64,000 nt of DNA from Clostridium ljungdahlii DSM 13528. GTDB taxonomy: Bacteria; Bacillota; Clostridia; Clostridiales; Clostridiaceae. The notes beneath the pieces are model-generated. The model ran no database searches, was not told the DNA's origin, and saw only the letters and a list, made by a program, of their open reading frames with translations. Positions within the stretch are counted from its first letter, which is position 1. Each line of letters opens with the position of its first letter. Positions 1 through 64,000 of this stretch are shown here, piece by piece. Location: positions 4,278,001 to 4,342,000 of the forward strand of contig NC_014328.1 of the NCBI RefSeq assembly GCF_000143685.1, read 5' to 3'. The translations under genes were made by a program, and so were the position numbers.

Positions 1-60
1 AATTTTATATAAAACTTTTTTGTCCTATGGTTACCATTACTGACACCACCATCTTCTATA

Positions 61-107
61 AGGTTCAGCTGGAGAAAGTCATAACTATAAGAACTCCATC
101 TAAACCT
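61..107. repeat. Intergenic hairpin
   Basis: A 14-base left arm (61-74) pairs with 94-107, with two wobble-type mismatches. The arms contain TGGAG and CTCCATCT, words also seen in the hairpin at 15792-15823, so this may belong to a dispersed intergenic hairpin family. It lies beyond the 3' end of the YihY gene and could end its transcript, although no clear T-run follows. The rest of 1-173 shows no gene. Confidence 0.45.
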
Positions 108-173
108 AAGAATCACTTGATACAGCTTTAGAAAATTTATACAAGCAAGTGTGCTGATACACGAAAAACACAG

Positions 174-1001
174 CTAAAATCTATTTTTTTCTCTTTTAAA
201 TAATACTGAGTTAAATTCTCCTCCTAAAATAGTTATTGTAGATAGAATAAAAAGCCACGTTAAAAGGATTATTACAGCTCCTATACTTCCATAAATTTTA
301 GAATAATTTCCAAAATTATTTACATAAAAGGCAAAACCCATAGAAGCTATTACGATACCTATAGTTGAAAAAACAGCACCAGGTAATACCTTTCTCCAAG
401 TAAGCCTTACATTTGGGGTAAAAATATACACTGCTGCAAATATTAATATAGTTCCAAAAAATATAATCACATATCGTAATATATTCCATAAAAATCCAAA
501 TCCTTCGGAAAGCCCTAACCTAAAAGCTAAAAAACTTCCAATCATTTGACCAAATACTAAAAACAATAAAGTGCATAATATTATCAACGTTACTCCTAGT
601 GTGCATAGTATAGATATAATATATATCTTAAATATGGATCTAGTTTCTCTTTGATCATATGCTTTATTCAATCCTTTTATAACAGCATGGAATCCTCCTG
701 ATAGCGCCCATAATGTAAGAATTAAACTTAAACATAAAAGTTCAATATTTTTGCTATTAGCAGTTTTAATTACCGTATTTTCTATTAATTCCAGTGCATT
801 TTTAGGCAATACATTACTTAAAATTAGCAATATATCATTACTACTTATATCACTATACCCTATAAGGCTTATAAAAAATACCAAAAAAGGGAAAATAGAA
901 AATAATAAGCTATATGCAAGTTGTGAAGCCAGCGCTAATACATCATCTTGTATAAATCTAAAAATAAATTCCTTTAATTTACTAACTGCTCTTTCCTTCA
1001 A
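174..1001 (-). CDS. YihY/BrkB family membrane protein
   Basis: Integral membrane protein of the YihY/virulence factor BrkB family; its molecular function is not established. The N-terminal helix ends in QDDV, followed by the family-typical ALASQLAYSLLFSIFPF segment and about six hydrophobic helices. Length, about 275-283 aa, is normal. The first in-frame ATG at 1025 has no ribosome binding site. A TTG at 1001 sits 8 nt after AGAGGAG and gives the usual N-terminus MKERAVSKLKEF, so I prefer it. The gene stands alone, with non-coding DNA on both sides. Family assignment is firm; the start is less so. Confidence 0.85.
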   Translation of the reverse strand: MKERAVSKLKEFIFRFIQDDVLALASQLAYSLLFSIFPFLVFFISLIGYSDISSNDILLILSNVLPKNALELIENTVIKTANSKNIELLCLSLILTLWALSGGFHAVIKGLNKAYDQRETRSIFKIYIISILCTLGVTLIILCTLLFLVFGQMIGSFLAFRLGLSEGFGFLWNILRYVIIFFGTILIFAAVYIFTPNVRLTWRKVLPGAVFSTIGIVIASMGFAFYVNNFGNYSKIYGSIGAVIILLTWLFILSTITILGGEFNSVLFKREKNRF

Positions 1002-1025
1002 AGAAAATTCTCCTCTTTTAGGCAT

Positions 1026-1408
1026 TTAAAAGAAAATAGACTAGTATACTGACTGGATGGCTATTTCTTTAAAAATGCCTTAAATTTAATCGTCTATACG
1101 CCTTCAGAATATTGTATATTATCCGCTATATAGACTATATATTAATATTATGCTATACTCTTATTTGTTATTATAATTTTGCCCTTTTATATAAAAAATT
1201 ATAAGCAAATATGCCTAAATCTATTGAACTTATCTAGAGACACAACTATTCTTTACCCCACCTTGAAAAAAGCAGAGAACTAAAGTCTATGATTTTGCAT
1301 AAATTACTTTTACAAGGTTCGGTGGAGTAATAGGATAAAATTTAACTTAATAGATATGGCATATTTTTTACATAAATTAAAATTAAAATAGAAAGAAGCG
1401 ATTAAAAA
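1026..1408. other. Gene-free AT-rich region
   Basis: A 380-base stretch between two divergent genes, presumably holding both promoters. A weak pairing exists between CCCCACCTTG near 1257 and CAAGGTTCGGTGG near 1314, which could fold in the leader of the downstream surface-protein gene. It does not match a riboswitch class I know (I compared it with c-di-GMP types I and II from memory). No gene seen. Confidence 0.4.
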
Positions 1409-2683
1409 GTGAAGAAACTTATTAAAAACTTCGTATTATTTTGCGGAATTTATGCAATTGCTCAAGGCTCTCACTGTACAATTGCATTAGCTGCAAATAA
1501 TATGGACAAGTCTTCTAACGTATCAACTGTTACCGCTTCAACTAGTTTAGATACTAATAAAGATATTTCTAATTCAAAAACTATTGATGGTAACACTAAT
1601 AGCAGCAATGATAAAAGCGCCAGTGAAAACAATACTCCAGAAAAGGCTAATTCAAATGTCAATCAAAGCACAAATTACGATACCATTGTAAAAGTTAGTA
1701 TTCCTGTAAGTAAAAAGTGGAAAATAAGCTTTAACCAACCAGTAGATGTAAATTCCTTAAGTGGTAAAATAAGACTAGTTGACAATAATAATACTGAAGT
1801 TCCACTAACTTTTTCTTCAACAGATTTCGGAATGTCCGTTATTGTATCACCTACGAATGTTTGTAATCCAGACACAGACTATACTTTAACTATAAGTGGA
1901 AATATAGTATCCAGATACAACAAAACACTTAAAAATCCTACTGTAGTAGAATTTAAAACCGCACCAGTTATATCTTCTATAGATAACATAAGCGTAACTA
2001 TAAATCAGCAAGATGATTACACCTTACCTACACAGGTAACTGCTAAAATGTCAAATAATACTACTACTTCTGTAAATGTATCTTGGGACAAGTCCGTAGA
2101 CACGACAAGCATACCAGGTGTATATGCTTATACAGGTACTGTTGATGGATATAGTAAACCAGTGACATTAAGTTTAACTATAAAGGCATTTGAACCCGTG
2201 CCATCTATTATGAACGACTATAGAATTCAATCTCAAATTGGGACAAACCTTTATAATTATCTTATGAATTATGATAATAGACAATCTGTACTAGACAGAG
2301 CTATCGAACTTCACGGCGGAGATACAAGTAATAACTGTGTATATTATGCAAGCGAAGCTCTTAGAAGAGCTGGAATGACTGATCTTCCAGAATCTGTAGC
2401 AAATACTAATCAACTTACATCTCAGCTTCAAAGCAGAGGATGGCAAACTTCTACAGATTTATCTAAGCTTTTACCAGGAGATATATGCTTTACCATTTCT
2501 TATGGGAATGGCCCTACTCATACATATACATTCATGAAGTGGGTAGATCCAAAAAGTTTTGATTATGCGTATATTTGTGATAATCAAGGTTATGACTACA
2601 ACGGTGATGCTTACCATAAGAGAAATATAGATTTTCAAACTCCAACAAAAGATGCTATATCTTATTTTATGTATTTAGCATAG
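1409..2683 (+). CDS. Secreted Ig-like domain protein with C-terminal peptidase-like domain
   Basis: Predicted exported cell-surface protein of 424 aa. A signal peptide (about residues 1-29: KKLIKN, hydrophobic core, ALA) is followed by a Ser/Asn/Thr-rich linker (30-90). An SbsA-type Ig-like domain (about 92-185, ISFNQPVD, TPNTDYTLTISG-like strands) and a second bacterial Ig-like domain (about 190-258, SWDKSVDTTSIPGVYAYTG) come next. The C-terminal 150 residues contain NNCVYYASEALRRAGM, LPGDICFT and THTYTFMKWV, a Cys...His layout like NlpC/P60 or CHAP amidases. This suggests wall hydrolysis or binding, but I infer that from pattern only. The start is GTG with a weak AAGAAG site. It ends at a strong bidirectional terminator. 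Confidence 0.75.
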   Translation: MKKLIKNFVLFCGIYAIAQGSHCTIALAANNMDKSSNVSTVTASTSLDTNKDISNSKTIDGNTNSSNDKSASENNTPEKANSNVNQSTNYDTIVKVSIPVSKKWKISFNQPVDVNSLSGKIRLVDNNNTEVPLTFSSTDFGMSVIVSPTNVCNPDTDYTLTISGNIVSRYNKTLKNPTVVEFKTAPVISSIDNISVTINQQDDYTLPTQVTAKMSNNTTTSVNVSWDKSVDTTSIPGVYAYTGTVDGYSKPVTLSLTIKAFEPVPSIMNDYRIQSQIGTNLYNYLMNYDNRQSVLDRAIELHGGDTSNNCVYYASEALRRAGMTDLPESVANTNQLTSQLQSRGWQTSTDLSKLLPGDICFTISYGNGPTHTYTFMKWVDPKSFDYAYICDNQGYDYNGDAYHKRNIDFQTPTKDAISYFMYLA

Positions 2684-2691
2684 AGTACAAA

Positions 2692-2731
2692 AAGGGACTG
2701 ATACACTAATTAATTAGTGTATCAGTCCCTT
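2692..2731. terminator. Bidirectional rho-independent terminator
   Basis: A perfect 40-base palindrome (two 20-base arms, no loop) lies between two converging genes. A-rich sequence on its left gives a T-run for the minus strand (rubrerythrin). The right flank is weaker for the plus strand. Confidence 0.85.
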
Positions 2732-2752
2732 GCATTTATCCGAGACTACTGT

Positions 2753-3298
2753 TTATTTAAAGTATCTATTCAACAATCCCTGGAAAGCAGCTCCATGTCT
2801 TGCTTCATCTTTACACATTTCATGTACTGTATCATGAATTGCATCATAGTTTAATTTTTTAGCTAAAGTAGCTAAATCCTTTTTACCTTTACAAGCACCT
2901 GTCTCCGCATCTACTCTCATCTGCAAATTTTTCTTTGTATCAGGTAATACTACTTCTCCCAATAATTCTGCAAATTTAGCTGCATGCTCTGCTTCTTCAA
3001 AAGCTATTCTCTTATATGCTTCTGCAACTTCTGGATAACCTTCTCTATCAGCTTGACGACTCATAGCAAGATACATTCCTACTTCCGAACATTCTCCAGT
3101 AAAGTTAGCTCTCAATTCTTCTAATACTTTTTCATCTACACCTTTAGCGACGCCTACTTTATGTTCATCTGCCCAACTAATTTCGCCTTCTGCCTTTTTA
3201 ACAAATTTATCTGATGGTGCACCACATACAGGACATTTTTCTGGTGGATTTTCACCTTCATAAACATATCCACAAACAGCACAAACAAATTTTTTCAT
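2753..3298 (-). CDS. Reverse rubrerythrin (NADH peroxidase type)
   Basis: Peroxide-reducing di-iron protein for oxygen tolerance in anaerobes. The rubredoxin domain is at the N-terminus (residues 1-35, [10 protein letters not shown]...CPVCGAP), ahead of the ferritin-like di-iron domain (about 45-180). The latter carries [31 protein letters not shown] and [11 protein letters not shown]. This inverted order defines reverse rubrerythrin; the clostridial homologues are usually about 180 aa and induced by oxygen. The start is ATG after AAGGAGG. It is monocistronic, with its own promoter and flanking repeats upstream. Confidence 0.93.
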
Positions 3299-3318
3299 TT
3301 AAAATTCCTCCTTAAAGT

Positions 3319-3420
3319 TATTTCATATAATTTTCATTTCCCTTGACATAAATTATTATATAATATTAATTGTTGTTTTGCAATAGTTTTTATAAAATAA
3401 TTTTCATTTTATATGAAATA
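3319..3420 (-). promoter_or_regulatory. Reverse rubrerythrin promoter with flanking repeats
   Basis: Read on the minus strand, TTGCAA (3378-3383) and TATAAT (3355-3360) are separated by 17 bases, a good housekeeping promoter. It is bracketed by a 12-base inverted repeat (3319-3330 and 3409-3420) and by a 13-base direct repeat, ATAATTTTCATTT (3327-3339 and 3397-3409). This symmetric arrangement suggests operator sites, for example for an oxidative-stress repressor such as PerR; the regulator is a guess. Confidence 0.6.
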
Positions 3421-3556
3421 AATACATCATAGGTACACTATAATGTATTTATTCTTACTTGATTAAAAGGTTAAATTTTAAAACCTTTAAACAAATACTT
3501 CATATATATTTTTATCCTAAATAACTCAAAAAATTTATCGGTTCTATTAATTTTTA

Positions 3557-3943
3557 CTATCTATTTAAAAATTGTTCTAAATTAACTATTTGTTGTTCGT
3601 ATATTCCAAAACCTACTTTACAATTTTTTTCATTGAAAGCTTCTACATTATAACGCAGTTTTTTACCTTCAATGGATATTAATGTTACTTTTACAACAAC
3701 CTTCATATTTGCAGGTATTGGCTTTATATGTTCAACATCAATTTTAGTTCCAACAGGTCTATAATTTTTAGGTATAACATTGTCTACTATATGTAAAGTT
3801 GTATATTCCATATACTTTATCATAGCAGGCGTAGATAACATAACAACACCGTTATTTCCAATAAAATTAGCTGTATCTTCAGGTTTTACTATATACTCAC
3901 TAACATATGTACTTCCAACTTTAAATAACTTGCTAAAATCCAT
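3557..3943 (-). CDS. FlK-type hotdog thioesterase
   Basis: Small acyl-CoA thioesterase of the hotdog fold, 128 aa, similar to fluoroacetyl-CoA thioesterase FlK and its many anaerobe relatives. The FlK catalytic triad Thr42, Glu50, His76 appears to correspond to Thr38, Glu46 and His72 here (STPAMIKYME and VEHIKPIP). The cellular substrate is unknown; a role in hydrolysing toxic or dead-end CoA esters is the usual guess. The ATG follows AAGGAG at a normal distance. It lies on the same strand as the MFS gene but a hairpin separates them, so it is probably transcribed alone. Confidence 0.8.
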   Translation of the reverse strand: MDFSKLFKVGSTYVSEYIVKPEDTANFIGNNGVVMLSTPAMIKYMEYTTLHIVDNVIPKNYRPVGTKIDVEHIKPIPANMKVVVKVTLISIEGKKLRYNVEAFNEKNCKVGFGIYEQQIVNLEQFLNR

Positions 3944-4027
3944 TTGCTCAACAACTCCTTATGTAAAAATTTTATCATTTACTGCTATCTTTAGGCTGCT
4001 GCTTATTTTTCTTAAAGTAAATAGCTT

Positions 4028-4066
4028 TAAGCATCGGACAAAATTTTAAACTTCATCCGATGCTTA
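4028..4066 (-). terminator. Hairpin after the MFS gene
   Basis: Perfect 11-base stem (4028-4038 with 4056-4066) and a 17-base loop downstream of the MFS gene on the minus strand. The word AAGCATC..GATGC is shared with the hairpin at 15792-15823. The following T-tract is weak, so it may be a stability element as much as a terminator. Confidence 0.5.
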
Positions 4067-4139
4067 TTAACAAATTTCTTAAATACTTTTCTATCCTTTA
4101 GATGAAATCATTATCAAAATAAATATTTCTAGGATAAAC

Positions 4140-5438
4140 CTACTTTCTTTCAGCTATAGGTACAATAGGACGAACTGTACTTGTAAGTAATATAATAGCA
4201 CCAAGTATAGATATTCCTGCACCTAAGTAAAGTGCACTTGTATATCCGTGAGCGTCAACCATAATTCCAGTAAGAAGTGGAGCTAATATACCTCCAATTG
4301 TAGCAAAAGTTGCATAAAGTCCAGTAATTTTACCTGCATTAGTTGAAGAGAAAATCATTGGCATTGAATAATATCCACCCATAGTAAGACATAATACTCC
4401 ATTTGATATAGATATTAATGCTACTGCCGAAATAGCGCTAGAAGCCTTAGATCCTAGTATAAGCAGAACACCTGCTCCAACCATACCAAGAAGAGGAAAT
4501 AACTTTCGTCCCATATTATCTCCAAACTTTTTAGCTGCTTTATCAGCTAACCATCCACCAAATGGATATGTAAAAGTTGCAACAATATAAGGCATCATTG
4601 TATAAATAGCACTTGTACCCATTGCAAATCCTCTGCCCTTAACAAAGTACGTAGGAAGCCATGTCATAAATAAGTAAAATAAATAGTTAGTACAGAAAAA
4701 TGAAAGTGCACCCGTCCATACAGATGGAGTAGAAAATATATCTTTTGAACTTAAAATAGTTCTTTTTCCTGAATTTTCTGATATATTATCGTCTACTCTT
4801 ATATATTGTAATTCCTCTTTACTTACACTAGGATGATCTTCTGGTTTATCTTTTCCAAACTTCCACCAAATAATTACCCAAATAGGTGCAAGAAAAGCGA
4901 AGGAGTGAAATACCATCTGCCAACTCCAAGTTTTTATAATCCATGCAGAGATAGGCATAGCAAGAGCAATTCCCATAGAAACACCCATTATACTTATTCC
5001 CCATGCTAGTCCTGATTCTTTCTTTGGTACCCATTTTGCAATAATTGTAGACATGGCCGGTAAAGAAACTCCTTCTCCCATTCCCATAACAATACGAATT
5101 ACTATCATAAGACCTAAGGTTGCTCCAAATGGGGTTAAAAAAACAAATACTGACCACCATATCGCACCAAACATTACAACTTTGCCTCCACCAAATTTAT
5201 CAGCTAACCATCCACCTAAAATTTGAGTACAAGCATAACCAATGAAGAAAGCTGTAGAAACCAATCCAAACTGACTTGCATTCCAATGAAAATAATTCAT
5301 CATAGAGGGGCCTGCCATTGACATACATGATCTGTCCATATATAAAATCAAGTAGCATAGAGTTAAAAGTAAAACAATCTCCCACCTCTTCTTACCAACG
5401 CTTTTACCAACGCTTTCAACTTCTGAAATCATATTCAT
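4140..5438 (-). CDS. MFS transporter, anion:cation symporter family
   Basis: Inner-membrane carrier of 432 aa with about 12 helices. Features such as YMDRSCMSMAGPSMM in helix 1, GGWLADKFGGGKVVM in the 2-3 loop and GMGEGVSLPAMSTIIAKW point to the ACS family, which takes up organic anions such as sugar acids and aromatic or small carboxylates. It is divergent from a LysR gene. It also lies next to an acid-activating CoA operon, so it probably imports that operon's substrate (inference from position). The ribosome binding site GGGAG fits the ATG at 5432 better than the one at 5438. A short internal duplication (SVGKSVGK) is present near the N-terminus. Confidence 0.85.
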   Translation of the reverse strand: MNMISEVESVGKSVGKKRWEIVLLLTLCYLILYMDRSCMSMAGPSMMNYFHWNASQFGLVSTAFFIGYACTQILGGWLADKFGGGKVVMFGAIWWSVFVFLTPFGATLGLMIVIRIVMGMGEGVSLPAMSTIIAKWVPKKESGLAWGISIMGVSMGIALAMPISAWIIKTWSWQMVFHSFAFLAPIWVIIWWKFGKDKPEDHPSVSKEELQYIRVDDNISENSGKRTILSSKDIFSTPSVWTGALSFFCTNYLFYLFMTWLPTYFVKGRGFAMGTSAIYTMMPYIVATFTYPFGGWLADKAAKKFGDNMGRKLFPLLGMVGAGVLLILGSKASSAISAVALISISNGVLCLTMGGYYSMPMIFSSTNAGKITGLYATFATIGGILAPLLTGIMVDAHGYTSALYLGAGISILGAIILLTSTVRPIVPIAERK

Positions 5439-5505
5439 TTCTCCCTTCTATTTAATCTATTAATTAGTTTTATTTTTTCCTGTTAAACTATACCATAATT
5501 GTGGA

Positions 5506-5522
5506 ATATTTTATCGAAATAT
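5506..5522. promoter_or_regulatory. Candidate LysR-type operator
   Basis: Perfect inverted repeat ATATTT-N5-AAATAT, a T-N11-A type site expected for LysR-family proteins. It lies between the divergent MFS and LysR genes, just upstream of a possible minus-strand TATAGT -10 box. Assignment to the adjacent LysR protein is inference. Confidence 0.5.
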
Positions 5523-5569
5523 GCTAAAATATTAACAAATACGAGTATAAATTTACAGGGAGGTACACT

Positions 5570-6469
5570 ATGAACTTAAATCAATTATATTATTTTAAAA
5601 AATTATCTGAAATACAGCATTTTACTCAAGCTGCTAAAGAATTATATATAACCCAACCAAGTCTAAGTGAAGCCATTTCATCTTTAGAAGAAGAAATTGG
5701 TCTAGAATTATTTCATAGACAAGGTCGAAAAATCAAACTTACAAAATACGGAAAAGTTTTTTATCACTACGTGTGCAATTCTTTAAGTGAATTAGAAAAA
5801 GGGATTGAATGCTTAAAAGAATCATCTGGTATTGTTGGAGGAATTATTGATATAGGATGTATTCCTACCTTATGTGGAAATTTTTTGCCAAATATAATAA
5901 ATAAGTATTTAAATACTGTAAATTCAAAAACCAAATTTAACATTTTCACTGGCATGACTTTAGATGTTATAGCTGGAATCAAGTCAGAAAAATACGATAT
6001 CGGCTTCTGTTCCATTTTGGAAAATGAACCTAGCATTGAATTTATTCCAATTCTTGATCAAGAACTTGTCCTTGTTGTAAACGATAAACATCCATTGGCA
6101 AAAGAAAAAATCATTAATTTGCAAGATATTAGCGACTATCCATTGATCACATATCGACAAAGTTTGCCTATTGGTAAAACTATAATGGAACTCTTAAAAC
6201 CTTATGACCTTCATGTAAGTTATGATTTTGACGATGAAATAACTATTGGTGGAATGGTATGTTCAACAAATGTGGCTGCTATTACTGCACGTACCTCTTT
6301 TTTACTCCAATTTCATAAGTTAAAAATTATAAAACTAAATACACCAAACAATACACGTACAGTATATATGGCCTATAATAAAAATAATTACCATTCTATA
6401 GCTGTGAAAATGTTTTCAGACTATATGATAAAAAAAAGCAAAAGCCATAAAATTAGGACTGCCAATTAG
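5570..6469 (+). CDS. LysR-family transcriptional regulator
   Basis: DNA-binding regulator of 299 aa. The N-terminal winged helix (residues 1-60) carries the classic FTQAAKELYITQPSLSEAISSLEEEIG helix-turn-helix region, in two motifs. The effector-binding domain follows (about 90-295; DIGCIPTLCGNFLPNIINKY, DIGFCSILENEP). It most resembles CynR/CysL-like regulators. The ATG follows GGGAGG. Being divergent from the MFS carrier, it probably controls the carrier and possibly the CoA operon beyond it, in response to an acid inducer. Its last 17 bases overlap the 3' end of the converging desulfoferrodoxin-like gene. Confidence 0.9.
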   Translation: MNLNQLYYFKKLSEIQHFTQAAKELYITQPSLSEAISSLEEEIGLELFHRQGRKIKLTKYGKVFYHYVCNSLSELEKGIECLKESSGIVGGIIDIGCIPTLCGNFLPNIINKYLNTVNSKTKFNIFTGMTLDVIAGIKSEKYDIGFCSILENEPSIEFIPILDQELVLVVNDKHPLAKEKIINLQDISDYPLITYRQSLPIGKTIMELLKPYDLHVSYDFDDEITIGGMVCSTNVAAITARTSFLLQFHKLKIIKLNTPNNTRTVYMAYNKNNYHSIAVKMFSDYMIKKSKSHKIRTAN

Positions 6470-6980
6470 CATGCATTCTCTCTAAAGGGATTTTAACAAT
6501 TGCTTTATCTTTTATATATGCATAAATTTCAAATCCCCTTTTACATCTAAAAGTGCATTCAAGGCATGGATCTTCATCACAGTAAACATACGCATCTTCA
6601 TCTGCTAAAGCAAATACAAAAGATGTCTTTTTAGGATTTGTCACATACTTTAACTGTCCACCTGTAAATGTCCTAAGATAAATCCATTCAACACAAATAG
6701 CTTCATTCCTTATTTTCCAAAAGACCTCTACCACATTTTCATTGTACCCACCTGTAATTTTGTAATCAATAATTATATCATCTGAAACTTCTGAAGGATT
6801 TTTGGTAGAAAGTATCTCCATTTTTTCATCACAACACATTGGAGATATTCCCTTTCCCATGCTTGTTAACTGAAATACATTTCCACAATGTTTACAATGA
6901 TAAAATATTAACTTGGGGCACACAACCCTTGGTTTTGTTGTTTCTCTTGATCTTCTTGGACCGAATTCTCGCCCTTCCAA
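6453..6980 (-). CDS. Desulfoferrodoxin/superoxide reductase-like protein lacking the catalytic iron ligands
   Basis: Protein of 175 aa whose N-terminal part (about residues 24-60: YHCKHCGNVFQL then CC) matches the Fe(SCys)4 desulforedoxin domain. The rest resembles the superoxide reductase fold (VEWIYLRTFTGG, DAYVYCDED). The active-site histidines normally found before EWI and after the AYxYC cysteine are absent: IRNEAICVEWI replaces the His-rich stretch, and DEDPC replaces NLHG. It may therefore keep only the rubredoxin-like centre and act in electron transfer. The start is TTG, 7 nt after AGGAGG, and it overlaps the ligase gene by 73 nt. It is the last gene of the acyl-CoA operon. Function not proven. 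Confidence 0.65.
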   Translation of the reverse strand: MEGREFGPRRSRETTKPRVVCPKLIFYHCKHCGNVFQLTSMGKGISPMCCDEKMEILSTKNPSEVSDDIIIDYKITGGYNENVVEVFWKIRNEAICVEWIYLRTFTGGQLKYVTNPKKTSFVFALADEDAYVYCDEDPCLECTFRCKRGFEIYAYIKDKAIVKIPLERMHANWQS

Positions 6981-8623
6981 CTTGACTCCTCCTGTCTACT
7001 CATTCGAACTTTTAAATCCTTTGCCAATAAATTTTTTTTCACCTTTCCACTGTCAGTTCTGGGAATTTTATCTATAATCTCCAGGTGTTCCGGCCAATAC
7101 CTTTTAGGGATTTTTTCCTTTTCCATGTACTCTAAAAGTTCTTCTAATTTCAGAGAATTAACTTCTTTTTTCAATACGACATAAGCACAAATTCGTTCAC
7201 CAAGACGCTTATCAGGCATTCCAATAACTGCCTCATCTTTAATTAGTGGAAATTTTGAAATATACTGACTTATATGATTCGAGTTGAGATTTTCACCGCC
7301 TCTAACAATTATGTCTTTTTTTCTCCCAATGATATTAATATTGCCACTTATATCACTTACACATAAATCGCCACTATAAAACCATCCTTCATCATCCAGT
7401 ACCTTATTTGTAGCTGATTTATCACCTATATATCCTACAAATACATTTGGACCTCTCGATACTTCTTCCCCTAGATTTCCAGGTAGTATCTCTTTTCTAT
7501 TTTCATCTACAATTTTAACTTCTACGCCTTCCATAGCCCTTCCTGCAGTGCCAAATGTTAACTCAATATTTTCATCTGGTCTTACAAATACATGTGGAAC
7601 ACTTTCTGTAGATCCATAAACTTCACATAATTTTATTCCATATTCATAGGCTTGCCTTACCATTTCTTCTGGTACTACAGCTCCACCACAAAGATAAAAT
7701 TTTAACGAACTAAGGTAAACTTCATCCTCTCTAATGTTTTTCAAAATATCATATATAAATGGTGTAGCTCCCATTGACCAGGTGCATTTTTCTCTATTCA
7801 TAAGTTCTATTGCCTTTTTACTTTTAAACTTCTGCTGTAAAACCACTTTTGATCCAATAAGCATAGGTGCAATAATTCCATGATGAAAGCCAGTTGCATG
7901 ATTTAAAGGTGCCGGCATAAACATAATATCATCTTTTGTAATGCCAAGTTCCTTATTAAAGTATTTTTCACTAAATATTATGTTATTATGAGTCAGCATG
8001 GCTCCCTTTGCACATCCAGTAGTACCGGATGTGCAAAGGATAGCTGCTACATCATTACTGTCAACCATTACCTCATCTTTTATGTTCAAGGAAAAGTATG
8101 ATGATAATATATGTTTTAAAGTAATACTGTTACTTTCTTTTTCTTTAAGATTGTCAAGTAATACAATGTGTTTTAAACTTTTTACATCCTTTTTGACTGA
8201 TAGAATCAATTTTTCATAATTTGTCTTATTGTACCATGTAGGGCAGAGAAAAACTTTACTTTTACATAAATTCAAAAGATATGAAACTTCCCGACCACTA
8301 TAGCACATGCCAATTGGGTTAACAACAGCTCCCACCTTCATGCATGCAATACTAACAATTACAAATTCACTCCATATTGGTATTTGAAAAGAAATAACAT
8401 CTAGAGGCTTTACTCCAATACTAAGAAAATAGGAAGCAACAATACCTGCTTTTTCATCCAATTGTCCATAGGTGTAACGATATCCTCTATCATCTACTAC
8501 AAATTCCTTATCTCTATACTTTTTTACCGACGTATGCCAGTAATCTAAGAGTGTTTTTTTACCCCAATAGCCCATTTTTTCATACAATCTTTTTTGGCTA
8601 TCATTTATTTTAATTTCATCCAT
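6908..8623 (-). CDS. AMP-forming acyl-CoA synthetase (CaiC/FadK-like)
   Basis: Activates a carboxylic acid to its CoA thioester using ATP. 571 aa, ANL superfamily: P-loop ILCTSGTTGCAKGAM (about 200-215), YGSTES-type motif A5, SGDLC aspartate motif, and hinge and C-terminal PRTDSGKVKKN with the catalytic lysine. The C-terminus has an unusual extra 25-30 residues rich in Gln and Glu after that motif; this tail is what overlaps the next gene. GTG (8626) and ATG (8623) both lie after AAGGAG. Family members act on carnitine/crotonobetaine, aryl acids or fatty acids, and the substrate cannot be told from sequence. It probably primes the CoA-transferase cycle encoded upstream. Confidence 0.85.
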   Translation of the reverse strand: MDEIKINDSQKRLYEKMGYWGKKTLLDYWHTSVKKYRDKEFVVDDRGYRYTYGQLDEKAGIVASYFLSIGVKPLDVISFQIPIWSEFVIVSIACMKVGAVVNPIGMCYSGREVSYLLNLCKSKVFLCPTWYNKTNYEKLILSVKKDVKSLKHIVLLDNLKEKESNSITLKHILSSYFSLNIKDEVMVDSNDVAAILCTSGTTGCAKGAMLTHNNIIFSEKYFNKELGITKDDIMFMPAPLNHATGFHHGIIAPMLIGSKVVLQQKFKSKKAIELMNREKCTWSMGATPFIYDILKNIREDEVYLSSLKFYLCGGAVVPEEMVRQAYEYGIKLCEVYGSTESVPHVFVRPDENIELTFGTAGRAMEGVEVKIVDENRKEILPGNLGEEVSRGPNVFVGYIGDKSATNKVLDDEGWFYSGDLCVSDISGNINIIGRKKDIIVRGGENLNSNHISQYISKFPLIKDEAVIGMPDKRLGERICAYVVLKKEVNSLKLEELLEYMEKEKIPKRYWPEHLEIIDKIPRTDSGKVKKNLLAKDLKVRMSRQEESSWKGENSVQEDQEKQQNQGLCAPS

Positions 8624-8654
8624 CACGTCATATCTCCTTATAAAAAGAACACAA

Positions 8655-9665
8655 TTAAAGATTTTTTACTGAACTAATTTCCTTTATAAGTGCTGGAACG
8701 ACTTCAAATAGGTCTCCTACTATACAATAATCTGCTACTTCAAATATTGGTGCAGTTTCATCTCTATTAATTGCAATAATTGTATCTGAAGAGCTCATTC
8801 CAGCTAAATGCTGTACAGCACCTGAAATTCCACATGCAATATATACTTTTGGAGAAACTGTTTTACCTGTCTGCCCTACCTGCTTTGTCTGTGGAATCCA
8901 TCCAGAATCTACAGCAGCTCTTGATGCTCCAATTGTTCCACCAAGTAAATCTGCAAGTTGTTGTAACATCTTAAAGTTTTCTCCATTTTTCATTCCTCTG
9001 CCGCCAGATACTATATACTCTGCCTCTTCAAGTTTGACTCCAGAATCTTCTTGGGCTTTAATAAAATCAACTACTTTTGTTAAAATAGAATCTTTGTCTA
9101 TATTAATAGTCTCTTTAATAATTTCTGGACGGTTATTTTCATTTTCTTGTGGTTTCTTAAAGGCACCAGGCCTTACAGTTCCCATCTGTGGTCTAGTATC
9201 ACTGCAAAGTATCTGTGCATAGAGATTGCCTCCAAAAGCAGGTCTTTCCCATACAACATTTCCAGTATCCTCTTCTACACTTAAAGCAGTACAGTCTGCA
9301 GTAAGACCTGTTCTTAAGCTAACTGCAATTTTAGAACCAAGTTCTCTGCCCCTTATAGTGGCACCTATTAAAATGGTATTTGGGTTATACTTGTGACAGA
9401 GTTTTAAAAATGCATCTCCATATACATCTGAAGAATAATTTTTATATTCTTCTCCCTGCACAACATAAACTTTATCTGCTCCATGACTGCCTGCACCCTT
9501 AACTGCATCTTCTACGTCACTGCCTATTACTACGGCACATAATTTCTGCTTTAGGCTATCTGCTAAAATTCTACCTTGTCCCAGCAGTTCAAAACCAACG
9601 TTCTTTGGTTGTCCCTGAAAGCATTCTATAAATACCCATACGTCTTTATATTCATCGAAATTCAT
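8655..9665 (-). CDS. etfA: Electron transfer flavoprotein alpha subunit
   Basis: FAD-binding subunit of the Etf heterodimer, 336 aa. N-terminal alpha/beta domain, then the C-terminal FAD domain with VSGGRGMKNGENF, the GASRAAVDSGWIPQTKQVGQTGKTV stretch (two adjacent motifs), and ISGAVQHLAGM. It passes electrons between NADH or ferredoxin and the acyl-CoA dehydrogenases of this operon. No N-terminal ferredoxin domain is present, unlike CarE of the caffeate pathway. Whether it bifurcates electrons cannot be decided here. ATG at 9665 follows GGGAGG by 8 nt; an upstream TTG at 9671 is less likely. Follows etfB by 15 nt. Confidence 0.95.
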   Translation of the reverse strand: MNFDEYKDVWVFIECFQGQPKNVGFELLGQGRILADSLKQKLCAVVIGSDVEDAVKGAGSHGADKVYVVQGEEYKNYSSDVYGDAFLKLCHKYNPNTILIGATIRGRELGSKIAVSLRTGLTADCTALSVEEDTGNVVWERPAFGGNLYAQILCSDTRPQMGTVRPGAFKKPQENENNRPEIIKETINIDKDSILTKVVDFIKAQEDSGVKLEEAEYIVSGGRGMKNGENFKMLQQLADLLGGTIGASRAAVDSGWIPQTKQVGQTGKTVSPKVYIACGISGAVQHLAGMSSSDTIIAINRDETAPIFEVADYCIVGDLFEVVPALIKEISSVKNL

Positions 9666-9680
9666 AACCAAAGCCTCCCC

Positions 9681-10469
9681 TTAAACTAATTTTGCTTCTA
9701 ATAGCTTGCCAACTAACTCTTTTGCTGTTTTTTCAGGATTTACAACTTTCATTACCTCACCACTTGCCTGACGTTTTGGTGTAAAAGTTGCTTTTACTCT
9801 TGTTGGTGAACCTTTAAGACCTATTTTGGTAGTATCTATATCCTTAATATCATCTAAGTGAATTTCTCCTATTTCTGCTTTTAAAGAGTCAATTTTTCCC
9901 TTAATAGTTGCATATCTTGGTTTATTGCTTTCTTTTGTCAAAGTACATAAAACAGGAAGTTTTGTTTCAACTATTTCAGCCCCTTCTTCTACTTGACGCT
10001 TTACTACACACTTTTGACCTTCCATTTTAATATCAAGCACATAACTTAATCTGGAAATCTTCAAATGTTCTGCAATACTTGAACCTGTCTGTCCTGTATC
10101 TCCATCAATTGCCTGTTTACCTACAAGTACAAAATCAAATGGCCCTAGTTTTTCAATTGCTTTTGATAAAATATAACTAGTTGCATAGGTATCAGATCCT
10201 CCAAAAGCTCTGTCTGTAACTAAGTACGCTTTATCTGCACCCATGGAAAGAGCTTCCCTTAAAACTTCTTTTGCGTTATCAGGTCCCATGGAAATTGCAG
10301 TTACAGTAGCTCCATATTGATCTTTTAAACGAAGTGCCTGCTCTAATGCATTTTTGTCAAATGGATTTAGAATACTTGGAACGCCTTTTCGAATTAATGT
10401 ATTTTTAACTGGATCAATTTTAATTTCTGTTGTATCAGGAACCTGTTTTATACAAACAACGATGTTCAT
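9681..10469 (-). CDS. etfB: Electron transfer flavoprotein beta subunit
   Basis: Partner of EtfA, 262 aa, of normal length. Contains VCIKQVPDTTEIKID at the N-terminus, DKNALEQALRLKD, and the nucleotide-binding region VGKQAIDGDTGQTGSSIAE. In bifurcating Etf complexes this subunit binds NADH and the bifurcating FAD; in others it holds AMP. It lies between an acyl-CoA dehydrogenase gene and etfA with 12-15 nt gaps, so the three proteins probably form one complex. Confidence 0.95.
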   Translation of the reverse strand: MNIVVCIKQVPDTTEIKIDPVKNTLIRKGVPSILNPFDKNALEQALRLKDQYGATVTAISMGPDNAKEVLREALSMGADKAYLVTDRAFGGSDTYATSYILSKAIEKLGPFDFVLVGKQAIDGDTGQTGSSIAEHLKISRLSYVLDIKMEGQKCVVKRQVEEGAEIVETKLPVLCTLTKESNKPRYATIKGKIDSLKAEIGEIHLDDIKDIDTTKIGLKGSPTRVKATFTPKRQASGEVMKVVNPEKTAKELVGKLLEAKLV

Positions 10470-10481
10470 TTCTCTTCCCCC

Positions 10482-11624
10482 CTACTTATATTCCTTTTCT
10501 AATGCACCGGCTATTGTCATTCTTTGAATCTGATTAGCTCCTTCAAAAATCTGGAACACCTTGCAATCTCTCATAAGCTTCTCAACTGGATATTCTTTGC
10601 TGTATCCATATCCACCGAAAATTTGAACTGCATTTGACGTAACTTCCTGTGCACAATCAGATACGAATGCTTTAGTAATGGCACCTTCTTTACGAACAAG
10701 ATTTCCATTATCCATTAACTTCATAGTATTGTTTACAAGTGCTCTGGAAGCTTCTATCTTTATTGCCATATCTGCAAGCATCTGTTGTACCATTTGAAAT
10801 TTAATTATAGGCTTGCCAAACTGCTTTCTTTCTTTTGCATACTTTACAGATTCATCCAAAGCCCTCTGCATAATACCTACTGCTAACGTAGCAACAAAGG
10901 CTCTAGATAAGTTAAGAGAATTTAATGCAAGTTTAAATCCTGATCCTTCCTCTCCAAGCATATTAGAAGCTGGAACTCTTACATTTTCAAAAGTAACATC
11001 TGTAGTATTTGATAAACGAAGACCCATTTTGTCTTCATGTTTTCCAATAGTAATTCCTAGTGTATTTGCATCTACTATAAAAGCTGAAATACCTTTATTG
11101 CCTGCTTCAGGGTTTGTTTTAAAAATTCCTACAAACACAGAAGCAAGTGCACCATTAGTGATAAACGTTTTTGTTGCGTTCAATATATATTCATCACCAT
11201 CTTTTACAGCTGTTCCTCTCATTCCTGCAGGATCAGAACCTGCATTTGGCTCTGTAAGAGCGAAACCCGCAAAATTTCCTTTTCCAATTATATCTGCAAA
11301 ATATTTGCCCTGCTCTTTGGTACCAGAAAGAATTACATTTCTCAAAGCAACAAATGTAGTAACAAGTGTAATTGCATATCCTGCATCTATCTTTGCAAGC
11401 TCTTCAAAAATCATGGCTGTAGTTTCGTAGCTCAGTCCTGTTCCACCATATTCTTCTGGAATCTCAAGCATATGAAGTCCCATATCAAAAGCATACTTAA
11501 ACAATTCTCTTGGACATTCGCCTTTTTCATCCAGCTCCTGAACATGTGGTTTGATTTCATTTTCTGCCATTTCTTTTACAAGAGCAATTAATTCTTTTTG
11601 TTCCTTTGTATATAATAAGCTCAT
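10482..11624 (-). CDS. Acyl-CoA dehydrogenase (short-chain/AcdA type)
   Basis: FAD enzyme of 380 aa, the standard family length. Shows FALTEPNAGSDPAGM (substrate/FAD contact), the SNTTDVTFENVRVP loop, RKQFGKPIIKFQMVQ, and QIFGGYGYSKEYPVEKLMRD. The catalytic base glutamate is in QIFEGANQIQRM. Together with EtfAB it should interconvert an acyl-CoA and its 2-enoyl-CoA; in fermenting clostridia the usual direction is reduction. It closely resembles the dehydrogenase of aryl-acrylate reducing (fld-type) clusters. Its substrate depends on the adjacent CoA-transferase and ligase. Confidence 0.93.
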   Translation of the reverse strand: MSLLYTKEQKELIALVKEMAENEIKPHVQELDEKGECPRELFKYAFDMGLHMLEIPEEYGGTGLSYETTAMIFEELAKIDAGYAITLVTTFVALRNVILSGTKEQGKYFADIIGKGNFAGFALTEPNAGSDPAGMRGTAVKDGDEYILNATKTFITNGALASVFVGIFKTNPEAGNKGISAFIVDANTLGITIGKHEDKMGLRLSNTTDVTFENVRVPASNMLGEEGSGFKLALNSLNLSRAFVATLAVGIMQRALDESVKYAKERKQFGKPIIKFQMVQQMLADMAIKIEASRALVNNTMKLMDNGNLVRKEGAITKAFVSDCAQEVTSNAVQIFGGYGYSKEYPVEKLMRDCKVFQIFEGANQIQRMTIAGALEKEYK

Positions 11625-11642
11625 TAATTTTAACCCTCCCCA

Positions 11643-12866
11643 TTATTTTTTAAGCAGTTTCAATCCAGCTACAGCTCCTTCGTTTATGTATTCTTCAACC
11701 TCACTGCTGCTGTAACCTAATTCTTTCATGATTTGCTCTGTATGTGCACCTTGAGGTTTACAAGTTTTTATTATAGGTTCTGACATAGAACCAAATAAAA
11801 TTGGATTAGTAGGAACCATTCTTTTTCCTGAAGGGTAATCTACTTTAGTTAAAATATTGTTTGCCCAAACCTGCTCATCTTTATAAACATCCAAAGGCTC
11901 ATTTGCTGCTTCACACGGCAGTTCATTGTCTTCAAGTATTTTAAGCAAATCATCCCTATTAATCTTGGAAATAGCCTCATCAAGTATATCTACTACTTCA
12001 TGATTTAGCTTATCTGAATTTATCTTTGCACAATTATTGTATTTTTTATTTCCTACCATATGTTTAACATCTAATAAATTCATAATTTTATCGTAATCTC
12101 TATCATATTCAGGACAGCACATTACAACCCACTTATTATCTTTAGTGCGATAACAATTATTAAATGGATTTGGAACTTCTTTTCGACTCTTTGGATATTC
12201 ATTTCCATATTGTGCTGAAATCATAGCAACACTTAACATAAATGATGCAGCATGCTGAAGACTTACAGTTATCTTATCTCCTTTTCCTGTCCTTTCTCTG
12301 TTAAACAAAGCTCCGCATATACCAGATAAAAGACATATTGAAACCTGAAAATCTCCATATCCATTAGGTGGATTCATTGGCGAACCACCTTTATCTACTG
12401 TTGTACCTAGGACACCTCCCCTTGCCATATAGCAAGTAGCATCAAAACCCGGCCTATCCTTTGCAGGTCCTTTTTCTCCATATCCTAAAACCTGTGCAAA
12501 AATAAGTTTTGGGAATTTTTCTTTCAAGGTATCATAATCCATACCTAATTTTACAAGTGATTTTGTTCTTGTATTTGTAATAAATACATCTGCCTCTTCT
12601 AATAATTTATAAGCAACTTCCCGTCCATGTTCTGTCTTCAAATTTATAGTGATAAATCTCTTATCCATATTTGCTACATCAAACGGCAAATTTTCTTCAT
12701 CACTAAAAGGCATATTAAATACTGAACCCTGTCCTCTTGCTGGATCTCCTTTGGGGGCTTCGATTTTAATTAAGTCAGCGCCCCATTCTCCCATAATCCT
12801 AGCAGTAGTAGGAGCTGCTAAATATGTGGTTAAATCTACCACCTTAATCCCTTTTAAAGGTTCCAT
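11643..12866 (-). CDS. Family III CoA-transferase (CaiB/BaiF/FldA-HadA-like)
   Basis: Transfers CoA between two carboxylic acids, 407 aa. Family marks: KGIKVVDLTTYLAAPTTARIMGEWGADLIKIE at the N-terminus (read as adjoining motifs), LGYGEKGPAKDRPGFDATCYMARGG with the catalytic aspartate in GFD, and a C-terminal KELGYSSSEVEEY. The pattern GFDxTxYxARGG is closer to 2-hydroxyisocaproate/aryl-lactate CoA-transferases (HadA, FldA) than to E. coli CaiB. No hydroxyacyl-CoA dehydratase genes lie nearby, so the pathway here more likely starts from an enoate. ATG follows AGGAGG. The upstream gap carries a perfect hairpin. Confidence 0.88.
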   Translation of the reverse strand: MEPLKGIKVVDLTTYLAAPTTARIMGEWGADLIKIEAPKGDPARGQGSVFNMPFSDEENLPFDVANMDKRFITINLKTEHGREVAYKLLEEADVFITNTRTKSLVKLGMDYDTLKEKFPKLIFAQVLGYGEKGPAKDRPGFDATCYMARGGVLGTTVDKGGSPMNPPNGYGDFQVSICLLSGICGALFNRERTGKGDKITVSLQHAASFMLSVAMISAQYGNEYPKSRKEVPNPFNNCYRTKDNKWVVMCCPEYDRDYDKIMNLLDVKHMVGNKKYNNCAKINSDKLNHEVVDILDEAISKINRDDLLKILEDNELPCEAANEPLDVYKDEQVWANNILTKVDYPSGKRMVPTNPILFGSMSEPIIKTCKPQGAHTEQIMKELGYSSSEVEEYINEGAVAGLKLLKK

Positions 12867-12895
12867 TTTTATCCTCCTGTTTCTATATTTTATTT

Positions 12896-12924
12896 ATAGC
12901 CTTTTGAAAACTTCAAAAGGCTAT
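12896..12924 (-). promoter_or_regulatory. Intra-operon hairpin
   Basis: Perfect 13-base stem with a 3-base loop between the first and second genes of the acyl-CoA operon. No T-run follows on the minus strand, so it looks like an mRNA processing or stability element that could set different levels for the first gene and the rest. Inference only. Confidence 0.5.
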
Positions 12925-12956
12925 AATATAAAATAGTAAATATTTCAAGTAAAAAA

Positions 12957-14129
12957 TTATTCTTCTTCAGTATTGCCTCCATTAGCAATAAGTTTTCTTG
13001 AAGCTGTTAATCTTTGAACAGTTCTAGGGCCTTCCTCTAACCACATTGCACGACAATCACGATATAATCTTTCAACTGGACCATATTCGCATTCTTCAAA
13101 GTATCCAATTCCTCCAAATATCTCTAACATATAATCAGATACTAACTTAACAGTATTGATACTATGAAGTTTACACATAGCTGCTTTCATCTCAATTTCC
13201 TTACCAGCTTCATAATCTTTTGCAAAATCGTAAACCATTAATCTAAGTGCATGTATTTCAGTTCCCATATCAGCAATTGTCTGTTGAATTGCTTGTCTCT
13301 TAACAAGTGGTTTTCCAAATGTTACTCTGTCTTTTGCTCTCTTAATTGTCATCTCTAACATTCTCTGAGACATACCAAGATTACTTACTGCAATATGAGC
13401 TCTAGATACGGATAAAGAATGCATTGCAATCTTTAAGCCTTCGCCTTCTTTACCAAGTAAGTATTTCTTGTCAAGCTTCATGTTAGTGAATTTTAATCCT
13501 GCATGTCCAGCTCCACGGCAACCCATCATATGAGGCATTGGAACGATTTCATAACCAGGTGTATTAACTGGTACAAAGAATGCAGATAATCTCTTATCCT
13601 TTGGAGCATCTGGGTCAGTGACAGCGATTACATATGCAAACTCACAGCAGTCAGTATGGGAAATTAATGTTTTTTCACCATTCATGATGTAATAGTCTCC
13701 ATCTTTCACAGCTCTTGTATGTAAATCTGCTCCTGTACCACCTGTTTCTTCAGTTAATGCAAAGCATGTGAAGATTGTTTTATCCTGAAATTTATCCATA
13801 TATTCATCTTTTAATTCTTTACTTCCAAAGTCATCAAGAATTCTCCAGTTTAAATCCATTGCATAATGAAGATGCATACGCATTCCGCCTGGTCCTCTAC
13901 TGAACTCTTCTTGTACCTGTAAAATCTGTGTCTCACTTAATCCCCATCCACCATATTGTTCTGGCAATGCGCATCTGTATAAATTGTTTTCAATTGATAA
14001 GTCAAAAAACTTCTGAGGAAATTTATTAGTAACCTCAACTTCTTTTTGTATTTCTTCAAAAGGTCCTTCAGCTAAAGCCCTAATTTGTTTCAGATAATCC
14101 TGAAATTCTTTTTCATTTAATTTTGACAT
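12957..14129 (-). CDS. Acyl-CoA dehydrogenase, second paralogue
   Basis: First gene of the operon, 390 aa, clearly diverged from the other dehydrogenase of this operon. Keeps CFALTEETGGTGADL, RDRVTFGKP-like and EIFGGIGYFEECEYGP segments and a glutamate at the catalytic position (WLEEGPRTVQRL). The substrate loops differ (GCRGAGHAGLKFTNM in place of the usual LRxSxTxDVxFENV), so it probably serves a different substrate or step. ATG follows AGGGGG. Two dehydrogenases with one EtfAB pair suggests either two substrates or a two-step conversion. Confidence 0.9.
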   Translation of the reverse strand: MSKLNEKEFQDYLKQIRALAEGPFEEIQKEVEVTNKFPQKFFDLSIENNLYRCALPEQYGGWGLSETQILQVQEEFSRGPGGMRMHLHYAMDLNWRILDDFGSKELKDEYMDKFQDKTIFTCFALTEETGGTGADLHTRAVKDGDYYIMNGEKTLISHTDCCEFAYVIAVTDPDAPKDKRLSAFFVPVNTPGYEIVPMPHMMGCRGAGHAGLKFTNMKLDKKYLLGKEGEGLKIAMHSLSVSRAHIAVSNLGMSQRMLEMTIKRAKDRVTFGKPLVKRQAIQQTIADMGTEIHALRLMVYDFAKDYEAGKEIEMKAAMCKLHSINTVKLVSDYMLEIFGGIGYFEECEYGPVERLYRDCRAMWLEEGPRTVQRLTASRKLIANGGNTEEE

Positions 14130-14414
14130 TTTATTTCCCCCTTGTGTATTTTATAACAATCTTTATGTTTTCATTATACTTAAATCTAAAATATATTACC
14201 AATAGTTACCACCAATGTTATCGTTATCTTTTATAGTTATTGCCTATACATAATACAGTAATTCTATAGATAAAATTTAAGGGAATTGTCTTATACAAAG
14301 GGTTGAGATACAATAATAAGGATTTGAATGAAATGCTTTACTAAAATATTTAGCTAGAAATTTAAAATTTTTTGAAAATAAGATATTTTCAATTTTTATG
14401 TATAAAAAAGAAGA
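14130..14414 (-). promoter_or_regulatory. Promoter region of the acyl-CoA operon
   Basis: On the minus strand, TTGGTA (14197-14202), an 18-base spacer and TATAAT (14173-14178) form a good promoter. A near-direct repeat on the plus strand, TTACCAATAG then TTACCACCAAT (14197-14215), overlaps its -35 box and could be the operator. The rest of the 285-base gap is AT-rich with no gene. Confidence 0.55.
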
Positions 14415-14454
14415 AAGCTATTGTTAATAAAAAGATTTTTATTAACAATAGCTT
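14415..14454 (-). terminator. Terminator of manA
   Basis: A perfect 19-base stem with a 2-base loop. On the minus strand it is followed by a T-rich stretch, just past the end of the mannose-6-phosphate isomerase gene. Confidence 0.85.
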
Positions 14455-14465
14455 AGTGAAAATTC

Positions 14466-15458
14466 TTAAAATTTTCTTATTTCATCTAATATACTATTTT
14501 CTACTTTATTACAATCTGGAACATAGCTTTTAAGCAACTTCATGTTACCTTTTAATCTATATTCTCCAAGAGAAGCTGGAATAAGCACACTGTCTCCTTT
14601 AAATATATCTTCAAAACCGCCGCTATAAACTATCTTGCCCTTGCCATCAACACAGGTAAATATATAAAACCTTTCTCTATCACTTTTTTCTACTGCTTCA
14701 ATTTGAATATCATATAATTCCAGAGAAATTTCTGTTGATAAACAAAGATAAGTTTTTTTATAGCCATCCTTTTTTATACTAATACCTCTGCTCCTATTTC
14801 CTTTTAATTTTAGATTTACTACGTCTAAGGCTTTATTAATATGTAACTTCCTTCCCCTTCCATAGTCATATACTCTGTAAGTTATATCACTATTTTGTTG
14901 AATTTCTGCCAATATAACTCCTTCACATATTGCATGTACAAGACCGCTTTTTATAAAATACACATCACCTTTTTTAACAGGAATTCTGTTCATATACTTT
15001 TCCAAGTTTCCATTGTTTATAGCCTTTTTAAATTCGTCTATGCTGCATCCATCTTTAGTTCCAACTATCAAACTTGCCCCCTCAAATGCTTCAATAACAT
15101 ACCATACCTCTGTTTTTCCTGAATCATTTTCTACTTCTTTCGCATAGATATCATCTGGATGAACTTGTATTGAAAGTTTCTCCCTAGCATTTATTAGCTT
15201 TACAAGAAGGGGAAATCTATTACCTTTAATTTTTGTTCCCAATAGCTTATCTCCTTGAGCCTTAACAAGATCATCAAATCTAGTTCCTTTGAATTCCCCA
15301 TTCTTTACTATGCCCATACCATTTTTATGACAGGCTATATCCCAGCTTTCTCCTATCTTACCTTCTGGAAGGTTACTCCTGAAAAGTTCTAAATCTCTAC
15401 CTCCCCAAATTTTATCATAGTATAAGTTTTCAAATTTTATTGGATACACACCAAACAT
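14466..15458 (-). CDS. manA: Mannose-6-phosphate isomerase, class I
   Basis: Interconverts mannose 6-phosphate and fructose 6-phosphate, a zinc cupin enzyme of about 330 aa. Shows YYDKIWGGRDLELF near the N-terminus, FPLLVKLINAREKLSIQVHPDD with metal ligands, GKTEVWYVIEA, and GLVHAICEGVILAEIQQNSD. The start is uncertain. TTG at 15497 has no site. ATG at 15458 lies directly against AAGGAG, and GTG at 15449 lies 9 nt after it and may be the real one. It is monocistronic, with a strong terminator downstream and a repeat element upstream. Confidence 0.9.
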   Translation of the reverse strand: MFGVYPIKFENLYYDKIWGGRDLELFRSNLPEGKIGESWDIACHKNGMGIVKNGEFKGTRFDDLVKAQGDKLLGTKIKGNRFPLLVKLINAREKLSIQVHPDDIYAKEVENDSGKTEVWYVIEAFEGASLIVGTKDGCSIDEFKKAINNGNLEKYMNRIPVKKGDVYFIKSGLVHAICEGVILAEIQQNSDITYRVYDYGRGRKLHINKALDVVNLKLKGNRSRGISIKKDGYKKTYLCLSTEISLELYDIQIEAVEKSDRERFYIFTCVDGKGKIVYSGGFEDIFKGDSVLIPASLGEYRLKGNMKLLKSYVPDCNKVENSILDEIRKF

Positions 15459-15602
15459 CTCCTTATATTCCAAACTTATACTTATATTATAAATCAATTT
15501 TAGATAAAATTTACATAAATGAAAAAAGTTTAATTCTAGATTAATAAATTACTTTTTTACAATATGGTAGTTTAATATATCAGTATATTGCATTAAAGTA
15601 AC

Positions 15603-15823
15603 TTATTTATCCGATGACTACCTGCTCTAATACTCCCACGCACTCTGTGAAAGCGACTATCACCAAATCAAAGATTTGGGATATCTGCTTTTCTCCAAAT
15701 GGGAGTAAAGAGCAGTTACGTCCCTGGATAACGATTTTCCCTAAAGGATAACGCCTTCTAAGTGCTGAAGCACTAAGAAGCCTGTTAATAAGCATCAGGT
15801 GGAGTCAAAACTCCATCTGATGC
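15603..15823. repeat. Dispersed intergenic repeat with terminal hairpin
   Basis: A GC-richer block inside an AT-rich 440-base gap (15459-15905). Its first 55 bases (ACTCCCAxGxAC..GTGAAAGCGACTAT core) recur in inverse orientation at 61380-61436. It contains an internal stem (CCAAATCAAAGATTTGG near 15664) and ends in a 14-base stem hairpin (15792-15823) of the same family as those at 61-107 and 4028-4066. No protein is credible here. I read it as a mobile or repetitive non-coding element. Confidence 0.55.
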
Positions 15824-15905
15824 CAAGAACTCTGTTTATCCTCATTCACTTTTTATAACTTCTATCATAAAATACTACTATAATTTATATTTTGGAGAGT
15901 TGAAA

Positions 15906-16427
15906 ATGAAACATTATATGTGTCCCTTTACTCGCTGTGGTATGAACTTTCCTAACAATGTTTCTCAGATGGACTTGAATTTAGATGAATACACTTATCC
16001 AGACAACTTCAATTCTGCACTAAAGTTAATAGAAGAAGCTATCTCTGGAGAAAGAGAAGATGAACTTTTTTACGACTATTTAATAAAAAATGCTCCTGAA
16101 AATGAATCTAAAAAAATTATATCTGGTATCAGGGACAATGAAAAAAAGCATAACAAAATGTTTAGATTTATTTACTATGAATTAACGGGAAATATGATTC
16201 CTTCTCCTGAAAATGTAGAGTTTAATACTCCCGATTCTTTCTGCAGCGGCATTAAACGTGCCTTAAATGGAGAACTAAATGCAGTTGTAAAATATAGAAA
16301 AATATTATTTGCACTTAATAACAGAAAACACATAAACATGCTTATTGAAATAATAACAGATGAATTAAGACATGCTAGTCTATATAACTTTATATATACA
16401 TCAAACTGTTCTAAGGAACAATTCTAA
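15906..16427 (+). CDS. Ferritin-like domain protein
   Basis: Protein of 173 aa predicted to form a four-helix ferritin-like bundle. Carboxylate/histidine signatures IRDNEKKHNKMF (about 80-91) and ITDELRHASLYNF (about 152-164) could hold a di-iron site. The N-terminus has two cysteines (MCPFTRCGM). It resembles small clostridial rubrerythrin-like or coat-associated proteins; the actual role is unknown. I chose ATG at 15906, 8 nt after GGAG, over TTG at 15900. It is followed 100 nt later by a 138-aa protein that may be co-expressed. Confidence 0.65.
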   Translation: MKHYMCPFTRCGMNFPNNVSQMDLNLDEYTYPDNFNSALKLIEEAISGEREDELFYDYLIKNAPENESKKIISGIRDNEKKHNKMFRFIYYELTGNMIPSPENVEFNTPDSFCSGIKRALNGELNAVVKYRKILFALNNRKHINMLIEIITDELRHASLYNFIYTSNCSKEQF

Positions 16428-16528
16428 CTTAACTACTATGTATATGTAAATTTTTTTCATTGATTTGTAACTATATAACTCACAATAACATACTATTTAA
16501 TTAAGAGTAAAAAATAGGAGTTGTATAC

Positions 16529-16945
16529 ATGTACGATTATGATTACTTCAGATTTGATGATGAAGCTAGAGAAGATGATGAACCCGAAGAATTAGATTAT
16601 TTAGATGATGATTTCGTATGTCCTTACCTACGATTTTCCTCAAACCATACCCCTATGTGTATGAGCAGACAGCGAGATAACTTTCCACCAGGTCCTCCTC
16701 CATCCAATATTCCTCAAGCACCTCAAAACTTAGCACCTGGTTCAAGTACAAAATTTGTAGATCCAGGTTCTATAAGACGATGCTTATTTAAGTTCGTTTA
16801 TATTTGGCCAAATAGAGGCAATGGATTCTGGGCATGGTTAACTCATGTAGGAAGAAGATCTATTTCAGGTTATAGATGGCATAGAAATAGATGGGTTTAT
16901 TTTGGAATGGATTTACGTCAAATAAGAAGTTTTATGTGCCGTTAA
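16529..16945 (+). CDS. Hypothetical acidic/aromatic protein
   Basis: 138 aa with three distinct parts. The N-terminus is very acidic (residues 1-30, many Asp, Glu and Tyr). A Pro-rich middle follows (PPGPPPSNIPQAPQN). The C-terminal block is Trp/Arg-rich and well ordered (YIWPNRGNGFWAWLTHVGRRS, then WHRNRWVYFGMDLRQIRSF). The C-terminal block resembles small uncharacterised proteins of spore-forming Firmicutes, so it may be a domain with its own fold. No signal peptide or membrane helix. ATG follows AGGAG. Function unknown. Confidence 0.6.
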   Translation: MYDYDYFRFDDEAREDDEPEELDYLDDDFVCPYLRFSSNHTPMCMSRQRDNFPPGPPPSNIPQAPQNLAPGSSTKFVDPGSIRRCLFKFVYIWPNRGNGFWAWLTHVGRRSISGYRWHRNRWVYFGMDLRQIRSFMCR

Positions 16946-17168
16946 TATTTATCCTAAAAATATAACTGACATAGTTACCAATTAAAAATAAGCTTATACT
17001 CAGAATATTTTTTATAACCTTCAGCTCGTTAAATATTTAAAAGAGCTTCATTATTGTAAAAATATACCTGTGTATAAGCTGACTTTTAAGTTAAAGAAAC
17101 TATATAGTGATTCTAATTGAAATTCTATATAAAATATAATAACAAAATTGAAATCACACTTAGAAATT

Positions 17169-17591
17169 CTATACCATAAGAAACTTTTTAAACATTATGT
17201 GAAATAGTATTAGGAATATGAGAAAAAACGCTAATATCCTATGATCCATAAGCCATTTTCCCTTCATATTCCTACTTTTAAGTCCATATATTCCTAAACA
17301 TGCTGTTACAATCATAACTACAGCTGCAGCAAGTCCCGGTATAGAAATTCCCTTATATTTATACATAAAATAACCATGACACACTACAGCTATAACTCCT
17401 ATAATTCCAACCAACTTGTGATATTTTACAATGTACTTCATAAAGACTTTATATACACGCTCATACTGTTTTTTATCTTTGGGTAACTTCTTCATATACT
17501 TCCTATTTATGTACTTTATAAAGAAATTAAGGAGTAATATAAAATACGCCCAAAATCCAACCCAACCTAAAAGTTTCCCAAATTCTTTCAT
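17169..17591 (-). CDS. Four-helix membrane protein, cytochrome b561/ferric-reductase-like
   Basis: 140 aa with four predicted membrane helices. Conserved-looking histidines sit in or at the ends of helices (YHKLVGIIGVIAVVCHGYF and DHRILAFFLIFLILFH). This spacing is like the haem-ligating pairs of b561- or ferric-reductase-type proteins, but I cannot confirm haem binding. A basic loop (KKLPKDKKQYERVYK) follows helix 1. ATG follows GAGGG. It is a single gene with no functional neighbours. Confidence 0.55.
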   Translation of the reverse strand: MKEFGKLLGWVGFWAYFILLLNFFIKYINRKYMKKLPKDKKQYERVYKVFMKYIVKYHKLVGIIGVIAVVCHGYFMYKYKGISIPGLAAAVVMIVTACLGIYGLKSRNMKGKWLMDHRILAFFLIFLILFHIMFKKFLMV

Positions 17592-17730
17592 AATCTTACC
17601 CTCCCAACTATAATGTATTTTTAAAGCAATAACTAGTCAGCACGCTAGCCTATTTTCTTTCAAATGCCTAAATAATTTAGTGTGTCATTTATATTAATTT
17701 CATATAATATATATTAGAGGTGTGAATAAA

Positions 17731-17964
17731 ATGTCTTGTTTAAACACAATATCCCCTACACAGCTTGCAGTACTTAGTACTTTTATAGCTATTGTTATAA
17801 CTAAAGATAAAAGTGCAGATGAAATAAATGTTCTTGGAAACGTAATTGCATCAACTGGAGCTACTGTGCTTTCTATCGCAGCCCAGATGCAGTACCTCGA
17901 GTCAATTCAGAGTAAAAAAGATCAAATTCATGACTTAAAAAAGCAACTTAATGACCTAAAATAG
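17731..17964 (+). CDS. Small conserved clostridial protein of unknown function
   Basis: 77 aa. N-terminal MSCLNTISPTQLAVLSTFIAI hydrophobic stretch, then a second hydrophobic segment (ASTGATVLSIAAQMQ), and a charged coiled-coil-like tail (ESIQSKKDQIHDLKKQLNDLK). Proteins of this size and pattern are common in Clostridium and have no known function. ATG at 17731 is favoured over GTG at 17722, because GAGG lies 10 nt before the ATG. Confidence 0.6.
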   Translation: MSCLNTISPTQLAVLSTFIAIVITKDKSADEINVLGNVIASTGATVLSIAAQMQYLESIQSKKDQIHDLKKQLNDLK

Positions 17965-18020
17965 CTGCATCAAGACATAATTTCCTAGGTCAAATTATCT
18001 TAGTTAAAGTGCAGTTTAGC

Positions 18021-18065
18021 AATATACAGCTTGTACATAAAACATTTATGCATAAGCTGTATATT
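18021..18065. terminator. Bidirectional terminator
   Basis: Perfect 12-base stem with a 21-base loop between the converging small-protein gene and leuB. AT-rich flanks on both sides. Confidence 0.65.
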
Positions 18066-18103
18066 ATTAATTTTAGCATCTCAAATTCAATTCTAACTCG
18101 CCT

Positions 18104-19186
18104 TTACTTACTTAACAATTTAGCTATAACATCTCCCATTTCCCTAGTTCCAACAAGTTTCATTCCATCAGTCATCATATCTCTAGTTCTATAACCATTT
18201 TCAAGTGTCTCTGATACAGCTTTCTCAATAGCAGAAGCTTCTTCATTTAAATTAAATGAGTATCTAAGCATCATGGCAGAAGACATTATTACAGCTATAG
18301 GATTTGCCGTGTTTTTCCCAGCAATATCCTGCACGGAAGAATGTATTTGATTTGGCTCAAACATTCCCAAGCTTTTCTCCCCAAGGCTTGCAGCTGGCAA
18401 GGTTCCAATAGATCCAACTATTTGGCTAGCTTCGTCTGCTATAATATCCCCAAATGCATTTGATGCCAATACTACATCAAATGCACCAGGATTTTTTAAG
18501 ATTTTCATTGAGGCACTATCTACATATATCTGTTCTAACTCAACTTCAGGGTAATTTTTTGCTACTTCATTTACAGTATTTCTCCAAAGCATGGAACTTT
18601 CTAAAACATTAGCTTTATCAATACTAGTTACCTTTTTTCTTCTTTTAAGTGCAATTTCAAAAGCCTTTGAAGCTATTCTTCTAACTGTATTTTCACTATA
18701 GCACTCAACATCATAAGCTTCTTTTCCATCTTTGCCCTGCCTTACTCCTTTCTCACCAGAATACATTCCTCCAGTTAATTCTCTTATTATAATCATATCA
18801 ATACCATCTTTTACAAGTTCAGACTTTAAAGGGCAATCATTTTTTAATGATCTTTGCAGTACTGCAGGACGCAAGTTTGCATAAAGTCCTAATTCTTTTC
18901 TCAAAGTCAAAAGTGCTTTTTCTGGTTTTTTATTTAAAGGAAGATTGCTCCACTTATCTCCTCCTATTGCCCCAAGTAAAACTGCATCGCTTTTTTTACA
19001 AATATCTAAAGTTTCTTCTGGAAGGGGCTTATCATATTTATCAACAGCTGATCCTCCTGCATAAACTTTTGTGTATTTAAACTCATGTGAAAATATTTCT
19101 CCAACTTTATCTAATACTTTAACAGCTTGTTCAATAGCTTCAGGTCCAATTCCGTCTCCTGGTATTAGTGCTACATTGAATTTCAT
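18104..19186 (-). CDS. leuB: 3-Isopropylmalate dehydrogenase
   Basis: Leucine biosynthesis: oxidative decarboxylation of 3-isopropylmalate with NAD and Mg. 360 aa, of normal length. Contains VALIPGDGIGPEAIEQ, LLGAIGGDKWSNLP, LRKELGLYANLRPA, IIRELTGGMYSGEKG and MLRYSFNLNEEA. The other leucine genes are not nearby. The gene starts only 50 nt after kdpE with no terminator between, so it may be transcribed with the kdp operon. ATG at 19186 follows GGAGG; TTG at 19201 would precede the binding site. Confidence 0.93.
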   Translation of the reverse strand: MKFNVALIPGDGIGPEAIEQAVKVLDKVGEIFSHEFKYTKVYAGGSAVDKYDKPLPEETLDICKKSDAVLLGAIGGDKWSNLPLNKKPEKALLTLRKELGLYANLRPAVLQRSLKNDCPLKSELVKDGIDMIIIRELTGGMYSGEKGVRQGKDGKEAYDVECYSENTVRRIASKAFEIALKRRKKVTSIDKANVLESSMLWRNTVNEVAKNYPEVELEQIYVDSASMKILKNPGAFDVVLASNAFGDIIADEASQIVGSIGTLPAASLGEKSLGMFEPNQIHSSVQDIAGKNTANPIAVIMSSAMMLRYSFNLNEEASAIEKAVSETLENGYRTRDMMTDGMKLVGTREMGDVIAKLLSK

Positions 19187-19236
19187 CTCATTTTCCTCCA
19201 AATGTTTATTAAAAATTTATACATAATTCATTTATA

Positions 19237-19935
19237 CTACTCATCTGCAAGCCTGTAGCCTACTCCAACTTCTGTGTATATATACTCAGGCTGTGCAGGA
19301 TCTTTTTCTATCTTTCGTCTTAAATTTGCCATAAACACCCTTAATGATTTAGTTTCACTTCCCAAGGATGAACCCCATATTTCACGAATAATAAAATTAT
19401 GAGTCAGCACTTTTCCTGAATACTTACATAAAAGTGCCATTATTTTATATTCTATAGGAGTTAAATGTATCTCTTTACCTTCTACAGTTACACGTCTTTT
19501 ATCGAAATCTATAGATAGCCTTTTTACCTTAAAATTATTCAATATTTCATGTTGATCTTTGTTTACAATAAGATGCCTTAAAGACACACGAATTCTAGCA
19601 AGCAATTCACTTATACTAAAAGGTTTAGTTAAATAGTCATCTGCGCCCTTATCAAGTGCTTCAACTTTCTGTCTTTCATTTCCTCTTGCAGATACAACTA
19701 TAATGGGAATATTGGACCATCCTCTTACTTTTTCTATAACTTCAATTCCATCAATATCTGGAAGACCCAAATCTAATATTATAAGATCAGGATTGTGTGA
19801 CATTACAAGAGAAATGCCTTCATTTCCCTTATCTGTTTCAATATATTTATATCCCTGGGAAGATAAAGCTGCTGTAATAAAATTTCTTATTGGTCTGTCG
19901 TCTTCAATTACAAGAATATAAGGCTTACTATCCAT
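19237..19935 (-). CDS. kdpE: KdpE response regulator
   Basis: Turns on high-affinity potassium uptake when KdpD phosphorylates it. 232 aa: receiver domain (EDDRPIRNF, phospho-acceptor Asp in LIILDLGLPD, TKPFSISEL) and OmpR-type winged helix (about 130-232, HLTPIEYKIMALLCKYSGKVLTH). Follows kdpD by 12 nt. ATG at 19935 follows AGGAGG. A candidate target site upstream of both kdp and kimA is described at 27786 and 29883. Confidence 0.95.
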   Translation of the reverse strand: MDSKPYILVIEDDRPIRNFITAALSSQGYKYIETDKGNEGISLVMSHNPDLIILDLGLPDIDGIEVIEKVRGWSNIPIIVVSARGNERQKVEALDKGADDYLTKPFSISELLARIRVSLRHLIVNKDQHEILNNFKVKRLSIDFDKRRVTVEGKEIHLTPIEYKIMALLCKYSGKVLTHNFIIREIWGSSLGSETKSLRVFMANLRRKIEKDPAQPEYIYTEVGVGYRLADE

Positions 19936-19947
19936 CAATCTTCCTCC

Positions 19948-22683
19948 TTACATTAACTCATTACTAGTACTTTCCCCTTTAGGAATGTTAAACCTAAAAA
20001 TAGCCCCTCCTTCTTTTTTGTTTTCAGCTTCAATTGTACCACAATGGGCCTCGACTATGGACTTACAAATGGTAAGTCCAAGTCCCACACCACGTCTTGA
20101 ATCTGCTATACTGCTGCCATTGGTAAAAAATCTATCAAATATATGTGGCAATATTTTATCTGATATTCCTATTCCATCATCTATGACTTCAAAAAATACA
20201 TCGTCTACACTTTCATAAACTTTTATTTGTATAAACGATTGTTTTTTAGAAAATTTTGCAGCATTCTGAATTAAATTTATAAGTACTTGCTCAATTAAAT
20301 TTCCATCCATAGGAACCATTATAAGTTTCTTTGGAACTTCTACCTTTATTTTATGGTCTTTAAAATATTTAGAACTTCTTTGAACTGCCTCTGATACTAC
20401 TTCCTCCACCAATTCTAGGTTTTTATTGATTTTCATATTCCCCTCATCAAATTTAGTCATACTAAGAAGATTCTCTACAAGGCTTATAAGCCATTCTGTA
20501 TCGTCATAAATCCCATTCAGCAAGTCTTCCTTAGTCTTTTCTGGTATAAATTTACCATTTTCTATAATAGTACTTACTGCTCCCTTAATTCCTGCAAGTG
20601 GACTTCTTAAATCATGAGAAATGGATCTTAAAAGATTGCTTCTAAGTCTTTCACGTTCAATCTCCACCTTAGATTTCTCCTGCTGTCCTACAAGTATTTC
20701 TCTGTCAAGTGCAATAGCCATTTGGCCCGTTACAGTTTCTACAATAAATTTCTGATCATGGCTTAAAAAGTCTTTTTCACAGGAAACTCCAATAACTCCT
20801 AATATCTTATTTTGCACTTTTACTGGAATATAGTATCCCCTTGCCCCATAAAATGTATCTGTACCAGAACCAGCTTCCCTTCCTTTCAAAAAACTCCAGT
20901 AAGCCACAGCAGCCTCATCTTTATTTAAAATTAAGTCGTCCTTTTTTAATTCATCCAAATAATATACAAAAGGAGTTGAAAGTTTGTTATCTATAGACAG
21001 GTAACATACCACAGTTCTGTCCACAAGTCTTGATAGATATTTTATAGCTATGGAAACTACATCAGAATTTCCAACTGCACTTAAAAGTTTACTTGTGACC
21101 CTATACAATGTCTGTGTTCTTTTTTCCCTAGTATAGGACTCATCCGCATCCTGCTGAATCTTATTTGTCAAATTTCCTATTACAAATGCCTCAATAAGTA
21201 TCATTATAAATGTAATCAAATAATTTTTATCATAAAAATGAAAAGACCTCTTGGGCGGAACAAATAAATAATTAAATATAGATACACCCACTAAGGAAGA
21301 TATTATACCCATTAAGTAACCCGTAGTCTGCATGTATACAATTATAACACCTAAAATAAAAATCATAATAACATTGGCTTCTGAAAAACCCACATAGTCA
21401 AAAATTATAGCAGCACAAGTTACTATTGATAAAATTAAAGCAGCTTTAATAGCTTCCTTTAAGGATAAATTAAATTCTTTACTAAATTTCTTAGTAATCT
21501 TGTTACTTTTCCTATCATATAGTGAATTTGGTATTACATAAACGTCAATATAAGAATTGGAATCCATAAGTTTATCTACTACATCTTTTGCATAAAAGTG
21601 AAATACTTTACTTGTTTTTTTATTGTTCTTACCTATTATTATTTTAGTTATATTTCTAAATTTTGCATATTGTATAACCTGATCTGCTATGTCATCCCCA
21701 TATATTGTAACTACTTCTCCACCTAATTGCTCTCCTAAATTAAAATATGAATTAAGTCTTTTTCTATCTTCTTTACTTAATTTCTGAGATTTAGTAGTTT
21801 CTACATATACTACTATCCATTTTGAATGATAAACTTCTGCCATTCTCGCAGCTGTTCGTATAACCCGAAGAGATGAAGGTGATGAACTTATACATGCAAG
21901 TATTTGATCGGAAGCAGGTACTACAGTAATCTGACCTTTTGAAAGCCTTGCAGTTTCAATTTCATAGTTTACCCTGTCAGCCGTTTTCCTAAGGGCAATT
22001 TCCCTTAAAGCATATAAATTGCTTTTAGTAAAGAAATTATGAAAGGCACTCTTTACTTGATCTCTCGCATATACTTTACCATCGCTAAACCGCTTTAAAA
22101 GTTCATCTGGTTCTATATCTATAATTTCAACTTTATCTGCATTATCAAATACTTTATCTGGAATAGTTTCTCTTACGGAAATATGAGTTATACTTTCAAC
22201 TACATCATTTAAACTTTCAATGTGCTGAACATTTAACGTGGTATATACATCAATTCCAGCTTCAAGAAGCTCCTCTATATCCTGCCATCTTTTTCTATGT
22301 CTTTTTCCCTTGGCATTGGTGTGGGCAAGTTCATCTACAAGTATTATCTCAGGCTTTCTTAAAAGAGCTGCATCCAAATCAAATTCTTTTAAAATTACCC
22401 CCCTGTAGTCGATAACTTTAGTATTTATACTCTCAATCCCTTTAGTCAAATCCATAGTTTCTAATCTTTCATGGGATTCAATATAACCTATCACTATATC
22501 TTTTCCCAAGTTTTTAATGTCATGTGCTTCTCTAAGCATGGAATAGGTTTTTCCAACTCCTGCAGCATATCCAAAAAATATTTTTAGTTTTCCCCGTTCA
22601 CTTTCACTATCTTCTTTTTCCACTTTGTTTAAAATACGATATGGATCAGGTCTTTCATTATAATCTATAATAATCACCTCCAT
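19948..22683 (-). CDS. kdpD: KdpD sensor histidine kinase
   Basis: Full-length potassium/turgor sensor, 911 aa. N-terminal KdpD domain with Walker A (GYAAGVGKT, 38-46) and VDELAHTN, then a USP-like domain (about 250-370). Four membrane helices follow (about 410-520), then a GAF domain (about 540-670), HisKA with His690 in SISHDLRSPL, and an HATPase domain (NAAKFSK, DDGIGI, GVGLGL). Complete, with no visible defect. The first ATG is itself part of a GGAGG, so initiation could be a few codons later. Confidence 0.95.
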   Translation of the reverse strand: MEVIIIDYNERPDPYRILNKVEKEDSESERGKLKIFFGYAAGVGKTYSMLREAHDIKNLGKDIVIGYIESHERLETMDLTKGIESINTKVIDYRGVILKEFDLDAALLRKPEIILVDELAHTNAKGKRHRKRWQDIEELLEAGIDVYTTLNVQHIESLNDVVESITHISVRETIPDKVFDNADKVEIIDIEPDELLKRFSDGKVYARDQVKSAFHNFFTKSNLYALREIALRKTADRVNYEIETARLSKGQITVVPASDQILACISSSPSSLRVIRTAARMAEVYHSKWIVVYVETTKSQKLSKEDRKRLNSYFNLGEQLGGEVVTIYGDDIADQVIQYAKFRNITKIIIGKNNKKTSKVFHFYAKDVVDKLMDSNSYIDVYVIPNSLYDRKSNKITKKFSKEFNLSLKEAIKAALILSIVTCAAIIFDYVGFSEANVIMIFILGVIIVYMQTTGYLMGIISSLVGVSIFNYLFVPPKRSFHFYDKNYLITFIMILIEAFVIGNLTNKIQQDADESYTREKRTQTLYRVTSKLLSAVGNSDVVSIAIKYLSRLVDRTVVCYLSIDNKLSTPFVYYLDELKKDDLILNKDEAAVAYWSFLKGREAGSGTDTFYGARGYYIPVKVQNKILGVIGVSCEKDFLSHDQKFIVETVTGQMAIALDREILVGQQEKSKVEIERERLRSNLLRSISHDLRSPLAGIKGAVSTIIENGKFIPEKTKEDLLNGIYDDTEWLISLVENLLSMTKFDEGNMKINKNLELVEEVVSEAVQRSSKYFKDHKIKVEVPKKLIMVPMDGNLIEQVLINLIQNAAKFSKKQSFIQIKVYESVDDVFFEVIDDGIGISDKILPHIFDRFFTNGSSIADSRRGVGLGLTICKSIVEAHCGTIEAENKKEGGAIFRFNIPKGESTSNELM

Positions 22684-22711
22684 ATAGAACTTATATCACA
22701 TATTTATTTTC

Positions 22712-23065
22712 TCATTTTTCTAGATAAAATGTAACATGTTTTTCATAAAATTTATTGAATTCAATTCTATCCCCCTTAATTTTTCCTTCAATATATTCTT
22801 TTGGATAGGAAACCGTCTCGCCTTTCTTTAACATTAATTTCATATTGTTATTTTCTATGCTATACTTGCCTTTAGTATAAACAGCTTCTCTGTATAAATT
22901 ATTTATTATTGTATAATTATTATTTTTATCAAGTATTAAAATTGTATTATTCTGGGGACACTGATATTTACCTATATAGGGATATTTATTATTATCTTTC
23001 TTTACAAAAACCACTATAAATACAACAATAATTATACATAATATTATAACACCCATCTTTTTCAT
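22712..23065 (-). CDS. Unknown membrane-anchored protein in the kdp operon
   Basis: 117 aa: an N-terminal membrane helix (GVIILCIIIVVFIVVFV) and a small, probably beta-rich outer domain with repeated Tyr, Asn and Lys (NNTILILDKNNNYTIINN, KGKYSIENNNMKLMLKKG). It looks like the small beta-sheet lipocalin-like domains of Firmicute surface proteins. It sits between kdpC and kdpD with short gaps, so it is co-transcribed and may modulate sensing or the pump. The kdp operon of C. acetobutylicum is also reported to hold extra small genes (kdpX, Y, Z), but I cannot claim homology. Confidence 0.65.
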   Translation of the reverse strand: MKKMGVIILCIIIVVFIVVFVKKDNNKYPYIGKYQCPQNNTILILDKNNNYTIINNLYREAVYTKGKYSIENNNMKLMLKKGETVSYPKEYIEGKIKGDRIEFNKFYEKHVTFYLEK

Positions 23066-23100
23066 GATACTATCACCTACTTCTCCAATTAAAATAAAAC

Positions 23101-23724
23101 TTATTTATTTAAAATCGAGGCTATTTCAAGATTAACTTTTAGTACATTTACTCTAGGCTCGCCTAAAATTCCAAAAGTTTTATCTTCTGTATATTTACGG
23201 ACTATCTTACGAATATTTTCTTCACTTATTCCTGTTGCTTTAGATACATCAGGTATCTGTACCTCTGCAGCTTTAGGACTTATATCCGGATCAAGGCCAG
23301 ATCCAGAACTTGTAAGAAGATCTGTAGGTACATCTTCTTTCTTTACCCCTGGATGGGTTTTTAAGAAACCATCTAAATCCTTTTTAACCCTATCCTGCAG
23401 CATCTTATTTGATGGTGCCAAATTTTGAGATCCAGATGATACACCAGTGTAAACTACTTTTCCACTCTTATCTGGCTTCAAATCTTCCTTTGTATAAGTG
23501 TTATAGTTCACAGCCGAAACCCTTCCTCTAAAAAACCTTGGATCTGTAAAATTCTGTCCTATTAGTTCAGAACCTACCTCTTTGCCATTTACCGTTATAA
23601 TACTTCCATTTGCCTGTTTATGAAAAAATACCTGACCTACACCTGTTATAAAAAGCGGATATATAATACCGCAAATTATCATAAAAACAATAGTTAATCG
23701 AATAGATTTTTGGAGCATTTTCAT
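23101..23724 (-). CDS. kdpC: KdpC, potassium-transporting ATPase subunit
   Basis: Single-span periplasm-facing subunit of the KdpFABC potassium pump, 207 aa. One N-terminal membrane helix ([23 protein letters not shown]). Family motifs include [43 protein letters not shown], and a C-terminal [17 protein letters not shown] at 23724 lies 7 nt after GGAAGG; an earlier TTG would precede the binding site. Six nt after it the kdpB reading frame ends, as in other kdp operons. Confidence 0.95.
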
Positions 23725-23750
23725 ATTAAAACCTTCCTTTCTCAAAATAC

Positions 23751-25814
23751 CTAACCTAAATTAAGAATTCTAACTAATGGAGTTATTAGTAAATCTATAA
23801 TTTTTATTCCTATAAATGGAGTAATAATTCCTCCAAATCCAAAAACAAGCATATTCCTCAAAAGCATTGTCTCTGATCTCATAGGTCTATATTTTACGCC
23901 TCTCATAGCAATAGGTATTAAAAGAGGTATTATTATGGCATTGAATATTAACGCAGATAGTATAGCACTATAAGGTGTTGCCAATTTCATAACATTCATC
24001 ACCTGCATTCTAGGTATAGCTACTGCAAACATAGCAGGTATTACAGCAAAATATTTAGCTACATCATTAGCTATGCTAAAAGTAGTAAGTGCTCCTCTTG
24101 TTATTAAAAGCTGCTTTCCTATTTCAACTACTTCTAGTATCTTGGTTGGATCTGAATCTAAGTCCACCATGTTGGCAGCCTCTTTAGCTGAAGTGGTACC
24201 ACTATTCATAGCAAGTCCCACATCTGCCTGCGCTAGTGCCGGAGCATCATTTGTTCCATCTCCTGTCATTGCTACAATTTTACCTTCTGATTGTTCTTTT
24301 TTTATAGCTTCTATTTTATCCTCTGGCTTGCATTCAGCAATAAAACTATCCACTCCTGCCTCTTTAGCAATAGTTGCTGCCGTAAGTGGGTTGTCTCCGG
24401 TACACATTATAGTTTTGATTCCAATTTCACGAAGCCTTTGAAATCTTTCCACAAGACCTGGCTTTACGGTATCTTTAAGATATATAACTCCATAAATTTT
24501 ATTATCCACACATACTACAAGTGGTGTTCCTCCCAAGCTTGCTACTTTGTTTACAATATCATCTAGTCCATATGGAATAGCTCCTTTTAATTTCCCCACT
24601 CTATCTTTTATAGCATCATAGGCCCCTTTTCTTATAGAAGTACCATCCTTTAAATTAACCCCACTCATTCTAGTCTGTGCTGTAAATTCTTCAAATTCCA
24701 TGTCCTCATATTTGGATTTTTCCACTTTTGAACCCAATTTATATCCAAGTTCTACTGTGGATTTGCCCTCTGGCGTATCATCCTTTAAAGAACATAAAAC
24801 AGCATAATCTATAAGCTCTTCTTTAGATACATGTTCTACAGGAATAAAATCTGAAGCTAGCCTGTTTCCAAAAGTTATGGTACCAGTCTTGTCAAGTATC
24901 ATGGTATCCACATCTCCACAGGATTCTACTGCTTTTCCAGACATAGCTATAACATTAAATCTTGTAACTCTATCCATTCCAGCTATACCTATTGCAGATA
25001 AAAGTCCTCCTATTGTTGTTGGTATAAGGCAAACTAAAAGAGCTATAAGAGTAGATATTGAAAGCTTTACCCCTGTATAAGAAGCCATAGGATAAAGTGC
25101 TGCAAGTACTATAAGAAAAATAAGTGTTAAACTTACAAGCACAGTATTAAGAGCAATTTCATTAGGTGTTTTCTGCCTTGAAGCCCCTTCTACCAGACTT
25201 ATCATTTTATCTAAAAAAGATTCTCCTGGAGTTGCTGTTATTTTTACTTTCAACCAATCACTTACAACTTTAGTTCCTCCTGTAACTGAAGCAAAATCCC
25301 CTCCTGATTCTTTTACAACAGGTGCTGATTCACCAGTTATTGCAGATTCATCTACAGATGCTATACCGCAAACAACTTCTCCATCATTTGGAATTATATC
25401 TCCATTTTCCACTAAAACTATGTCACCTTTTTTTAATTCACTTGCATTTATAACAGTTATATTGCCATTTAAATCAAGTAATTTTGCAGAAGTATCCTTA
25501 CGGGTTTTCTTAAGCGTTTCTGCTTGAGCTTTTCCTCTTCCTTCAGCTATTGCTTCTGCAAAGTTTGCAAACAATATTGTTATAAATAAAATTAGAGCTA
25601 CTATAAAATCATAACTTCTTAAATTACTTCCTTTGTCCCCAAATATATTAGGGAAAATTGTGCTAAGCAAAGATATAAAGAATCCAATTTCAACTACAAA
25701 CATAACAGGATTTTTAATCATATATTTAGGATTTAATTTTTTTAGAGCTTCTACAATTGCATCTTTCATTATGCTCTTTGTAATAAACTTAGATTTTTTA
25801 ATTTTATTTTTCAT
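23751..25814 (-). CDS. kdpB: KdpB, P-type ATPase subunit
   Basis: Catalytic subunit of the potassium pump, 687 aa. Carries the TGES actuator motif ([11 protein letters not shown]), the phosphorylated aspartate in [18 protein letters not shown] nucleotide-binding region, and [24 protein letters not shown] (read in parts). About seven membrane helices. Full length. The ATG at 25814 is preferred over GTG at 25820. Confidence 0.97.
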
Positions 25815-25838
25815 AATCACACCATCCCCTTTTTATAT

Positions 25839-27512
25839 TCATAATGTAAGCTGTTCTGCAATAGGTCCAAGAGACAATGCTGGAAAAAACGTAAGTGCGC
25901 CAATTATCAAGACAATAAATACTAAAGTTATAGTAAATACCCCATTGTCTGTTTTAAATGTGCCTGCAGTTACAGGTATTGCCTTCTTTGAAGCTAAAGA
26001 TGTTGATACAGCAAGCAGTATTATCATAGACAAATATCTTCCGAAAAACATTACTATGCCTGCAGTTGTATTCCAAAACATGGTGTTATCTGAAAGTCCT
26101 TCAAATCCAGATCCATTGTTTGCAGCTGAACTTGAAAATTGATATAATATCTGTGTAAGTCCATGAAATCCTGGATTTGATATGCCTGCAATTCCCTGAG
26201 GTACAACAAGTGCTAAAGCTGAAACCATTAATATCAAAAATGGATGTATAATAATAGCAAGTGCTATTAATTTAATTTCTTTTCCCTCAATTTTTTTTGA
26301 AAGAAATTCAGGAGTTCTTCCTACCATAAGTCCACACAGAAAAACAGTAAGTATCGCATACATGATCATATTCATAAACCCTACACCTTTTCCACCAAAT
26401 ATTACATTGAGCATCATGTTTACAAGTGCCACAAGTCCACCTATAGGTGTCAGTGAATCATGCATGTTATTAACAGCACCACAGGATGTAGCCGTAGTAG
26501 CTGTAGTAAAAAGTGCAGACATAGGTATTCCAAATCTAACTTCCTTGCCTTCCATATTACCCATAATTTGATTAAGCCCTAAATGTCCAAGTATAGGATT
26601 ACCTGCTTTTTCAGCTGCATAACATATTACAACGCCAATTATAAATAACACACTCATAGCTGAGAATATACATATAGCCTGTTTTTTCTTTTTAATCATA
26701 TGTCCAAAACATACCACAGTTGCTCCTGCAAAAAGAAGAAATGAAATTATCTCAAAAGCATTTGTAAGTGGTGTTGGATTTTCAAATGGATGAGCTGAAT
26801 TAGCCCCAAAGAATCCTCCTCCATTGGTTCCAAATAGTTTTACTGATTCTAAGCTTGCTACAGGCCCCATTGGAATGTCCTGGAGCTTTCCCTCTATAGT
26901 AGTAATTGTTTTATTAGCTGATAATGTCTGTGGGACACCCTGTTGAATATAAAATATAGATATTACAATACACACAGGAAGAAGTATTCTTGTTATAATC
27001 CTTACATAATCTACATAAAAATTTCCAAGTGTTTTTTTCTTTCCTGCAAGTCCCCTCATAAATGCCAGTGCTATAGAAAGCCCTGTTGATGCTGCAAGAA
27101 ACATAAAAAATGTAATTACTATCATCTGGCTAAAGTAAGAAAGCCCTGATTCACCGCTGTAACCTTGAAGATTAGTATTTGTTAAAAAACTTATTACAGT
27201 GTTAAATGTAAGTCCTTGCTCCATGCCCCCTATATGGTTAGGATTGAAAACAGGCATAAACTGTATTCTCAAAATTATATATGCTAAAATAGCTGGAACA
27301 AGATTACATAAAAGTAAAGCTCCAATGTATTGTTTCCATGTCATTTCTTCCTTTGTTATTCCTGAAATTTTATAAATAAAATTATCAACTTTATCAAGTA
27401 CAGGATCTAAAAATGTTTTTTCATGTTCTGCAACTTTATAAATGTATTTACCTGTTGGAATACAGAGTAGAACAAAAATAACAAGTATAATTCCAATTTG
27501 CAATATTTCCAT
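25839..27512 (-). CDS. kdpA: KdpA, potassium channel-like subunit
   Basis: Potassium-translocating subunit related to ion channels, 557 aa with about ten helices. Selectivity-filter-like loops are visible: NTNLQGYSGESGLS, GTNGGGFFGANSAHPFENP, TATTATSCGAVNNMHDS and SSSAANNGSGFEGL. ATG at 27512 follows GGAGG. Lies directly after the small kdpF-like gene and before kdpB. Confidence 0.97.
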   Translation of the reverse strand: MEILQIGIILVIFVLLCIPTGKYIYKVAEHEKTFLDPVLDKVDNFIYKISGITKEEMTWKQYIGALLLCNLVPAILAYIILRIQFMPVFNPNHIGGMEQGLTFNTVISFLTNTNLQGYSGESGLSYFSQMIVITFFMFLAASTGLSIALAFMRGLAGKKKTLGNFYVDYVRIITRILLPVCIVISIFYIQQGVPQTLSANKTITTIEGKLQDIPMGPVASLESVKLFGTNGGGFFGANSAHPFENPTPLTNAFEIISFLLFAGATVVCFGHMIKKKKQAICIFSAMSVLFIIGVVICYAAEKAGNPILGHLGLNQIMGNMEGKEVRFGIPMSALFTTATTATSCGAVNNMHDSLTPIGGLVALVNMMLNVIFGGKGVGFMNMIMYAILTVFLCGLMVGRTPEFLSKKIEGKEIKLIALAIIIHPFLILMVSALALVVPQGIAGISNPGFHGLTQILYQFSSSAANNGSGFEGLSDNTMFWNTTAGIVMFFGRYLSMIILLAVSTSLASKKAIPVTAGTFKTDNGVFTITLVFIVLIIGALTFFPALSLGPIAEQLTL

Positions 27513-27536
27513 ATTATTAACCTCCACATCCTATAG

Positions 27537-27620
27537 TTAAAACTTCTCTGGATTAAATAATGCATAGCACAGATATCCAAACAATAAAATAATCACAATT
27601 ACTAAAAAGATCATAAACAT
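27537..27620 (-). CDS. kdpF: KdpF-like membrane peptide
   Basis: A 27-aa peptide, one membrane helix followed by a short tail ending ALFNPEKF. The pattern FGYLCYALFNPEKF is that of KdpF, the stabilising peptide of the KdpFABC complex. ATG directly follows GGAGGA, and the stop lies 24 nt before the kdpA start. Too short for usual ORF callers. Confidence 0.85.
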   Translation of the reverse strand: MFMIFLVIVIILLFGYLCYALFNPEKF

Positions 27621-27629
27621 TCCTCCAAC

Positions 27630-27728
27630 TTATTGTTTTTTACTTATTTGATTTTCACACCACTTTGTAAAATATTTTAGTAGAAAAAACCCTAATAAAA
27701 TCAAAATTATAAATATAATATCCAGCAT
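27630..27728 (-). CDS. Second small membrane peptide at the head of the kdp operon
   Basis: 32 aa: MLDIIFIILILLGFFLLKYF then KWCENQISKKQ, one helix with a basic tail. The ribosome binding site GGAGGAGGG lies 7 nt before the ATG; a longer in-frame ATG start (MAKKYGGGIK...) is also possible. Clostridial kdp operons are known to start with two such genes (kdpZ, kdpY in C. acetobutylicum), and position and size fit. Confidence 0.7.
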   Translation of the reverse strand: MLDIIFIILILLGFFLLKYFTKWCENQISKKQ

Positions 27729-27785
27729 CTTTATCCCTCCTCCATATTTCTTAGCCATAATACTATCACCTAATGTATAAAATTA

Positions 27786-27830
27786 GAGTTAAGATAAACC
27801 CTACCTATGTAAAAATTCCATAAATGTTTT
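27786..27830 (-). promoter_or_regulatory. kdp promoter, candidate KdpE site
   Basis: A 45-base block that matches 33 of 45 positions, without gaps, with the block at 29883-29927 upstream of kimA. On the minus strand both hold TTTAT..GAAT.TTTA, a near-direct repeat like known KdpE sites, followed by ATCTTAACTC where the -10/start region should be. The block sits right after the kimA terminator. Confidence 0.65.
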
Positions 27831-27840
27831 ATTTCCAAAA

Positions 27841-27873
27841 AAAAAGAAATTCACAAAATGTGAATTTCTTTTT
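27841..27873. terminator. Terminator of kimA
   Basis: Perfect 15-base stem with a 3-base loop, followed on the minus strand by a run of T. Ends the kimA transcript just before the kdp promoter. Confidence 0.9.
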
Positions 27874-27883
27874 TTAACATTAT

Positions 27884-29740
27884 TTAATTTTCATCTATTA
27901 TATAAGGCACTGTAACTATTGCTATATTTCTTCTTTTAAGAAGAATAGTTTTAATCAACAATGCAGTTTGATTGTGCAAAATATTTCCCCACCATTTAGT
28001 AACTACAAATTGCGGAAGAACAACAGTTATTGTATCATTAGGCCCTGCAGCATACTCTTCAGAATCTATAAACTTTGCAAGAGGCTTTATAATGCTTCTA
28101 TAAGGAGATTTTTTCACTATTATAGGTATACCTATATTATATTCATTCCATTTCTTTAAAAGTTTATTAGTGACCTCATCATCTACAGAAACATGAAATA
28201 TTATTATATTCTCAGATATAGTTCTAGCATAATTTAAAGCTTTCAGAAAAGATTTATTTAAGGTATCTATAGGTACTATTACGTATCTCTTTTGCCCCTC
28301 AAAGCTTACCTTCTCATATTTTCTCAGTTCATCCATGGAAAGCCGCAGCTGCTGTGCAACTTTTAAATAATGTCTTTTTATCTTTTCCATGGTATATACA
28401 ATTATAGGTATAAGTATGAGAACTACCCATGCACCACGAGTAAACCTGGTAACTCCTATAATAATAGTTGTAACAAAAGTTAATAATCCGCCTAATCCAT
28501 TTATAAATGCCTTGTGTTTCCATCCGTTTATTTTAATTTTAGTCCACCTTTTGAACATACCGCACTGAGATAAAGTAAATGATATAAACACTCCTACAGC
28601 ATAAAGTCCTAGCAAGTAGTGAGTATCTCCTTTAAATATTATAACTAATATGGCAGCCAGTAAACCAAGCATTATTATACCATTAGAATAATTAAGCCTT
28701 TTACCACGTTTTGCAAACTGTCTTGGGGCATATCCATCTTTAGCCATAAGAGCAAGCAGGAGCGGCAGTCCTGCAAAAGCAGTATTACATGCCATAACAA
28801 GTATAATGGCTGTAGCTGCCTGAATTATATAAAATAAAATTCCTCCATTAAATACCTGCCATGAAATCTGAGCGACTACAGTTACATTAGAATTTGGAAC
28901 AGCATGATAAAGTGTAGCCAAATAGGAAATTCCTCCAAACATTAAAAGTACTATAAAAGCTAAAAGCATTAACACAATCTTAGCATTTTTCTGTGATGGT
29001 TCCCTAAAGTTTGGAACTCCATTACTTACAGCTTCCACACCTGTTAAAGCCGTACACCCTGCTGCAAAGGCCTTTAAAAATAGAAATATAGTTATGGTTC
29101 CAGAAACATCAGGTATCTTGTAATTAGATTTAGGTACATATCCCATAAAATTTATTTTTATTATTCCCCATATAAGCATAACTAATATTAAAAATATAAA
29201 TACATAGGTTGGAACTCCAAATACCTTTGAAGATTCTCTTATTCCTTTTAAATTTCCAATTACTAAAATTGTTATAAGTACTAAAGTTATAGTAACTGTA
29301 TGCGGAAGCAAGGATGGTATCGCTGAAGTTATAGCAGCAGTTCCTGCTGAAGCACTTACTGCTACAGTCAATATATAATCAATAATTAAAGAAGCACCTG
29401 CTACAAGACCAGCGGTTGTCCCTAAATTATCCGTTGCTACAATATAAGAACCTCCTCCACCTGGATAGGCATCTATAGTTTGTCTATATGAAAATATAAG
29501 CATAAACAGCAAAAATATAATGCATAGTGAAGCATAGAGCATATATCTATAGGATAAAAGACCCATAACCGGCATAAGTATCAATAATATTTCTTCTCCA
29601 GCATAAGCTACAGAGGAGATAGCATCACTTGACATTATTGGCAGTCCCCAAAATACATTGAACTTTTCACCTTTTAATTCCTCGGTTTTTAAACTTCTAC
29701 CTATAAGAGCATTCGATACATTTCCTAAATTTAAATTCAT
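27884..29740 (-). CDS. kimA: KimA-type potassium importer
   Basis: APC-superfamily K+/H+ symporter like B. subtilis KimA (YdaO), 618 aa. Shows MSSDAISSVAYAGEEILL, SYRQTIDAYPGGGGSYIVA, GCTALTGVEAVSNGVPNFREP and GLYAVGVFISFTLSQCGMFKRW, 12 helices. A cytosolic C-terminal domain follows (about 470-618, VIVPIDTLNKSFLKALNYA and VVLPQF...WWGNILHNQ). In Bacillus it is controlled by a c-di-AMP riboswitch; none is recognisable here. Instead the promoter shares a block with kdp. ATG at 29740 is chosen because AGAGGTG precedes it. Confidence 0.93.
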   Translation of the reverse strand: MNLNLGNVSNALIGRSLKTEELKGEKFNVFWGLPIMSSDAISSVAYAGEEILLILMPVMGLLSYRYMLYASLCIIFLLFMLIFSYRQTIDAYPGGGGSYIVATDNLGTTAGLVAGASLIIDYILTVAVSASAGTAAITSAIPSLLPHTVTITLVLITILVIGNLKGIRESSKVFGVPTYVFIFLILVMLIWGIIKINFMGYVPKSNYKIPDVSGTITIFLFLKAFAAGCTALTGVEAVSNGVPNFREPSQKNAKIVLMLLAFIVLLMFGGISYLATLYHAVPNSNVTVVAQISWQVFNGGILFYIIQAATAIILVMACNTAFAGLPLLLALMAKDGYAPRQFAKRGKRLNYSNGIIMLGLLAAILVIIFKGDTHYLLGLYAVGVFISFTLSQCGMFKRWTKIKINGWKHKAFINGLGGLLTFVTTIIIGVTRFTRGAWVVLILIPIIVYTMEKIKRHYLKVAQQLRLSMDELRKYEKVSFEGQKRYVIVPIDTLNKSFLKALNYARTISENIIIFHVSVDDEVTNKLLKKWNEYNIGIPIIVKKSPYRSIIKPLAKFIDSEEYAAGPNDTITVVLPQFVVTKWWGNILHNQTALLIKTILLKRRNIAIVTVPYIIDEN

Positions 29741-29882
29741 TTTTAACACCTCTAAAAGTAATTTCATATGATTTCCAAAATACGGTATTTCCCCTCAGTG
29801 TTATTATTACTATATTAAACCCCATGCCAAGTTGATTTCCTAATTTTGATTTTACTATATTACCACCTTGAGCATAAATTTT

Positions 29883-29927
29883 GAGTTAAGATTGTACTTG
29901 CCTGTATAAAGATTCTATAAAGATTTT
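29883..29927 (-). promoter_or_regulatory. kimA promoter, candidate KdpE site
   Basis: Counterpart of the 45-base block before kdp. On the minus strand it contains TCTTTATA-GAA-TCTTTATA, a perfect direct repeat, then TACAAT as a possible -10. The remaining part of the 350-base gap (29741-30091) holds the pdxS promoter and nothing else recognisable. Confidence 0.65.
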
Positions 29928-30091
29928 ATTTTAAAATGTACCGTTACATTTTGCAAATACTCAATTATGAATATAATATATAAATAATAAAGCTTTATTT
30001 CATTCATTTATTATAGACTCCATTAATACTAGTTCATGGAGATTTTATAGCTTAATCAATAAGTCTTTAGATAATATAGGAGGATAATAAT

Positions 30092-30961
30092 ATGGGACAA
30101 TATGAAATAAATAAAAACTTAGCCCAGATGTTAAAAGGTGGAGTAATAATGGACGTAGTAAATAAAGAACAAGCCATTATTGCTGAAAAAGCTGGAGCCT
30201 GTGCGGTTATGGCTTTAGAAAGAGTTCCCTCTGATATAAGAAAAGAGGGAGGGGTAGCCAGAATGTCTGATCCTAAAATAATAAAAGAAATACAAGAATC
30301 TGTATCCATACCTGTTATGGCAAAAGTTAGAATAGGTCATTTTGTTGAAGCTCAGGTGCTTCAGCAGTTGAATATAGACTTTATAGATGAAAGTGAAGTT
30401 TTAACTCCTGCAGATAACTCTTACCATATAAATAAATGGGACTTCAAAGTACCTTTTGTATGCGGAGCTACAAATTTAGGTGAAGCCCTAAGAAGAATCG
30501 GTGAAGGAGCTGCAATGATAAGAACAAAAGGTGAAGCTGGAACTGGAAATGTTATTGAAGCTGTAACTCATATGAGAACTATGGTAGATGGTATATCAAA
30601 AGTTAAAAGTGCAAAAAAAGAAGAGCTTATGACACTTGCAAAAGAATTTGAAGCACCTTATGATTTAATAAAATATGTATGGGAAAACGGAAAGCTACCA
30701 GTAGTAAACTTTGCAGCAGGTGGCATCGCAACCCCAGCAGATGCTGCACTTATGATGCAGCTTGGAGCTGAGGGGGTATTTGTAGGTTCTGGAATATTTA
30801 AATCTGAAAATCCGCAAAAAAGAGCCACTGCTATAGTACTTGCTACAACTTATTACAATGATCCTAAAAAAATTGAAGAAGTTTCAGAAGACCTAGGGGA
30901 AGCAATGCCTGGACTTGAAATTAATAATTTAGATCAAAAATATGCACAGCGAGGATGGTAA
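30092..30961 (+). CDS. pdxS: Pyridoxal 5'-phosphate synthase, PdxS lyase subunit
   Basis: Makes pyridoxal phosphate from ribose 5-phosphate, glyceraldehyde 3-phosphate and ammonia delivered by PdxT. 289 aa, among the most conserved bacterial proteins: [60 protein letters not shown], and [23 protein letters not shown] follows AGGAGG. Four nt separate it from pdxT. Confidence 0.98.
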
Positions 30962-30964
30962 ATC

Positions 30965-31531
30965 ATGAAAATCGGAGTATTGTCATTTCAAGGTGGAGTA
31001 GCAGAACATATTCACCATGTTAAAATGCTTAAATCTGCTGCTGTAGAAATAAAAAACTCATATCAGCTGGATGACATTGATGGTATCATACTTCCCGGCG
31101 GAGAAAGTACCACAATAGGGAAACTTTTAATAGACACAAATATGATGGAGCCCTTGCGAGAAAAAATATTAAATGGATTGCCTACTTGGGGAACCTGTGC
31201 AGGGATGATATTGCTTGCAAATTCTATAGAAAATTCAAATGAAGGTTATCTAAAAGTTATGGATATTAAGGTGAAAAGAAATGCATATGGAAGTCAAATC
31301 AATAGTTTTAGTACAGAAGCTTTAATTCCCCAGGTATCTTCTTCTAAAATACCTTTAGTTTTTATAAGAGCTCCTTTTATTACTGCCATAGGCAGTACTG
31401 TTAAAAACTTATGTAGTATAGGTAAGCATGTAGTGGCAGCAAAATATAAGAACATTTTAGTAACCTCATTTCATCCCGAACTTACAGAAGACTTAAACTT
31501 CCACAAATATTTTCTATCGATGTGCAGATAA
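30965..31531 (+). CDS. pdxT: Pyridoxal 5'-phosphate synthase, PdxT glutaminase subunit
   Basis: Glutaminase that channels ammonia to PdxS, 188 aa. Class I amidotransferase marks: [11 protein letters not shown], nucleophile cysteine in [12 protein letters not shown], and the His-Glu pair in SFHPELTED. Arranged as the second gene of a two-gene operon ending at a terminator. Confidence 0.97.
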
Positions 31532-31536
31532 AATAG

Positions 31537-31568
31537 AAACTTAGGATTCCAATTTAAATCCTAAGTTT
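31537..31568 (+). terminator. Terminator of pdxST
   Basis: Perfect 12-base stem (31537-31548 with 31557-31568) and an 8-base loop followed by T residues. Confidence 0.85.
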
Positions 31569-31584
31569 TTACCATTTTAAATAA

Positions 31585-32517
31585 TTATCTTTCTTCTCTT
31601 GAATATGAAATACCCAAAGCTTTAGGCATAGCTGAAGGTCTACTTTTAGTTTCTCTAGTTGTAAAAATTAGAACTACAAAAGTAAACATATAAGGAAGCA
31701 TTTGTAGTATATATGTAGGAATAACAAAACCAAAAGCCTGCAGGTGAAGACCCAGTGAACTTATAATTCCAAAAATATAAGCTCCTACTACAGCACGAAT
31801 TGGATCCCACAACGCAAATATCACAAGAGCTATGGCAATCCATCCCCTCCCTGCTGTCATATTTTCACTCCATGAAGGAGAATAAGCAAGAGATATATAG
31901 GCACCCCCTGCCCCAGACAGCATACCACCTAAAATTACGCATGCATACCTTACTAAAAAAACATTTATTCCTGCAGCATCTGCAGCAGCAGGATTTTCTC
32001 CAACAGCTCTCAGTATAAGTCCAGATTTAGTTTTATAAAGTACAAACCAGATTACAAAAACCAGTATGAAGCTCAAATACACCAATAGATCATTTTTGAA
32101 AAGTATTGTCCCTATTACTGGTATTTTACTTAAGATCGGAATATCTATAGCTTTAAATGAAGCAGCTGGAAGAGCCCCTATGTAGGATTTTCCAAGGTAG
32201 GCACTAAGTCCCGTTCCAAATATAGTAAGTGCCACACCACTGGCCACCTGATTGGCTTTTAATTTTATAGTGAGGACAGCATGAAAAAATGCTAAGGCCG
32301 CACCAGCAGCAATTCCTGCTATAAATCCCAACCATTGATTCTTAGTATGAATGCTAACTATAAATCCTGTTACAGCACCTACAAGCATCATGCCTTCTAC
32401 ACCTAAATTCATTACTCCTGCTCTCTCTGTCAAAAGTTCTCCAAGACAAGCATATAATAAGGGCGTTCCTGCAACAACTCCCGCTGCAAACACTGAAATT
32501 ATAAAAGTACTATTCAT
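31585..32517 (-). CDS. BMP-type ABC transporter permease 2
   Basis: Membrane subunit of 310 aa, YufQ/NupQ-like, of the BMP-family importer that takes up nucleosides. Family motifs GVMNLGVEGMMLVGAVTGF, LKANQVASGVALTIFGTGLSAYLG and AVGENPAAADAAGINVFLVRY are present. Last gene of a four-gene operon (binding protein, ATPase, two permeases). Confidence 0.92.
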   Translation of the reverse strand: MNSTFIISVFAAGVVAGTPLLYACLGELLTERAGVMNLGVEGMMLVGAVTGFIVSIHTKNQWLGFIAGIAAGAALAFFHAVLTIKLKANQVASGVALTIFGTGLSAYLGKSYIGALPAASFKAIDIPILSKIPVIGTILFKNDLLVYLSFILVFVIWFVLYKTKSGLILRAVGENPAAADAAGINVFLVRYACVILGGMLSGAGGAYISLAYSPSWSENMTAGRGWIAIALVIFALWDPIRAVVGAYIFGIISSLGLHLQAFGFVIPTYILQMLPYMFTFVVLIFTTRETKSRPSAMPKALGISYSREER

Positions 32518-32521
32518 ATTG

Positions 32522-33592
32522 TCAAGCTTCCTTTCTCACTAATTTATACTTGAGTAATATTTCGCTCCCCAGTACGAAAAGTAATATGGCACCTTGAAAC
32601 ATTAAAACCATACTTAATGAAAAGCCTGATGTTTGCAAATTATATCCACCTACAAAAAGGCCTCCCATAAAGAAAGAAACTATAACTATACCCAACGGAC
32701 TAAGTCTTGCCAGAAGTGCAATTATAACTGCTGTATATCCATATCCAGGTGATATATTCTGTTGAAGTTTATGAATAGCTCCTGATACCTCTACCATTCC
32801 TGCAATCCCTGCAATTCCTCCACTTATAAACATAACAATTAAAATATTTCTGACATAATTCATACCTGCATAGATTGCTGTGCTTTTATTTCCACCGCTT
32901 ACCCGTATCTCATATCCCCATCTAGAATACTTCAAAACAATAAACATAAGCACTGCTATCCCTATTCCAATAAATAGACCTATATTTATATCTGTATTAC
33001 CAAAGGAAGTTAAAGTTGCACTTTTAGAAAATGCAGCACTTACTGGAAAATTTTTGCCCTTTGGATCTTTCCAAGGGCCAAATACCAGATATTGAACCCA
33101 TAATATAGCTATATAATTGAGAAGTAATGTAGTTATAGTTTCATTTATATTTAAAAATGCCTTTGGAATCGCTGCAACCATTGACCATAATCCACCTGCT
33201 ATAAAACCTGCTATCATCATAAGTGGCAGCAATTCATAAGCGGGCATATTTGGAAAAGATAGTGCAGCCCAAGAAGCCCCAAAAGCTCCCATGAAAAACT
33301 GACCTTCAGCACCTATATTCCAGAGCTGCATACGAAAAGCCAGTGATACTCCAAGAGAAGTAAGCATAAGTGGTATAGATTTCGCTACAGTTTCTGAAAG
33401 TCCATAGGTTGAACCAAAAGCACCAGAAAATATTTGGGAACATACATCTATAGGATCATTTCCAGTAATAGCAATGATAATAGCTGAAAATACAATTCCA
33501 CCAATTACAGATATAATAGAAACCATTACCTTTTTCATCATAGAACAGGAGTCCGTTTTTTTTAGTTTCCACCCTTTAAACACGTCAATCAC
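32522..33592 (-). CDS. BMP-type ABC transporter permease 1
   Basis: YufP/NupP-like permease of 356 aa with about nine helices. Shows RMQLWNIGAEGQFFMGAFGA, NETITTLLLNYIAI and GYGYTAVIIALLARLSPLGIV. GTG start 7 nt after AGGAG. It overlaps the ATPase gene by 8 nt, indicating translational coupling. Confidence 0.92.
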   Translation of the reverse strand: MIDVFKGWKLKKTDSCSMMKKVMVSIISVIGGIVFSAIIIAITGNDPIDVCSQIFSGAFGSTYGLSETVAKSIPLMLTSLGVSLAFRMQLWNIGAEGQFFMGAFGASWAALSFPNMPAYELLPLMMIAGFIAGGLWSMVAAIPKAFLNINETITTLLLNYIAILWVQYLVFGPWKDPKGKNFPVSAAFSKSATLTSFGNTDINIGLFIGIGIAVLMFIVLKYSRWGYEIRVSGGNKSTAIYAGMNYVRNILIVMFISGGIAGIAGMVEVSGAIHKLQQNISPGYGYTAVIIALLARLSPLGIVIVSFFMGGLFVGGYNLQTSGFSLSMVLMFQGAILLFVLGSEILLKYKLVRKEA

Positions 33593-35102
33593 TGTAATTC
33601 TCCTTTCTACTTCCAGACATCATTAGTCCAATAGATTCCATAGTAACCTCAGATGAATCTACTATTCCCATAATAGAGCCTTCATGCAAAACACATATTC
33701 TATCTGAAAGCTGTATTAAATCTTCCAGTTCTTCAGAAATAAGAAGAATTGCTCTACCTTTATTTCTTTCATCTATTAAAAGTTTTTTTATATATTCTGA
33801 GGCACCTATATCAAGTCCTCTGAAAGGATATGCCAAAACAATAAGATTTGGATCTGACTGTATTTCTCTAGCTAAAAGAAGCTTTTGCATATTTCCCCCT
33901 GACATAGTTTTCACAGGGGTATTCAAAGAAGCTATCTTGATATGAAACTTTTCTATTATATTAACTGTGTTATCATACACTTTTCTCCAGTTAATATGAT
34001 ATCCTGGCATCCTTCGATAATTTTCAAGTATCATATTCTCGCAAGCATTCATATCGGCTACAAGACCTACCGTCATCCTGTCTTCGGGTACATAACTTAT
34101 TCCCCTATCTATAAATTTTCTTCTACTTTCATTTATACAATTTGCTTCATTTAAAAATATATTTCCTTTTTTTATTGGTGTCAAACCTGAAATAACTTCT
34201 GCCAGTTCCTTCTGTCCATTGTCATCAATACCTGCAACTCCAAATATTTCTCCTTCATGTACGCTAAATGATATATTTCTTAATTTTACAGATCCACTTT
34301 TATCTTCTGAACACACATCTTTCAATTCTAAAATTTTCTTTCCATTTAATACTGCTTTTTTACTGGAAACATGTGCTATATTTCCGCCCACCATCATTTT
34401 CGCCATATCTTTTTCTTCAACGTCTTTTGTGTTAAAAGTACCCATGGATTTTCCATCACGCAGCACTGTAATTTTATTGGTATTTTTCATTACTTCTCTC
34501 ATCTTATGTGATATTACTATAATGGATTTTCCCTTTTTAGCTAAAATGCCCAGTGTTTTATAAAGTGATTCCCCTTCCTTAGGTGTAAGTACTGCTGTAG
34601 GTTCATCCATTATAAGTATTTTTGCACCATGCATAAGTGCTTTTATAATTTCAACCTTTTGTTGTTCTCCTACTGTAAGCTGCCATATTTTAGCTTTAGG
34701 GTTTACATAAAGTCCATATTCTTGAGCACTTTTTTCAATTTCATCTTCAATATATTTCTTATTGTAAATTTCTTTTAAATTTCTAAGTCCTAACATTATG
34801 TTTTCCGCCACAGTAAAAGCTCTTACTAACTTAAAATGCTGATGCACCATACCTATGCCACAAGCTATGGCATCTTTAGGAGAGTTGAATTCAACATTTT
34901 TCCCATTTATCTTTATTTCACCGCTATCTGATTTATATAGACCTGTTAATATATTCATAAGTGTACTTTTACCTGCTCCATTCTCACCTAAAAGAGCATG
35001 GATTTCTCCAGCATTTAATGAGAATGAAATTTTATCATTAACTGCTATTCCTGAAAATTCTTTTGAAATATTAGTCATTTCAACTATAGGTTGTTTCTCC
35101 AT
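33585..35102 (-). CDS. BMP-type ABC transporter ATP-binding protein
   Basis: YufO/NupO-like protein of 505 aa with two ATPase halves. The first is complete (GENGAGKST, LTVGEQQKVEI, ILIMDEPTAVLTP). The second has a degenerate Walker A (AGIDDNGQKELAEV) but a signature MSGGNMQKLLLAREI, as is normal in this family and in RbsA. Energises nucleoside uptake. Confidence 0.93.
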   Translation of the reverse strand: MEKQPIVEMTNISKEFSGIAVNDKISFSLNAGEIHALLGENGAGKSTLMNILTGLYKSDSGEIKINGKNVEFNSPKDAIACGIGMVHQHFKLVRAFTVAENIMLGLRNLKEIYNKKYIEDEIEKSAQEYGLYVNPKAKIWQLTVGEQQKVEIIKALMHGAKILIMDEPTAVLTPKEGESLYKTLGILAKKGKSIIVISHKMREVMKNTNKITVLRDGKSMGTFNTKDVEEKDMAKMMVGGNIAHVSSKKAVLNGKKILELKDVCSEDKSGSVKLRNISFSVHEGEIFGVAGIDDNGQKELAEVISGLTPIKKGNIFLNEANCINESRRKFIDRGISYVPEDRMTVGLVADMNACENMILENYRRMPGYHINWRKVYDNTVNIIEKFHIKIASLNTPVKTMSGGNMQKLLLAREIQSDPNLIVLAYPFRGLDIGASEYIKKLLIDERNKGRAILLISEELEDLIQLSDRICVLHEGSIMGIVDSSEVTMESIGLMMSGSRKENYSD

Positions 35103-35172
35103 ATTATCACTCCCAACCTTTAAAGTTTACATACCGACCCATTTAGAAGCCGGTATGTAAAAATAATATATT

Positions 35173-36279
35173 CTATTTAGAGATTGTTCCTTCAACGCCT
35201 TTTACAAACCAATTAATAGAAAGCATTTGTTCATCCGTAAGTTTTTGTCCTTTAGCAACCTTTAAGTTACCAGCTTGATCATATATTGGCCCTTCAAATA
35301 CATTTAACTTATTATCTATAATGTTCTGCCTCTGTTTTGAAATAAGTGTTTTTACATCATTTGTTACCATTGGACCAAAAGGACCTATATCAACTATTGA
35401 ATCATCTTTAATTCCACCCCAGTATTGTCCAGATTTCCAGGTACCATTAGCTACAGCTTTAACAGTCTTGACATAATAAGGTCCCCAATTCCATATTGAT
35501 CCTCCAAGCACTGCCTTTGGAGCTTTTGACCTCATATCAGAACTAAAACCAATTCCATATACCCCTCTTTCCTGGGCAGCCTGCATTACAGTAGTAGAAT
35601 CAAGATGCATTGCAAGTACATCAGCCCCCGCATCTATTAAACTATTAGTTGCAGTTTTTTCAGTAGCAGGATCACTCCATGAATTAGTATAAACTACTTT
35701 AACTTTTACATTTGGATTTACTGATTGTGCTCCCAAAGTAAAGGCATCAATATTTCTTACAATTTCAGGTATTGAAAACGGAGCCACAAATCCAATTATA
35801 TTACTCTTTGTATTCTTACCTGCCAAAATACCTGAAAGATATCTTCCTTCATAATCACGTCCAGCATATGTTCCTAGATTGTTTGACGTTTTGTATCCAG
35901 TACAATGCATGAAAATTACATTTGGAAATTTTTTTGCTACATTAACCATATAATCCATGTACCCATAAGTTGTTCCAAATATAACCTTATTGCCTTTTTG
36001 AGCAAGCTGTGTGAATACTTTCTCCGAGTCTGCTGTTTCAGGGACATTGTCCACATATGTTACTTCTGCATTTGGCATATTAGCAGCTAAATACTTTCGT
36101 CCTTGATCCTGGGCATAATTCCATCCCGTATCTCCTATAGGCCCCTCATAAACAAAAGCTACTTTGATTTTTTTATTGTCAGAAGTTGTTTTTTTCTGGT
36201 CCTGACATCCTACAATCAAGGTAGATAGTACAAGAATAGCACATAATAAAATTAAACTTCCCTTTCTTATTTTCTTCAT
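35173..36279 (-). CDS. BMP-family substrate-binding lipoprotein
   Basis: Basic membrane protein (BmpA/PnrA-like), 368 aa. Lipoprotein signal ends LIVGC (Cys at about residue 25). Motifs KVAFVYEGPIGDTGWNYAQDQGRKY (two blocks), FGTTYGYMDYM, GRDYEGRYLSG and LGGSIWNWGPYY. Binds nucleosides in characterised relatives. First gene of the transporter operon; ATG follows AGGGGG. Confidence 0.93.
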   Translation of the reverse strand: MKKIRKGSLILLCAILVLSTLIVGCQDQKKTTSDNKKIKVAFVYEGPIGDTGWNYAQDQGRKYLAANMPNAEVTYVDNVPETADSEKVFTQLAQKGNKVIFGTTYGYMDYMVNVAKKFPNVIFMHCTGYKTSNNLGTYAGRDYEGRYLSGILAGKNTKSNIIGFVAPFSIPEIVRNIDAFTLGAQSVNPNVKVKVVYTNSWSDPATEKTATNSLIDAGADVLAMHLDSTTVMQAAQERGVYGIGFSSDMRSKAPKAVLGGSIWNWGPYYVKTVKAVANGTWKSGQYWGGIKDDSIVDIGPFGPMVTNDVKTLISKQRQNIIDNKLNVFEGPIYDQAGNLKVAKGQKLTDEQMLSINWFVKGVEGTISK

Positions 36280-36664
36280 AACACTTTCCCCCTATTTTAA
36301 TTTGTTAGTGTAAATGTTTTTACACTATTTAACCTCTATATTTTTCATACCCTTAAAAATATAGATTATAACCTTTATTTAATATGAAAATAAGGCCAAG
36401 CTTTATTTAATTTAATAAAGATTGACCTTATTTTCATATACTCAGTCAATTAGTATCTTCTTTTTTATAAAAAGTGGATACATTTACATGACTTTATAAT
36501 ATTCTTTTTTAGCTTTTTCGTCAATATATAGACAGAAGGTCAACTTCAAAAGTTGAATTAATTAATAAAGTAGCTAAGAATTTTAGAAAGAAAATATGAT
36601 CAATTTGTGGTAAAATAATTGTGTAAATCATAATTTTATATAAATATAATAGGAGGTAATAAGT
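36280..36664. other. Divergent regulatory gap with a long inverted repeat
   Basis: 385 bases between the BMP operon and the aldolase gene. It holds a nearly perfect inverted repeat of about 28-base arms (36382-36439; outer 14 bases exact) and a smaller 8-base-stem hairpin at 36307-36326 in the BMP leader. No purine riboswitch core could be found. The long repeat could be an attenuator-like hairpin, an operator or a MITE remnant. Confidence 0.5.
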
Positions 36665-37312
36665 ATGAAATTATTTATAGATACCGCTAATGTAGAAGAA
36701 ATAAGAAAAGCTAATGAAATGGGAGTAATTTGTGGAGTTACTACTAATCCTTCTTTAATCGCAAAAGAAGGCAGAGATTTTAAGGAAGTAGTAAAAGAAA
36801 TAACTACTATTGTAGACGGGCCAATAAGCGCTGAAGTAATAAGCTTAGAATCTGAAGGAATGGTAAAAGAAGCCAAAGAACTTGCAAAAATACATAAAAA
36901 TATAATAATAAAAATTCCTATGACTGTAGAAGGATTAAAAGCTGTAAAAATTCTTTCAAAAGAAAATATAAAAACCAATGTAACATTAATATTTTCTCCA
37001 GCACAAGCACTTTTAGCTGCAAGAGCTGGTGCAACTTATGTAAGTCCTTTCTTAGGAAGACTAGATGATATTGGAATGAACGGAATTGAATTAGTTGAAC
37101 AAATATCTGATATTTTTAAAATTCATGACATAAAAACAGAAATTATAGCAGCCAGCATTAGAAATCCTCTTCACGTTATAAATGCTGCTAAAGCAGGATC
37201 AGACATTGCCACTGTTCCATATAAAATATTAATACAAATGACTAAACACCCACTAACAGATATAGGAATACAGAGATTTTTAGATGACTGGAAAACAGTA
37301 CCTAATAAATAA
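36665..37312 (+). CDS. Fructose-6-phosphate aldolase/transaldolase (TalC family)
   Basis: Small transaldolase-type enzyme of 215 aa. [33 protein letters not shown], and the Schiff-base lysine in [13 protein letters not shown] are visible; [16 protein letters not shown] follows. The family includes fructose-6-phosphate aldolases and true transaldolases, which sequence alone does not separate. ATG follows AGGAGG. Monocistronic or followed by the next small gene. Confidence 0.92.
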
Positions 37313-37412
37313 GATAGATTATATAATTTGACATCAACAAAAATGTATATATTATAATTATTAATGTAATTTACAAATATTTAGAATTTATATAAAACAA
37401 GGGGTGAAAATT

Positions 37413-37772
37413 ATGAATGATGCGTCACAATTTCATAAAGAGGGATTTAATTGTGCAGAATCTATAATTAAAGCTTTTAACAGAGACAACAATTTAAATA
37501 TTCCTGTCTCAATTGCAAGTCCATTTGGTCTTGGTATGGCCGTACAAAGTACTTGCGGTGCTGTTACTGGAGCACTTATGGCTATGGGCTCCGTAAAAGG
37601 AAGAAACGAGGCTTCTGTACAAAATAAATCTAGAAAAATTGCAAAAGAAATAATGAACAAAGTAACAGAAAAGTATGGCACTTTTGAATGCTCTAAATTA
37701 AAACAAAAAGGTATATCTTGTGATGAGATAATAGATTATACTTATGAGATTCTTAAAGATTATGCAAAATAA
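37413..37772 (+). CDS. C_GCAxxG_C_C family redox protein
   Basis: 119-aa protein with the family's cysteine layout: FNCAES, STCGAVTGAL (GCAxxG-like) and two C-terminal cysteines (FECSKLKQKGISC). These proteins probably bind a metal or undergo thiol redox; function unproven. ATG at 37413 lies after AAGGGG. Followed by a terminator. Confidence 0.8.
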   Translation: MNDASQFHKEGFNCAESIIKAFNRDNNLNIPVSIASPFGLGMAVQSTCGAVTGALMAMGSVKGRNEASVQNKSRKIAKEIMNKVTEKYGTFECSKLKQKGISCDEIIDYTYEILKDYAK

Positions 37773-37811
37773 TAGTAATCGATAACCACTATAATATATT
37801 ATGACCTATTA

Positions 37812-37854
37812 AAGCTTGTACTATCAGTAAAATGTACACTGATAGTACAAACTT
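37812..37854 (+). terminator. Terminator
   Basis: 17-base stem with one mismatch and a 9-base loop just after the C_GCAxxG_C_C gene. Followed by TTAGTT. Confidence 0.75.
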
Positions 37855-38007
37855 TTAGTTATGCTTAATAACTGCTTTAACTCATATTAATAAATTTTCA
37901 CTTTATTAATGAACGCTTTATATTCACAAAAAACCACTATATTTCTACTTTGATTTTGATCTTATTTTCTACTCTTATGTACAGGGTTCTCAGCAATATG
38001 TTATTTA

Positions 38008-38925
38008 CTAACAATTCTTTACCATATCAGCAATGGAGTAACTTGGCGAGCTTGTGATTGCCTTCACATTTCTTTGAAATCGTTCATATCTAAAACAGCA
38101 ATAATCAAGAAAATCATCTCCACTGTAATGTCTAATCATAGCCCATACCATCCAAAGTAAATCTTGTGCTACCATATAACTTTTTATCTTTACTATTTCT
38201 TCAGGTGTCGGAAGTTGTCCATAGTAGTCAACAAGAAGATATTGAATTGCTTCCTCGGTTAATTTAGATTCAAGAATATATGAAGCTACGTCCCAGCTTG
38301 GATCATTCATTCCGGAATATTCCCAATCTATAAGGTAGGTCTTTCCATTACTATCAACAATAAAATTTTCAGGAACCGTGTCATTATGGCACGGAACAGA
38401 AATTGTTTTTTTAATATTCTTTTCCATAAAATCAAGCAATTGTTTTTTTAATGTAGCGTAGTCAAAGAAAAAATCACCATTAAGCTTTTGAATTATATGT
38501 TCATATTTATTTAACTCCATCCGCCAATTAAATGAATTAGAAAAACACTTTTTGCTAGAGTGAGTTTTTTTCATGAGATCAGAAACAGATCTAAGAGTTA
38601 TAGGAGAACATGGATCAACTTGAGCAATATTTTTGCTGTTTTCAATATATACGCTAATTTTTATTCCACTATCCTCATCAAAATAAATACACTCAGAATT
38701 CAAACCAAGCTCTGCTGCTATTTTATCATTAAAACTTTCAATTTTACGATCAATCATCAGATTGGTCATGGCACCCGGTTGTCGGACAACATACTGTTTT
38801 CCATTGATATTCATAATATAGTTATAATTGGTAAGTCCACCTGCAAAACGAGATTTATCAAACATTATACTGTCATCGTTAAAAGCAAGACACAGTTTTT
38901 TTTGTACTAATTCTTCCATTTTCAT
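38008..38925 (-). CDS. licA: Choline kinase, LicA-like
   Basis: Phosphorylates choline to phosphocholine with ATP; APH/choline kinase fold, 305 aa. Shows RFAGGLTNYNYIMNINGKQYVVR at the N-lobe (two motifs), the Brenner-type catalytic loop PCHNDTVPENF, and LIDWEYSGMNDPSWDVASYILES as in LicA. Placed beside the choline-degrading locus, it could trap imported choline or divert it to anabolism (inference). Ethanolamine or thiamine kinase is the alternative. ATG at 38925 follows GGTGGA; ATG at 38943 has no site. Confidence 0.82.
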   Translation of the reverse strand: MKMEELVQKKLCLAFNDDSIMFDKSRFAGGLTNYNYIMNINGKQYVVRQPGAMTNLMIDRKIESFNDKIAAELGLNSECIYFDEDSGIKISVYIENSKNIAQVDPCSPITLRSVSDLMKKTHSSKKCFSNSFNWRMELNKYEHIIQKLNGDFFFDYATLKKQLLDFMEKNIKKTISVPCHNDTVPENFIVDSNGKTYLIDWEYSGMNDPSWDVASYILESKLTEEAIQYLLVDYYGQLPTPEEIVKIKSYMVAQDLLWMVWAMIRHYSGDDFLDYCCFRYERFQRNVKAITSSPSYSIADMVKNC

Positions 38926-39390
38926 AAATAATCCACCACACATATTTCAATCTTTTGTTTTGTCAATAAAAAACACAAGTAACCACCTAACACCGGTTTG
39001 TAACTTTCTGATCATACCCATTATTAATTTAATTATAACAATAATAGTCCCAAAAATCAACATATCGCTTTCTATTAGAGCCTTTATTAAATATTTCATA
39101 CCTTTTTTATAGATTATATATATTCTAATAGCAGTATTAATTGTAACTTCAAAAAAATGCAATAACAAATCATGTTTTGAAGTAGATATTGTTCAATAAA
39201 AGCAATATTGTACCATATAAATTTCTAACTAGATACAATAGTGCTAAAACTATATATTCTATTTACAATAAACTAGCCACTTTGTATGCTACCATGTAAA
39301 GTGATAATTGCGAAAGCATTTATTAAAAAAATAACAAAGTTTATTAAAAATCTGTAAAAAGTAACTGTAGAAAGAATAGGAGGGAAAATC
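38926..39390. other. Divergent gap with possible small ORF
   Basis: 465 bases between licA and the alcohol dehydrogenase gene. A possible 50-aa one-helix peptide (minus strand, about 38947-39099, MKYLIKALIESDMLIFG...) has a poor ribosome binding site and biased composition, and I give it little weight. The right part (39240-39300) holds blocks shared with the two permease promoters, described separately. Confidence 0.4.
39240..39300 (+). promoter_or_regulatory. Alcohol dehydrogenase upstream element shared with permease promoters
   Basis: Blocks AGTGC (39240), AACTATA, ACTAGC (39272) and TACCATGTAAA (39290-39300) occur in the same order upstream of the second permease gene (minus strand, 59600 to 59514), and partly upstream of the first. 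The last block lies about 100 bases before the start codon. Candidate site for the linked AraC-type response regulator. Confidence 0.45.
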
Positions 39391-40539
39391 ATGGAAGACA
39401 AGTTTGAAAATTTTAATTTGAAATCCAAGATTTATTTTAATAGGGAATCTATTCAACTTTTAGAGCAAGTCACTGGTTCTCGAGCATTTATTGTTGCAGA
39501 TGCTATTATGGGAAAACTTGGATATCTTCAAAAAGTAATAGATTACCTAAGCAAAGCTGGAATAAGTTCCGTTGTTTTTACGGGGGTACACCCTGATCCA
39601 GACGTCAATGTAATTGCAGATGCAATGAAATTGTACAAAAAAAGCGACGCAGATGTTCTCGTAGCACTAGGTGGAGGATCCAGTATTGATACCGCTAAGG
39701 GAATAATGTATTTTGCATGTAATTTAGGAAAAGCAATGGGCCAAGAAATGAAAAAACCTCTATTTATTGCAATTCCATCAACAAGTGGTACAGGCTCTGA
39801 AGTAACAAACTTTACTGTTATTACTTCTCAGAAAGAAAAGGTATGCATTATAGATGATTTTATTGCACCAGATGTTGCAATACTTGACTCAAGTTGTATT
39901 GATGGTCTGCCTCAGCGTATTGTAGCAGATACTGGTATAGATGTTCTAGTTCATTCTATTGAAGCCTATGTTTCCAAAAAAGCAACTGACTTTACAGACG
40001 CTCTTGCTGAAAAAGCAGTTAAATTAATTTTTGAGAATCTTCCAAAAATTTATAACGATAGTAAGGATTCCGAAGCTCGAGATCATGTTCAAAACGCTTC
40101 CTGTATAGCAGGAATAGCATTTACAAATGCTGGTCTTGGAATTAATCACAGCTTGGCTCATGCTATGGGTGGATCTTTCCACATTCCTCACGGCCGATCC
40201 AATGCACTTCTACTTAATGCAGTAATGGAATACAACGCTAGCTTGGTTGGAAATGCAAGCGAACATGCTATGGAAAAATACGCAAAACTAGCATCAATTC
40301 TACACCTTCCAGCTCGAACAACTCGCGAAGGCGCTGTAAGTTTTATTGAAGCTGTAGATAAATTAATAAAATCCCTAGGTGTTGAAGATAATATTCGATC
40401 TCTTGGGATTAAAGAAGATGAGTTTCAAAGTGCTCTAAATCATATGGCAGAAACAGCAATGCAAGATAGATGCACTCCAACTAATCCTAGAAAACCTTCT
40501 AAAGAAGAACTTATACATATTTATCAAAAATGTTATTAA
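39391..40539 (+). CDS. Iron-containing alcohol dehydrogenase (EutG/PduQ/CutO-like)
   Basis: Reduces acetaldehyde to ethanol with NADH, 382 aa. Shows LGGGSSIDTAKG, IPSTSGTGSEVTNFTVI, and the iron-ligand region GINHSLAHAMGGSFHIPHGRSN. Similar to the dehydrogenases found in ethanolamine, propanediol and choline microcompartment loci. Encoded apart from the shell operon and on the other strand. Its upstream region shares blocks with the permease promoters, supporting co-regulation. ATG follows AGGAGG. Confidence 0.9.
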   Translation: MEDKFENFNLKSKIYFNRESIQLLEQVTGSRAFIVADAIMGKLGYLQKVIDYLSKAGISSVVFTGVHPDPDVNVIADAMKLYKKSDADVLVALGGGSSIDTAKGIMYFACNLGKAMGQEMKKPLFIAIPSTSGTGSEVTNFTVITSQKEKVCIIDDFIAPDVAILDSSCIDGLPQRIVADTGIDVLVHSIEAYVSKKATDFTDALAEKAVKLIFENLPKIYNDSKDSEARDHVQNASCIAGIAFTNAGLGINHSLAHAMGGSFHIPHGRSNALLLNAVMEYNASLVGNASEHAMEKYAKLASILHLPARTTREGAVSFIEAVDKLIKSLGVEDNIRSLGIKEDEFQSALNHMAETAMQDRCTPTNPRKPSKEELIHIYQKCY

Positions 40540-40935
40540 TAAGTATCTCAACTTTCTCAATTTAGTTGAAAGTTGATAATTGATAGTGGACAGTGAAGGT
40601 GGATTTTTTGTGATAACTAGAAATCATCCTTCACTATTAATTTTTCATTATTAATTCTTAACTTGCGAAGCTTTGCTTTGCATTATTTTTAAATTATGTC
40701 TTAGTGCTTATAGTAAAAATTAATTTATTACTTAAAACTAGGAAAAATTAGAATCTAAATGTTTTATATTTACCCTCTTTTTTTGACAATATATGACAAG
40801 AAACTGTGGGAAAGTATAAAATATTGTTTACTTTTATATTTTTATATAATATAATATAAAAAAAGAACGTACTAGAATCTAATTAATTTCTTTTTTTGAG
40901 TATAAACTATAGGTCAGGAGACGGGTGTTATAAGG
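40540..40935. other. Gap with a repeat-like hairpin
   Basis: 396 bases without a gene. Around 40590-40645 an imperfect 17-base stem (AGTGAAGG...CCTTCACT) ends the dehydrogenase transcript. Flanking words such as GTTGATAATTGATAGTGGACAG and TTAATTTTTCATTATTAATTC have the look of clostridial intergenic repeats. A very AT-rich stretch (40824-40860, TTGTTT then overlapping TATAAT words) probably carries the promoter for the two-component genes. Confidence 0.45.
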
Positions 40936-42126
40936 ATGAATAAAACTGATAATCCACTTAAAAAATTTATAACCTCAAAGTTATATAGCCGCTATAGTGG
41001 TATTTTATCCCTATCAGATGTACCTTTATTTTTGGTAGATACAAATGGGGATATTTTACTTGAATTTATTCCCTCCCCAGATTTTTGTACTCATGTATGT
41101 CAGGAAAGAGAGTCTCATGTATGTCCTGACTATCAATGTCGATTACAATCTGGCAAGGAAGGTAGATTTGTATGCCGATATGGTCTTGAAAATATGATTT
41201 TTCCGATCATAGTAGACAATAAAACTGTAGGTTATATGGCTGGTATACAAGTATATTTGAAAGATAACGAATACAAAAAGTATATGATTGATGTCCAATC
41301 TCACAAAGATACTAAGACTGAGGAGCTAGAGTTTATCGCTAAATCGATTTTCTCACTAAAATCCGTAGAATCAAATAAAATTAAAGTATACGAGCGATTA
41401 TGTTGCGAAATTGCTAAAAATATTTCTCTTGATTTATCAGAAAGCACTAAGCTGTCCCATCAGGATGTGAAAAGGTTGTCAATTGAAAAGGAAATACTGG
41501 AAAAGAAGATCATTGATCTAGAATCAAAAAATATGTCTCTAGTCGTTAATCCTCATTTTTTGTTTAACACTTTAAATTGTATTGCCCGTGTGGCTTATTT
41601 TGAACATTCTCACGAAACAGAAGAGCTTATTTATTGCCTTTCTGATTTGCTGCGGTATAATTTAAAGCAGGGTAACCAGCTTCACACCATTGGTGCTGAA
41701 ATTAACAATATTGAGAAGTATTTATATATTCAAAAAGTAAGATTTAAAACTCGTCTGGAATATGATATCAACATTTCGGAAGATCTTAAGTCTTATAGAA
41801 TTCTCAATATGATTATCCAACCTATTGTTGAAAACTCTGTAATTCATGGAATAACCCCAAGGCGAGATGGAGGCAAAATAAGTATCTATGCAGAAAAATA
41901 TAAAGATGAAATTGTTATTTCCATTATGGATAATGGAAATGGTTTCCCAAAGGATGTTTTGCTTGACATACAACAATGTAAAAATAAATCTGGCCTAGGT
42001 TTTCAAAGTACAGACAAACGTTTAAAACGATATTACGGAGAACAATATGGATTGAAAATTTTAAAATCTGATTACAGTGGAAGCACCGTTACCATCACAA
42101 TTCCTGCAGAACCTATTGTGAGGTGA
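40936..42126 (+). CDS. PocR-domain sensor histidine kinase
   Basis: Cytosolic sensor, 396 aa, no membrane helix. N-terminal PocR ligand-binding domain (about 12-165) with a cysteine cluster (C51, C55, C63, C68, C80). A coiled coil (175-200) follows, then a LytS/YehU-type kinase with phospho-acceptor His207 in VNPHFLFNTLN and an HATPase domain (MIIQPIVENSVIHG, DNGNGFP, SGLGFQSTDKRL). PocR domains sense small metabolites in propanediol, glycerol and methanol systems. Beside the cut locus a choline-related ligand is likely (inference). Confidence 0.88.
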   Translation: MNKTDNPLKKFITSKLYSRYSGILSLSDVPLFLVDTNGDILLEFIPSPDFCTHVCQERESHVCPDYQCRLQSGKEGRFVCRYGLENMIFPIIVDNKTVGYMAGIQVYLKDNEYKKYMIDVQSHKDTKTEELEFIAKSIFSLKSVESNKIKVYERLCCEIAKNISLDLSESTKLSHQDVKRLSIEKEILEKKIIDLESKNMSLVVNPHFLFNTLNCIARVAYFEHSHETEELIYCLSDLLRYNLKQGNQLHTIGAEINNIEKYLYIQKVRFKTRLEYDINISEDLKSYRILNMIIQPIVENSVIHGITPRRDGGKISIYAEKYKDEIVISIMDNGNGFPKDVLLDIQQCKNKSGLGFQSTDKRLKRYYGEQYGLKILKSDYSGSTVTITIPAEPIVR

Positions 42127-42131
42127 TAATA

Positions 42132-42902
42132 ATGAGTATAGTATTGATTGTAGAAGATGAAATACTTGAACAAGAATTTCTCAAATCAATTGTACTTGAA
42201 GAACTTTTTCCAGAAGATGTATTACTGACCTGTGAAAGTGGAGTTCAGGCTATTAAACTAGCCAAACAATACAAGCCAAATATTATCATGATGGATGTAA
42301 TGATTCCCGAATTGGACGGTCTTAGTACTATTGAAGAAATCAGAAAATTTCTCCCCAACGTGCTTATTACAATTTTATCTGCTCACTCGGACTTTTCCTA
42401 TGCACAGAAAGCAATTAGTCTCCGGGTTTTTGAATACCTATTAAAACCTGTAAAGCCTAACATTATCAAACAAGTTTTTCGGAAGATGTTAGACTCCGCA
42501 GCTGATTGTAATATAGTACTAGATAAGAGCTCTGAAGAAAAGAACCCCGAATCCAAAGAATCTCAGCAATACTTTATTGAAAAGTCTATAAAATATATTA
42601 AAGAGCATTTTAGGGAAAAAATAACTTTACAAATAGTTGCCTCTACAGTATTTTTGAATCCAAAATATTTTAGTCGTGTCTTTAAAAAGGAACTAGGTGT
42701 CTCATTTTCAAAGTATGTAATTAATCTGAGAATTCAATATGCCTGCAGATTATTAAAAACAACTAATTATCGTGCTTATCGAATTTCATCAGAATATGGC
42801 TTTTCAGATCCATCTTATTTTAACAGGGTATTTTGTGCGGAGATGAATATGACTCCTCAAGCCTATAGAAAACATGCGCTTATGTCAATGGAAGATGACT
42901 AA
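42132..42902 (+). CDS. AraC-type response regulator
   Basis: 256 aa: receiver domain (VEDE, Asp55 in IIMMDVMIPELDG, LLKPVKP) and two AraC helix-turn-helix motifs (about 150-250, ITLQIVASTVFLNPKYFSRVFKKELG and RISSEYGFSDPSYFNRVF). Partner of the PocR kinase; the ATG lies 6 nt beyond the kinase stop codon with GAGGTGAT as site. Probably activates the cut microcompartment genes. Confidence 0.92.
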   Translation: MSIVLIVEDEILEQEFLKSIVLEELFPEDVLLTCESGVQAIKLAKQYKPNIIMMDVMIPELDGLSTIEEIRKFLPNVLITILSAHSDFSYAQKAISLRVFEYLLKPVKPNIIKQVFRKMLDSAADCNIVLDKSSEEKNPESKESQQYFIEKSIKYIKEHFREKITLQIVASTVFLNPKYFSRVFKKELGVSFSKYVINLRIQYACRLLKTTNYRAYRISSEYGFSDPSYFNRVFCAEMNMTPQAYRKHALMSMEDD

Positions 42903-42972
42903 ATTGTGTGTAGTTAATTTCATAGGAAAGATTGATATTTGAACTGTTCCCTGTTAAATGCACAGTTATATA

Positions 42973-43010
42973 TAATTAAAGCGCCAATTATACAATTGGC
43001 GCTTTAATTA
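42973..43010 (+). terminator. Terminator of the two-component operon
   Basis: Perfect 17-base stem with a 4-base loop, followed by TATTTT. Confidence 0.85.
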
Positions 43011-43045
43011 TATTTTCTGATAACATTTTTCTAAAGATCAAATAA

Positions 43046-43087
43046 GGAACGTATCTTGATTTAATTTACACAATCTAGATACGTTCC
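43046..43087 (-). terminator. Terminator of the microcompartment operon
   Basis: Perfect 11-base stem (GGAACGTATCT) and a 20-base loop, with a moderately T-rich tail on the minus strand. It lies about 100 bases after the last shell gene. Confidence 0.65.
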
Positions 43088-43185
43088 CTATACAAACTAT
43101 TACTTTTAACTATCTACCATGTCACATCATATCTGACTTATTTCAAAGTCATCTCTGCATATGCATTTAAACGGTAAACTGTAAT

Positions 43186-43482
43186 CTACTTTTCATCTTC
43201 CTTTAAATTAGTTTTAGGAAGGATAGTTTCAACTTCAACGTGTGGACGAGGAATAACATGAACAGAAACTAATTCTCCAACACGTTGTGCTGCTGCAGCA
43301 CCAGCATCAGTAGCTGCCTTTACAGCTCCTACATCTCCTCTTACCATTACTGTTACAAGACCGCCACCAACATGTTCTTTTCCTATTAGATAAACATTAG
43401 CTGCCTTTACCATTGCATCTGCAGCTTCAATTGAACCTACTAAACCTTTTGTTTCAATCATTCCTAATGCATCATATTTCAT
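43186..43482 (-). CDS. BMC-H shell protein, copy B
   Basis: Single-domain hexameric shell protein of 98 aa, PduA/EutM type. [20 protein letters not shown], the pore-lining [20 protein letters not shown] stretch, and [15 protein letters not shown] are visible. It differs from its neighbour at only three internal positions (residue 3 Tyr/Ser, 31 Tyr/Asn, Asn/Gly near the end) plus the extra C-terminal EK. Last gene of the operon. Confidence 0.96.
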
Positions 43483-43556
43483 TTTTATTTCCTCCTAGTT
43501 TATAATTTATTTTTTTTATTTTTTACTTTGTATCTTATATCCTATATCTTCTAATA

Positions 43557-43847
43557 TTAGTCTTCCTTTAAACCAGTTTTAGGAAGGATAGTTTCAACTT
43601 CAACGTGTGGACGAGGAATAACATGAACAGAAACTAATTCTCCAACACGTTGTGCTGCTGCAGCACCAGCATCAGTAGCTGCCTTTACTGCTCCTACATC
43701 TCCTCTTACCATTACTGTTACAAGACCGCCGCCAACATGTTCTTTACCTATTAAGTTAACGTTAGCTGCCTTAACCATTGCATCTGCAGCCTCTATAGAA
43801 CCTACTAACCCCTTTGTTTCAATCATTCCTAATGCATCAGATTTCAT
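43557..43847 (-). CDS. BMC-H shell protein, copy A
   Basis: PduA/EutM-type hexamer protein, 96 aa, nearly identical to the following copy. The C-terminal two-thirds of the two genes are almost the same at DNA level, while the first third differs at many silent sites, as expected from gene conversion. These two should be the major facet proteins, whose central pores pass choline and products. Confidence 0.96.
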
Positions 43848-43895
43848 TTTTATTTCTCCTCTCCAAATACTGTTATTTTATAATTTATAATTTTA

Positions 43896-44546
43896 CTATT
43901 TTACTATTGTAATTTTTGATGAGTTGCCAACACACATTGCATTTGCTTCCTCTGTGTCAATATGGCATTCTAAAGCTGAAGTATCATTTGCTCTAATTGC
44001 AACATTATTATAAATTCCACCACGTGGTCCATCAACTTTAATGCTTACTGTCTGTCCATCATGCACCCCAAAATGTTGTGCATCTGCAGGAGTCATGTGA
44101 ATATGTCTTTGTGCAACAATCACACCTTCCTTTATTTGAACAGATCCCTTTGGTCCTATTATGGCAATTCCAGGTGTTCCGTGTAAATCACCGGACATCC
44201 TTACTTCTGGAGCTACTCCCAATTTGAAAGAATCTCCTCTTAGGATTTCTACCTGTGTCTTACTACGTAATGGTCCAAGAATTCTAATCTTCTCAATAGC
44301 TCCCTTTGGTCCACATACTGTTACTGTTTCTTTACAAGCATACTGTCCTGGTTGTGCTAAATCCTTTATCTTTGTTACCTGGTATCCTTCTCCAAATAAT
44401 ATGTTAAAATCTGCTTGTGAAAGATGAATGTGACGGTTTGAAACTCCAACCGGGATTTCATTTGTATCTTGCTTTGTCTCTGTAGAAGACTGACTACCTT
44501 GAACAGCTTCCAATAAAAGCTTTATAACAGCTTCGTACTTGTCCAT
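43896..44546 (-). CDS. pduL: Phosphate acetyl/propanoyltransferase
   Basis: Converts acetyl-CoA to acetyl phosphate inside the shell, recycling CoA. 216 aa. Two PduL domains with zinc-binding VSNRHIHLSQADF and VAQRHIHMTPADA. The N-terminal 17 residues (MDKYEAVIKLLLEAVQG) form an amphipathic helix typical of an encapsulation peptide, followed by a Ser/Thr/Gln linker. Overlaps nothing; 1 nt separates it from cutF. Confidence 0.96.
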   Translation of the reverse strand: MDKYEAVIKLLLEAVQGSQSSTETKQDTNEIPVGVSNRHIHLSQADFNILFGEGYQVTKIKDLAQPGQYACKETVTVCGPKGAIEKIRILGPLRSKTQVEILRGDSFKLGVAPEVRMSGDLHGTPGIAIIGPKGSVQIKEGVIVAQRHIHMTPADAQHFGVHDGQTVSIKVDGPRGGIYNNVAIRANDTSALECHIDTEEANAMCVGNSSKITIVK

Positions 44547-44547
44547 T

Positions 44548-46101
44548 TTAGTTAGCTCCCTTCATTGCAGCTACTAATTCACTTACGAGTCTAGCAAGTT
44601 TATCATTATCAGTAGTATCTGCAGCAGTGCTATCACAATTGCTCTTTGCTGCAAATTCTGCAGGGCTTGTAGCACAGAATCCTAAGTCATTTTTGCTTCC
44701 GCAAAGTTCAGGATGATTGAAAGTTGTATCGTCTGCAGCTAATGTAGTACAATCTTTAAGACCATATGCTACTCTCTTTATATTGATTAAATGTAATGGA
44801 GTAACATTTTCAGAAACAGAGCTTCCTCCCCATGTACCACAACCTAATGTAAATGCAGGTGCTAATCCTGTGCTTGCACCAGTACCTCCCTGGCTTCCAC
44901 CAGTATTAACTAAGATACGGGATGCTGGTTTTTTAGCAAACTTCATTACTAAGTCTCTATCATTTGTATGAATGTTCATTGTATGTCCAAGACCATTTTG
45001 AAGTAATCTTATACTAAGCTCACATGCTTCATGCCAATCTTTAACTGTATAGAAAGCAAGTACTGTTGTAAGTTTCTCATAAGATAGAGGGTAACCATTA
45101 CCAACTCCGCCTTGTTCTCCTATTAATACTTTTGTTCCTTCTGGAACTGTGAAACCTGCAGCTTCTGCTATAACCTGAGGAGCTCTTCCTACAAACTTAG
45201 CACTCATGCTGTGTGTACCAGGTTTAAAAAGTACGCTGCAAACTTTTGCAGTTTCTTCAGCTGTCATGAAATATCCGCCTTGTTTCTTAAATTCAGCTAC
45301 TATTTCATCATGGTTGCATTCTTCTGCAATTACAGACTGCTCGGATGCACAAATAGTACCATAGTCAAAACTCTTACTAGCTATTATATCTTTAACTGAT
45401 TGATGAACATCAGCAGTTCTTTCAATATAGGATGGAGAGTTACCAGCACCAACGCCTATTGCAGGTGTTCCTGAACTATATGCAGCCTTTACCATTCCAG
45501 GGCCTCCAGTTGCAATTATCATAGCAACTTCTTTAGCTTTCATAAGTTCATTTGTAGCTTGTATAGATGGTGTAACAATACCACCAATTACATTTGCAGG
45601 AGCTCCTGCTGCTACTGCTGCATCACGCATAAGTTCTATTGCTTTTGTTGAACATTTTAATGCAGCTGGGTGTGGTGAGAATACAATTGCATTTCTTGAT
45701 TTAATTGCAATGATTGATTTATAAATAACAGTAGATGTTGGATTTGTAGATGGTACAATACCCATTAATAAACCAACTGGTTCTGCAAATTCAATTACAC
45801 CTTCACTTTTATCTTCTTTTATAACACCAATAGTCTTCATATCCTTGATGTAATTATATACTGTAGTAGCAGCCATATGGTTCTTATAAGCCTTATCTTC
45901 AGCTTTTCCAAAACCAGTTTCTTCTGCAGCCATTTTACCAAGGCAAACTGCATTTTCTTCTGCTACCCTAACCATATTACATAGGATTTTATCAATTTGT
46001 TCTTCAGTATAATCAGCAATTTGGTCTGCTGCAATTTTTCCTAAACGTGCAAGATCTCTTGCTTCTTGTATAGAACGTAAGTCTTTATCAAAATTTTCCA
46101 A
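44548..46101 (-). CDS. cutF: CoA-acylating acetaldehyde dehydrogenase
   Basis: Oxidises acetaldehyde to acetyl-CoA with NAD. About 517 aa. Catalytic cysteine at residue 251 in SFDYGTICASEQSV; also VPSTNPTSTVIYKSIIAIKS and VNTGGSQGGTGASTGLAP. I place the start at TTG 46101, 7 nt after GGAGGG. That TTG aligns with the first residue of the paralogue at 55710, whereas the upstream ATG (46116) contains the binding site. The C-terminal 30 residues (DNDKLARLVSELVAAMKGAN) form an amphipathic helix that could target it to the shell lumen. Confidence 0.94.
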   Translation of the reverse strand: MENFDKDLRSIQEARDLARLGKIAADQIADYTEEQIDKILCNMVRVAEENAVCLGKMAAEETGFGKAEDKAYKNHMAATTVYNYIKDMKTIGVIKEDKSEGVIEFAEPVGLLMGIVPSTNPTSTVIYKSIIAIKSRNAIVFSPHPAALKCSTKAIELMRDAAVAAGAPANVIGGIVTPSIQATNELMKAKEVAMIIATGGPGMVKAAYSSGTPAIGVGAGNSPSYIERTADVHQSVKDIIASKSFDYGTICASEQSVIAEECNHDEIVAEFKKQGGYFMTAEETAKVCSVLFKPGTHSMSAKFVGRAPQVIAEAAGFTVPEGTKVLIGEQGGVGNGYPLSYEKLTTVLAFYTVKDWHEACELSIRLLQNGLGHTMNIHTNDRDLVMKFAKKPASRILVNTGGSQGGTGASTGLAPAFTLGCGTWGGSSVSENVTPLHLINIKRVAYGLKDCTTLAADDTTFNHPELCGSKNDLGFCATSPAEFAAKSNCDSTAADTTDNDKLARLVSELVAAMKGAN

Positions 46102-46152
46102 TTGTGTTCCCTCCATTGTTTATTATTTATATATTTTAATTTTTATAGCTGG

Positions 46153-46899
46153 CTAATTATGCCCATAATATTTTTTGAACTCTATAAGCAGTAACTTCTT
46201 GTCTGCTTTAGAAATGGATCTTCCTTTGATACCAAAGTTCTTATATTTACGAGCGAGATTTCGAAGCTCTATTACCTTAAACTTACTCAAAATCTCAATA
46301 GCTTTTTCTAAACCATAGTCAAGTACCATCTTATCTACGGCTTTCCTATTTAGTTTAGTTAAATCCATTTTCAAAGGATCAGTTATTTTTTCTGGCAAAA
46401 GCTCCTCATTCTCTGAATTTTCTACTGTTGAATTCTCTTCTTTAGAGTCTTCCACTGCTGGATCTTCCACTGTTGAATTCTCTTCTATTGAGTCCTCTAC
46501 TATTGAATCTTCTATTTTAACAGGAACCTCTACAGTATCTTCTTCAATTACTTCAACTGTTGTTTCATCTTCTGGTTGGTTTTTCGCTGGAGCGACAGTT
46601 GGAATATTTCTATCTTTCAGTGGTACTGCTGATACAATTATATTATCTAATTCCTCATGTGGACGGGGAATCACATGTTGTGAAACAAGCAATGTGTCAT
46701 TTATGTTTCTAACTGCCGCTCCACCAGCGTCTACAGCTGCCTTCACAGCACCCACATCACCAGTTACAGCAATCGAAACAAGTCCCCCTCCTACATATGT
46801 CTTTTCTAAGAGATTCACATCTGCTGCCTTGAGCATAGCATCTGCGCTCTCAATAGCTGCAATAAGTCCTATTGTTTCGATTAACCCAAGTGCCTGCAT
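46153..46899 (-). CDS. BMC-H shell protein with acidic repeat linker and SAP/Rho_N-like tail
   Basis: 248 aa. Residues 1-95 form a normal BMC-H domain ([40 protein letters not shown]). Residues 110-170 are an acidic linker of imperfect VEDS/EENSTVED repeats. Residues 178-248 are basic and helical (AIEILSKFKVIELRNLARKY, then GIKGRSISKADKKLLLIEFKK), resembling SAP or Rho N-terminal nucleic-acid-binding modules. EutK of ethanolamine loci likewise carries a DNA-binding-like tail. The tail's function is unproven. Confidence 0.85.
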   Translation of the reverse strand: MQALGLIETIGLIAAIESADAMLKAADVNLLEKTYVGGGLVSIAVTGDVGAVKAAVDAGGAAVRNINDTLLVSQHVIPRPHEELDNIIVSAVPLKDRNIPTVAPAKNQPEDETTVEVIEEDTVEVPVKIEDSIVEDSIEENSTVEDPAVEDSKEENSTVENSENEELLPEKITDPLKMDLTKLNRKAVDKMVLDYGLEKAIEILSKFKVIELRNLARKYKNFGIKGRSISKADKKLLLIEFKKYYGHN

Positions 46900-46938
46900 T
46901 GTTTAACCCTCCTAAACTTTGGTCAAGCATTCCAAATT

Positions 46939-47628
46939 CTAATATGTAGCATAGAATGCTTTCATCTTGTCAGGTGAACCAAATGCTATCTTAGCTCCCT
47001 TAGGGAAGAATACTGAATCACCAGGATGTGCAGTATAAACTTTATTATCCACTGTTACTGTCAATGTACCCTCTATAACATAGTAAAGTTCTTGACATTC
47101 TGTTTCCCAATCAAATTTGCAATCTTCAATTGTAATAAATCCCGCATTCATTGAGGAACCATCATCTGCATTGATTATTTCCTGATAAAATACTTTATCA
47201 TCAGGATTTCCTGTATCTAGTGCTTCATACTTTACTGAACTACCACGAACGATCTTCAAACCGATAGCGTCAGTCTCAGCAAGATAAGGCTTCTTATTGG
47301 TAATCAAATCAATCACTCCATTCAAAAGTCCTTTCTCCATCATTACCTTGAATACTTTATAAATTACTTCACTATCAATTCCATTTTCAAAAACTTTTTC
47401 AAGTTCAGAAGCTTTTGTTTCACAAGAACCTTTTACTTCACAAGGAACTTCTACTTCACAAGATTTCTTTACTTCAGGAACTGGAGTTTCGGTAGAAAAT
47501 TCTATTCCACTATTTCTAGCCGCATCTTTAGCTGAAGGAGTAACAATTGTATCGCAATTAATATACACTACTTTTTGACCCTGCTTTTCTGCAGTTTCAA
47601 CATCTTTTACACAAATTAACTTTTTCAT
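46939..47628 (-). CDS. eutQ: EutQ-like cupin acetate kinase
   Basis: 229 aa. The C-terminal cupin domain (about 100-229: ELYYVIEGTLTVTVDNKVYTAHPGDSVFFPKG) matches EutQ, which in Salmonella has acetate kinase activity and helps shell assembly. The N-terminal 55 residues (KKLICVKDVETAEKQGQKVVYIN) resemble the leader found in EutT/EutQ-type proteins. Between them a short linker repeats CEVEVPCEVKGSCETK, with three evenly spaced cysteines, which is unusual. ATG at 47628 has an AAGGA site; the ATG at 47646 has none. Confidence 0.85.
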   Translation of the reverse strand: MKKLICVKDVETAEKQGQKVVYINCDTIVTPSAKDAARNSGIEFSTETPVPEVKKSCEVEVPCEVKGSCETKASELEKVFENGIDSEVIYKVFKVMMEKGLLNGVIDLITNKKPYLAETDAIGLKIVRGSSVKYEALDTGNPDDKVFYQEIINADDGSSMNAGFITIEDCKFDWETECQELYYVIEGTLTVTVDNKVYTAHPGDSVFFPKGAKIAFGSPDKMKAFYATY

Positions 47629-47665
47629 TCCTTCACATCCTTTCATTTATAAAAGTTCTTATATA

Positions 47666-48214
47666 TTAGAACAATGATGCCAATAATCTTTCAGACGGTG
47701 AAGGTATAACCTCTGCATTTACTAATAACCCTTTTTCTTCTGCAATAGCTTTTCCTGTTTCAACACCAGTTTCAACAGCAGCTACATCTCCGGTAAAAGT
47801 AAAGAATGACTTACCTCCCAATCCATTTCCCAAACGAAGTTCAATTGGCTGCAATTCAGCAGATTTCAAAATTGCATCAGCAGCAATGACCATTGTTGAC
47901 AGGGAGAAAGACTCCATAATTCCTAAAGCCTGAACTTCATCTGGCATCGTTGCACCTGTGATTGCAGGGAATACTGCCGGGTTGACATTTGGTATAACAA
48001 TAGAATCAACTAAAAATTCTTCTGCAAATCTTACACCAACACTCACTGAATCTTCAACTGCTGCAACATCACCTTGAACAATGGCAATATACTTTCCTGG
48101 GCAAGAAGAACCTGCTGTAACTATTTCCACTTCAGAAGTCTTTACCATCTGGTCTGCTGCATATATACCACGAGCAATGCTTGTAAACTCAACCATTCCT
48201 ATTGCTTGTGACAT
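47666..48214 (-). CDS. Tandem BMC shell protein, PduT-like
   Basis: Trimeric shell protein with two BMC domains (1-90 and 95-182), 182 aa. Cys38 in AGSSCPGKY is at exactly the position that binds a 4Fe-4S cluster in the pore of PduT. It likely carries electrons through the shell together with the PduS-like protein encoded next to it (2 nt away). Confidence 0.93.
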   Translation of the reverse strand: MSQAIGMVEFTSIARGIYAADQMVKTSEVEIVTAGSSCPGKYIAIVQGDVAAVEDSVSVGVRFAEEFLVDSIVIPNVNPAVFPAITGATMPDEVQALGIMESFSLSTMVIAADAILKSAELQPIELRLGNGLGGKSFFTFTGDVAAVETGVETGKAIAEEKGLLVNAEVIPSPSERLLASLF

Positions 48215-48215
48215 A

Positions 48216-49544
48216 TTATCCCCTCCTTATCACAATAAAATCATTTCCACATTCCACAACTGTTCCCGAAATACTTGCATGAATAGCAGCACTTAAACTA
48301 CCTTCAGGAATTTTTCCAATTTGTTGTCCAAGTTCTACATGATCACCAACATTAACAATTGGTACTGCAGGTGCTCCTACATGCTGTCTTGTTGCAATAT
48401 GAACTTCTTCAGGATTTACCTGAACTTCAGTCATAGGAGCTGGCCTGTCAAAGTCATGCAAACCTAATCTGGCAATAAGACGCTTACTTGGAACTAACCT
48501 ATATTCACGGCTTTTGCGGGTAGTAAATTCCGACTTCATTGGTTTATATTTTATGTTCTGTTCTGCTAATTTTCCTTTAAAATAGAGATTTGCAGATTTC
48601 GGATAAAGCCCTGCTGGACATGAGAACAATTCACATAAATTACATTGACAGCAAAGCTGTGCAATCTTCTGCTCTTCAACATTCTTCAATGCATAATTCA
48701 AAGCTCTCATCATCTTGTGGGGTTGTGTACTATGTCCAAGAAGATAACGAGGGCACATATCTGTACACATGCGGCACTGTTCACAGGAAGATCTATTTAC
48801 TCTTTTCGCCTGTTCTATGCTAACAGATTTTTTACGAATCAGAGGATGATCTTTTTTCAAAATTACGAACCCTTTATTTTTCTTCGTAACATATCCATCT
48901 ACATCACTCTTTACAGGTCCCATCATAGGGCCACCATCAATAACTGTATAATCATCAAAATTTTCTATGCCACTCAGCTTCAGTACATCTATAACAGGTG
49001 TACCCACTGGTACCTTTACAGTCAAACGTTTAGGGATATCTCCTGCAACTGTGATATATTTTTCTGTAACCGGCACTCCCATAGAAGCGTGATAAATATT
49101 TAATGCCGTTTCTGCATTAACTACTACACAACCAACGCTAATTGGAATACCCATTTCAGGAACAACTCTTCCAGTCAATTCATGAACTAGAACTTGCTCA
49201 TCACCTGCAGGGTAAATATCAGGAATTTCTTTTACTTCAATAAAATCTCCTACTTGAAGTTCTTCAATTCTATTACGAAGTATAGAAATAACTTCCTTAT
49301 GCTTTCCTTTAATGCCTATAAGTGCTTTATTTGCACCTACTAACTTTCCTGCTGATTCAAATCCTTTAATTATCTCATCTGGAAACATCCTCATCAGCTG
49401 CTGATCCACACGAAGCAGCGGCTCACATTCAGCTCCATTAAGAAGTATATATTCTGCCTTTGATGCTAGCTTTGCGTGGGTAGGAAATCCTGCCCCACCG
49501 GCACCAATAACACCAGCTTCTCGCACCATATCAAGAATACTCAT
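48216..49544 (-). CDS. PduS/RnfC-like Fe-S flavoprotein
   Basis: 442 aa. N-terminal RnfC-type flavin/NADH module (GVIGAGGAGFPTHAKL, LNGAECEPLL), SLBB domain, and two 4Fe-4S motifs (Cys254/257/260/264 and Cys298-309 region). A C-terminal sandwich or biotinyl-like domain (IGKIPEGSLSAAIHASISGTV) ends it. PduS reduces cobalamin in propanediol compartments. Here no B12 enzyme exists, so it more likely links lumen NADH to electron exit via the PduT-like and GrpU-like shell proteins, or supplies CutD. Role inferred. Confidence 0.9.
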   Translation of the reverse strand: MSILDMVREAGVIGAGGAGFPTHAKLASKAEYILLNGAECEPLLRVDQQLMRMFPDEIIKGFESAGKLVGANKALIGIKGKHKEVISILRNRIEELQVGDFIEVKEIPDIYPAGDEQVLVHELTGRVVPEMGIPISVGCVVVNAETALNIYHASMGVPVTEKYITVAGDIPKRLTVKVPVGTPVIDVLKLSGIENFDDYTVIDGGPMMGPVKSDVDGYVTKKNKGFVILKKDHPLIRKKSVSIEQAKRVNRSSCEQCRMCTDMCPRYLLGHSTQPHKMMRALNYALKNVEEQKIAQLCCQCNLCELFSCPAGLYPKSANLYFKGKLAEQNIKYKPMKSEFTTRKSREYRLVPSKRLIARLGLHDFDRPAPMTEVQVNPEEVHIATRQHVGAPAVPIVNVGDHVELGQQIGKIPEGSLSAAIHASISGTVVECGNDFIVIRRG

Positions 49545-49561
49545 TCCCGTACCTCCTGAGT

Positions 49562-49828
49562 TTATTCTACATTGCAGTCTTCATCAATAATTCCAACAAC
49601 AACTGCGTCAACCGGGATATCTTCACATTCATCTAACATTTTTCGAGCTGACGACCCTGTTGAAACAAGAACTCTATCTCCAATTCCGGCACTGATTATA
49701 TCTGCTACAACTAAATGCTGACCAGCACCAGTTCCACCAATTACTTCCGCTAACATAAACTTCAATCCATTAAGTGATTCTGCTTTTCTTGTTGCCCATA
49801 CATTGTCAATTAATCTTGCTATTAACAT
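49562..49828 (-). CDS. eutN: BMC-P pentameric vertex protein
   Basis: 88 aa EutN/CcmL family protein that caps the shell vertices. MLIARLIDNVWATRKAESLNG, VVADIISAGIGDRVLVSTGSSARKM and DAVVVGIID are typical. Overlaps the preceding gene by 7 nt. The only pentamer gene in the locus, so it must close all twelve vertices. Confidence 0.95.
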   Translation of the reverse strand: MLIARLIDNVWATRKAESLNGLKFMLAEVIGGTGAGQHLVVADIISAGIGDRVLVSTGSSARKMLDECEDIPVDAVVVGIIDEDCNVE

Positions 49829-50127
49829 ATATCTTTCTCCTTTTTAACATTGCGCTTAATCTCCTGAATTGCTGATTCAACAGATGACGTATCGCCAAAA
49901 ATCGCAATCATTATCATGTTCTGTGGACAACTTCCTTTAATATCTTCTACTGTGACACCAACTGCCTTTTCAGCAATATCTGCGGCATAAATCATGTCCA
50001 GCATTTTGCCTTGTACAAGACCAACCGCATCAACACAAATTGAATCTTTATTAACATTAGCACCCATACGCCTCATAAGCATATCTATAGTACCCTTTGA
50101 AGGTGATTTAATAGTTCGAAATTCCAT
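49822..50127 (-). CDS. Permuted BMC-H shell protein, GrpU-like
   Basis: 101 aa. Starts with EFRTIKSPSKGTIDMLMRRM and continues AVGLVQGKMLDMIYAADIAEKA, the circularly permuted order of PduU/EutS/GrpU. The pore motif GSCPQN has Cys67 where GrpU of glycyl-radical compartments binds an Fe-S cluster. A second redox-type shell protein beside the PduT-like one. Confidence 0.87.
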   Translation of the reverse strand: MEFRTIKSPSKGTIDMLMRRMGANVNKDSICVDAVGLVQGKMLDMIYAADIAEKAVGVTVEDIKGSCPQNMIMIAIFGDTSSVESAIQEIKRNVKKEKDIC

Positions 50128-50143
50128 ATTGAATCATCTCCAA

Positions 50144-50986
50144 CTATATACTTTCCTGCGTACAGCTAAGTGCTATGCCTAAAGGGGTTACAAACATCGG
50201 ATTCTTTGGCTTATGAGTAAATATTCCTGTCTTTTTTTCTATAATTGTCTCAATACCTGTCAGACAGCAAGTTCCTCCTACCAGAGATATTTCCTGAACA
50301 TCGTACCCTTTAATATGCTGGTTAATAATAGATGCAATTTTTTCAACTACTGGCTTTAGTACAGGTAAAAGATCCTTATGATTTTCTGGATTACGTTTAT
50401 ACAATTCTGCTTCTGCAAAAGGCATTTTATATGCACCAGAAACTACTAATGAAAATTGAGTACCTCCTGTTGGTTCATCTGCAATATAAACAACTTTTCC
50501 ATCTTTTAAAATTGAAATTCCAGTTGTTCCACCACCGATATCTACAACTGCACCATTCTTAATTCTAAGAACTTTATTAGCAGCCGTTGGTTCATCAAGC
50601 ACACTTGTAAGTTCAAATCCAGCTGCCTGAACTACATTTTTAACTGCCCCTGAATCCAAATCATCTGTTCCTGGTGGAATAGCTGCAGCTCCATAAATCA
50701 ACTCTGTACCTAACTTTTCTTCAATTTCATGCTTCATCTCTCTAACAATATTGATTGCACCAATATAATCAACAACCATACCATCTCGAACTACATCTGC
50801 ATATTTATAAGCACCTGCTACTGGTTTATAGTTTTCATCTACAACTGCTAGGACAACACATGCTGTACCTAAGTCAACTCCTGTATAATAAACAGATGAC
50901 TTGCCAACAATCGGATGCTTTACTACATGTTCAAAATCTTTCACAAGTTGGTCGCAGAACTTAAAAGTCAAATTTTTCTCTGACAT
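50144..50986 (-). CDS. eutJ: EutJ-like actin/Hsp70-fold protein
   Basis: 280 aa ATPase-fold protein found in many microcompartment loci, thought to be a chaperone or reactivation factor. YYTGVDLGTACVVLAVVD (phosphate 1), AVVDIGGGTTGISILKDGKV (phosphate 2) and ISLVGGTCCLTGIE (adenosine) are present. ATG at 50986 follows GGAGGT. It overlaps the end of the previous gene by 19 nt, so the two are translationally coupled. Confidence 0.9.
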   Translation of the reverse strand: MSEKNLTFKFCDQLVKDFEHVVKHPIVGKSSVYYTGVDLGTACVVLAVVDENYKPVAGAYKYADVVRDGMVVDYIGAINIVREMKHEIEEKLGTELIYGAAAIPPGTDDLDSGAVKNVVQAAGFELTSVLDEPTAANKVLRIKNGAVVDIGGGTTGISILKDGKVVYIADEPTGGTQFSLVVSGAYKMPFAEAELYKRNPENHKDLLPVLKPVVEKIASIINQHIKGYDVQEISLVGGTCCLTGIETIIEKKTGIFTHKPKNPMFVTPLGIALSCTQESI

Positions 50987-51738
50987 TTTGTACCTCCAAA
51001 AATAGAACAAATCATTTGGGACAAAGCATTAATAATTTGATTGATCTTTCCAATAGTATCGCTGCACAATGCATCTTCATCTTCACTATCTTCATATGCT
51101 TCTAAAATAAATGGTTCGATTTCTCTAAGAGCACATCGCAGTCTATGCAAAATTATAATATCTCTGCCCTTTTTAAGCTGCATATGAAATTCTGTAATTT
51201 CAAAGCAATCATCTAAATCAAGTGAATAATTGCTAAAATTTATTGCTGTACATTCCTTAATACAAAGATTTTCAACGGACCCTTTACCCTGAATGGCGTT
51301 TTTAATTTTAGTAAACTGCTTACCTAAACTAATAACATTCTGTGCCCAAAGGATATCCTTATTCAAAAGTTCTTCTTCTGTAATAAGGAACAATGCTTCC
51401 GTTGATTTCATCTTACTGTAAAGTTTTTTCTTCTTCCAGTTATTCTTCTTTTTGGGCTGTGCAGGTGTTTGATTTTCATCTTTAATCTGCACCTTTTCCA
51501 CAGTTTCCTTTTTCTCTACAGCTTGTTTTTTCTCCACAGTCTGCTTTTTCTCTACAGTCTGCTTTTTATTTGCAGTATTTCTCTTTGTGTAAGGACCATC
51601 GTCAAACATATTTATACCTTTATCTGATAGAAATTGACGTGCTCCAGGCGTAAGTCTTGTTCCCGGTTCTAATTCATAATCTGTAAAAGGTTCTTTTCTA
51701 TATAAATCCCGCAAATCAATTTCGGTAATAAATTTCAT
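50968..51738 (-). CDS. EutT-N-terminus protein with lysine-rich repeat
   Basis: 256 aa. Residues 1-48 (MKFITEIDLRDLYRKEPFTD, LEPGTRLTPGARQFLSDKGI) match the start of EutT-type corrinoid adenosyltransferases. The metal-binding HisCys motif and the ATP-binding body of EutT are missing. Residues 56-85 are repeats of VEKKQT/KKQAVEKKE, followed by a basic run (PKKKNNWKKKKLYSK). The C-terminal 150 residues are helical (DDCFEITEFHMQLKKGRDIIILHRLRCALREIE, in parts). Since choline lyase needs no B12, an adaptor or assembly role is more likely. Function unknown. Confidence 0.75.
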   Translation of the reverse strand: MKFITEIDLRDLYRKEPFTDYELEPGTRLTPGARQFLSDKGINMFDDGPYTKRNTANKKQTVEKKQTVEKKQAVEKKETVEKVQIKDENQTPAQPKKKNNWKKKKLYSKMKSTEALFLITEEELLNKDILWAQNVISLGKQFTKIKNAIQGKGSVENLCIKECTAINFSNYSLDLDDCFEITEFHMQLKKGRDIIILHRLRCALREIEPFILEAYEDSEDEDALCSDTIGKINQIINALSQMICSIFGGTKCQRKI

Positions 51739-51985
51739 TTTGGCCCCCCTTTACTTTTATTTTAAAAATAAACATTTTTTAGGGCTCCGCCGGCTAATCC
51801 GCTAGGAACACTAATCTTATAATAAGGCTCTGAAGCTTTTACTTGCCTCAACTGTCGGAAACATAAACTCTAATGTTCCGCCATCAAATCAATTTTATTT
51901 ACTACACCAATTACAGGTCATATAATAAATCTTTATAAAACCAGGGAAATTACACATTAACACATATTGACTAATTAACTACTTA
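51739..51985 (-). other. Structured GC-richer spacer upstream of the EutT-like gene
   Basis: 247 bases inside the operon. Bases 51785-51890 are much less AT-rich than their surroundings and can fold on the minus strand: an 8-pair arm (CGGAACAT with ATGTTTCCG, one bulge), an AGGC/GCCT arm and a GGATTAGCC-GGCGGAGCC segment. It does not match a riboswitch I know (the cobalamin B12 box is absent). Could be a leader RNA, a processing site or a repeat. Confidence 0.45.
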
Positions 51986-52936
51986 TTAATGCTTAATAAC
52001 CGAAACCGGGAAATCATATTCTTTAATCCAGCCTTCAATTCTATCCAAATCATCACTGCTTAAGCTTGGATCTCCCTCTATTGGATACTCTATTCCTAGC
52101 TGTGTATATTTATTTACGCCTAATTTATGATAAGGAAGTAAATCTATACCTTTAAAGTTTTTGTAATCACGGAAAGGCATCAAAAAGTTAATTACACCAT
52201 CAAACTCTTCTTTGCTATCATTCAGGCCTTTTAACAGGGGCATCCTAATCTTCACGTTATATCTGTGATTAAGAAGTTCCTTCAAGTTCTTCAAAATTTG
52301 TTCATTATGCACTCCTGTCAGTTGATAGTGTCGTTCAGGATCAATATGCTTTATATCAAAAAGGAACAAATCTGTGAACTCAGCAACCTTAAGTATTGCT
52401 TCTAATTTTGCATGACCACAAGTTTCAATGGCTGTATTGATTCCTTCCTGCTTACATACCATAAGCAAATTTGCTGCAAATTCCCACTGCATCAATACCT
52501 CGCCGCCACCTAGTGTGACACCACCACCTGAAATTTCATAAAACTGTCTGTCCTCTTCTATAATTTCCATAATTTCAGAAACAGTTTTTTCTTGTCCCAT
52601 AATGGATATTGCTGACTCGGTACAAGCATTCTCACACTTACGGCAACCTAAACAATCAATACTATGATCTACCTCATGTTCCATTCCTTTTGACATTGTA
52701 TGTATTCCAACCGGACAAACAGAGACACAAGCACCGCAATTAATGCATGAATTTTTTTTGAACATAACTTCATATTTTCGTAATTGTCCTTCAGGATTGG
52801 CACACCACTTGCAACGCAATGGGCATCCTTTAAAGAATACCAGTGTCCTTACTCCCGGTCCATCATACATATTGTATTTTTGCACATTAAAAATGACTGC
52901 TTTTCTTTCAATCATTGCTGCCTTCGCATTACTCAT
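51986..52936 (-). CDS. cutD: Choline TMA-lyase activating enzyme
   Basis: Radical SAM enzyme that installs the glycyl radical on CutC, 316 aa. The CX3CX2C cluster motif is in FKGCPLRCKWCANPEG. An inserted two-cluster ferredoxin-like domain (CINCGACVSVCPVG and CLGCRKCENACTES) and GGGVTLGGGEVLMQW follow. All are typical of glycyl-radical activases outside the PflA group. ATG at 52936 follows AGGAG; TTG at 52945 is too close to it. Sits 130 nt after cutC. Confidence 0.95.
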   Translation of the reverse strand: MSNAKAAMIERKAVIFNVQKYNMYDGPGVRTLVFFKGCPLRCKWCANPEGQLRKYEVMFKKNSCINCGACVSVCPVGIHTMSKGMEHEVDHSIDCLGCRKCENACTESAISIMGQEKTVSEIMEIIEEDRQFYEISGGGVTLGGGEVLMQWEFAANLLMVCKQEGINTAIETCGHAKLEAILKVAEFTDLFLFDIKHIDPERHYQLTGVHNEQILKNLKELLNHRYNVKIRMPLLKGLNDSKEEFDGVINFLMPFRDYKNFKGIDLLPYHKLGVNKYTQLGIEYPIEGDPSLSSDDLDRIEGWIKEYDFPVSVIKH

Positions 52937-53069
52937 ACTAACCAATCTCCTGTTTGATTCATTTTGGTGTTCAGATAAACTTTTAACCGAGCCTGTCCTC
53001 TTGCATACCTTGCAGTATGCAAGATACAGACATCAGATAAATTAATTTAAAATCAATGGAATGCTATGT

Positions 53070-55619
53070 TTAAAAATGTGTCAACATAGTTCTACTAATA
53101 ATTTCATCCTGAACATCCTTACACAATTCAACAAAGAATGCACTGTAACCTGCTACACGAACAATAAGATCTCTGTACTGTTCTGGATGCTTCTGTGCTT
53201 CAATCAAAGTCTTGTTATCCAAGTAATTGAACTGCATTTGTCCATTACCAAATAAGCAAGCAGTACGTAACAATGTGATAATACCTTCTTCTCCTTCTGG
53301 AGTTTCAAGCAATCCTGCCATAAGTTTAAAGTTATGAACCATACCTATGTTCATATTGTCACAAGACATCTTGGAAACAGATTTAATAATAGCAGTAGGT
53401 CCTTTAAAATCTGCACCCTGAGTTGGACTAATACCATCAGATAATGGTGTCCAAGCTTTACGTCCGTTAGCAGACGCACCTGTCAACTGACCAAATGGAG
53501 TATTATTTGAGATGGATAAAGTACCATGACTCAAAACAGAGTACAGAGTCTTATATTTACGATGTTCCATCTCTGTAAAGTTGATTAAATCTGCAGCAAT
53601 TAAATCTGCATAATCATCATCATTACCATACTTAGGAGCTTTTAAGCAATCATTTCTAAGTTCTTCATATCCAACAAAATCAGCTTTCAATGCTTGATTT
53701 AATTGCTCTAAAGTACATTTCTTGTCATCAAATACTACCTTCTTAATAGCAGCCATGGAATCTGCATATGTAGCCAATCCAGTCCATACAACACCAGGTC
53801 CGAAATTGTACATAGCACCACCGGCAGAAACATCTTTACCGTGTTCCATACAGCCTTCATACATGATGGACATCAAAGGTTTTGGAGCTAAATCTCTGTG
53901 AACACGCTGAGAAATAACTGTAGCAACGTCAGTCCATTTTGTAATATATTTGATTTCTTCCTTAACAGCAGCATCAAACTCTTCATAAGTCTTAAATCTA
54001 TTTAAATCTCCCATATCAGGACAAACTTGTTTTCCATACCATAAAGGAACACCATGGTTTAGAACTAATTCTATACATATAGGCCATTGAGTATAAGCTG
54101 TAGAAGTCCACTGATATAAACGTCCAGCTTTCTGAGGCTCAACACAACCCATTATACAATAATCTCTAGCATCTTCTATGGAAACACCTTTTGCAAGCAT
54201 CATCTTAATATGTGCATCATCAAAATGGCAAGCTGGGAATCCCATACCAGCACGAACAACATCAACAATCTTCTTCAAGTACTTCTTAGGTGATTTGTTG
54301 TGAATACGACAAGCTAAAGATGGCTGATAAATCTTAACGTGACGAACAGCATCCATCAAAAGATAAGTCAAGTCATTTGTTGCATCAAGACCGTCACGAG
54401 TAACACCACCAACACACATATTTACGAATGGTTGGTAACCTGCAAAGAACTTAGAAGCACCTTCGCTTGTAACCCACATCATTTCAGACATTTTGATTAA
54501 CATACAACCAGCTAATTCAAATGCTTCATAATTATTCATACGTCCTGATTCTATATCTGCCTTATAGAATGGATACATATATTGGTCAACACGGCCGATT
54601 GACATACCAGTTTGGTTTTCTTCAACTACGAGTAATGACTCAATAGTCCAAACTGATTGAATTGCTTCCCAGAAATTGCTAGGCTTATGTGCAGGAACAT
54701 GAGCATTAACTTCTGAAATCTTTTGTAATTCTGCCTTACGTTTAGGGTTTGTCTCCTTTGCAGCTAATTCAGCAGCATATTCAGACATACGTTTAGCGTA
54801 AATCATAACTCCTTCAGTAGTATCAATAACGGATTTATAGAAATAAATCTTTTCGATATCTTCAGGATTTTCATAATCTAATTTTGCTAAATGATCCTTT
54901 GCTTCCTGCTGAATATCTGCCATACCTTTTTTCATTAAGATAACATCATATCCAGGGTTTGAATCTCCACCACCATTAGTTGCATGGTAAGAGCAATCTG
55001 AAACAAATGATTCACCAGAAAGTTCCCAAACACCTGCTTCACGGTACTGGTCTTCACAGTATTCATCAACAGATTTTCCTTGCCAGAAAGGGAAAAGCTC
55101 TTCACGCATAACCTTTTTATCTTCTTCAGATACATAAAATGGATCTTGAGGACGTGTTCCAATTGTATCTATTTCATCTTGCATCCATCTCCATGCTATA
55201 TCAGGAGAAAAAGCTCCAGCACGAGGTGCACCACAAGGAGCTCCTACAATTAGCTCATCATCTTGAATTACTAAAGGTGCAGTTTCACAGCAATAACGGA
55301 AACATTTAGCACGTAATAAAATCTTAGGCATACCAGGATTTTCTTTAGCAATCTTTGTAATAGCCTTAGCACGATATGTTGTTATTGAAGGCTTTTGCTT
55401 TAAATAATTTTCCTTTATTCTCTTTAAACGTTCTGTCATTCCATTTGGAACTTCTCCATTGTTAGTGCAAGGTTCTGCACTAACTGCAGGTGCTCCATTA
55501 TCTTCTTTTGTAATCTCTTGGGAAACTCCTTGAAATATCTTCATTAAAGCTGCTTGTTCTTCTGCAGACATATTTTTAGTTGCCTCTGCAAACTTATTTG
55601 AAAATTCACGAATATCCAA
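53070..55619 (-). CDS. cutC: Choline trimethylamine-lyase
   Basis: Glycyl radical enzyme cleaving choline to trimethylamine and acetaldehyde, 849 aa. Radical residues are Cys492 and Glu494 (MGCVEPQK) and Gly824 (RVAGYSAFF). Choline-site residues known for CutC all fit with an offset of +3: Tyr211, Asp219 ([11 protein letters not shown]), Phe398, Thr505 and Tyr509 ([10 protein letters not shown]). The N-terminal 60 residues add an amphipathic helix ([17 protein letters not shown]) and a linker, consistent with shell targeting in type I cut loci. Start is TTG, 8 nt after GAGG. Confidence 0.97.
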
Positions 55620-55709
55620 AACACTTACCTCTTTTCTTTCATAATTATTTTAGATTTAAATATTTTACTTTTAACTTATTGTTTACCATGTTCTAAACAC
55701 ATCTGTACA

Positions 55710-57206
55710 CTATTTAATTTTTTCCATAGCTTTTTTTAAAATATGCTGTAACATTTGTATATCCTCTGGATTATAGTCTGACTTTTTTGTCATTCCATTC
55801 AAATCACTTTTTTCTTCTGTAAACAATCCATTAGTATTGACAATCTCTTCTACATTCCGTACGCCATATCCGACTTTGCGGACGTAAATAAGATTCATTG
55901 GTGAAACATTATCGGAGGTAATACCTTTACCTGCCGATCCACTACCTAAAGTTAAAGCAGGAAATAAATTACTTGTAGCACCCATACTACCAAAGGAAGC
56001 AGGCGTATTAACAAGTATCCTACCTACAGGTTTTTTTAATGCAAACTGGCGAATTACATCTTCGTCTTTTGAATGTATAACAAGAGTGTGACCATGTCTC
56101 TCACTTAACAGCAGTTCAATACACTTTTCACATGCATGCATCCAATCATCTTCAATGTAGTAAGCTAGTACCGGACAAAGTTTCTCCTTGGAATAAGGAT
56201 TATCTTGAGAAACATATTTCTGCTCTGAAATTAGCACTGTGCTACTTTCAGGAATGCTGAAACCTGCTTTTTTAGCCAATCTTTGTGCGGATTTGCCAAC
56301 CATTTCTGAATCCATACTGCCATCAGAACGGAAAAAGAGAGAACCTAGTTTTTGTGCTTCCTCCTCTGTCATGAAATATGCACCATTATTTTGCAACTCA
56401 CGTTTAACATCAGATGCAACACAGCTATCTACAACAATAGATTGTTCAGCTGATGGTACTATTCCGTTATCAAAGGTCTTACTAGCAATAATATCTTTTA
56501 CCGCCTGTTTGATGTCAGCTGTACGTTCAATAAATGCTGGTCCATTACCAGTTCCTCCATATATAACAGGTTTCCCAGAATTATATGCTGCTTTAAGCAT
56601 CCCGGGAACACCTGTATTCATAATCAAAGAAGTCGCAATATGGTTCATCAATTCGATTGTTCCACTAGGCGTCACAGTATGTAAGTATGCAAGAGCTCCT
56701 TCTGGAAGCCCATATCCTTCAGCTGCACGAATCATGATGTCAAGCGCCTTACAAATTGTCTCCTTTGCTCTAGGATGTGGAGAAAAGATAATTGCATTAC
56801 CAGACTTAATTGCAATCAATGCCTTATATATGGTAGTAGAAACCGGACTAGTTGCAGGACATAATGCAATAATTACACCCATAGGTACACCTACATCCAT
56901 GGTCTTATCCTGACCATTTTCATTAATAATACCTACACATCGCATTCCTCTAAGCTTAGCTGGCAAATACTCACAGGCAAATCGGTTTTTGATGCATTTA
57001 TCCTGCCATTTTCCATAACCAGTTTCATCCTGTGACATTACAGCAAGCTCTCGGGTATGTTTTCCGATTTCTTCCGCCATACGTTCAACAATCTCATCTA
57101 GCTTTTCTTGTGGAAAGGTTGCTAACATTTTTTGTGCTCGTGCAGCATTTTCCACAAGGATTCGGGATTCTTGGATGGAGAGCAAATCATTATCAATAAT
57201 ATTCAT
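55710..57206 (-). CDS. Aldehyde dehydrogenase homologue without catalytic cysteine
   Basis: 498 aa, co-linear with CutF over its whole length (DNDLLSIQESR, PATSPVSTTIYKALIAIKS, NTPASFGSMGATSNL). The catalytic cysteine is replaced: where CutF has TICASEQ, this protein has IVPSAEQ, with Pro251 at the nucleophile position. I checked the codon (CCA) in the DNA. The C-terminus adds an amphipathic helix (EDIQMLQHILKKAMEKIK). It should be unable to form the thioacyl intermediate. A scaffold, regulatory partner of CutF, or a different chemistry are options. Confidence 0.9.
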   Translation of the reverse strand: MNIIDNDLLSIQESRILVENAARAQKMLATFPQEKLDEIVERMAEEIGKHTRELAVMSQDETGYGKWQDKCIKNRFACEYLPAKLRGMRCVGIINENGQDKTMDVGVPMGVIIALCPATSPVSTTIYKALIAIKSGNAIIFSPHPRAKETICKALDIMIRAAEGYGLPEGALAYLHTVTPSGTIELMNHIATSLIMNTGVPGMLKAAYNSGKPVIYGGTGNGPAFIERTADIKQAVKDIIASKTFDNGIVPSAEQSIVVDSCVASDVKRELQNNGAYFMTEEEAQKLGSLFFRSDGSMDSEMVGKSAQRLAKKAGFSIPESSTVLISEQKYVSQDNPYSKEKLCPVLAYYIEDDWMHACEKCIELLLSERHGHTLVIHSKDEDVIRQFALKKPVGRILVNTPASFGSMGATSNLFPALTLGSGSAGKGITSDNVSPMNLIYVRKVGYGVRNVEEIVNTNGLFTEEKSDLNGMTKKSDYNPEDIQMLQHILKKAMEKIK

Positions 57207-57292
57207 TTCTAACTCTCCCTTTCATTTTTACTAACTAAGTACTCAATTTCTGTACTTTTCTATTTTATGTGGTAGATCATAACATCCACATA

Positions 57293-57595
57293 TTAAGGAA
57301 GTAAATTTTCAATTGTATAACGTTTGGTGATTTTCTGAAGATCTGGATGTGGACTTGCAATAACAACTGAACTATAAACTTCAGTTCCCATATCTTTTAC
57401 AGCTTTTACTCCAGCTTCTACAGCTGCTTTGCAAGCTCCTACATCCCCGGCAACCAATACAGAAATATAACCGGAAGCTACATTTTCATAGCCAATTAAT
57501 TCAACATCTGCAGCTTTACACATTGCATCTGCAGCCTCTAAAACAAAAACCAAACCAAATGTTTCTACTAAACCTAAAGCTACATATTTGCTCAT
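57293..57595 (-). CDS. BMC-H shell protein
   Basis: 100 aa hexamer-forming shell protein, diverged from the pair at the operon end. LGLVETFGLVFVLEAADAMC, pore region ASGYISVLVAGDVGACKAAV, and IASPHPDLQKI. The pore loop lacks the GGGLVT motif of the others, so its pore should select different molecules. Confidence 0.94.
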   Translation of the reverse strand: MSKYVALGLVETFGLVFVLEAADAMCKAADVELIGYENVASGYISVLVAGDVGACKAAVEAGVKAVKDMGTEVYSSVVIASPHPDLQKITKRYTIENLLP

Positions 57596-57634
57596 CTGTT
57601 TTCCCTTTCCTTTATCATATTTTTTACTATATTT

Positions 57635-57931
57635 TTATGCATCGATGTCATGTACTGAAACAATGTCCCCAACACCTTTAATTGGTCTTGGCATAACATT
57701 GTGTGCTGTCAATTTTCCTATTGCTGCAGCAGCAGCAGCTCCTGCTTCCACAGATGCTCTAACAGCAGCAACATCACCTTTTACCATAATTGTAACAAGA
57801 GTGGAACCTATATTTTCATATGATATAAGTTCAACGTCAGCAGCCTTCAGCATTTTGTCTGCTGCTTCAATTGCAGGAACCATCCCTAATGTTTCAATAA
57901 GGCCTAATGCCTCTTCGCCATAATACCTCAT
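57635..57931 (-). CDS. BMC-H shell protein, first shell gene of the operon
   Basis: 98 aa. ALGLIETLGMVPAIEAADKM, pore region GSTLVTIMVKGDVAAVRASV, HNVMPRPIKGVG. ATG at 57931 lies after a strong GAGGAGGAGGG; an earlier TTG precedes the site. The 140-base upstream gap contains AGTTCAA words in direct repeat, similar to words in the permease promoters, so a promoter may lie here. Confidence 0.94.
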   Translation of the reverse strand: MRYYGEEALGLIETLGMVPAIEAADKMLKAADVELISYENIGSTLVTIMVKGDVAAVRASVEAGAAAAAAIGKLTAHNVMPRPIKGVGDIVSVHDIDA

Positions 57932-58070
57932 TTCATTACCCTCCTCCTCTATACGCAATTACGCAGTATGGATCTTTTTCAATTAAATGCAATTTTGATT
58001 CAATTACCTTTGCTTGAAAATGTTTATTTATTATTTGAACTAATAATTTGAACTTATGGAATCCAAGTTA

Positions 58071-58337
58071 TTAGTCTTTAATATATTTATTAATTGTAGC
58101 TGCTCCTTCTTCATTTGCGTGATAATAAACTCTCAAATTACCTGATTTATCCTCATCAAATCTTGTTTCTTCAAGGAGACCATTAGCTTCAGCTGTCATT
58201 AAAGCTTCAATTACAGCATCTTTATTAAGTGCTCTAAAATTACCATAGTCACCTTTTAAAGCTTCAATAACGTCTTCTGCACAAGCTTCTTTAACTGTTG
58301 TAAAGTGTTTTAAAATAGCATAATTAAGTGGTTTCAT
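58071..58337 (-). CDS. Winged-helix-like small protein, copy 2
   Basis: 88 aa, unknown family. The order of elements (LNYAILKHFT, EDVIEALKGDYG, DAVIEALMTAEANGLLEET, a beta hairpin SGNLRVYYHANEEG, and a last helix INKYI) is that of a winged helix. No cysteine cluster. About 80% identical to the copy at 59614 and always paired with a permease, 4 nt downstream of it. Could be a local regulator or a permease-associated subunit. Confidence 0.7.
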   Translation of the reverse strand: MKPLNYAILKHFTTVKEACAEDVIEALKGDYGNFRALNKDAVIEALMTAEANGLLEETRFDEDKSGNLRVYYHANEEGAATINKYIKD

Positions 58338-58341
58338 ACAA

Positions 58342-59430
58342 TTAATCCTCCTTTTTTCTGAATAAATCCAGTGGATTCATGGAAATTACTAAAATACCTA
58401 ATACCATGAGTACTGCAGCAATCCAACCAATAGCAGGTATTGACCAACCTGATTTGCCAAAGATTACACCAAGTACTATCCAGCAACAGAATGGACCCCA
58501 GAATGAATAAGTACCATTACAAGCCATACCAAGAGCTGCACCACACATACTATTACCCTTATACCAACTCATATATGAAACAAATGCACAAAGACCACTC
58601 ATGGAAAACCAAATCATAGCAGATCCACTTGTAAATGCCTGAAATACAAGACCAGTTGAAAGCTTAACACTACCTGCAAGCATACCCATAATAGGTATTA
58701 ATATAATTAAGTTTGAAATACCTGATGTTGCCTGACGAATAGTAATACCAATCTCAGAGTCAATCATAGATGTACCAAAACCAGCTACACAGCCTTCAAA
58801 ACCCCAACCAAGAGCTGCTATGAAAGCAATAGCAATACCTAAAAGAGCACCTTTAGGAGCACTTCCTGTAATGCTTGTACTACCAATCATAAAACTAGCA
58901 GCAACACAAATAACTATACCTAACATCATACGTTTATTTAATTCTTGTTTGAATAATATTCTACCTAATATAGCACCAATAGCCGGACAAAGAGCTGTAA
59001 TAGGAATAACTATTGAACCAGCCATTTGAAGACCGATAACATAAGCTGTACTGGAAATTGGTCCTCCTATAAGGGCTGCCAAAATCATTACACGGCCTGG
59101 GGTGGTATTAATACATCTCAAGAAATCTCCAAACTTACCTTTAATACCTGCATAAAGCATTGCCCATATAGCACTACAAGAATCATTTACTGCACTACCA
59201 AGGGCACCCAATACGTATGTAATAACAAAAGCGGATAATCCTGCTTTATTAGCTCCATACCAGTCACCCCAAACTCCCTTAGTCATACCTAATGACAAAA
59301 ATGCTGAATAAAATCCATACATAATACCTGAAAATATAGCAATTGATATACCTTTTTTAAAAAATTGTGATGATAACTTTTTTTTAGCAGCAATTGCAGA
59401 TGCACTAACCGCTCCTGTCATTTCACTCAT
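58342..59430 (-). CDS. DMT/EamA-type permease, copy 2 (candidate choline uptake)
   Basis: About 362 aa with ten predicted helices. FSGIMYGFYSAFLSLGM and two EamA-like halves (ALCPAIGAILGRILFKQELNKRM and the C-terminal YKGNSMCGAALGMACNGTYSFWGPF, in parts) are visible. DMT proteins such as LicB import choline in pathogens. With cutC and a LicA-type kinase nearby, a choline transporter is a reasonable inference. Highly similar to the copy at 59882. ATG at 59430 follows GAGGAGG. Confidence 0.78.
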   Translation of the reverse strand: MSEMTGAVSASAIAAKKKLSSQFFKKGISIAIFSGIMYGFYSAFLSLGMTKGVWGDWYGANKAGLSAFVITYVLGALGSAVNDSCSAIWAMLYAGIKGKFGDFLRCINTTPGRVMILAALIGGPISSTAYVIGLQMAGSIVIPITALCPAIGAILGRILFKQELNKRMMLGIVICVAASFMIGSTSITGSAPKGALLGIAIAFIAALGWGFEGCVAGFGTSMIDSEIGITIRQATSGISNLIILIPIMGMLAGSVKLSTGLVFQAFTSGSAMIWFSMSGLCAFVSYMSWYKGNSMCGAALGMACNGTYSFWGPFCCWIVLGVIFGKSGWSIPAIGWIAAVLMVLGILVISMNPLDLFRKKED

Positions 59431-59436
59431 AAACAA

Positions 59437-59613
59437 AATTCCTCCTCATATTAAAAAACTAGATTGATGAAAACGTTTTTTGCAATCTAATGATATATTA
59501 ACTCATTAGAGCATTTTTTCATGGTACAAAATGCCATATTTTAATGCATAATATCTGCTAGTTTTTTGGAGTTCTTGTACTATAGTTATTTTCTTGCACT
59601 AATAGTATTGACT
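59437..59613 (-). promoter_or_regulatory. Promoter block of permease copy 2
   Basis: Sequence from about 59509 to 59612 aligns over its whole length with 61091-61195, upstream of the first permease. Shared blocks on the minus strand are CAATACTATTA, a TACAA repeat about 21 bases apart (TGCAA then GTACAA), GATATT and CCATGAAAA. An inverted repeat (AGATTG...CAATCT, 59461-59488) lies nearer the start codon. Confidence 0.55.
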
Positions 59614-59877
59614 TTAATCAATGTATTTATTAATTGTAGCTGCTCCCTCTTCATTTGCATGATAGTAAACAACTAAATCACCTGACTTGTCCAATATAGA
59701 TCTTGTTTCTTCAAGAAGTCCATTAGCTTCAGCTGTCATTAATGCTTCAATTACAGCACCTTTTTTAAGTCCTTTAAAATCGCCGTAGTCACCTTTTAAA
59801 GCTTCAATAACATCATCTGCACAGGCTTCTTTAGTTTTTGTAAAATGTTTTAAAATAGCATAATTTAGTGGTTTCAT
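59614..59877 (-). CDS. Winged-helix-like small protein, copy 1
   Basis: 87 aa, the same fold pattern as its paralogue (AILKHFTKTKEACADDVIEALKG, in parts; AVIEALMTAEANGLLEET; SGDLVVYYHANEEGAATINKY). ATG lies after AGGAGG, 4 nt downstream of the permease stop. Differences cluster in two places: residues 33-41, a possible recognition-helix edge, and 60-68, the wing. The two copies may therefore bind different partners. Confidence 0.7.
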   Translation of the reverse strand: MKPLNYAILKHFTKTKEACADDVIEALKGDYGDFKGLKKGAVIEALMTAEANGLLEETRSILDKSGDLVVYYHANEEGAATINKYID

Positions 59878-59881
59878 ACAA

Positions 59882-60964
59882 TTAATCCTCCTGTTTTCTA
59901 AATAAATCTATTGGATTTACAGCAATTACGAAAATACCAACTGCCATTAATATAGCAGAGAACCATACTATAGGAGCCATTGACCAACCTGATATTCCGA
60001 AAATTACGCCAAGTATAATCCAGCAGAAGAATGGTCCGAAAAATGAATATGTTCCATTAGTTGCCATACCAAGAGCTGTACCAGTCATACTATTACCTTT
60101 GTACCAAGTCATAAATGACAGATAAGCGCAAAGGCCACTTATAGCAAGCCAAATCATAGCAGGACCACTTGTAAATGCTTTAGCAGTAAGATGAAATGCA
60201 AGACCTGCATTATTACCTACAATTACAGATATAATAGGAATAAATATAATTAAATTTGAAAGACCTGATGTTGTCTGACGAATAGCAATACCAATTTCTG
60301 AATCTACCATACATGAACCATAACCAGCTATACAACCTTCTAGTCCCCATCCAAGTGCAGCAATAAGAGCGATAACCATACCTAATCCTGCTCCTGCAGG
60401 TGCATTTCCAGTAACACTTTGAAGACCAATCAAACCACTTGCACAAACACAGATAAGAATACCTACAATCATATGCTTGTTTAATTCTTGTTTATATAAA
60501 ACTCTACCTAATATAGCACCAATAGCTGGGCAAAGAGCAGAAATTGGAACAGCAAGTGAACCTGCCATCTTTAGAGCTACAACATAAGCTGTAGTAGCAA
60601 CTGGTCCTCCCATAAGAGCAGCTACCATAATCAATCGTCCTGGTTTACTATTGAGACATCTAAAGAAATCACCCAATTTACCTCTACCAGCTGCAGCAAT
60701 TAATGCCCAAACTGCACTAGCAGTATCATTTATTCCACTACTAAGTGCACCAAGTACATATGCAATAGTAAGTGCTGTTAAACCTGCTGTATTTGCACCA
60801 TACCAGTCACTCCAAACTCCCTTTGTTGTAGCTAATGTCAAAAATGCTGAATATAGTCCATATGAAATTCCTGAAAATAAACCAATTGCAATACCTTTTT
60901 TAAAGAAACTTGATTTTACCTTTTTTTTAGCAGCCGCCAAAGCTGCATCCATTGACAATTCCAT
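59882..60964 (-). CDS. DMT/EamA-type permease, copy 1 (candidate choline uptake)
   Basis: 360 aa with ten helices. Same landmarks as copy 2: GLFSGISYGLYSAFLTLATTKG, ALCPAIGAILGRVLYKQELNKHM and WYKGNSMTGTALGMATNGTYSFFGPFF, in parts. First gene of the whole minus-strand cut region. ATG follows GGAGG. Keeping two close copies suggests different affinity, partners or dose; substrate remains inferred. Confidence 0.78.
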   Translation of the reverse strand: MELSMDAALAAAKKKVKSSFFKKGIAIGLFSGISYGLYSAFLTLATTKGVWSDWYGANTAGLTALTIAYVLGALSSGINDTASAVWALIAAAGRGKLGDFFRCLNSKPGRLIMVAALMGGPVATTAYVVALKMAGSLAVPISALCPAIGAILGRVLYKQELNKHMIVGILICVCASGLIGLQSVTGNAPAGAGLGMVIALIAALGWGLEGCIAGYGSCMVDSEIGIAIRQTTSGLSNLIIFIPIISVIVGNNAGLAFHLTAKAFTSGPAMIWLAISGLCAYLSFMTWYKGNSMTGTALGMATNGTYSFFGPFFCWIILGVIFGISGWSMAPIVWFSAILMAVGIFVIAVNPIDLFRKQED

Positions 60965-61409
60965 AAATAAACCTCCAATTATTTTATTATATTGTTATTT
61001 GATGAGAGGCCTCATCTTAATGCGAATTTCAGATTAAGACGCTTTTGTAATATTAATATATTAATACATTACTTATTGTAAACGAATAGAAGATCTTTTC
61101 ATGGCATAAAGCGACATATGTTATTTGGACAATATCCGCTTATTTTTTTATTTTTTTGTACTATCGTTACCTTATTGTATTAATAGTATTAATTTTTTTC
61201 AATAAAATATTAAAGGAATTATCTTACTTTGTGAATAATTTAGAATAAAGAGGTGCATTTTGCGATAAGACAGAAGATTATGCCTACCACTTCTAGAATT
61301 GTTAAAAATTATACAAAATGTTATGTAATCTGCTTGCAGTACATATCTAGACGCGCAGCAGTGCTTATACCCCACTTTCATAGTCGCTTTCACTATGTCC
61401 ATGGGAGTG
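60965..61409 (-). promoter_or_regulatory. Upstream region of the cut locus
   Basis: 445 bases without a gene. 61091-61195 is the block duplicated before permease copy 2. Nearer the start codon lie an inverted repeat (CTTAAT...ATTAAG, about 61013-61040) and a GAGGCCTC palindrome (61006-61013). The distal part (61354-61436) is the dispersed repeat that runs into the MocR gene. Confidence 0.5.
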
Positions 61410-61436
61410 TTAGCAATAGCAGCTATCAGATAAACT
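61380..61436 (-). repeat. Second copy of the dispersed repeat
   Basis: On the minus strand this reads TTATC.GAT..CT.CT..TGCT.A.ACTCCCA.G.AC...GTGAAAGCGACTAT, matching about four of five bases of 15606-15660. It overlaps the final codons of the MocR gene and supplies its stop. Confidence 0.55.
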
Positions 61437-62870
61437 TCTGATTATTTGCGAAAGCTTTTTGAGTCCTAGCTCCAAGTCATAAAGAGAAGCATAGGAATAG
61501 GATATCCTTATATTATAATTTTTAGTAAAATCGTATATATATCCTGGATTTATTAATATTCCATTTTTACAACATTTATAAAAAAGTTTTTTCATGTCTA
61601 TTTTATTTTTAAGCTTTAACCATATATAAAATCCTCCTTTTGGCACATTCCAACTAGCCATGTTAAAAAAATATTTTTCAAGAACATTTAATGCAATTTC
61701 TCTCCTTATTTTAAGTTTCTCTCTCAGTTCTTTTAAATATATTTCATAAAATCCACTTTCTATCCATTCCGCAGTTACATACTGTGAAATGGAACTTGCA
61801 CCATAATCCGTTTGCATTTTAACATCTCCAAGTCGCTCAACAACAGTTTCCGGCGCAACAACCCACCCTATTCTTATTCCTGCTGCCATTGATTTCGATG
61901 TAGTACCCATATAAAGTACTATTCCATTTTCATCTTTTGCTTTTATTGGATAAGGTGGTATTTCATCCAACCATAATTCCCTATAAGCATCATCTTCAAT
62001 AATTGGAATTCTCTCTTTATTACATAAATCCAATAGCTTGTTTCTTCTATACTGCGGCATTAATATACCTGTAGGATTATGGAATGTTGGAATAGTATAT
62101 AGAAGAGATGTATTTCTATCTATATTTTTTAAAATTTCATTTAACTTAATTCCATCTGCATCCATAGATATTCCACTAAAACTAACTCCGGAAAAGTCAA
62201 ATACATGAAGTGATTTTATATATGATGGTTTTTCCACAAGTATCTTGGAACCAGGCTTTAGTATGCTCATTGAAATCAACTGAAGAGCTTGAAGTGAACC
62301 TGAAACAATTAGTATTGAATCCGGTGACACATTTATATGAAACTTTTTTAAATACTTACTTATAACCTTTCTCAATTTAAGTGAACCCTTAGCCATTTCA
62401 TAGCTTAAAGAAGTTATATTATTGGACACAGTTTTAAATACCTTCTTCATCATATCTTTTGGAAATAATTCAGGAGAAAGTTCACCTGTACCAAGCCTTA
62501 TTATATTATCCTTATACTCCATCTTATTTATAATTTGGATTGTATGGAGGTTAGGTTTGTGTATTCCACTTTTTATATAAGGTTCCCAACTACCTGGCAG
62601 CATAGAAGCCATCAAGGACCAAGTATTATTTATAATTCTGGTACCTTTTTTACTTTTTCCCTCAATTAAACCATCAGCTTTTAACTCGTCTAAGGCTTCT
62701 ACAATAGTGCTTCTATTTACTTCAAATTTTTCTGCCAATTCTCTCTGTGATGGTAACTTTTCTCCTACAGTCCACTCTCCATTTCCTATTTTCTCCTTTA
62801 TATAATTTACAATTTGCCTGTACATAGAAATACAAGATTTTTTATCCGGTTTCCAATCAATGTTTAACAT
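61410..62870 (-). CDS. MocR-type GntR/aminotransferase regulator
   Basis: 486 aa. N-terminal GntR winged helix (about 12-78, GEKLPSQRELAEKFEVNRST) is joined to a fold-type I aminotransferase domain (about 110-480). The PLP lysine lies in YMGTTSKSMAAGIRIGW; ALQLISMSILKPGSKILVEKPSY, FHNPTGILMP and IEDDAYRELW are also present. Such regulators sense PLP and an amino compound. Lies 16 nt after a LysE exporter gene, so it probably controls amino acid export. The last seven residues (SDSCYC region) are encoded by a dispersed repeat. Confidence 0.92.
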   Translation of the reverse strand: MLNIDWKPDKKSCISMYRQIVNYIKEKIGNGEWTVGEKLPSQRELAEKFEVNRSTIVEALDELKADGLIEGKSKKGTRIINNTWSLMASMLPGSWEPYIKSGIHKPNLHTIQIINKMEYKDNIIRLGTGELSPELFPKDMMKKVFKTVSNNITSLSYEMAKGSLKLRKVISKYLKKFHINVSPDSILIVSGSLQALQLISMSILKPGSKILVEKPSYIKSLHVFDFSGVSFSGISMDADGIKLNEILKNIDRNTSLLYTIPTFHNPTGILMPQYRRNKLLDLCNKERIPIIEDDAYRELWLDEIPPYPIKAKDENGIVLYMGTTSKSMAAGIRIGWVVAPETVVERLGDVKMQTDYGASSISQYVTAEWIESGFYEIYLKELREKLKIRREIALNVLEKYFFNMASWNVPKGGFYIWLKLKNKIDMKKLFYKCCKNGILINPGYIYDFTKNYNIRISYSYASLYDLELGLKKLSQIIRSLSDSCYC

Positions 62871-62886
62871 ACATATTCAAATCCTT

Positions 62887-63501
62887 TTATTTTGATAATA
62901 TAAAATTAAAACCAAGTCTTACCCCGTAATAAATTATTATTATACCACATATTCTATTAATTACCTTAATTGATTTTTCATTAAAACTGTGCTTAAAAAT
63001 TGACATAATAGCTGCAAGAGAAGTAAACCAAAAAATTGATGCCATGCATGATCCCAGTATAAAGTACCAGGAGCTTTGATAAGAAAGAGATGCCCTAAAT
63101 CCTCCAAGGAGAAGTGAACCATCAATAATAGCCTGTGGATTCATCCAGGTCACAACAAAGCAAGATATAATTACTTTAACTAAGTTTTTTTCTATATTAG
63201 TTTTTTCATCAATATCTGGTTTACTTCTTATAAGGCTTATTCCAATGTATATAACAACTATGCATCCAACCAATAGCACAACCGATCTCAAAACCTTTGA
63301 TTTTTGGATTATGGTTCCTACACCCCAAAAGCAGGTTAGTGCAAGGGAAATATCAAAAAATATAGTTATAAAAGCTGTCCTAAATGCCTCTGCTCTTTTA
63401 CTAGCAGTTATAGCTGAATTAATTACATATAAGTTCTGCATACCAATTGGAGCCACATAAGAAATTCCAAGTAAAAATCCTTGTAAAAAATATCTAATCA
63501 T
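62887..63501 (-). CDS. LysE/ArgO-family amino acid exporter
   Basis: 204 aa, six predicted helices. Typical start GFLLGISYVAPIGMQNLYVINSAI and the VTWMNPQAIIDGSLLLGGF motif of LysE. Exports basic or other amino acids. ATG follows AGAGGTGG. Forms an operon with the MocR regulator. Confidence 0.9.
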   Translation of the reverse strand: MIRYFLQGFLLGISYVAPIGMQNLYVINSAITASKRAEAFRTAFITIFFDISLALTCFWGVGTIIQKSKVLRSVVLLVGCIVVIYIGISLIRSKPDIDEKTNIEKNLVKVIISCFVVTWMNPQAIIDGSLLLGGFRASLSYQSSWYFILGSCMASIFWFTSLAAIMSIFKHSFNEKSIKVINRICGIIIIYYGVRLGFNFILSK

Positions 63502-63764
63502 TTTTCCACCTCTAAAAATTCATATTATAGAATTTCCAAGTAAAAAACAAAAACCCTATAAAATCAATTATATTTATTAAAATGCCAATGTCTTCAACCA
63601 AAATCTAAAATTTATACCAACCAAAAGATTTTATTTTCTTTGTATTGACAAATCAATACCCATATATTAATATTTAAGTCGGAAACCATATGTACCATAT
63701 AAGTTTCCATAGTGTAAATCTTGATGAAAGGAAGCTATATTTTTATAACTTTTGTGGTGTAATT

Positions 63765-64000
63765 ATGGAGAATATCAGTACAAAAAATAATGAAATGTTA
63801 AGCGTAATTATGTTAAGTTTGGTTCTAGCACTAAGGCAAATGGCAATGACTATTGTATCCCCTTTTATTTCCGTTTATAGTAAATCCCTTTTATACAATA
63901 CTCCTCTTCTTGCGGGGTTAGCACTTGGCATATTTGGACTTACACAGGCAATTTTCCAAATACCATTTGGTGCTTTAAGTGATAAGTATGGAAATAAAAT
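63765..64000 (+). CDS. MFS transporter, N-terminal part (cut by the window edge)
   Basis: Open from ATG 63765 to the end of the window, 78 codons. Reads MENISTKNNEMLSVIML and then SLVLALRQMAMTIVSPFIS; ALGIFGLTQAIFQIPFGALSDKYGNK is a typical MFS helix 2 and 2-3 loop. Drug-efflux type MFS carriers start this way. The ribosome binding site is weak (GTGGTG). The rest lies outside. Confidence 0.7.
   Translation, partial: MENISTKNNEMLSVIMLSLVLALRQMAMTIVSPFISVYSKSLLYNTPLLAGLALGIFGLTQAIFQIPFGALSDKYGNK

Follow-up and report, generated by a model that had tools for sequence, protein, structure and literature searches.

A small winged-helix protein paired with LicB-like permeases at the choline microcompartment locus of Clostridium ljungdahlii: a candidate FeoC-like transporter partner

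Two neighbouring units in the choline microcompartment locus of Clostridium ljungdahlii DSM 13528 each encode a LicB-like permease of the DMT superfamily, followed by a small winged-helix protein, here termed SP. Our main reading, held at a probability of about one half, is that each unit would comprise a choline importer and a cytoplasmic partner dedicated to it, in the manner of FeoC, and that SP probably controls or protects this importer rather than reading DNA. The computed part of the explanation comprises the pairing of the two genes, the predicted fold of SP, the gene context, and two classes of promoter regulator. All coordinates refer to the window, the whole stretch of 64,000 nucleotides that was analysed (contig NC_014328.1, positions 4,278,001 to 4,342,000).

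Two permease units beside the cut genes

The module lies on the minus strand in the order MocR-like regulator (61410..62870), upstream block P1 (61074..61194), permease 1 (59882..60964, 360 aa), SP1 (59614..59877, 87 aa), upstream block P2 (59494..59614), permease 2 (58342..59430, 362 aa counted from its ATG, or 364 aa from an alternative TTG at 59436 in the ORF list), and SP2 (58071..58337, 88 aa), after which the shell genes begin. Permease 1 was recognised from its ORF and sequence similarity, and the blocks by repeat search and alignment; P1 carries the conserved boxes ATAGTACAA, GGATATTRTSCA and TTTATGCCATGAA, and P2 the shared element. In both units 4 nt separate the permease stop from the SP start. 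Most junctions at other loci show, by our own ORF ends, a gap of 4 nt (35 cases), an overlap of 14 nt (33) or a gap of 1 nt (24), distances typical of translational coupling. The MocR-like regulator is present in only two of the loci L003–L082 (L003 and L004), and a search for known RNA elements in Rfam gave no match up to E 1 across 57200–63600.

Downstream of SP2, on the same strand, follow two genes for BMC-H shell proteins, one immediately 3′ of the module (57635..57931, with its ATG at 57931 by our reading) and a second at 57293..57595, an aldehyde dehydrogenase that we read as a copy without the catalytic Cys (55710..57206), the choline trimethylamine-lyase CutC (53070..55619), its radical SAM activase CutD (51986..52945), and the remainder of the locus. 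CutC scores 1688.7 bits against the TIGR04394 equivalog (cut-off 1050), and with the BMC domains of the shell proteins this places the window's locus in the GRM1 class; its gene order is that of the C. ljungdahlii GRM1 choline microcompartment locus in the accessible portions of two publications (PMC12016505; PMC4207490). The first of these describes choline-induced genes and microcompartment-like bodies in the accessible text; its table there omits the permeases and SPs, and the available text of neither treats the two as a unit. The same holds for the open-licence literature, as judged by the titles listed.

As the earlier note had proposed, the module occurs twice in the same order, with permeases of 360 and 362 aa, partners of 87 and 88 aa, the same 4-nt gap, and the upstream block. 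The unit measures about 1.55 kb, since the repeats are spaced by 1540–1581 nt. A repeat finder returned two direct-repeat stretches of at least 300 nt (87% and 77% identity), and split the upstream block into segments of 78 nt (74%) and 50 nt (70%); aligned directly, P1 and P2 score 100, and 300 shuffles reach at most 63. The picture of a recent tandem duplication did not survive closer comparison. The two permeases are only 64–65% identical, depending on how gaps are counted, while permease 2 is 81–84% identical to permeases from a number of further species and genera, and its identity to that of C. ragsdalei is 96%. A maximum-likelihood tree was built from 38 permease rows, 32 of them distinct, selected from 116 pairs. 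It places permease 1 in a ten-row clade with 100/100 support that excludes permease 2, whose wider neighbours lack firm resolution. On these sequences the two units appear to be old paralogues.

The small proteins have diverged less. SP1 and SP2 are 84–85% identical, again depending on gap counting, and SP1 is closer to SP2 (85%) than to the SPs of permease 1 clade mates outside the C. ljungdahlii group (72–77%). Identity at four-fold sites, which are few, is 79% for SP against 66% for the permease. Either conversion or strong constraint may account for this, and we make no choice between them because the SP tree is too weakly resolved.

Pairing, LicB likeness and choline context

A survey of gene neighbourhoods supported the pairing that had been suggested and found it to be near-constant. 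The permease lies directly upstream of SP in 79 of 80 loci, and the remaining locus starts at a contig edge; these are the best 80 of 88, fetched by SP similarity, a choice blind to SP-free permeases. Because loci fetched in this way cannot reveal a permease that lacks SP, 194 family genomes were searched once with the permease and, separately, with an SP profile. Every SP match (69/69, counted at E up to 1e-10 with weaker rows left out) lies behind a permease, with 10–68 nt between the aligned ends. Conversely, SP follows 63 of the 68 close permeases (those with E under 1e-100), and all 48 family genomes with a close permease have an SP. Each genome with one of the five SP-free close permeases carries another copy with SP, and in one (G075) the SP-less permease is followed by a fragment of SP that contains three stops. 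Distant forms of both proteins occur together in six further family genomes, while none of 14 still weaker LicB-like permeases fetched from the family genomes has SP beside it.

Beyond the family, a survey of 398 genomes of the phylum found SP in 22, including the window's own, with 24 matches down to 21% identity to SP2; a permease accompanies 23 of them. The latter count includes G263, where a TAA interrupts the permease frame and SP stays open. Among 297 genomes of the phylum of Desulfoluna (locus L060), all four SP matches, one of them from the L060 genome itself, are paired, although in G784 the permease match is split over two frames. In the exception, G336, a kinase-like gene, an intact SP and MttB stand in a row, and no permease was found in the assembly, which is 94% complete. 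This SP is the sole member of the 44-member set A3 with the tyrosine of PadR recognition helices, and its helix-3 charge (+3) equals the highest in that set, so it may have another role. No SP–permease fusion was seen, the open frames of SP matches at E up to 1e-10 being 87–129 aa long. The SP of G336 that lacks a permease, the open SP beside the broken permease of G263, the five close permeases without SP (all from genomes that have a further permease copy) and the absence of a fusion all tell against a partner model.

The suggested link of the permease to LicB and choline holds in sequence, fold and gene neighbourhood. LicB, the choline importer of Streptococcus pneumoniae (PDB 7b0k, 7paf), is among the closest known systems, and belongs to the same DMT superfamily; in structure comparison by VIA-align, a triose-phosphate translocator (5y78) ties with it at Z 24.5. 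LicB has 292 aa against 360 aa for the window permease, whose residues 1–25 fall outside the match, and no small protein partnering LicB is known to us. Net charge of the permease N-terminus does not separate SP-linked from unlinked permeases (medians 4.0 and 2.0 vs 2.5), a further observation against a partner model.

Genes for CutC, MttB-type proteins, choline kinase or kinase-like proteins accompany 89 of 100 loci, with 11 lacking any of them (tblastn, E up to 1e-8). The permease–SP pair is likewise found at choline-demethylation and lic-like loci, and at L142 and L150 it stands alongside MttB-type and kinase genes. These resemble the mth choline-demethylation locus of Eubacterium limosum, for which the accessible text of PMC12155760 reports an EamA transporter between mthB and mthA/mthC, with LicB among its top matches and a trace detected in choline-grown cells only; that text mentions no SP gene. 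Taken together, these neighbourhoods suggest choline as the permease substrate.

A PadR-like fold and two promoter types

AlphaFold2 models SP2 as a winged helix with a mean pLDDT of 96.5, comprising helices at 4–11, 20–31 and 39–51, strands at 56–62 and 68–73, and a final helix at 76–85, and the closest solved structures are mostly PadR-type. The earlier note had named two findings that would count against it, a predicted structure without a winged helix and homologues usually found away from such permeases; neither emerged, because the predicted fold is a winged helix and the pairing is near-constant.

SP shares the winged helix-turn-helix fold of PadR regulators (PF03551; PadR 5x11, LmrR), and differs from them in several respects. 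SP2 and SP1 score 24.1 and 18.8 bits against PF03551, both below the gathering score of 27. The recognition-helix tyrosine is present, by eye, in 13 of 13 above-cut-off PadR domains of the window's genome and in 0 of 44 SP orthologues (set A1), G336 providing the one exception in set A3. SP is acidic, with a median charge of −5, a value equalled by one of the 13 PadRs. In the PadR family an additional helix serves dimerisation, whereas SP stops at residue 88, its model has no helix past residue 85 for dimers of this style, and it is tied to a permease gene. Conservation is highest in helix 1, which may partly be just buried core, and lowest in the wing. From these features SP is unlikely to read DNA.

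Certain observations run against a partner model here as well: the structural matches listed for SP are mostly DNA-binding regulators, a Pfam search matches 27 of the 44 members of set A3 to PadR within E 1, the strongest at 3.7e-9, one PadR is as acidic as the SP median, and helix 1 may be conserved as core. FeoC is not among the structural matches listed, which tells nothing either way. Database proteins matching SP number 1,144; the 120 listed are 88 or 89 aa long, and are mostly named hypothetical protein, DNA-binding protein, helix-turn-helix or PadR-family regulator. In C. autoethanogenum, the accessible text of PMC8748961 reports the PadR-related proteins CLAU_1786 and CLAU_1788 as raised in an agr mutant.

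Two promoter types recur among 90 upstream regions, many of which have neither. The first is a MerR-type promoter, with a TTGACCTTCCCC dyad, a 19–20-nt spacer and TATAAT; its detector flags 34 of the 90 regions, some spuriously. The second is the P1/P2 block, with three boxes at nearly fixed spacing across 11 aligned sequences, and one box found by pattern in 14 of the 90. These types go with different regulators. Among 30 loci chosen by promoter type, with kinase matches at 33–39% identity left out, the block-type loci have the kinase in 11/14 (E up to 1e-180) and MerR in 0/14 (E up to 1e-40), and the MerR-type loci have MerR in 16/16 and a close kinase in 0/16; the block type was assigned to L009, L011 and L034 from a single box, and to L006 and L057 solely from the alignment. 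Across 48 family genomes, 32 have a MerR relative, eight the locus kinase, none both and eight neither, and SP is present in all; the genomes are related, therefore such counts are not independent events. The MerR relatives sit about 460–820 bp upstream of the permease on the same strand, and closely resemble NF053782, a MerR activator (E up to 1e-98), none of them reaching its family cut-off. In the window's genome MerR is matched only weakly (E 2.7e-26), at a site outside the window.

Within the window, the kinase class is represented by a histidine kinase (40936..42126, plus strand), whose close relatives accompany the block elsewhere, and an AraC-type response regulator (42123..42902, plus strand) predicted to act on P1 and P2. 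By our own reading the kinase's sensor would be PocR-type, and PocR domains are noted at some GRM1 loci in the accessible text of PMC4207490. The block thus seems better matched by a PocR-type two-component system than by SP. A copy of the block before an alcohol dehydrogenase gene (39391, plus strand) was considered and set aside as weak (p 0.06 and 0.15, 300 shuffles). A conserved leader in 19 mostly MerR-type loci was also rejected as an RNA element, having no consensus RNA fold.

Pcholine2, described in the accessible text of PMC12016505 as 406 bp upstream of CLJU_RS19635 with three-fold induction, falls at 57932–58337 when counted back from the ATG at 57931, taken as the CLJU_RS19635 start; by this arithmetic it would start at the SP2 start codon and contain the whole SP2 gene. 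The block shows some similarity to Pcholine2 (p 0.04 and 0.007), and none by alignment to Pcholine1. According to the accessible text of PMC12016505, sigma-54 promoters are predicted for the C. ljungdahlii GRM1 locus. A scan for −24/−12 sites found none in 57932–58337, in the 300 nt before either window permease, or in 51739–52054; it required GG and GC and at least 8 of 11 positions, a strict consensus, so this is no disproof.

A partner protein weighed against other roles

One alternative casts SP as a conventional small regulator of PadR type, repressing or activating, which senses choline or a product and controls its own unit, and perhaps the cut operon, by binding the DNA upstream. This is unlikely, if the most serious alternative. 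The two other regulator systems already fit both promoter types, and it is mainly because these exchange while SP remains with the permease that SP is removed from an operon-regulator role. The acidic protein without a recognition tyrosine, with its variable wing and no dimer helix, also argues against it. An SP operator upstream of the permease was rejected, palindromes not being enriched where expected (9/88 near the permease start, vs 11 and 13 in neighbouring zones), and a 25-nt element sought in P1 and P2 is absent from both. The suggestion of a substrate- or redox-dependent regulator is weakened where DNA binding is meant. Its redox form finds no footing in C19, the sole cysteine in both window SPs, a position occupied by C in 34 of the 44 orthologues, by S in nine and by N in one.

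Two further explanations appear improbable, the second slightly more so. SP could serve the choline pathway itself, binding an enzyme or kinase or acting on the message, and adjoin the permease only through shared choline operons. The SP of G336, with its kinase-like and MttB neighbours and no permease, would fit, as would the tandem pairs in which one SP is left for two permeases: two full units are present in 9/80 loci, and two permeases with one SP detected in three more. However, that SP is atypical in its tyrosine and charge, and neighbours vary among cut, demethylation and lic-like loci while the permease is the constant one. Alternatively, the permease paralogues could divide labour between choline import and trimethylamine export, or act in exchange, with SP setting direction or specificity. 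CutC chemistry yields trimethylamine, which must exit the cell, and permease pairs recur, side by side in 12/80 loci and 22–25 kb apart on one contig in four genomes (G098, G138, G144 and G148). Against this, no substrate evidence distinguishes the paralogues, cut loci with one permease are common, and lic-like loci, which are not expected to yield trimethylamine, have permeases closest to permease 2 (82–84%).

The preferred reading remains an importer with a dedicated partner, and FeoC offers the nearest precedent. FeoC is a winged helix encoded together with FeoB, and carries several conserved cysteines for a [4Fe-4S] cluster. Its likeness to the role proposed for SP is that of a small cytoplasmic protein serving a transporter; SP differs in having a DMT permease, from another transporter family, as its constant neighbour, and one non-invariant cysteine. 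The accessible text of PMC10710835 describes FeoC as bearing an iron-sulfur cluster and shielding FeoB from FtsH, its loss lowering FeoB. In the proposed mechanism, choline would activate the PocR-type kinase and the AraC-type response regulator, P1 and P2 would then fire, with choline-responsive transcription running via the block and not via SP, and permease and SP would be translated from one message. SP, derived from a PadR-type DNA-binding domain and now a putative protein partner, would dock at the permease's cytoplasmic face, with the extended N-terminus as a possible site, and there gate, assemble or stabilise the permease, much as FeoC serves FeoB.

More tentatively, a PadR-type domain may have been exapted as an obligate soluble regulatory subunit across this branch of LicB-like importers, in at least two phyla, controlling choline entry post-translationally ahead of trimethylamine formation, demethylation or phosphocholine decoration. 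It would be the first winged-helix partner in the DMT superfamily, for which we know of no other. If true, a DNA-binding fold can turn into a transporter subunit, and the label 'PadR family regulator' on SP genes is not to be read literally. With the block assigned to the PocR-type kinase and the MerR dyad to the MerR gene, choline sensing by GRM1 loci becomes directly approachable. TMAO originates from bacterial trimethylamine production, which imported choline supplies; should the importer require SP, or be throttled by it, SP would be a second handle on trimethylamine flux beside CutC.

Upstream regions of the permease genes

The published choline promoters are described as putative sigma-54 promoters in PMC12016505. 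A scan with the strict consensus found no -24/-12 site in 51739-52054 or in 57932-58337, the latter being the Pcholine2 fragment by our arithmetic. Upstream of the LicB-like permeases, a 25-nt AT-rich element (consensus CATTATAAATTTTTATTTAATAATA) was found in 20 of 88 regions, at -71 to -84 relative to the permease (for instance, -84 in locus L015 and -81 in L047), and in both regulator classes, the PocR-type kinase and MerR. The element was looked for and not found in P1 and P2, the blocks upstream of the window's two permeases, and comparison of 19 permease leaders yielded no consensus RNA fold.

Gene copies within the locus and in other genomes

The aldehyde dehydrogenase adjoining CutC (55710-57206, minus strand) reads GIVPSAEQ at the catalytic-cysteine site, whereas the other copy (44548-46116) reads TICASEQ, so that the former seems, from its sequence, to have lost the catalytic cysteine. 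This agrees with GRM1 choline microcompartment loci, whose second copy is reported as inactive in PMC4207490. Near-identical BMC-H shell protein genes lie in tandem at 43186-43482 and 43557-43847.

Permease 2 is interrupted in two other sequences: in the sister strain ERI-2 the frame breaks near its start, within an A run (L003, near 8917-8990), and in G139 the same gene contains a TAA (G139:C2:130863-131906). These interruptions may be sequencing slips; despite them, the match to SP2, the small winged-helix protein encoded 4 nt behind permease 2, is full length in both.

Association with choline demethylation genes

In genome G336, whose assembly yielded no permease, an SP-like gene (G336:C103, L146, 758-1138) has a kinase-like gene on one side and MttB on the other. 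The product of this SP-like gene has a helix-3 charge of +3 and, among the 44 aligned members, is the only bearer of the PadR recognition-helix tyrosine. Four further loci (L142, L144, L149 and L150) hold permease and SP together with ethanolamine ammonia-lyase, MttB-type methyltransferases and genes for kinases or kinase-like proteins, a gene content which suggests a route from choline to ethanolamine via demethylation.
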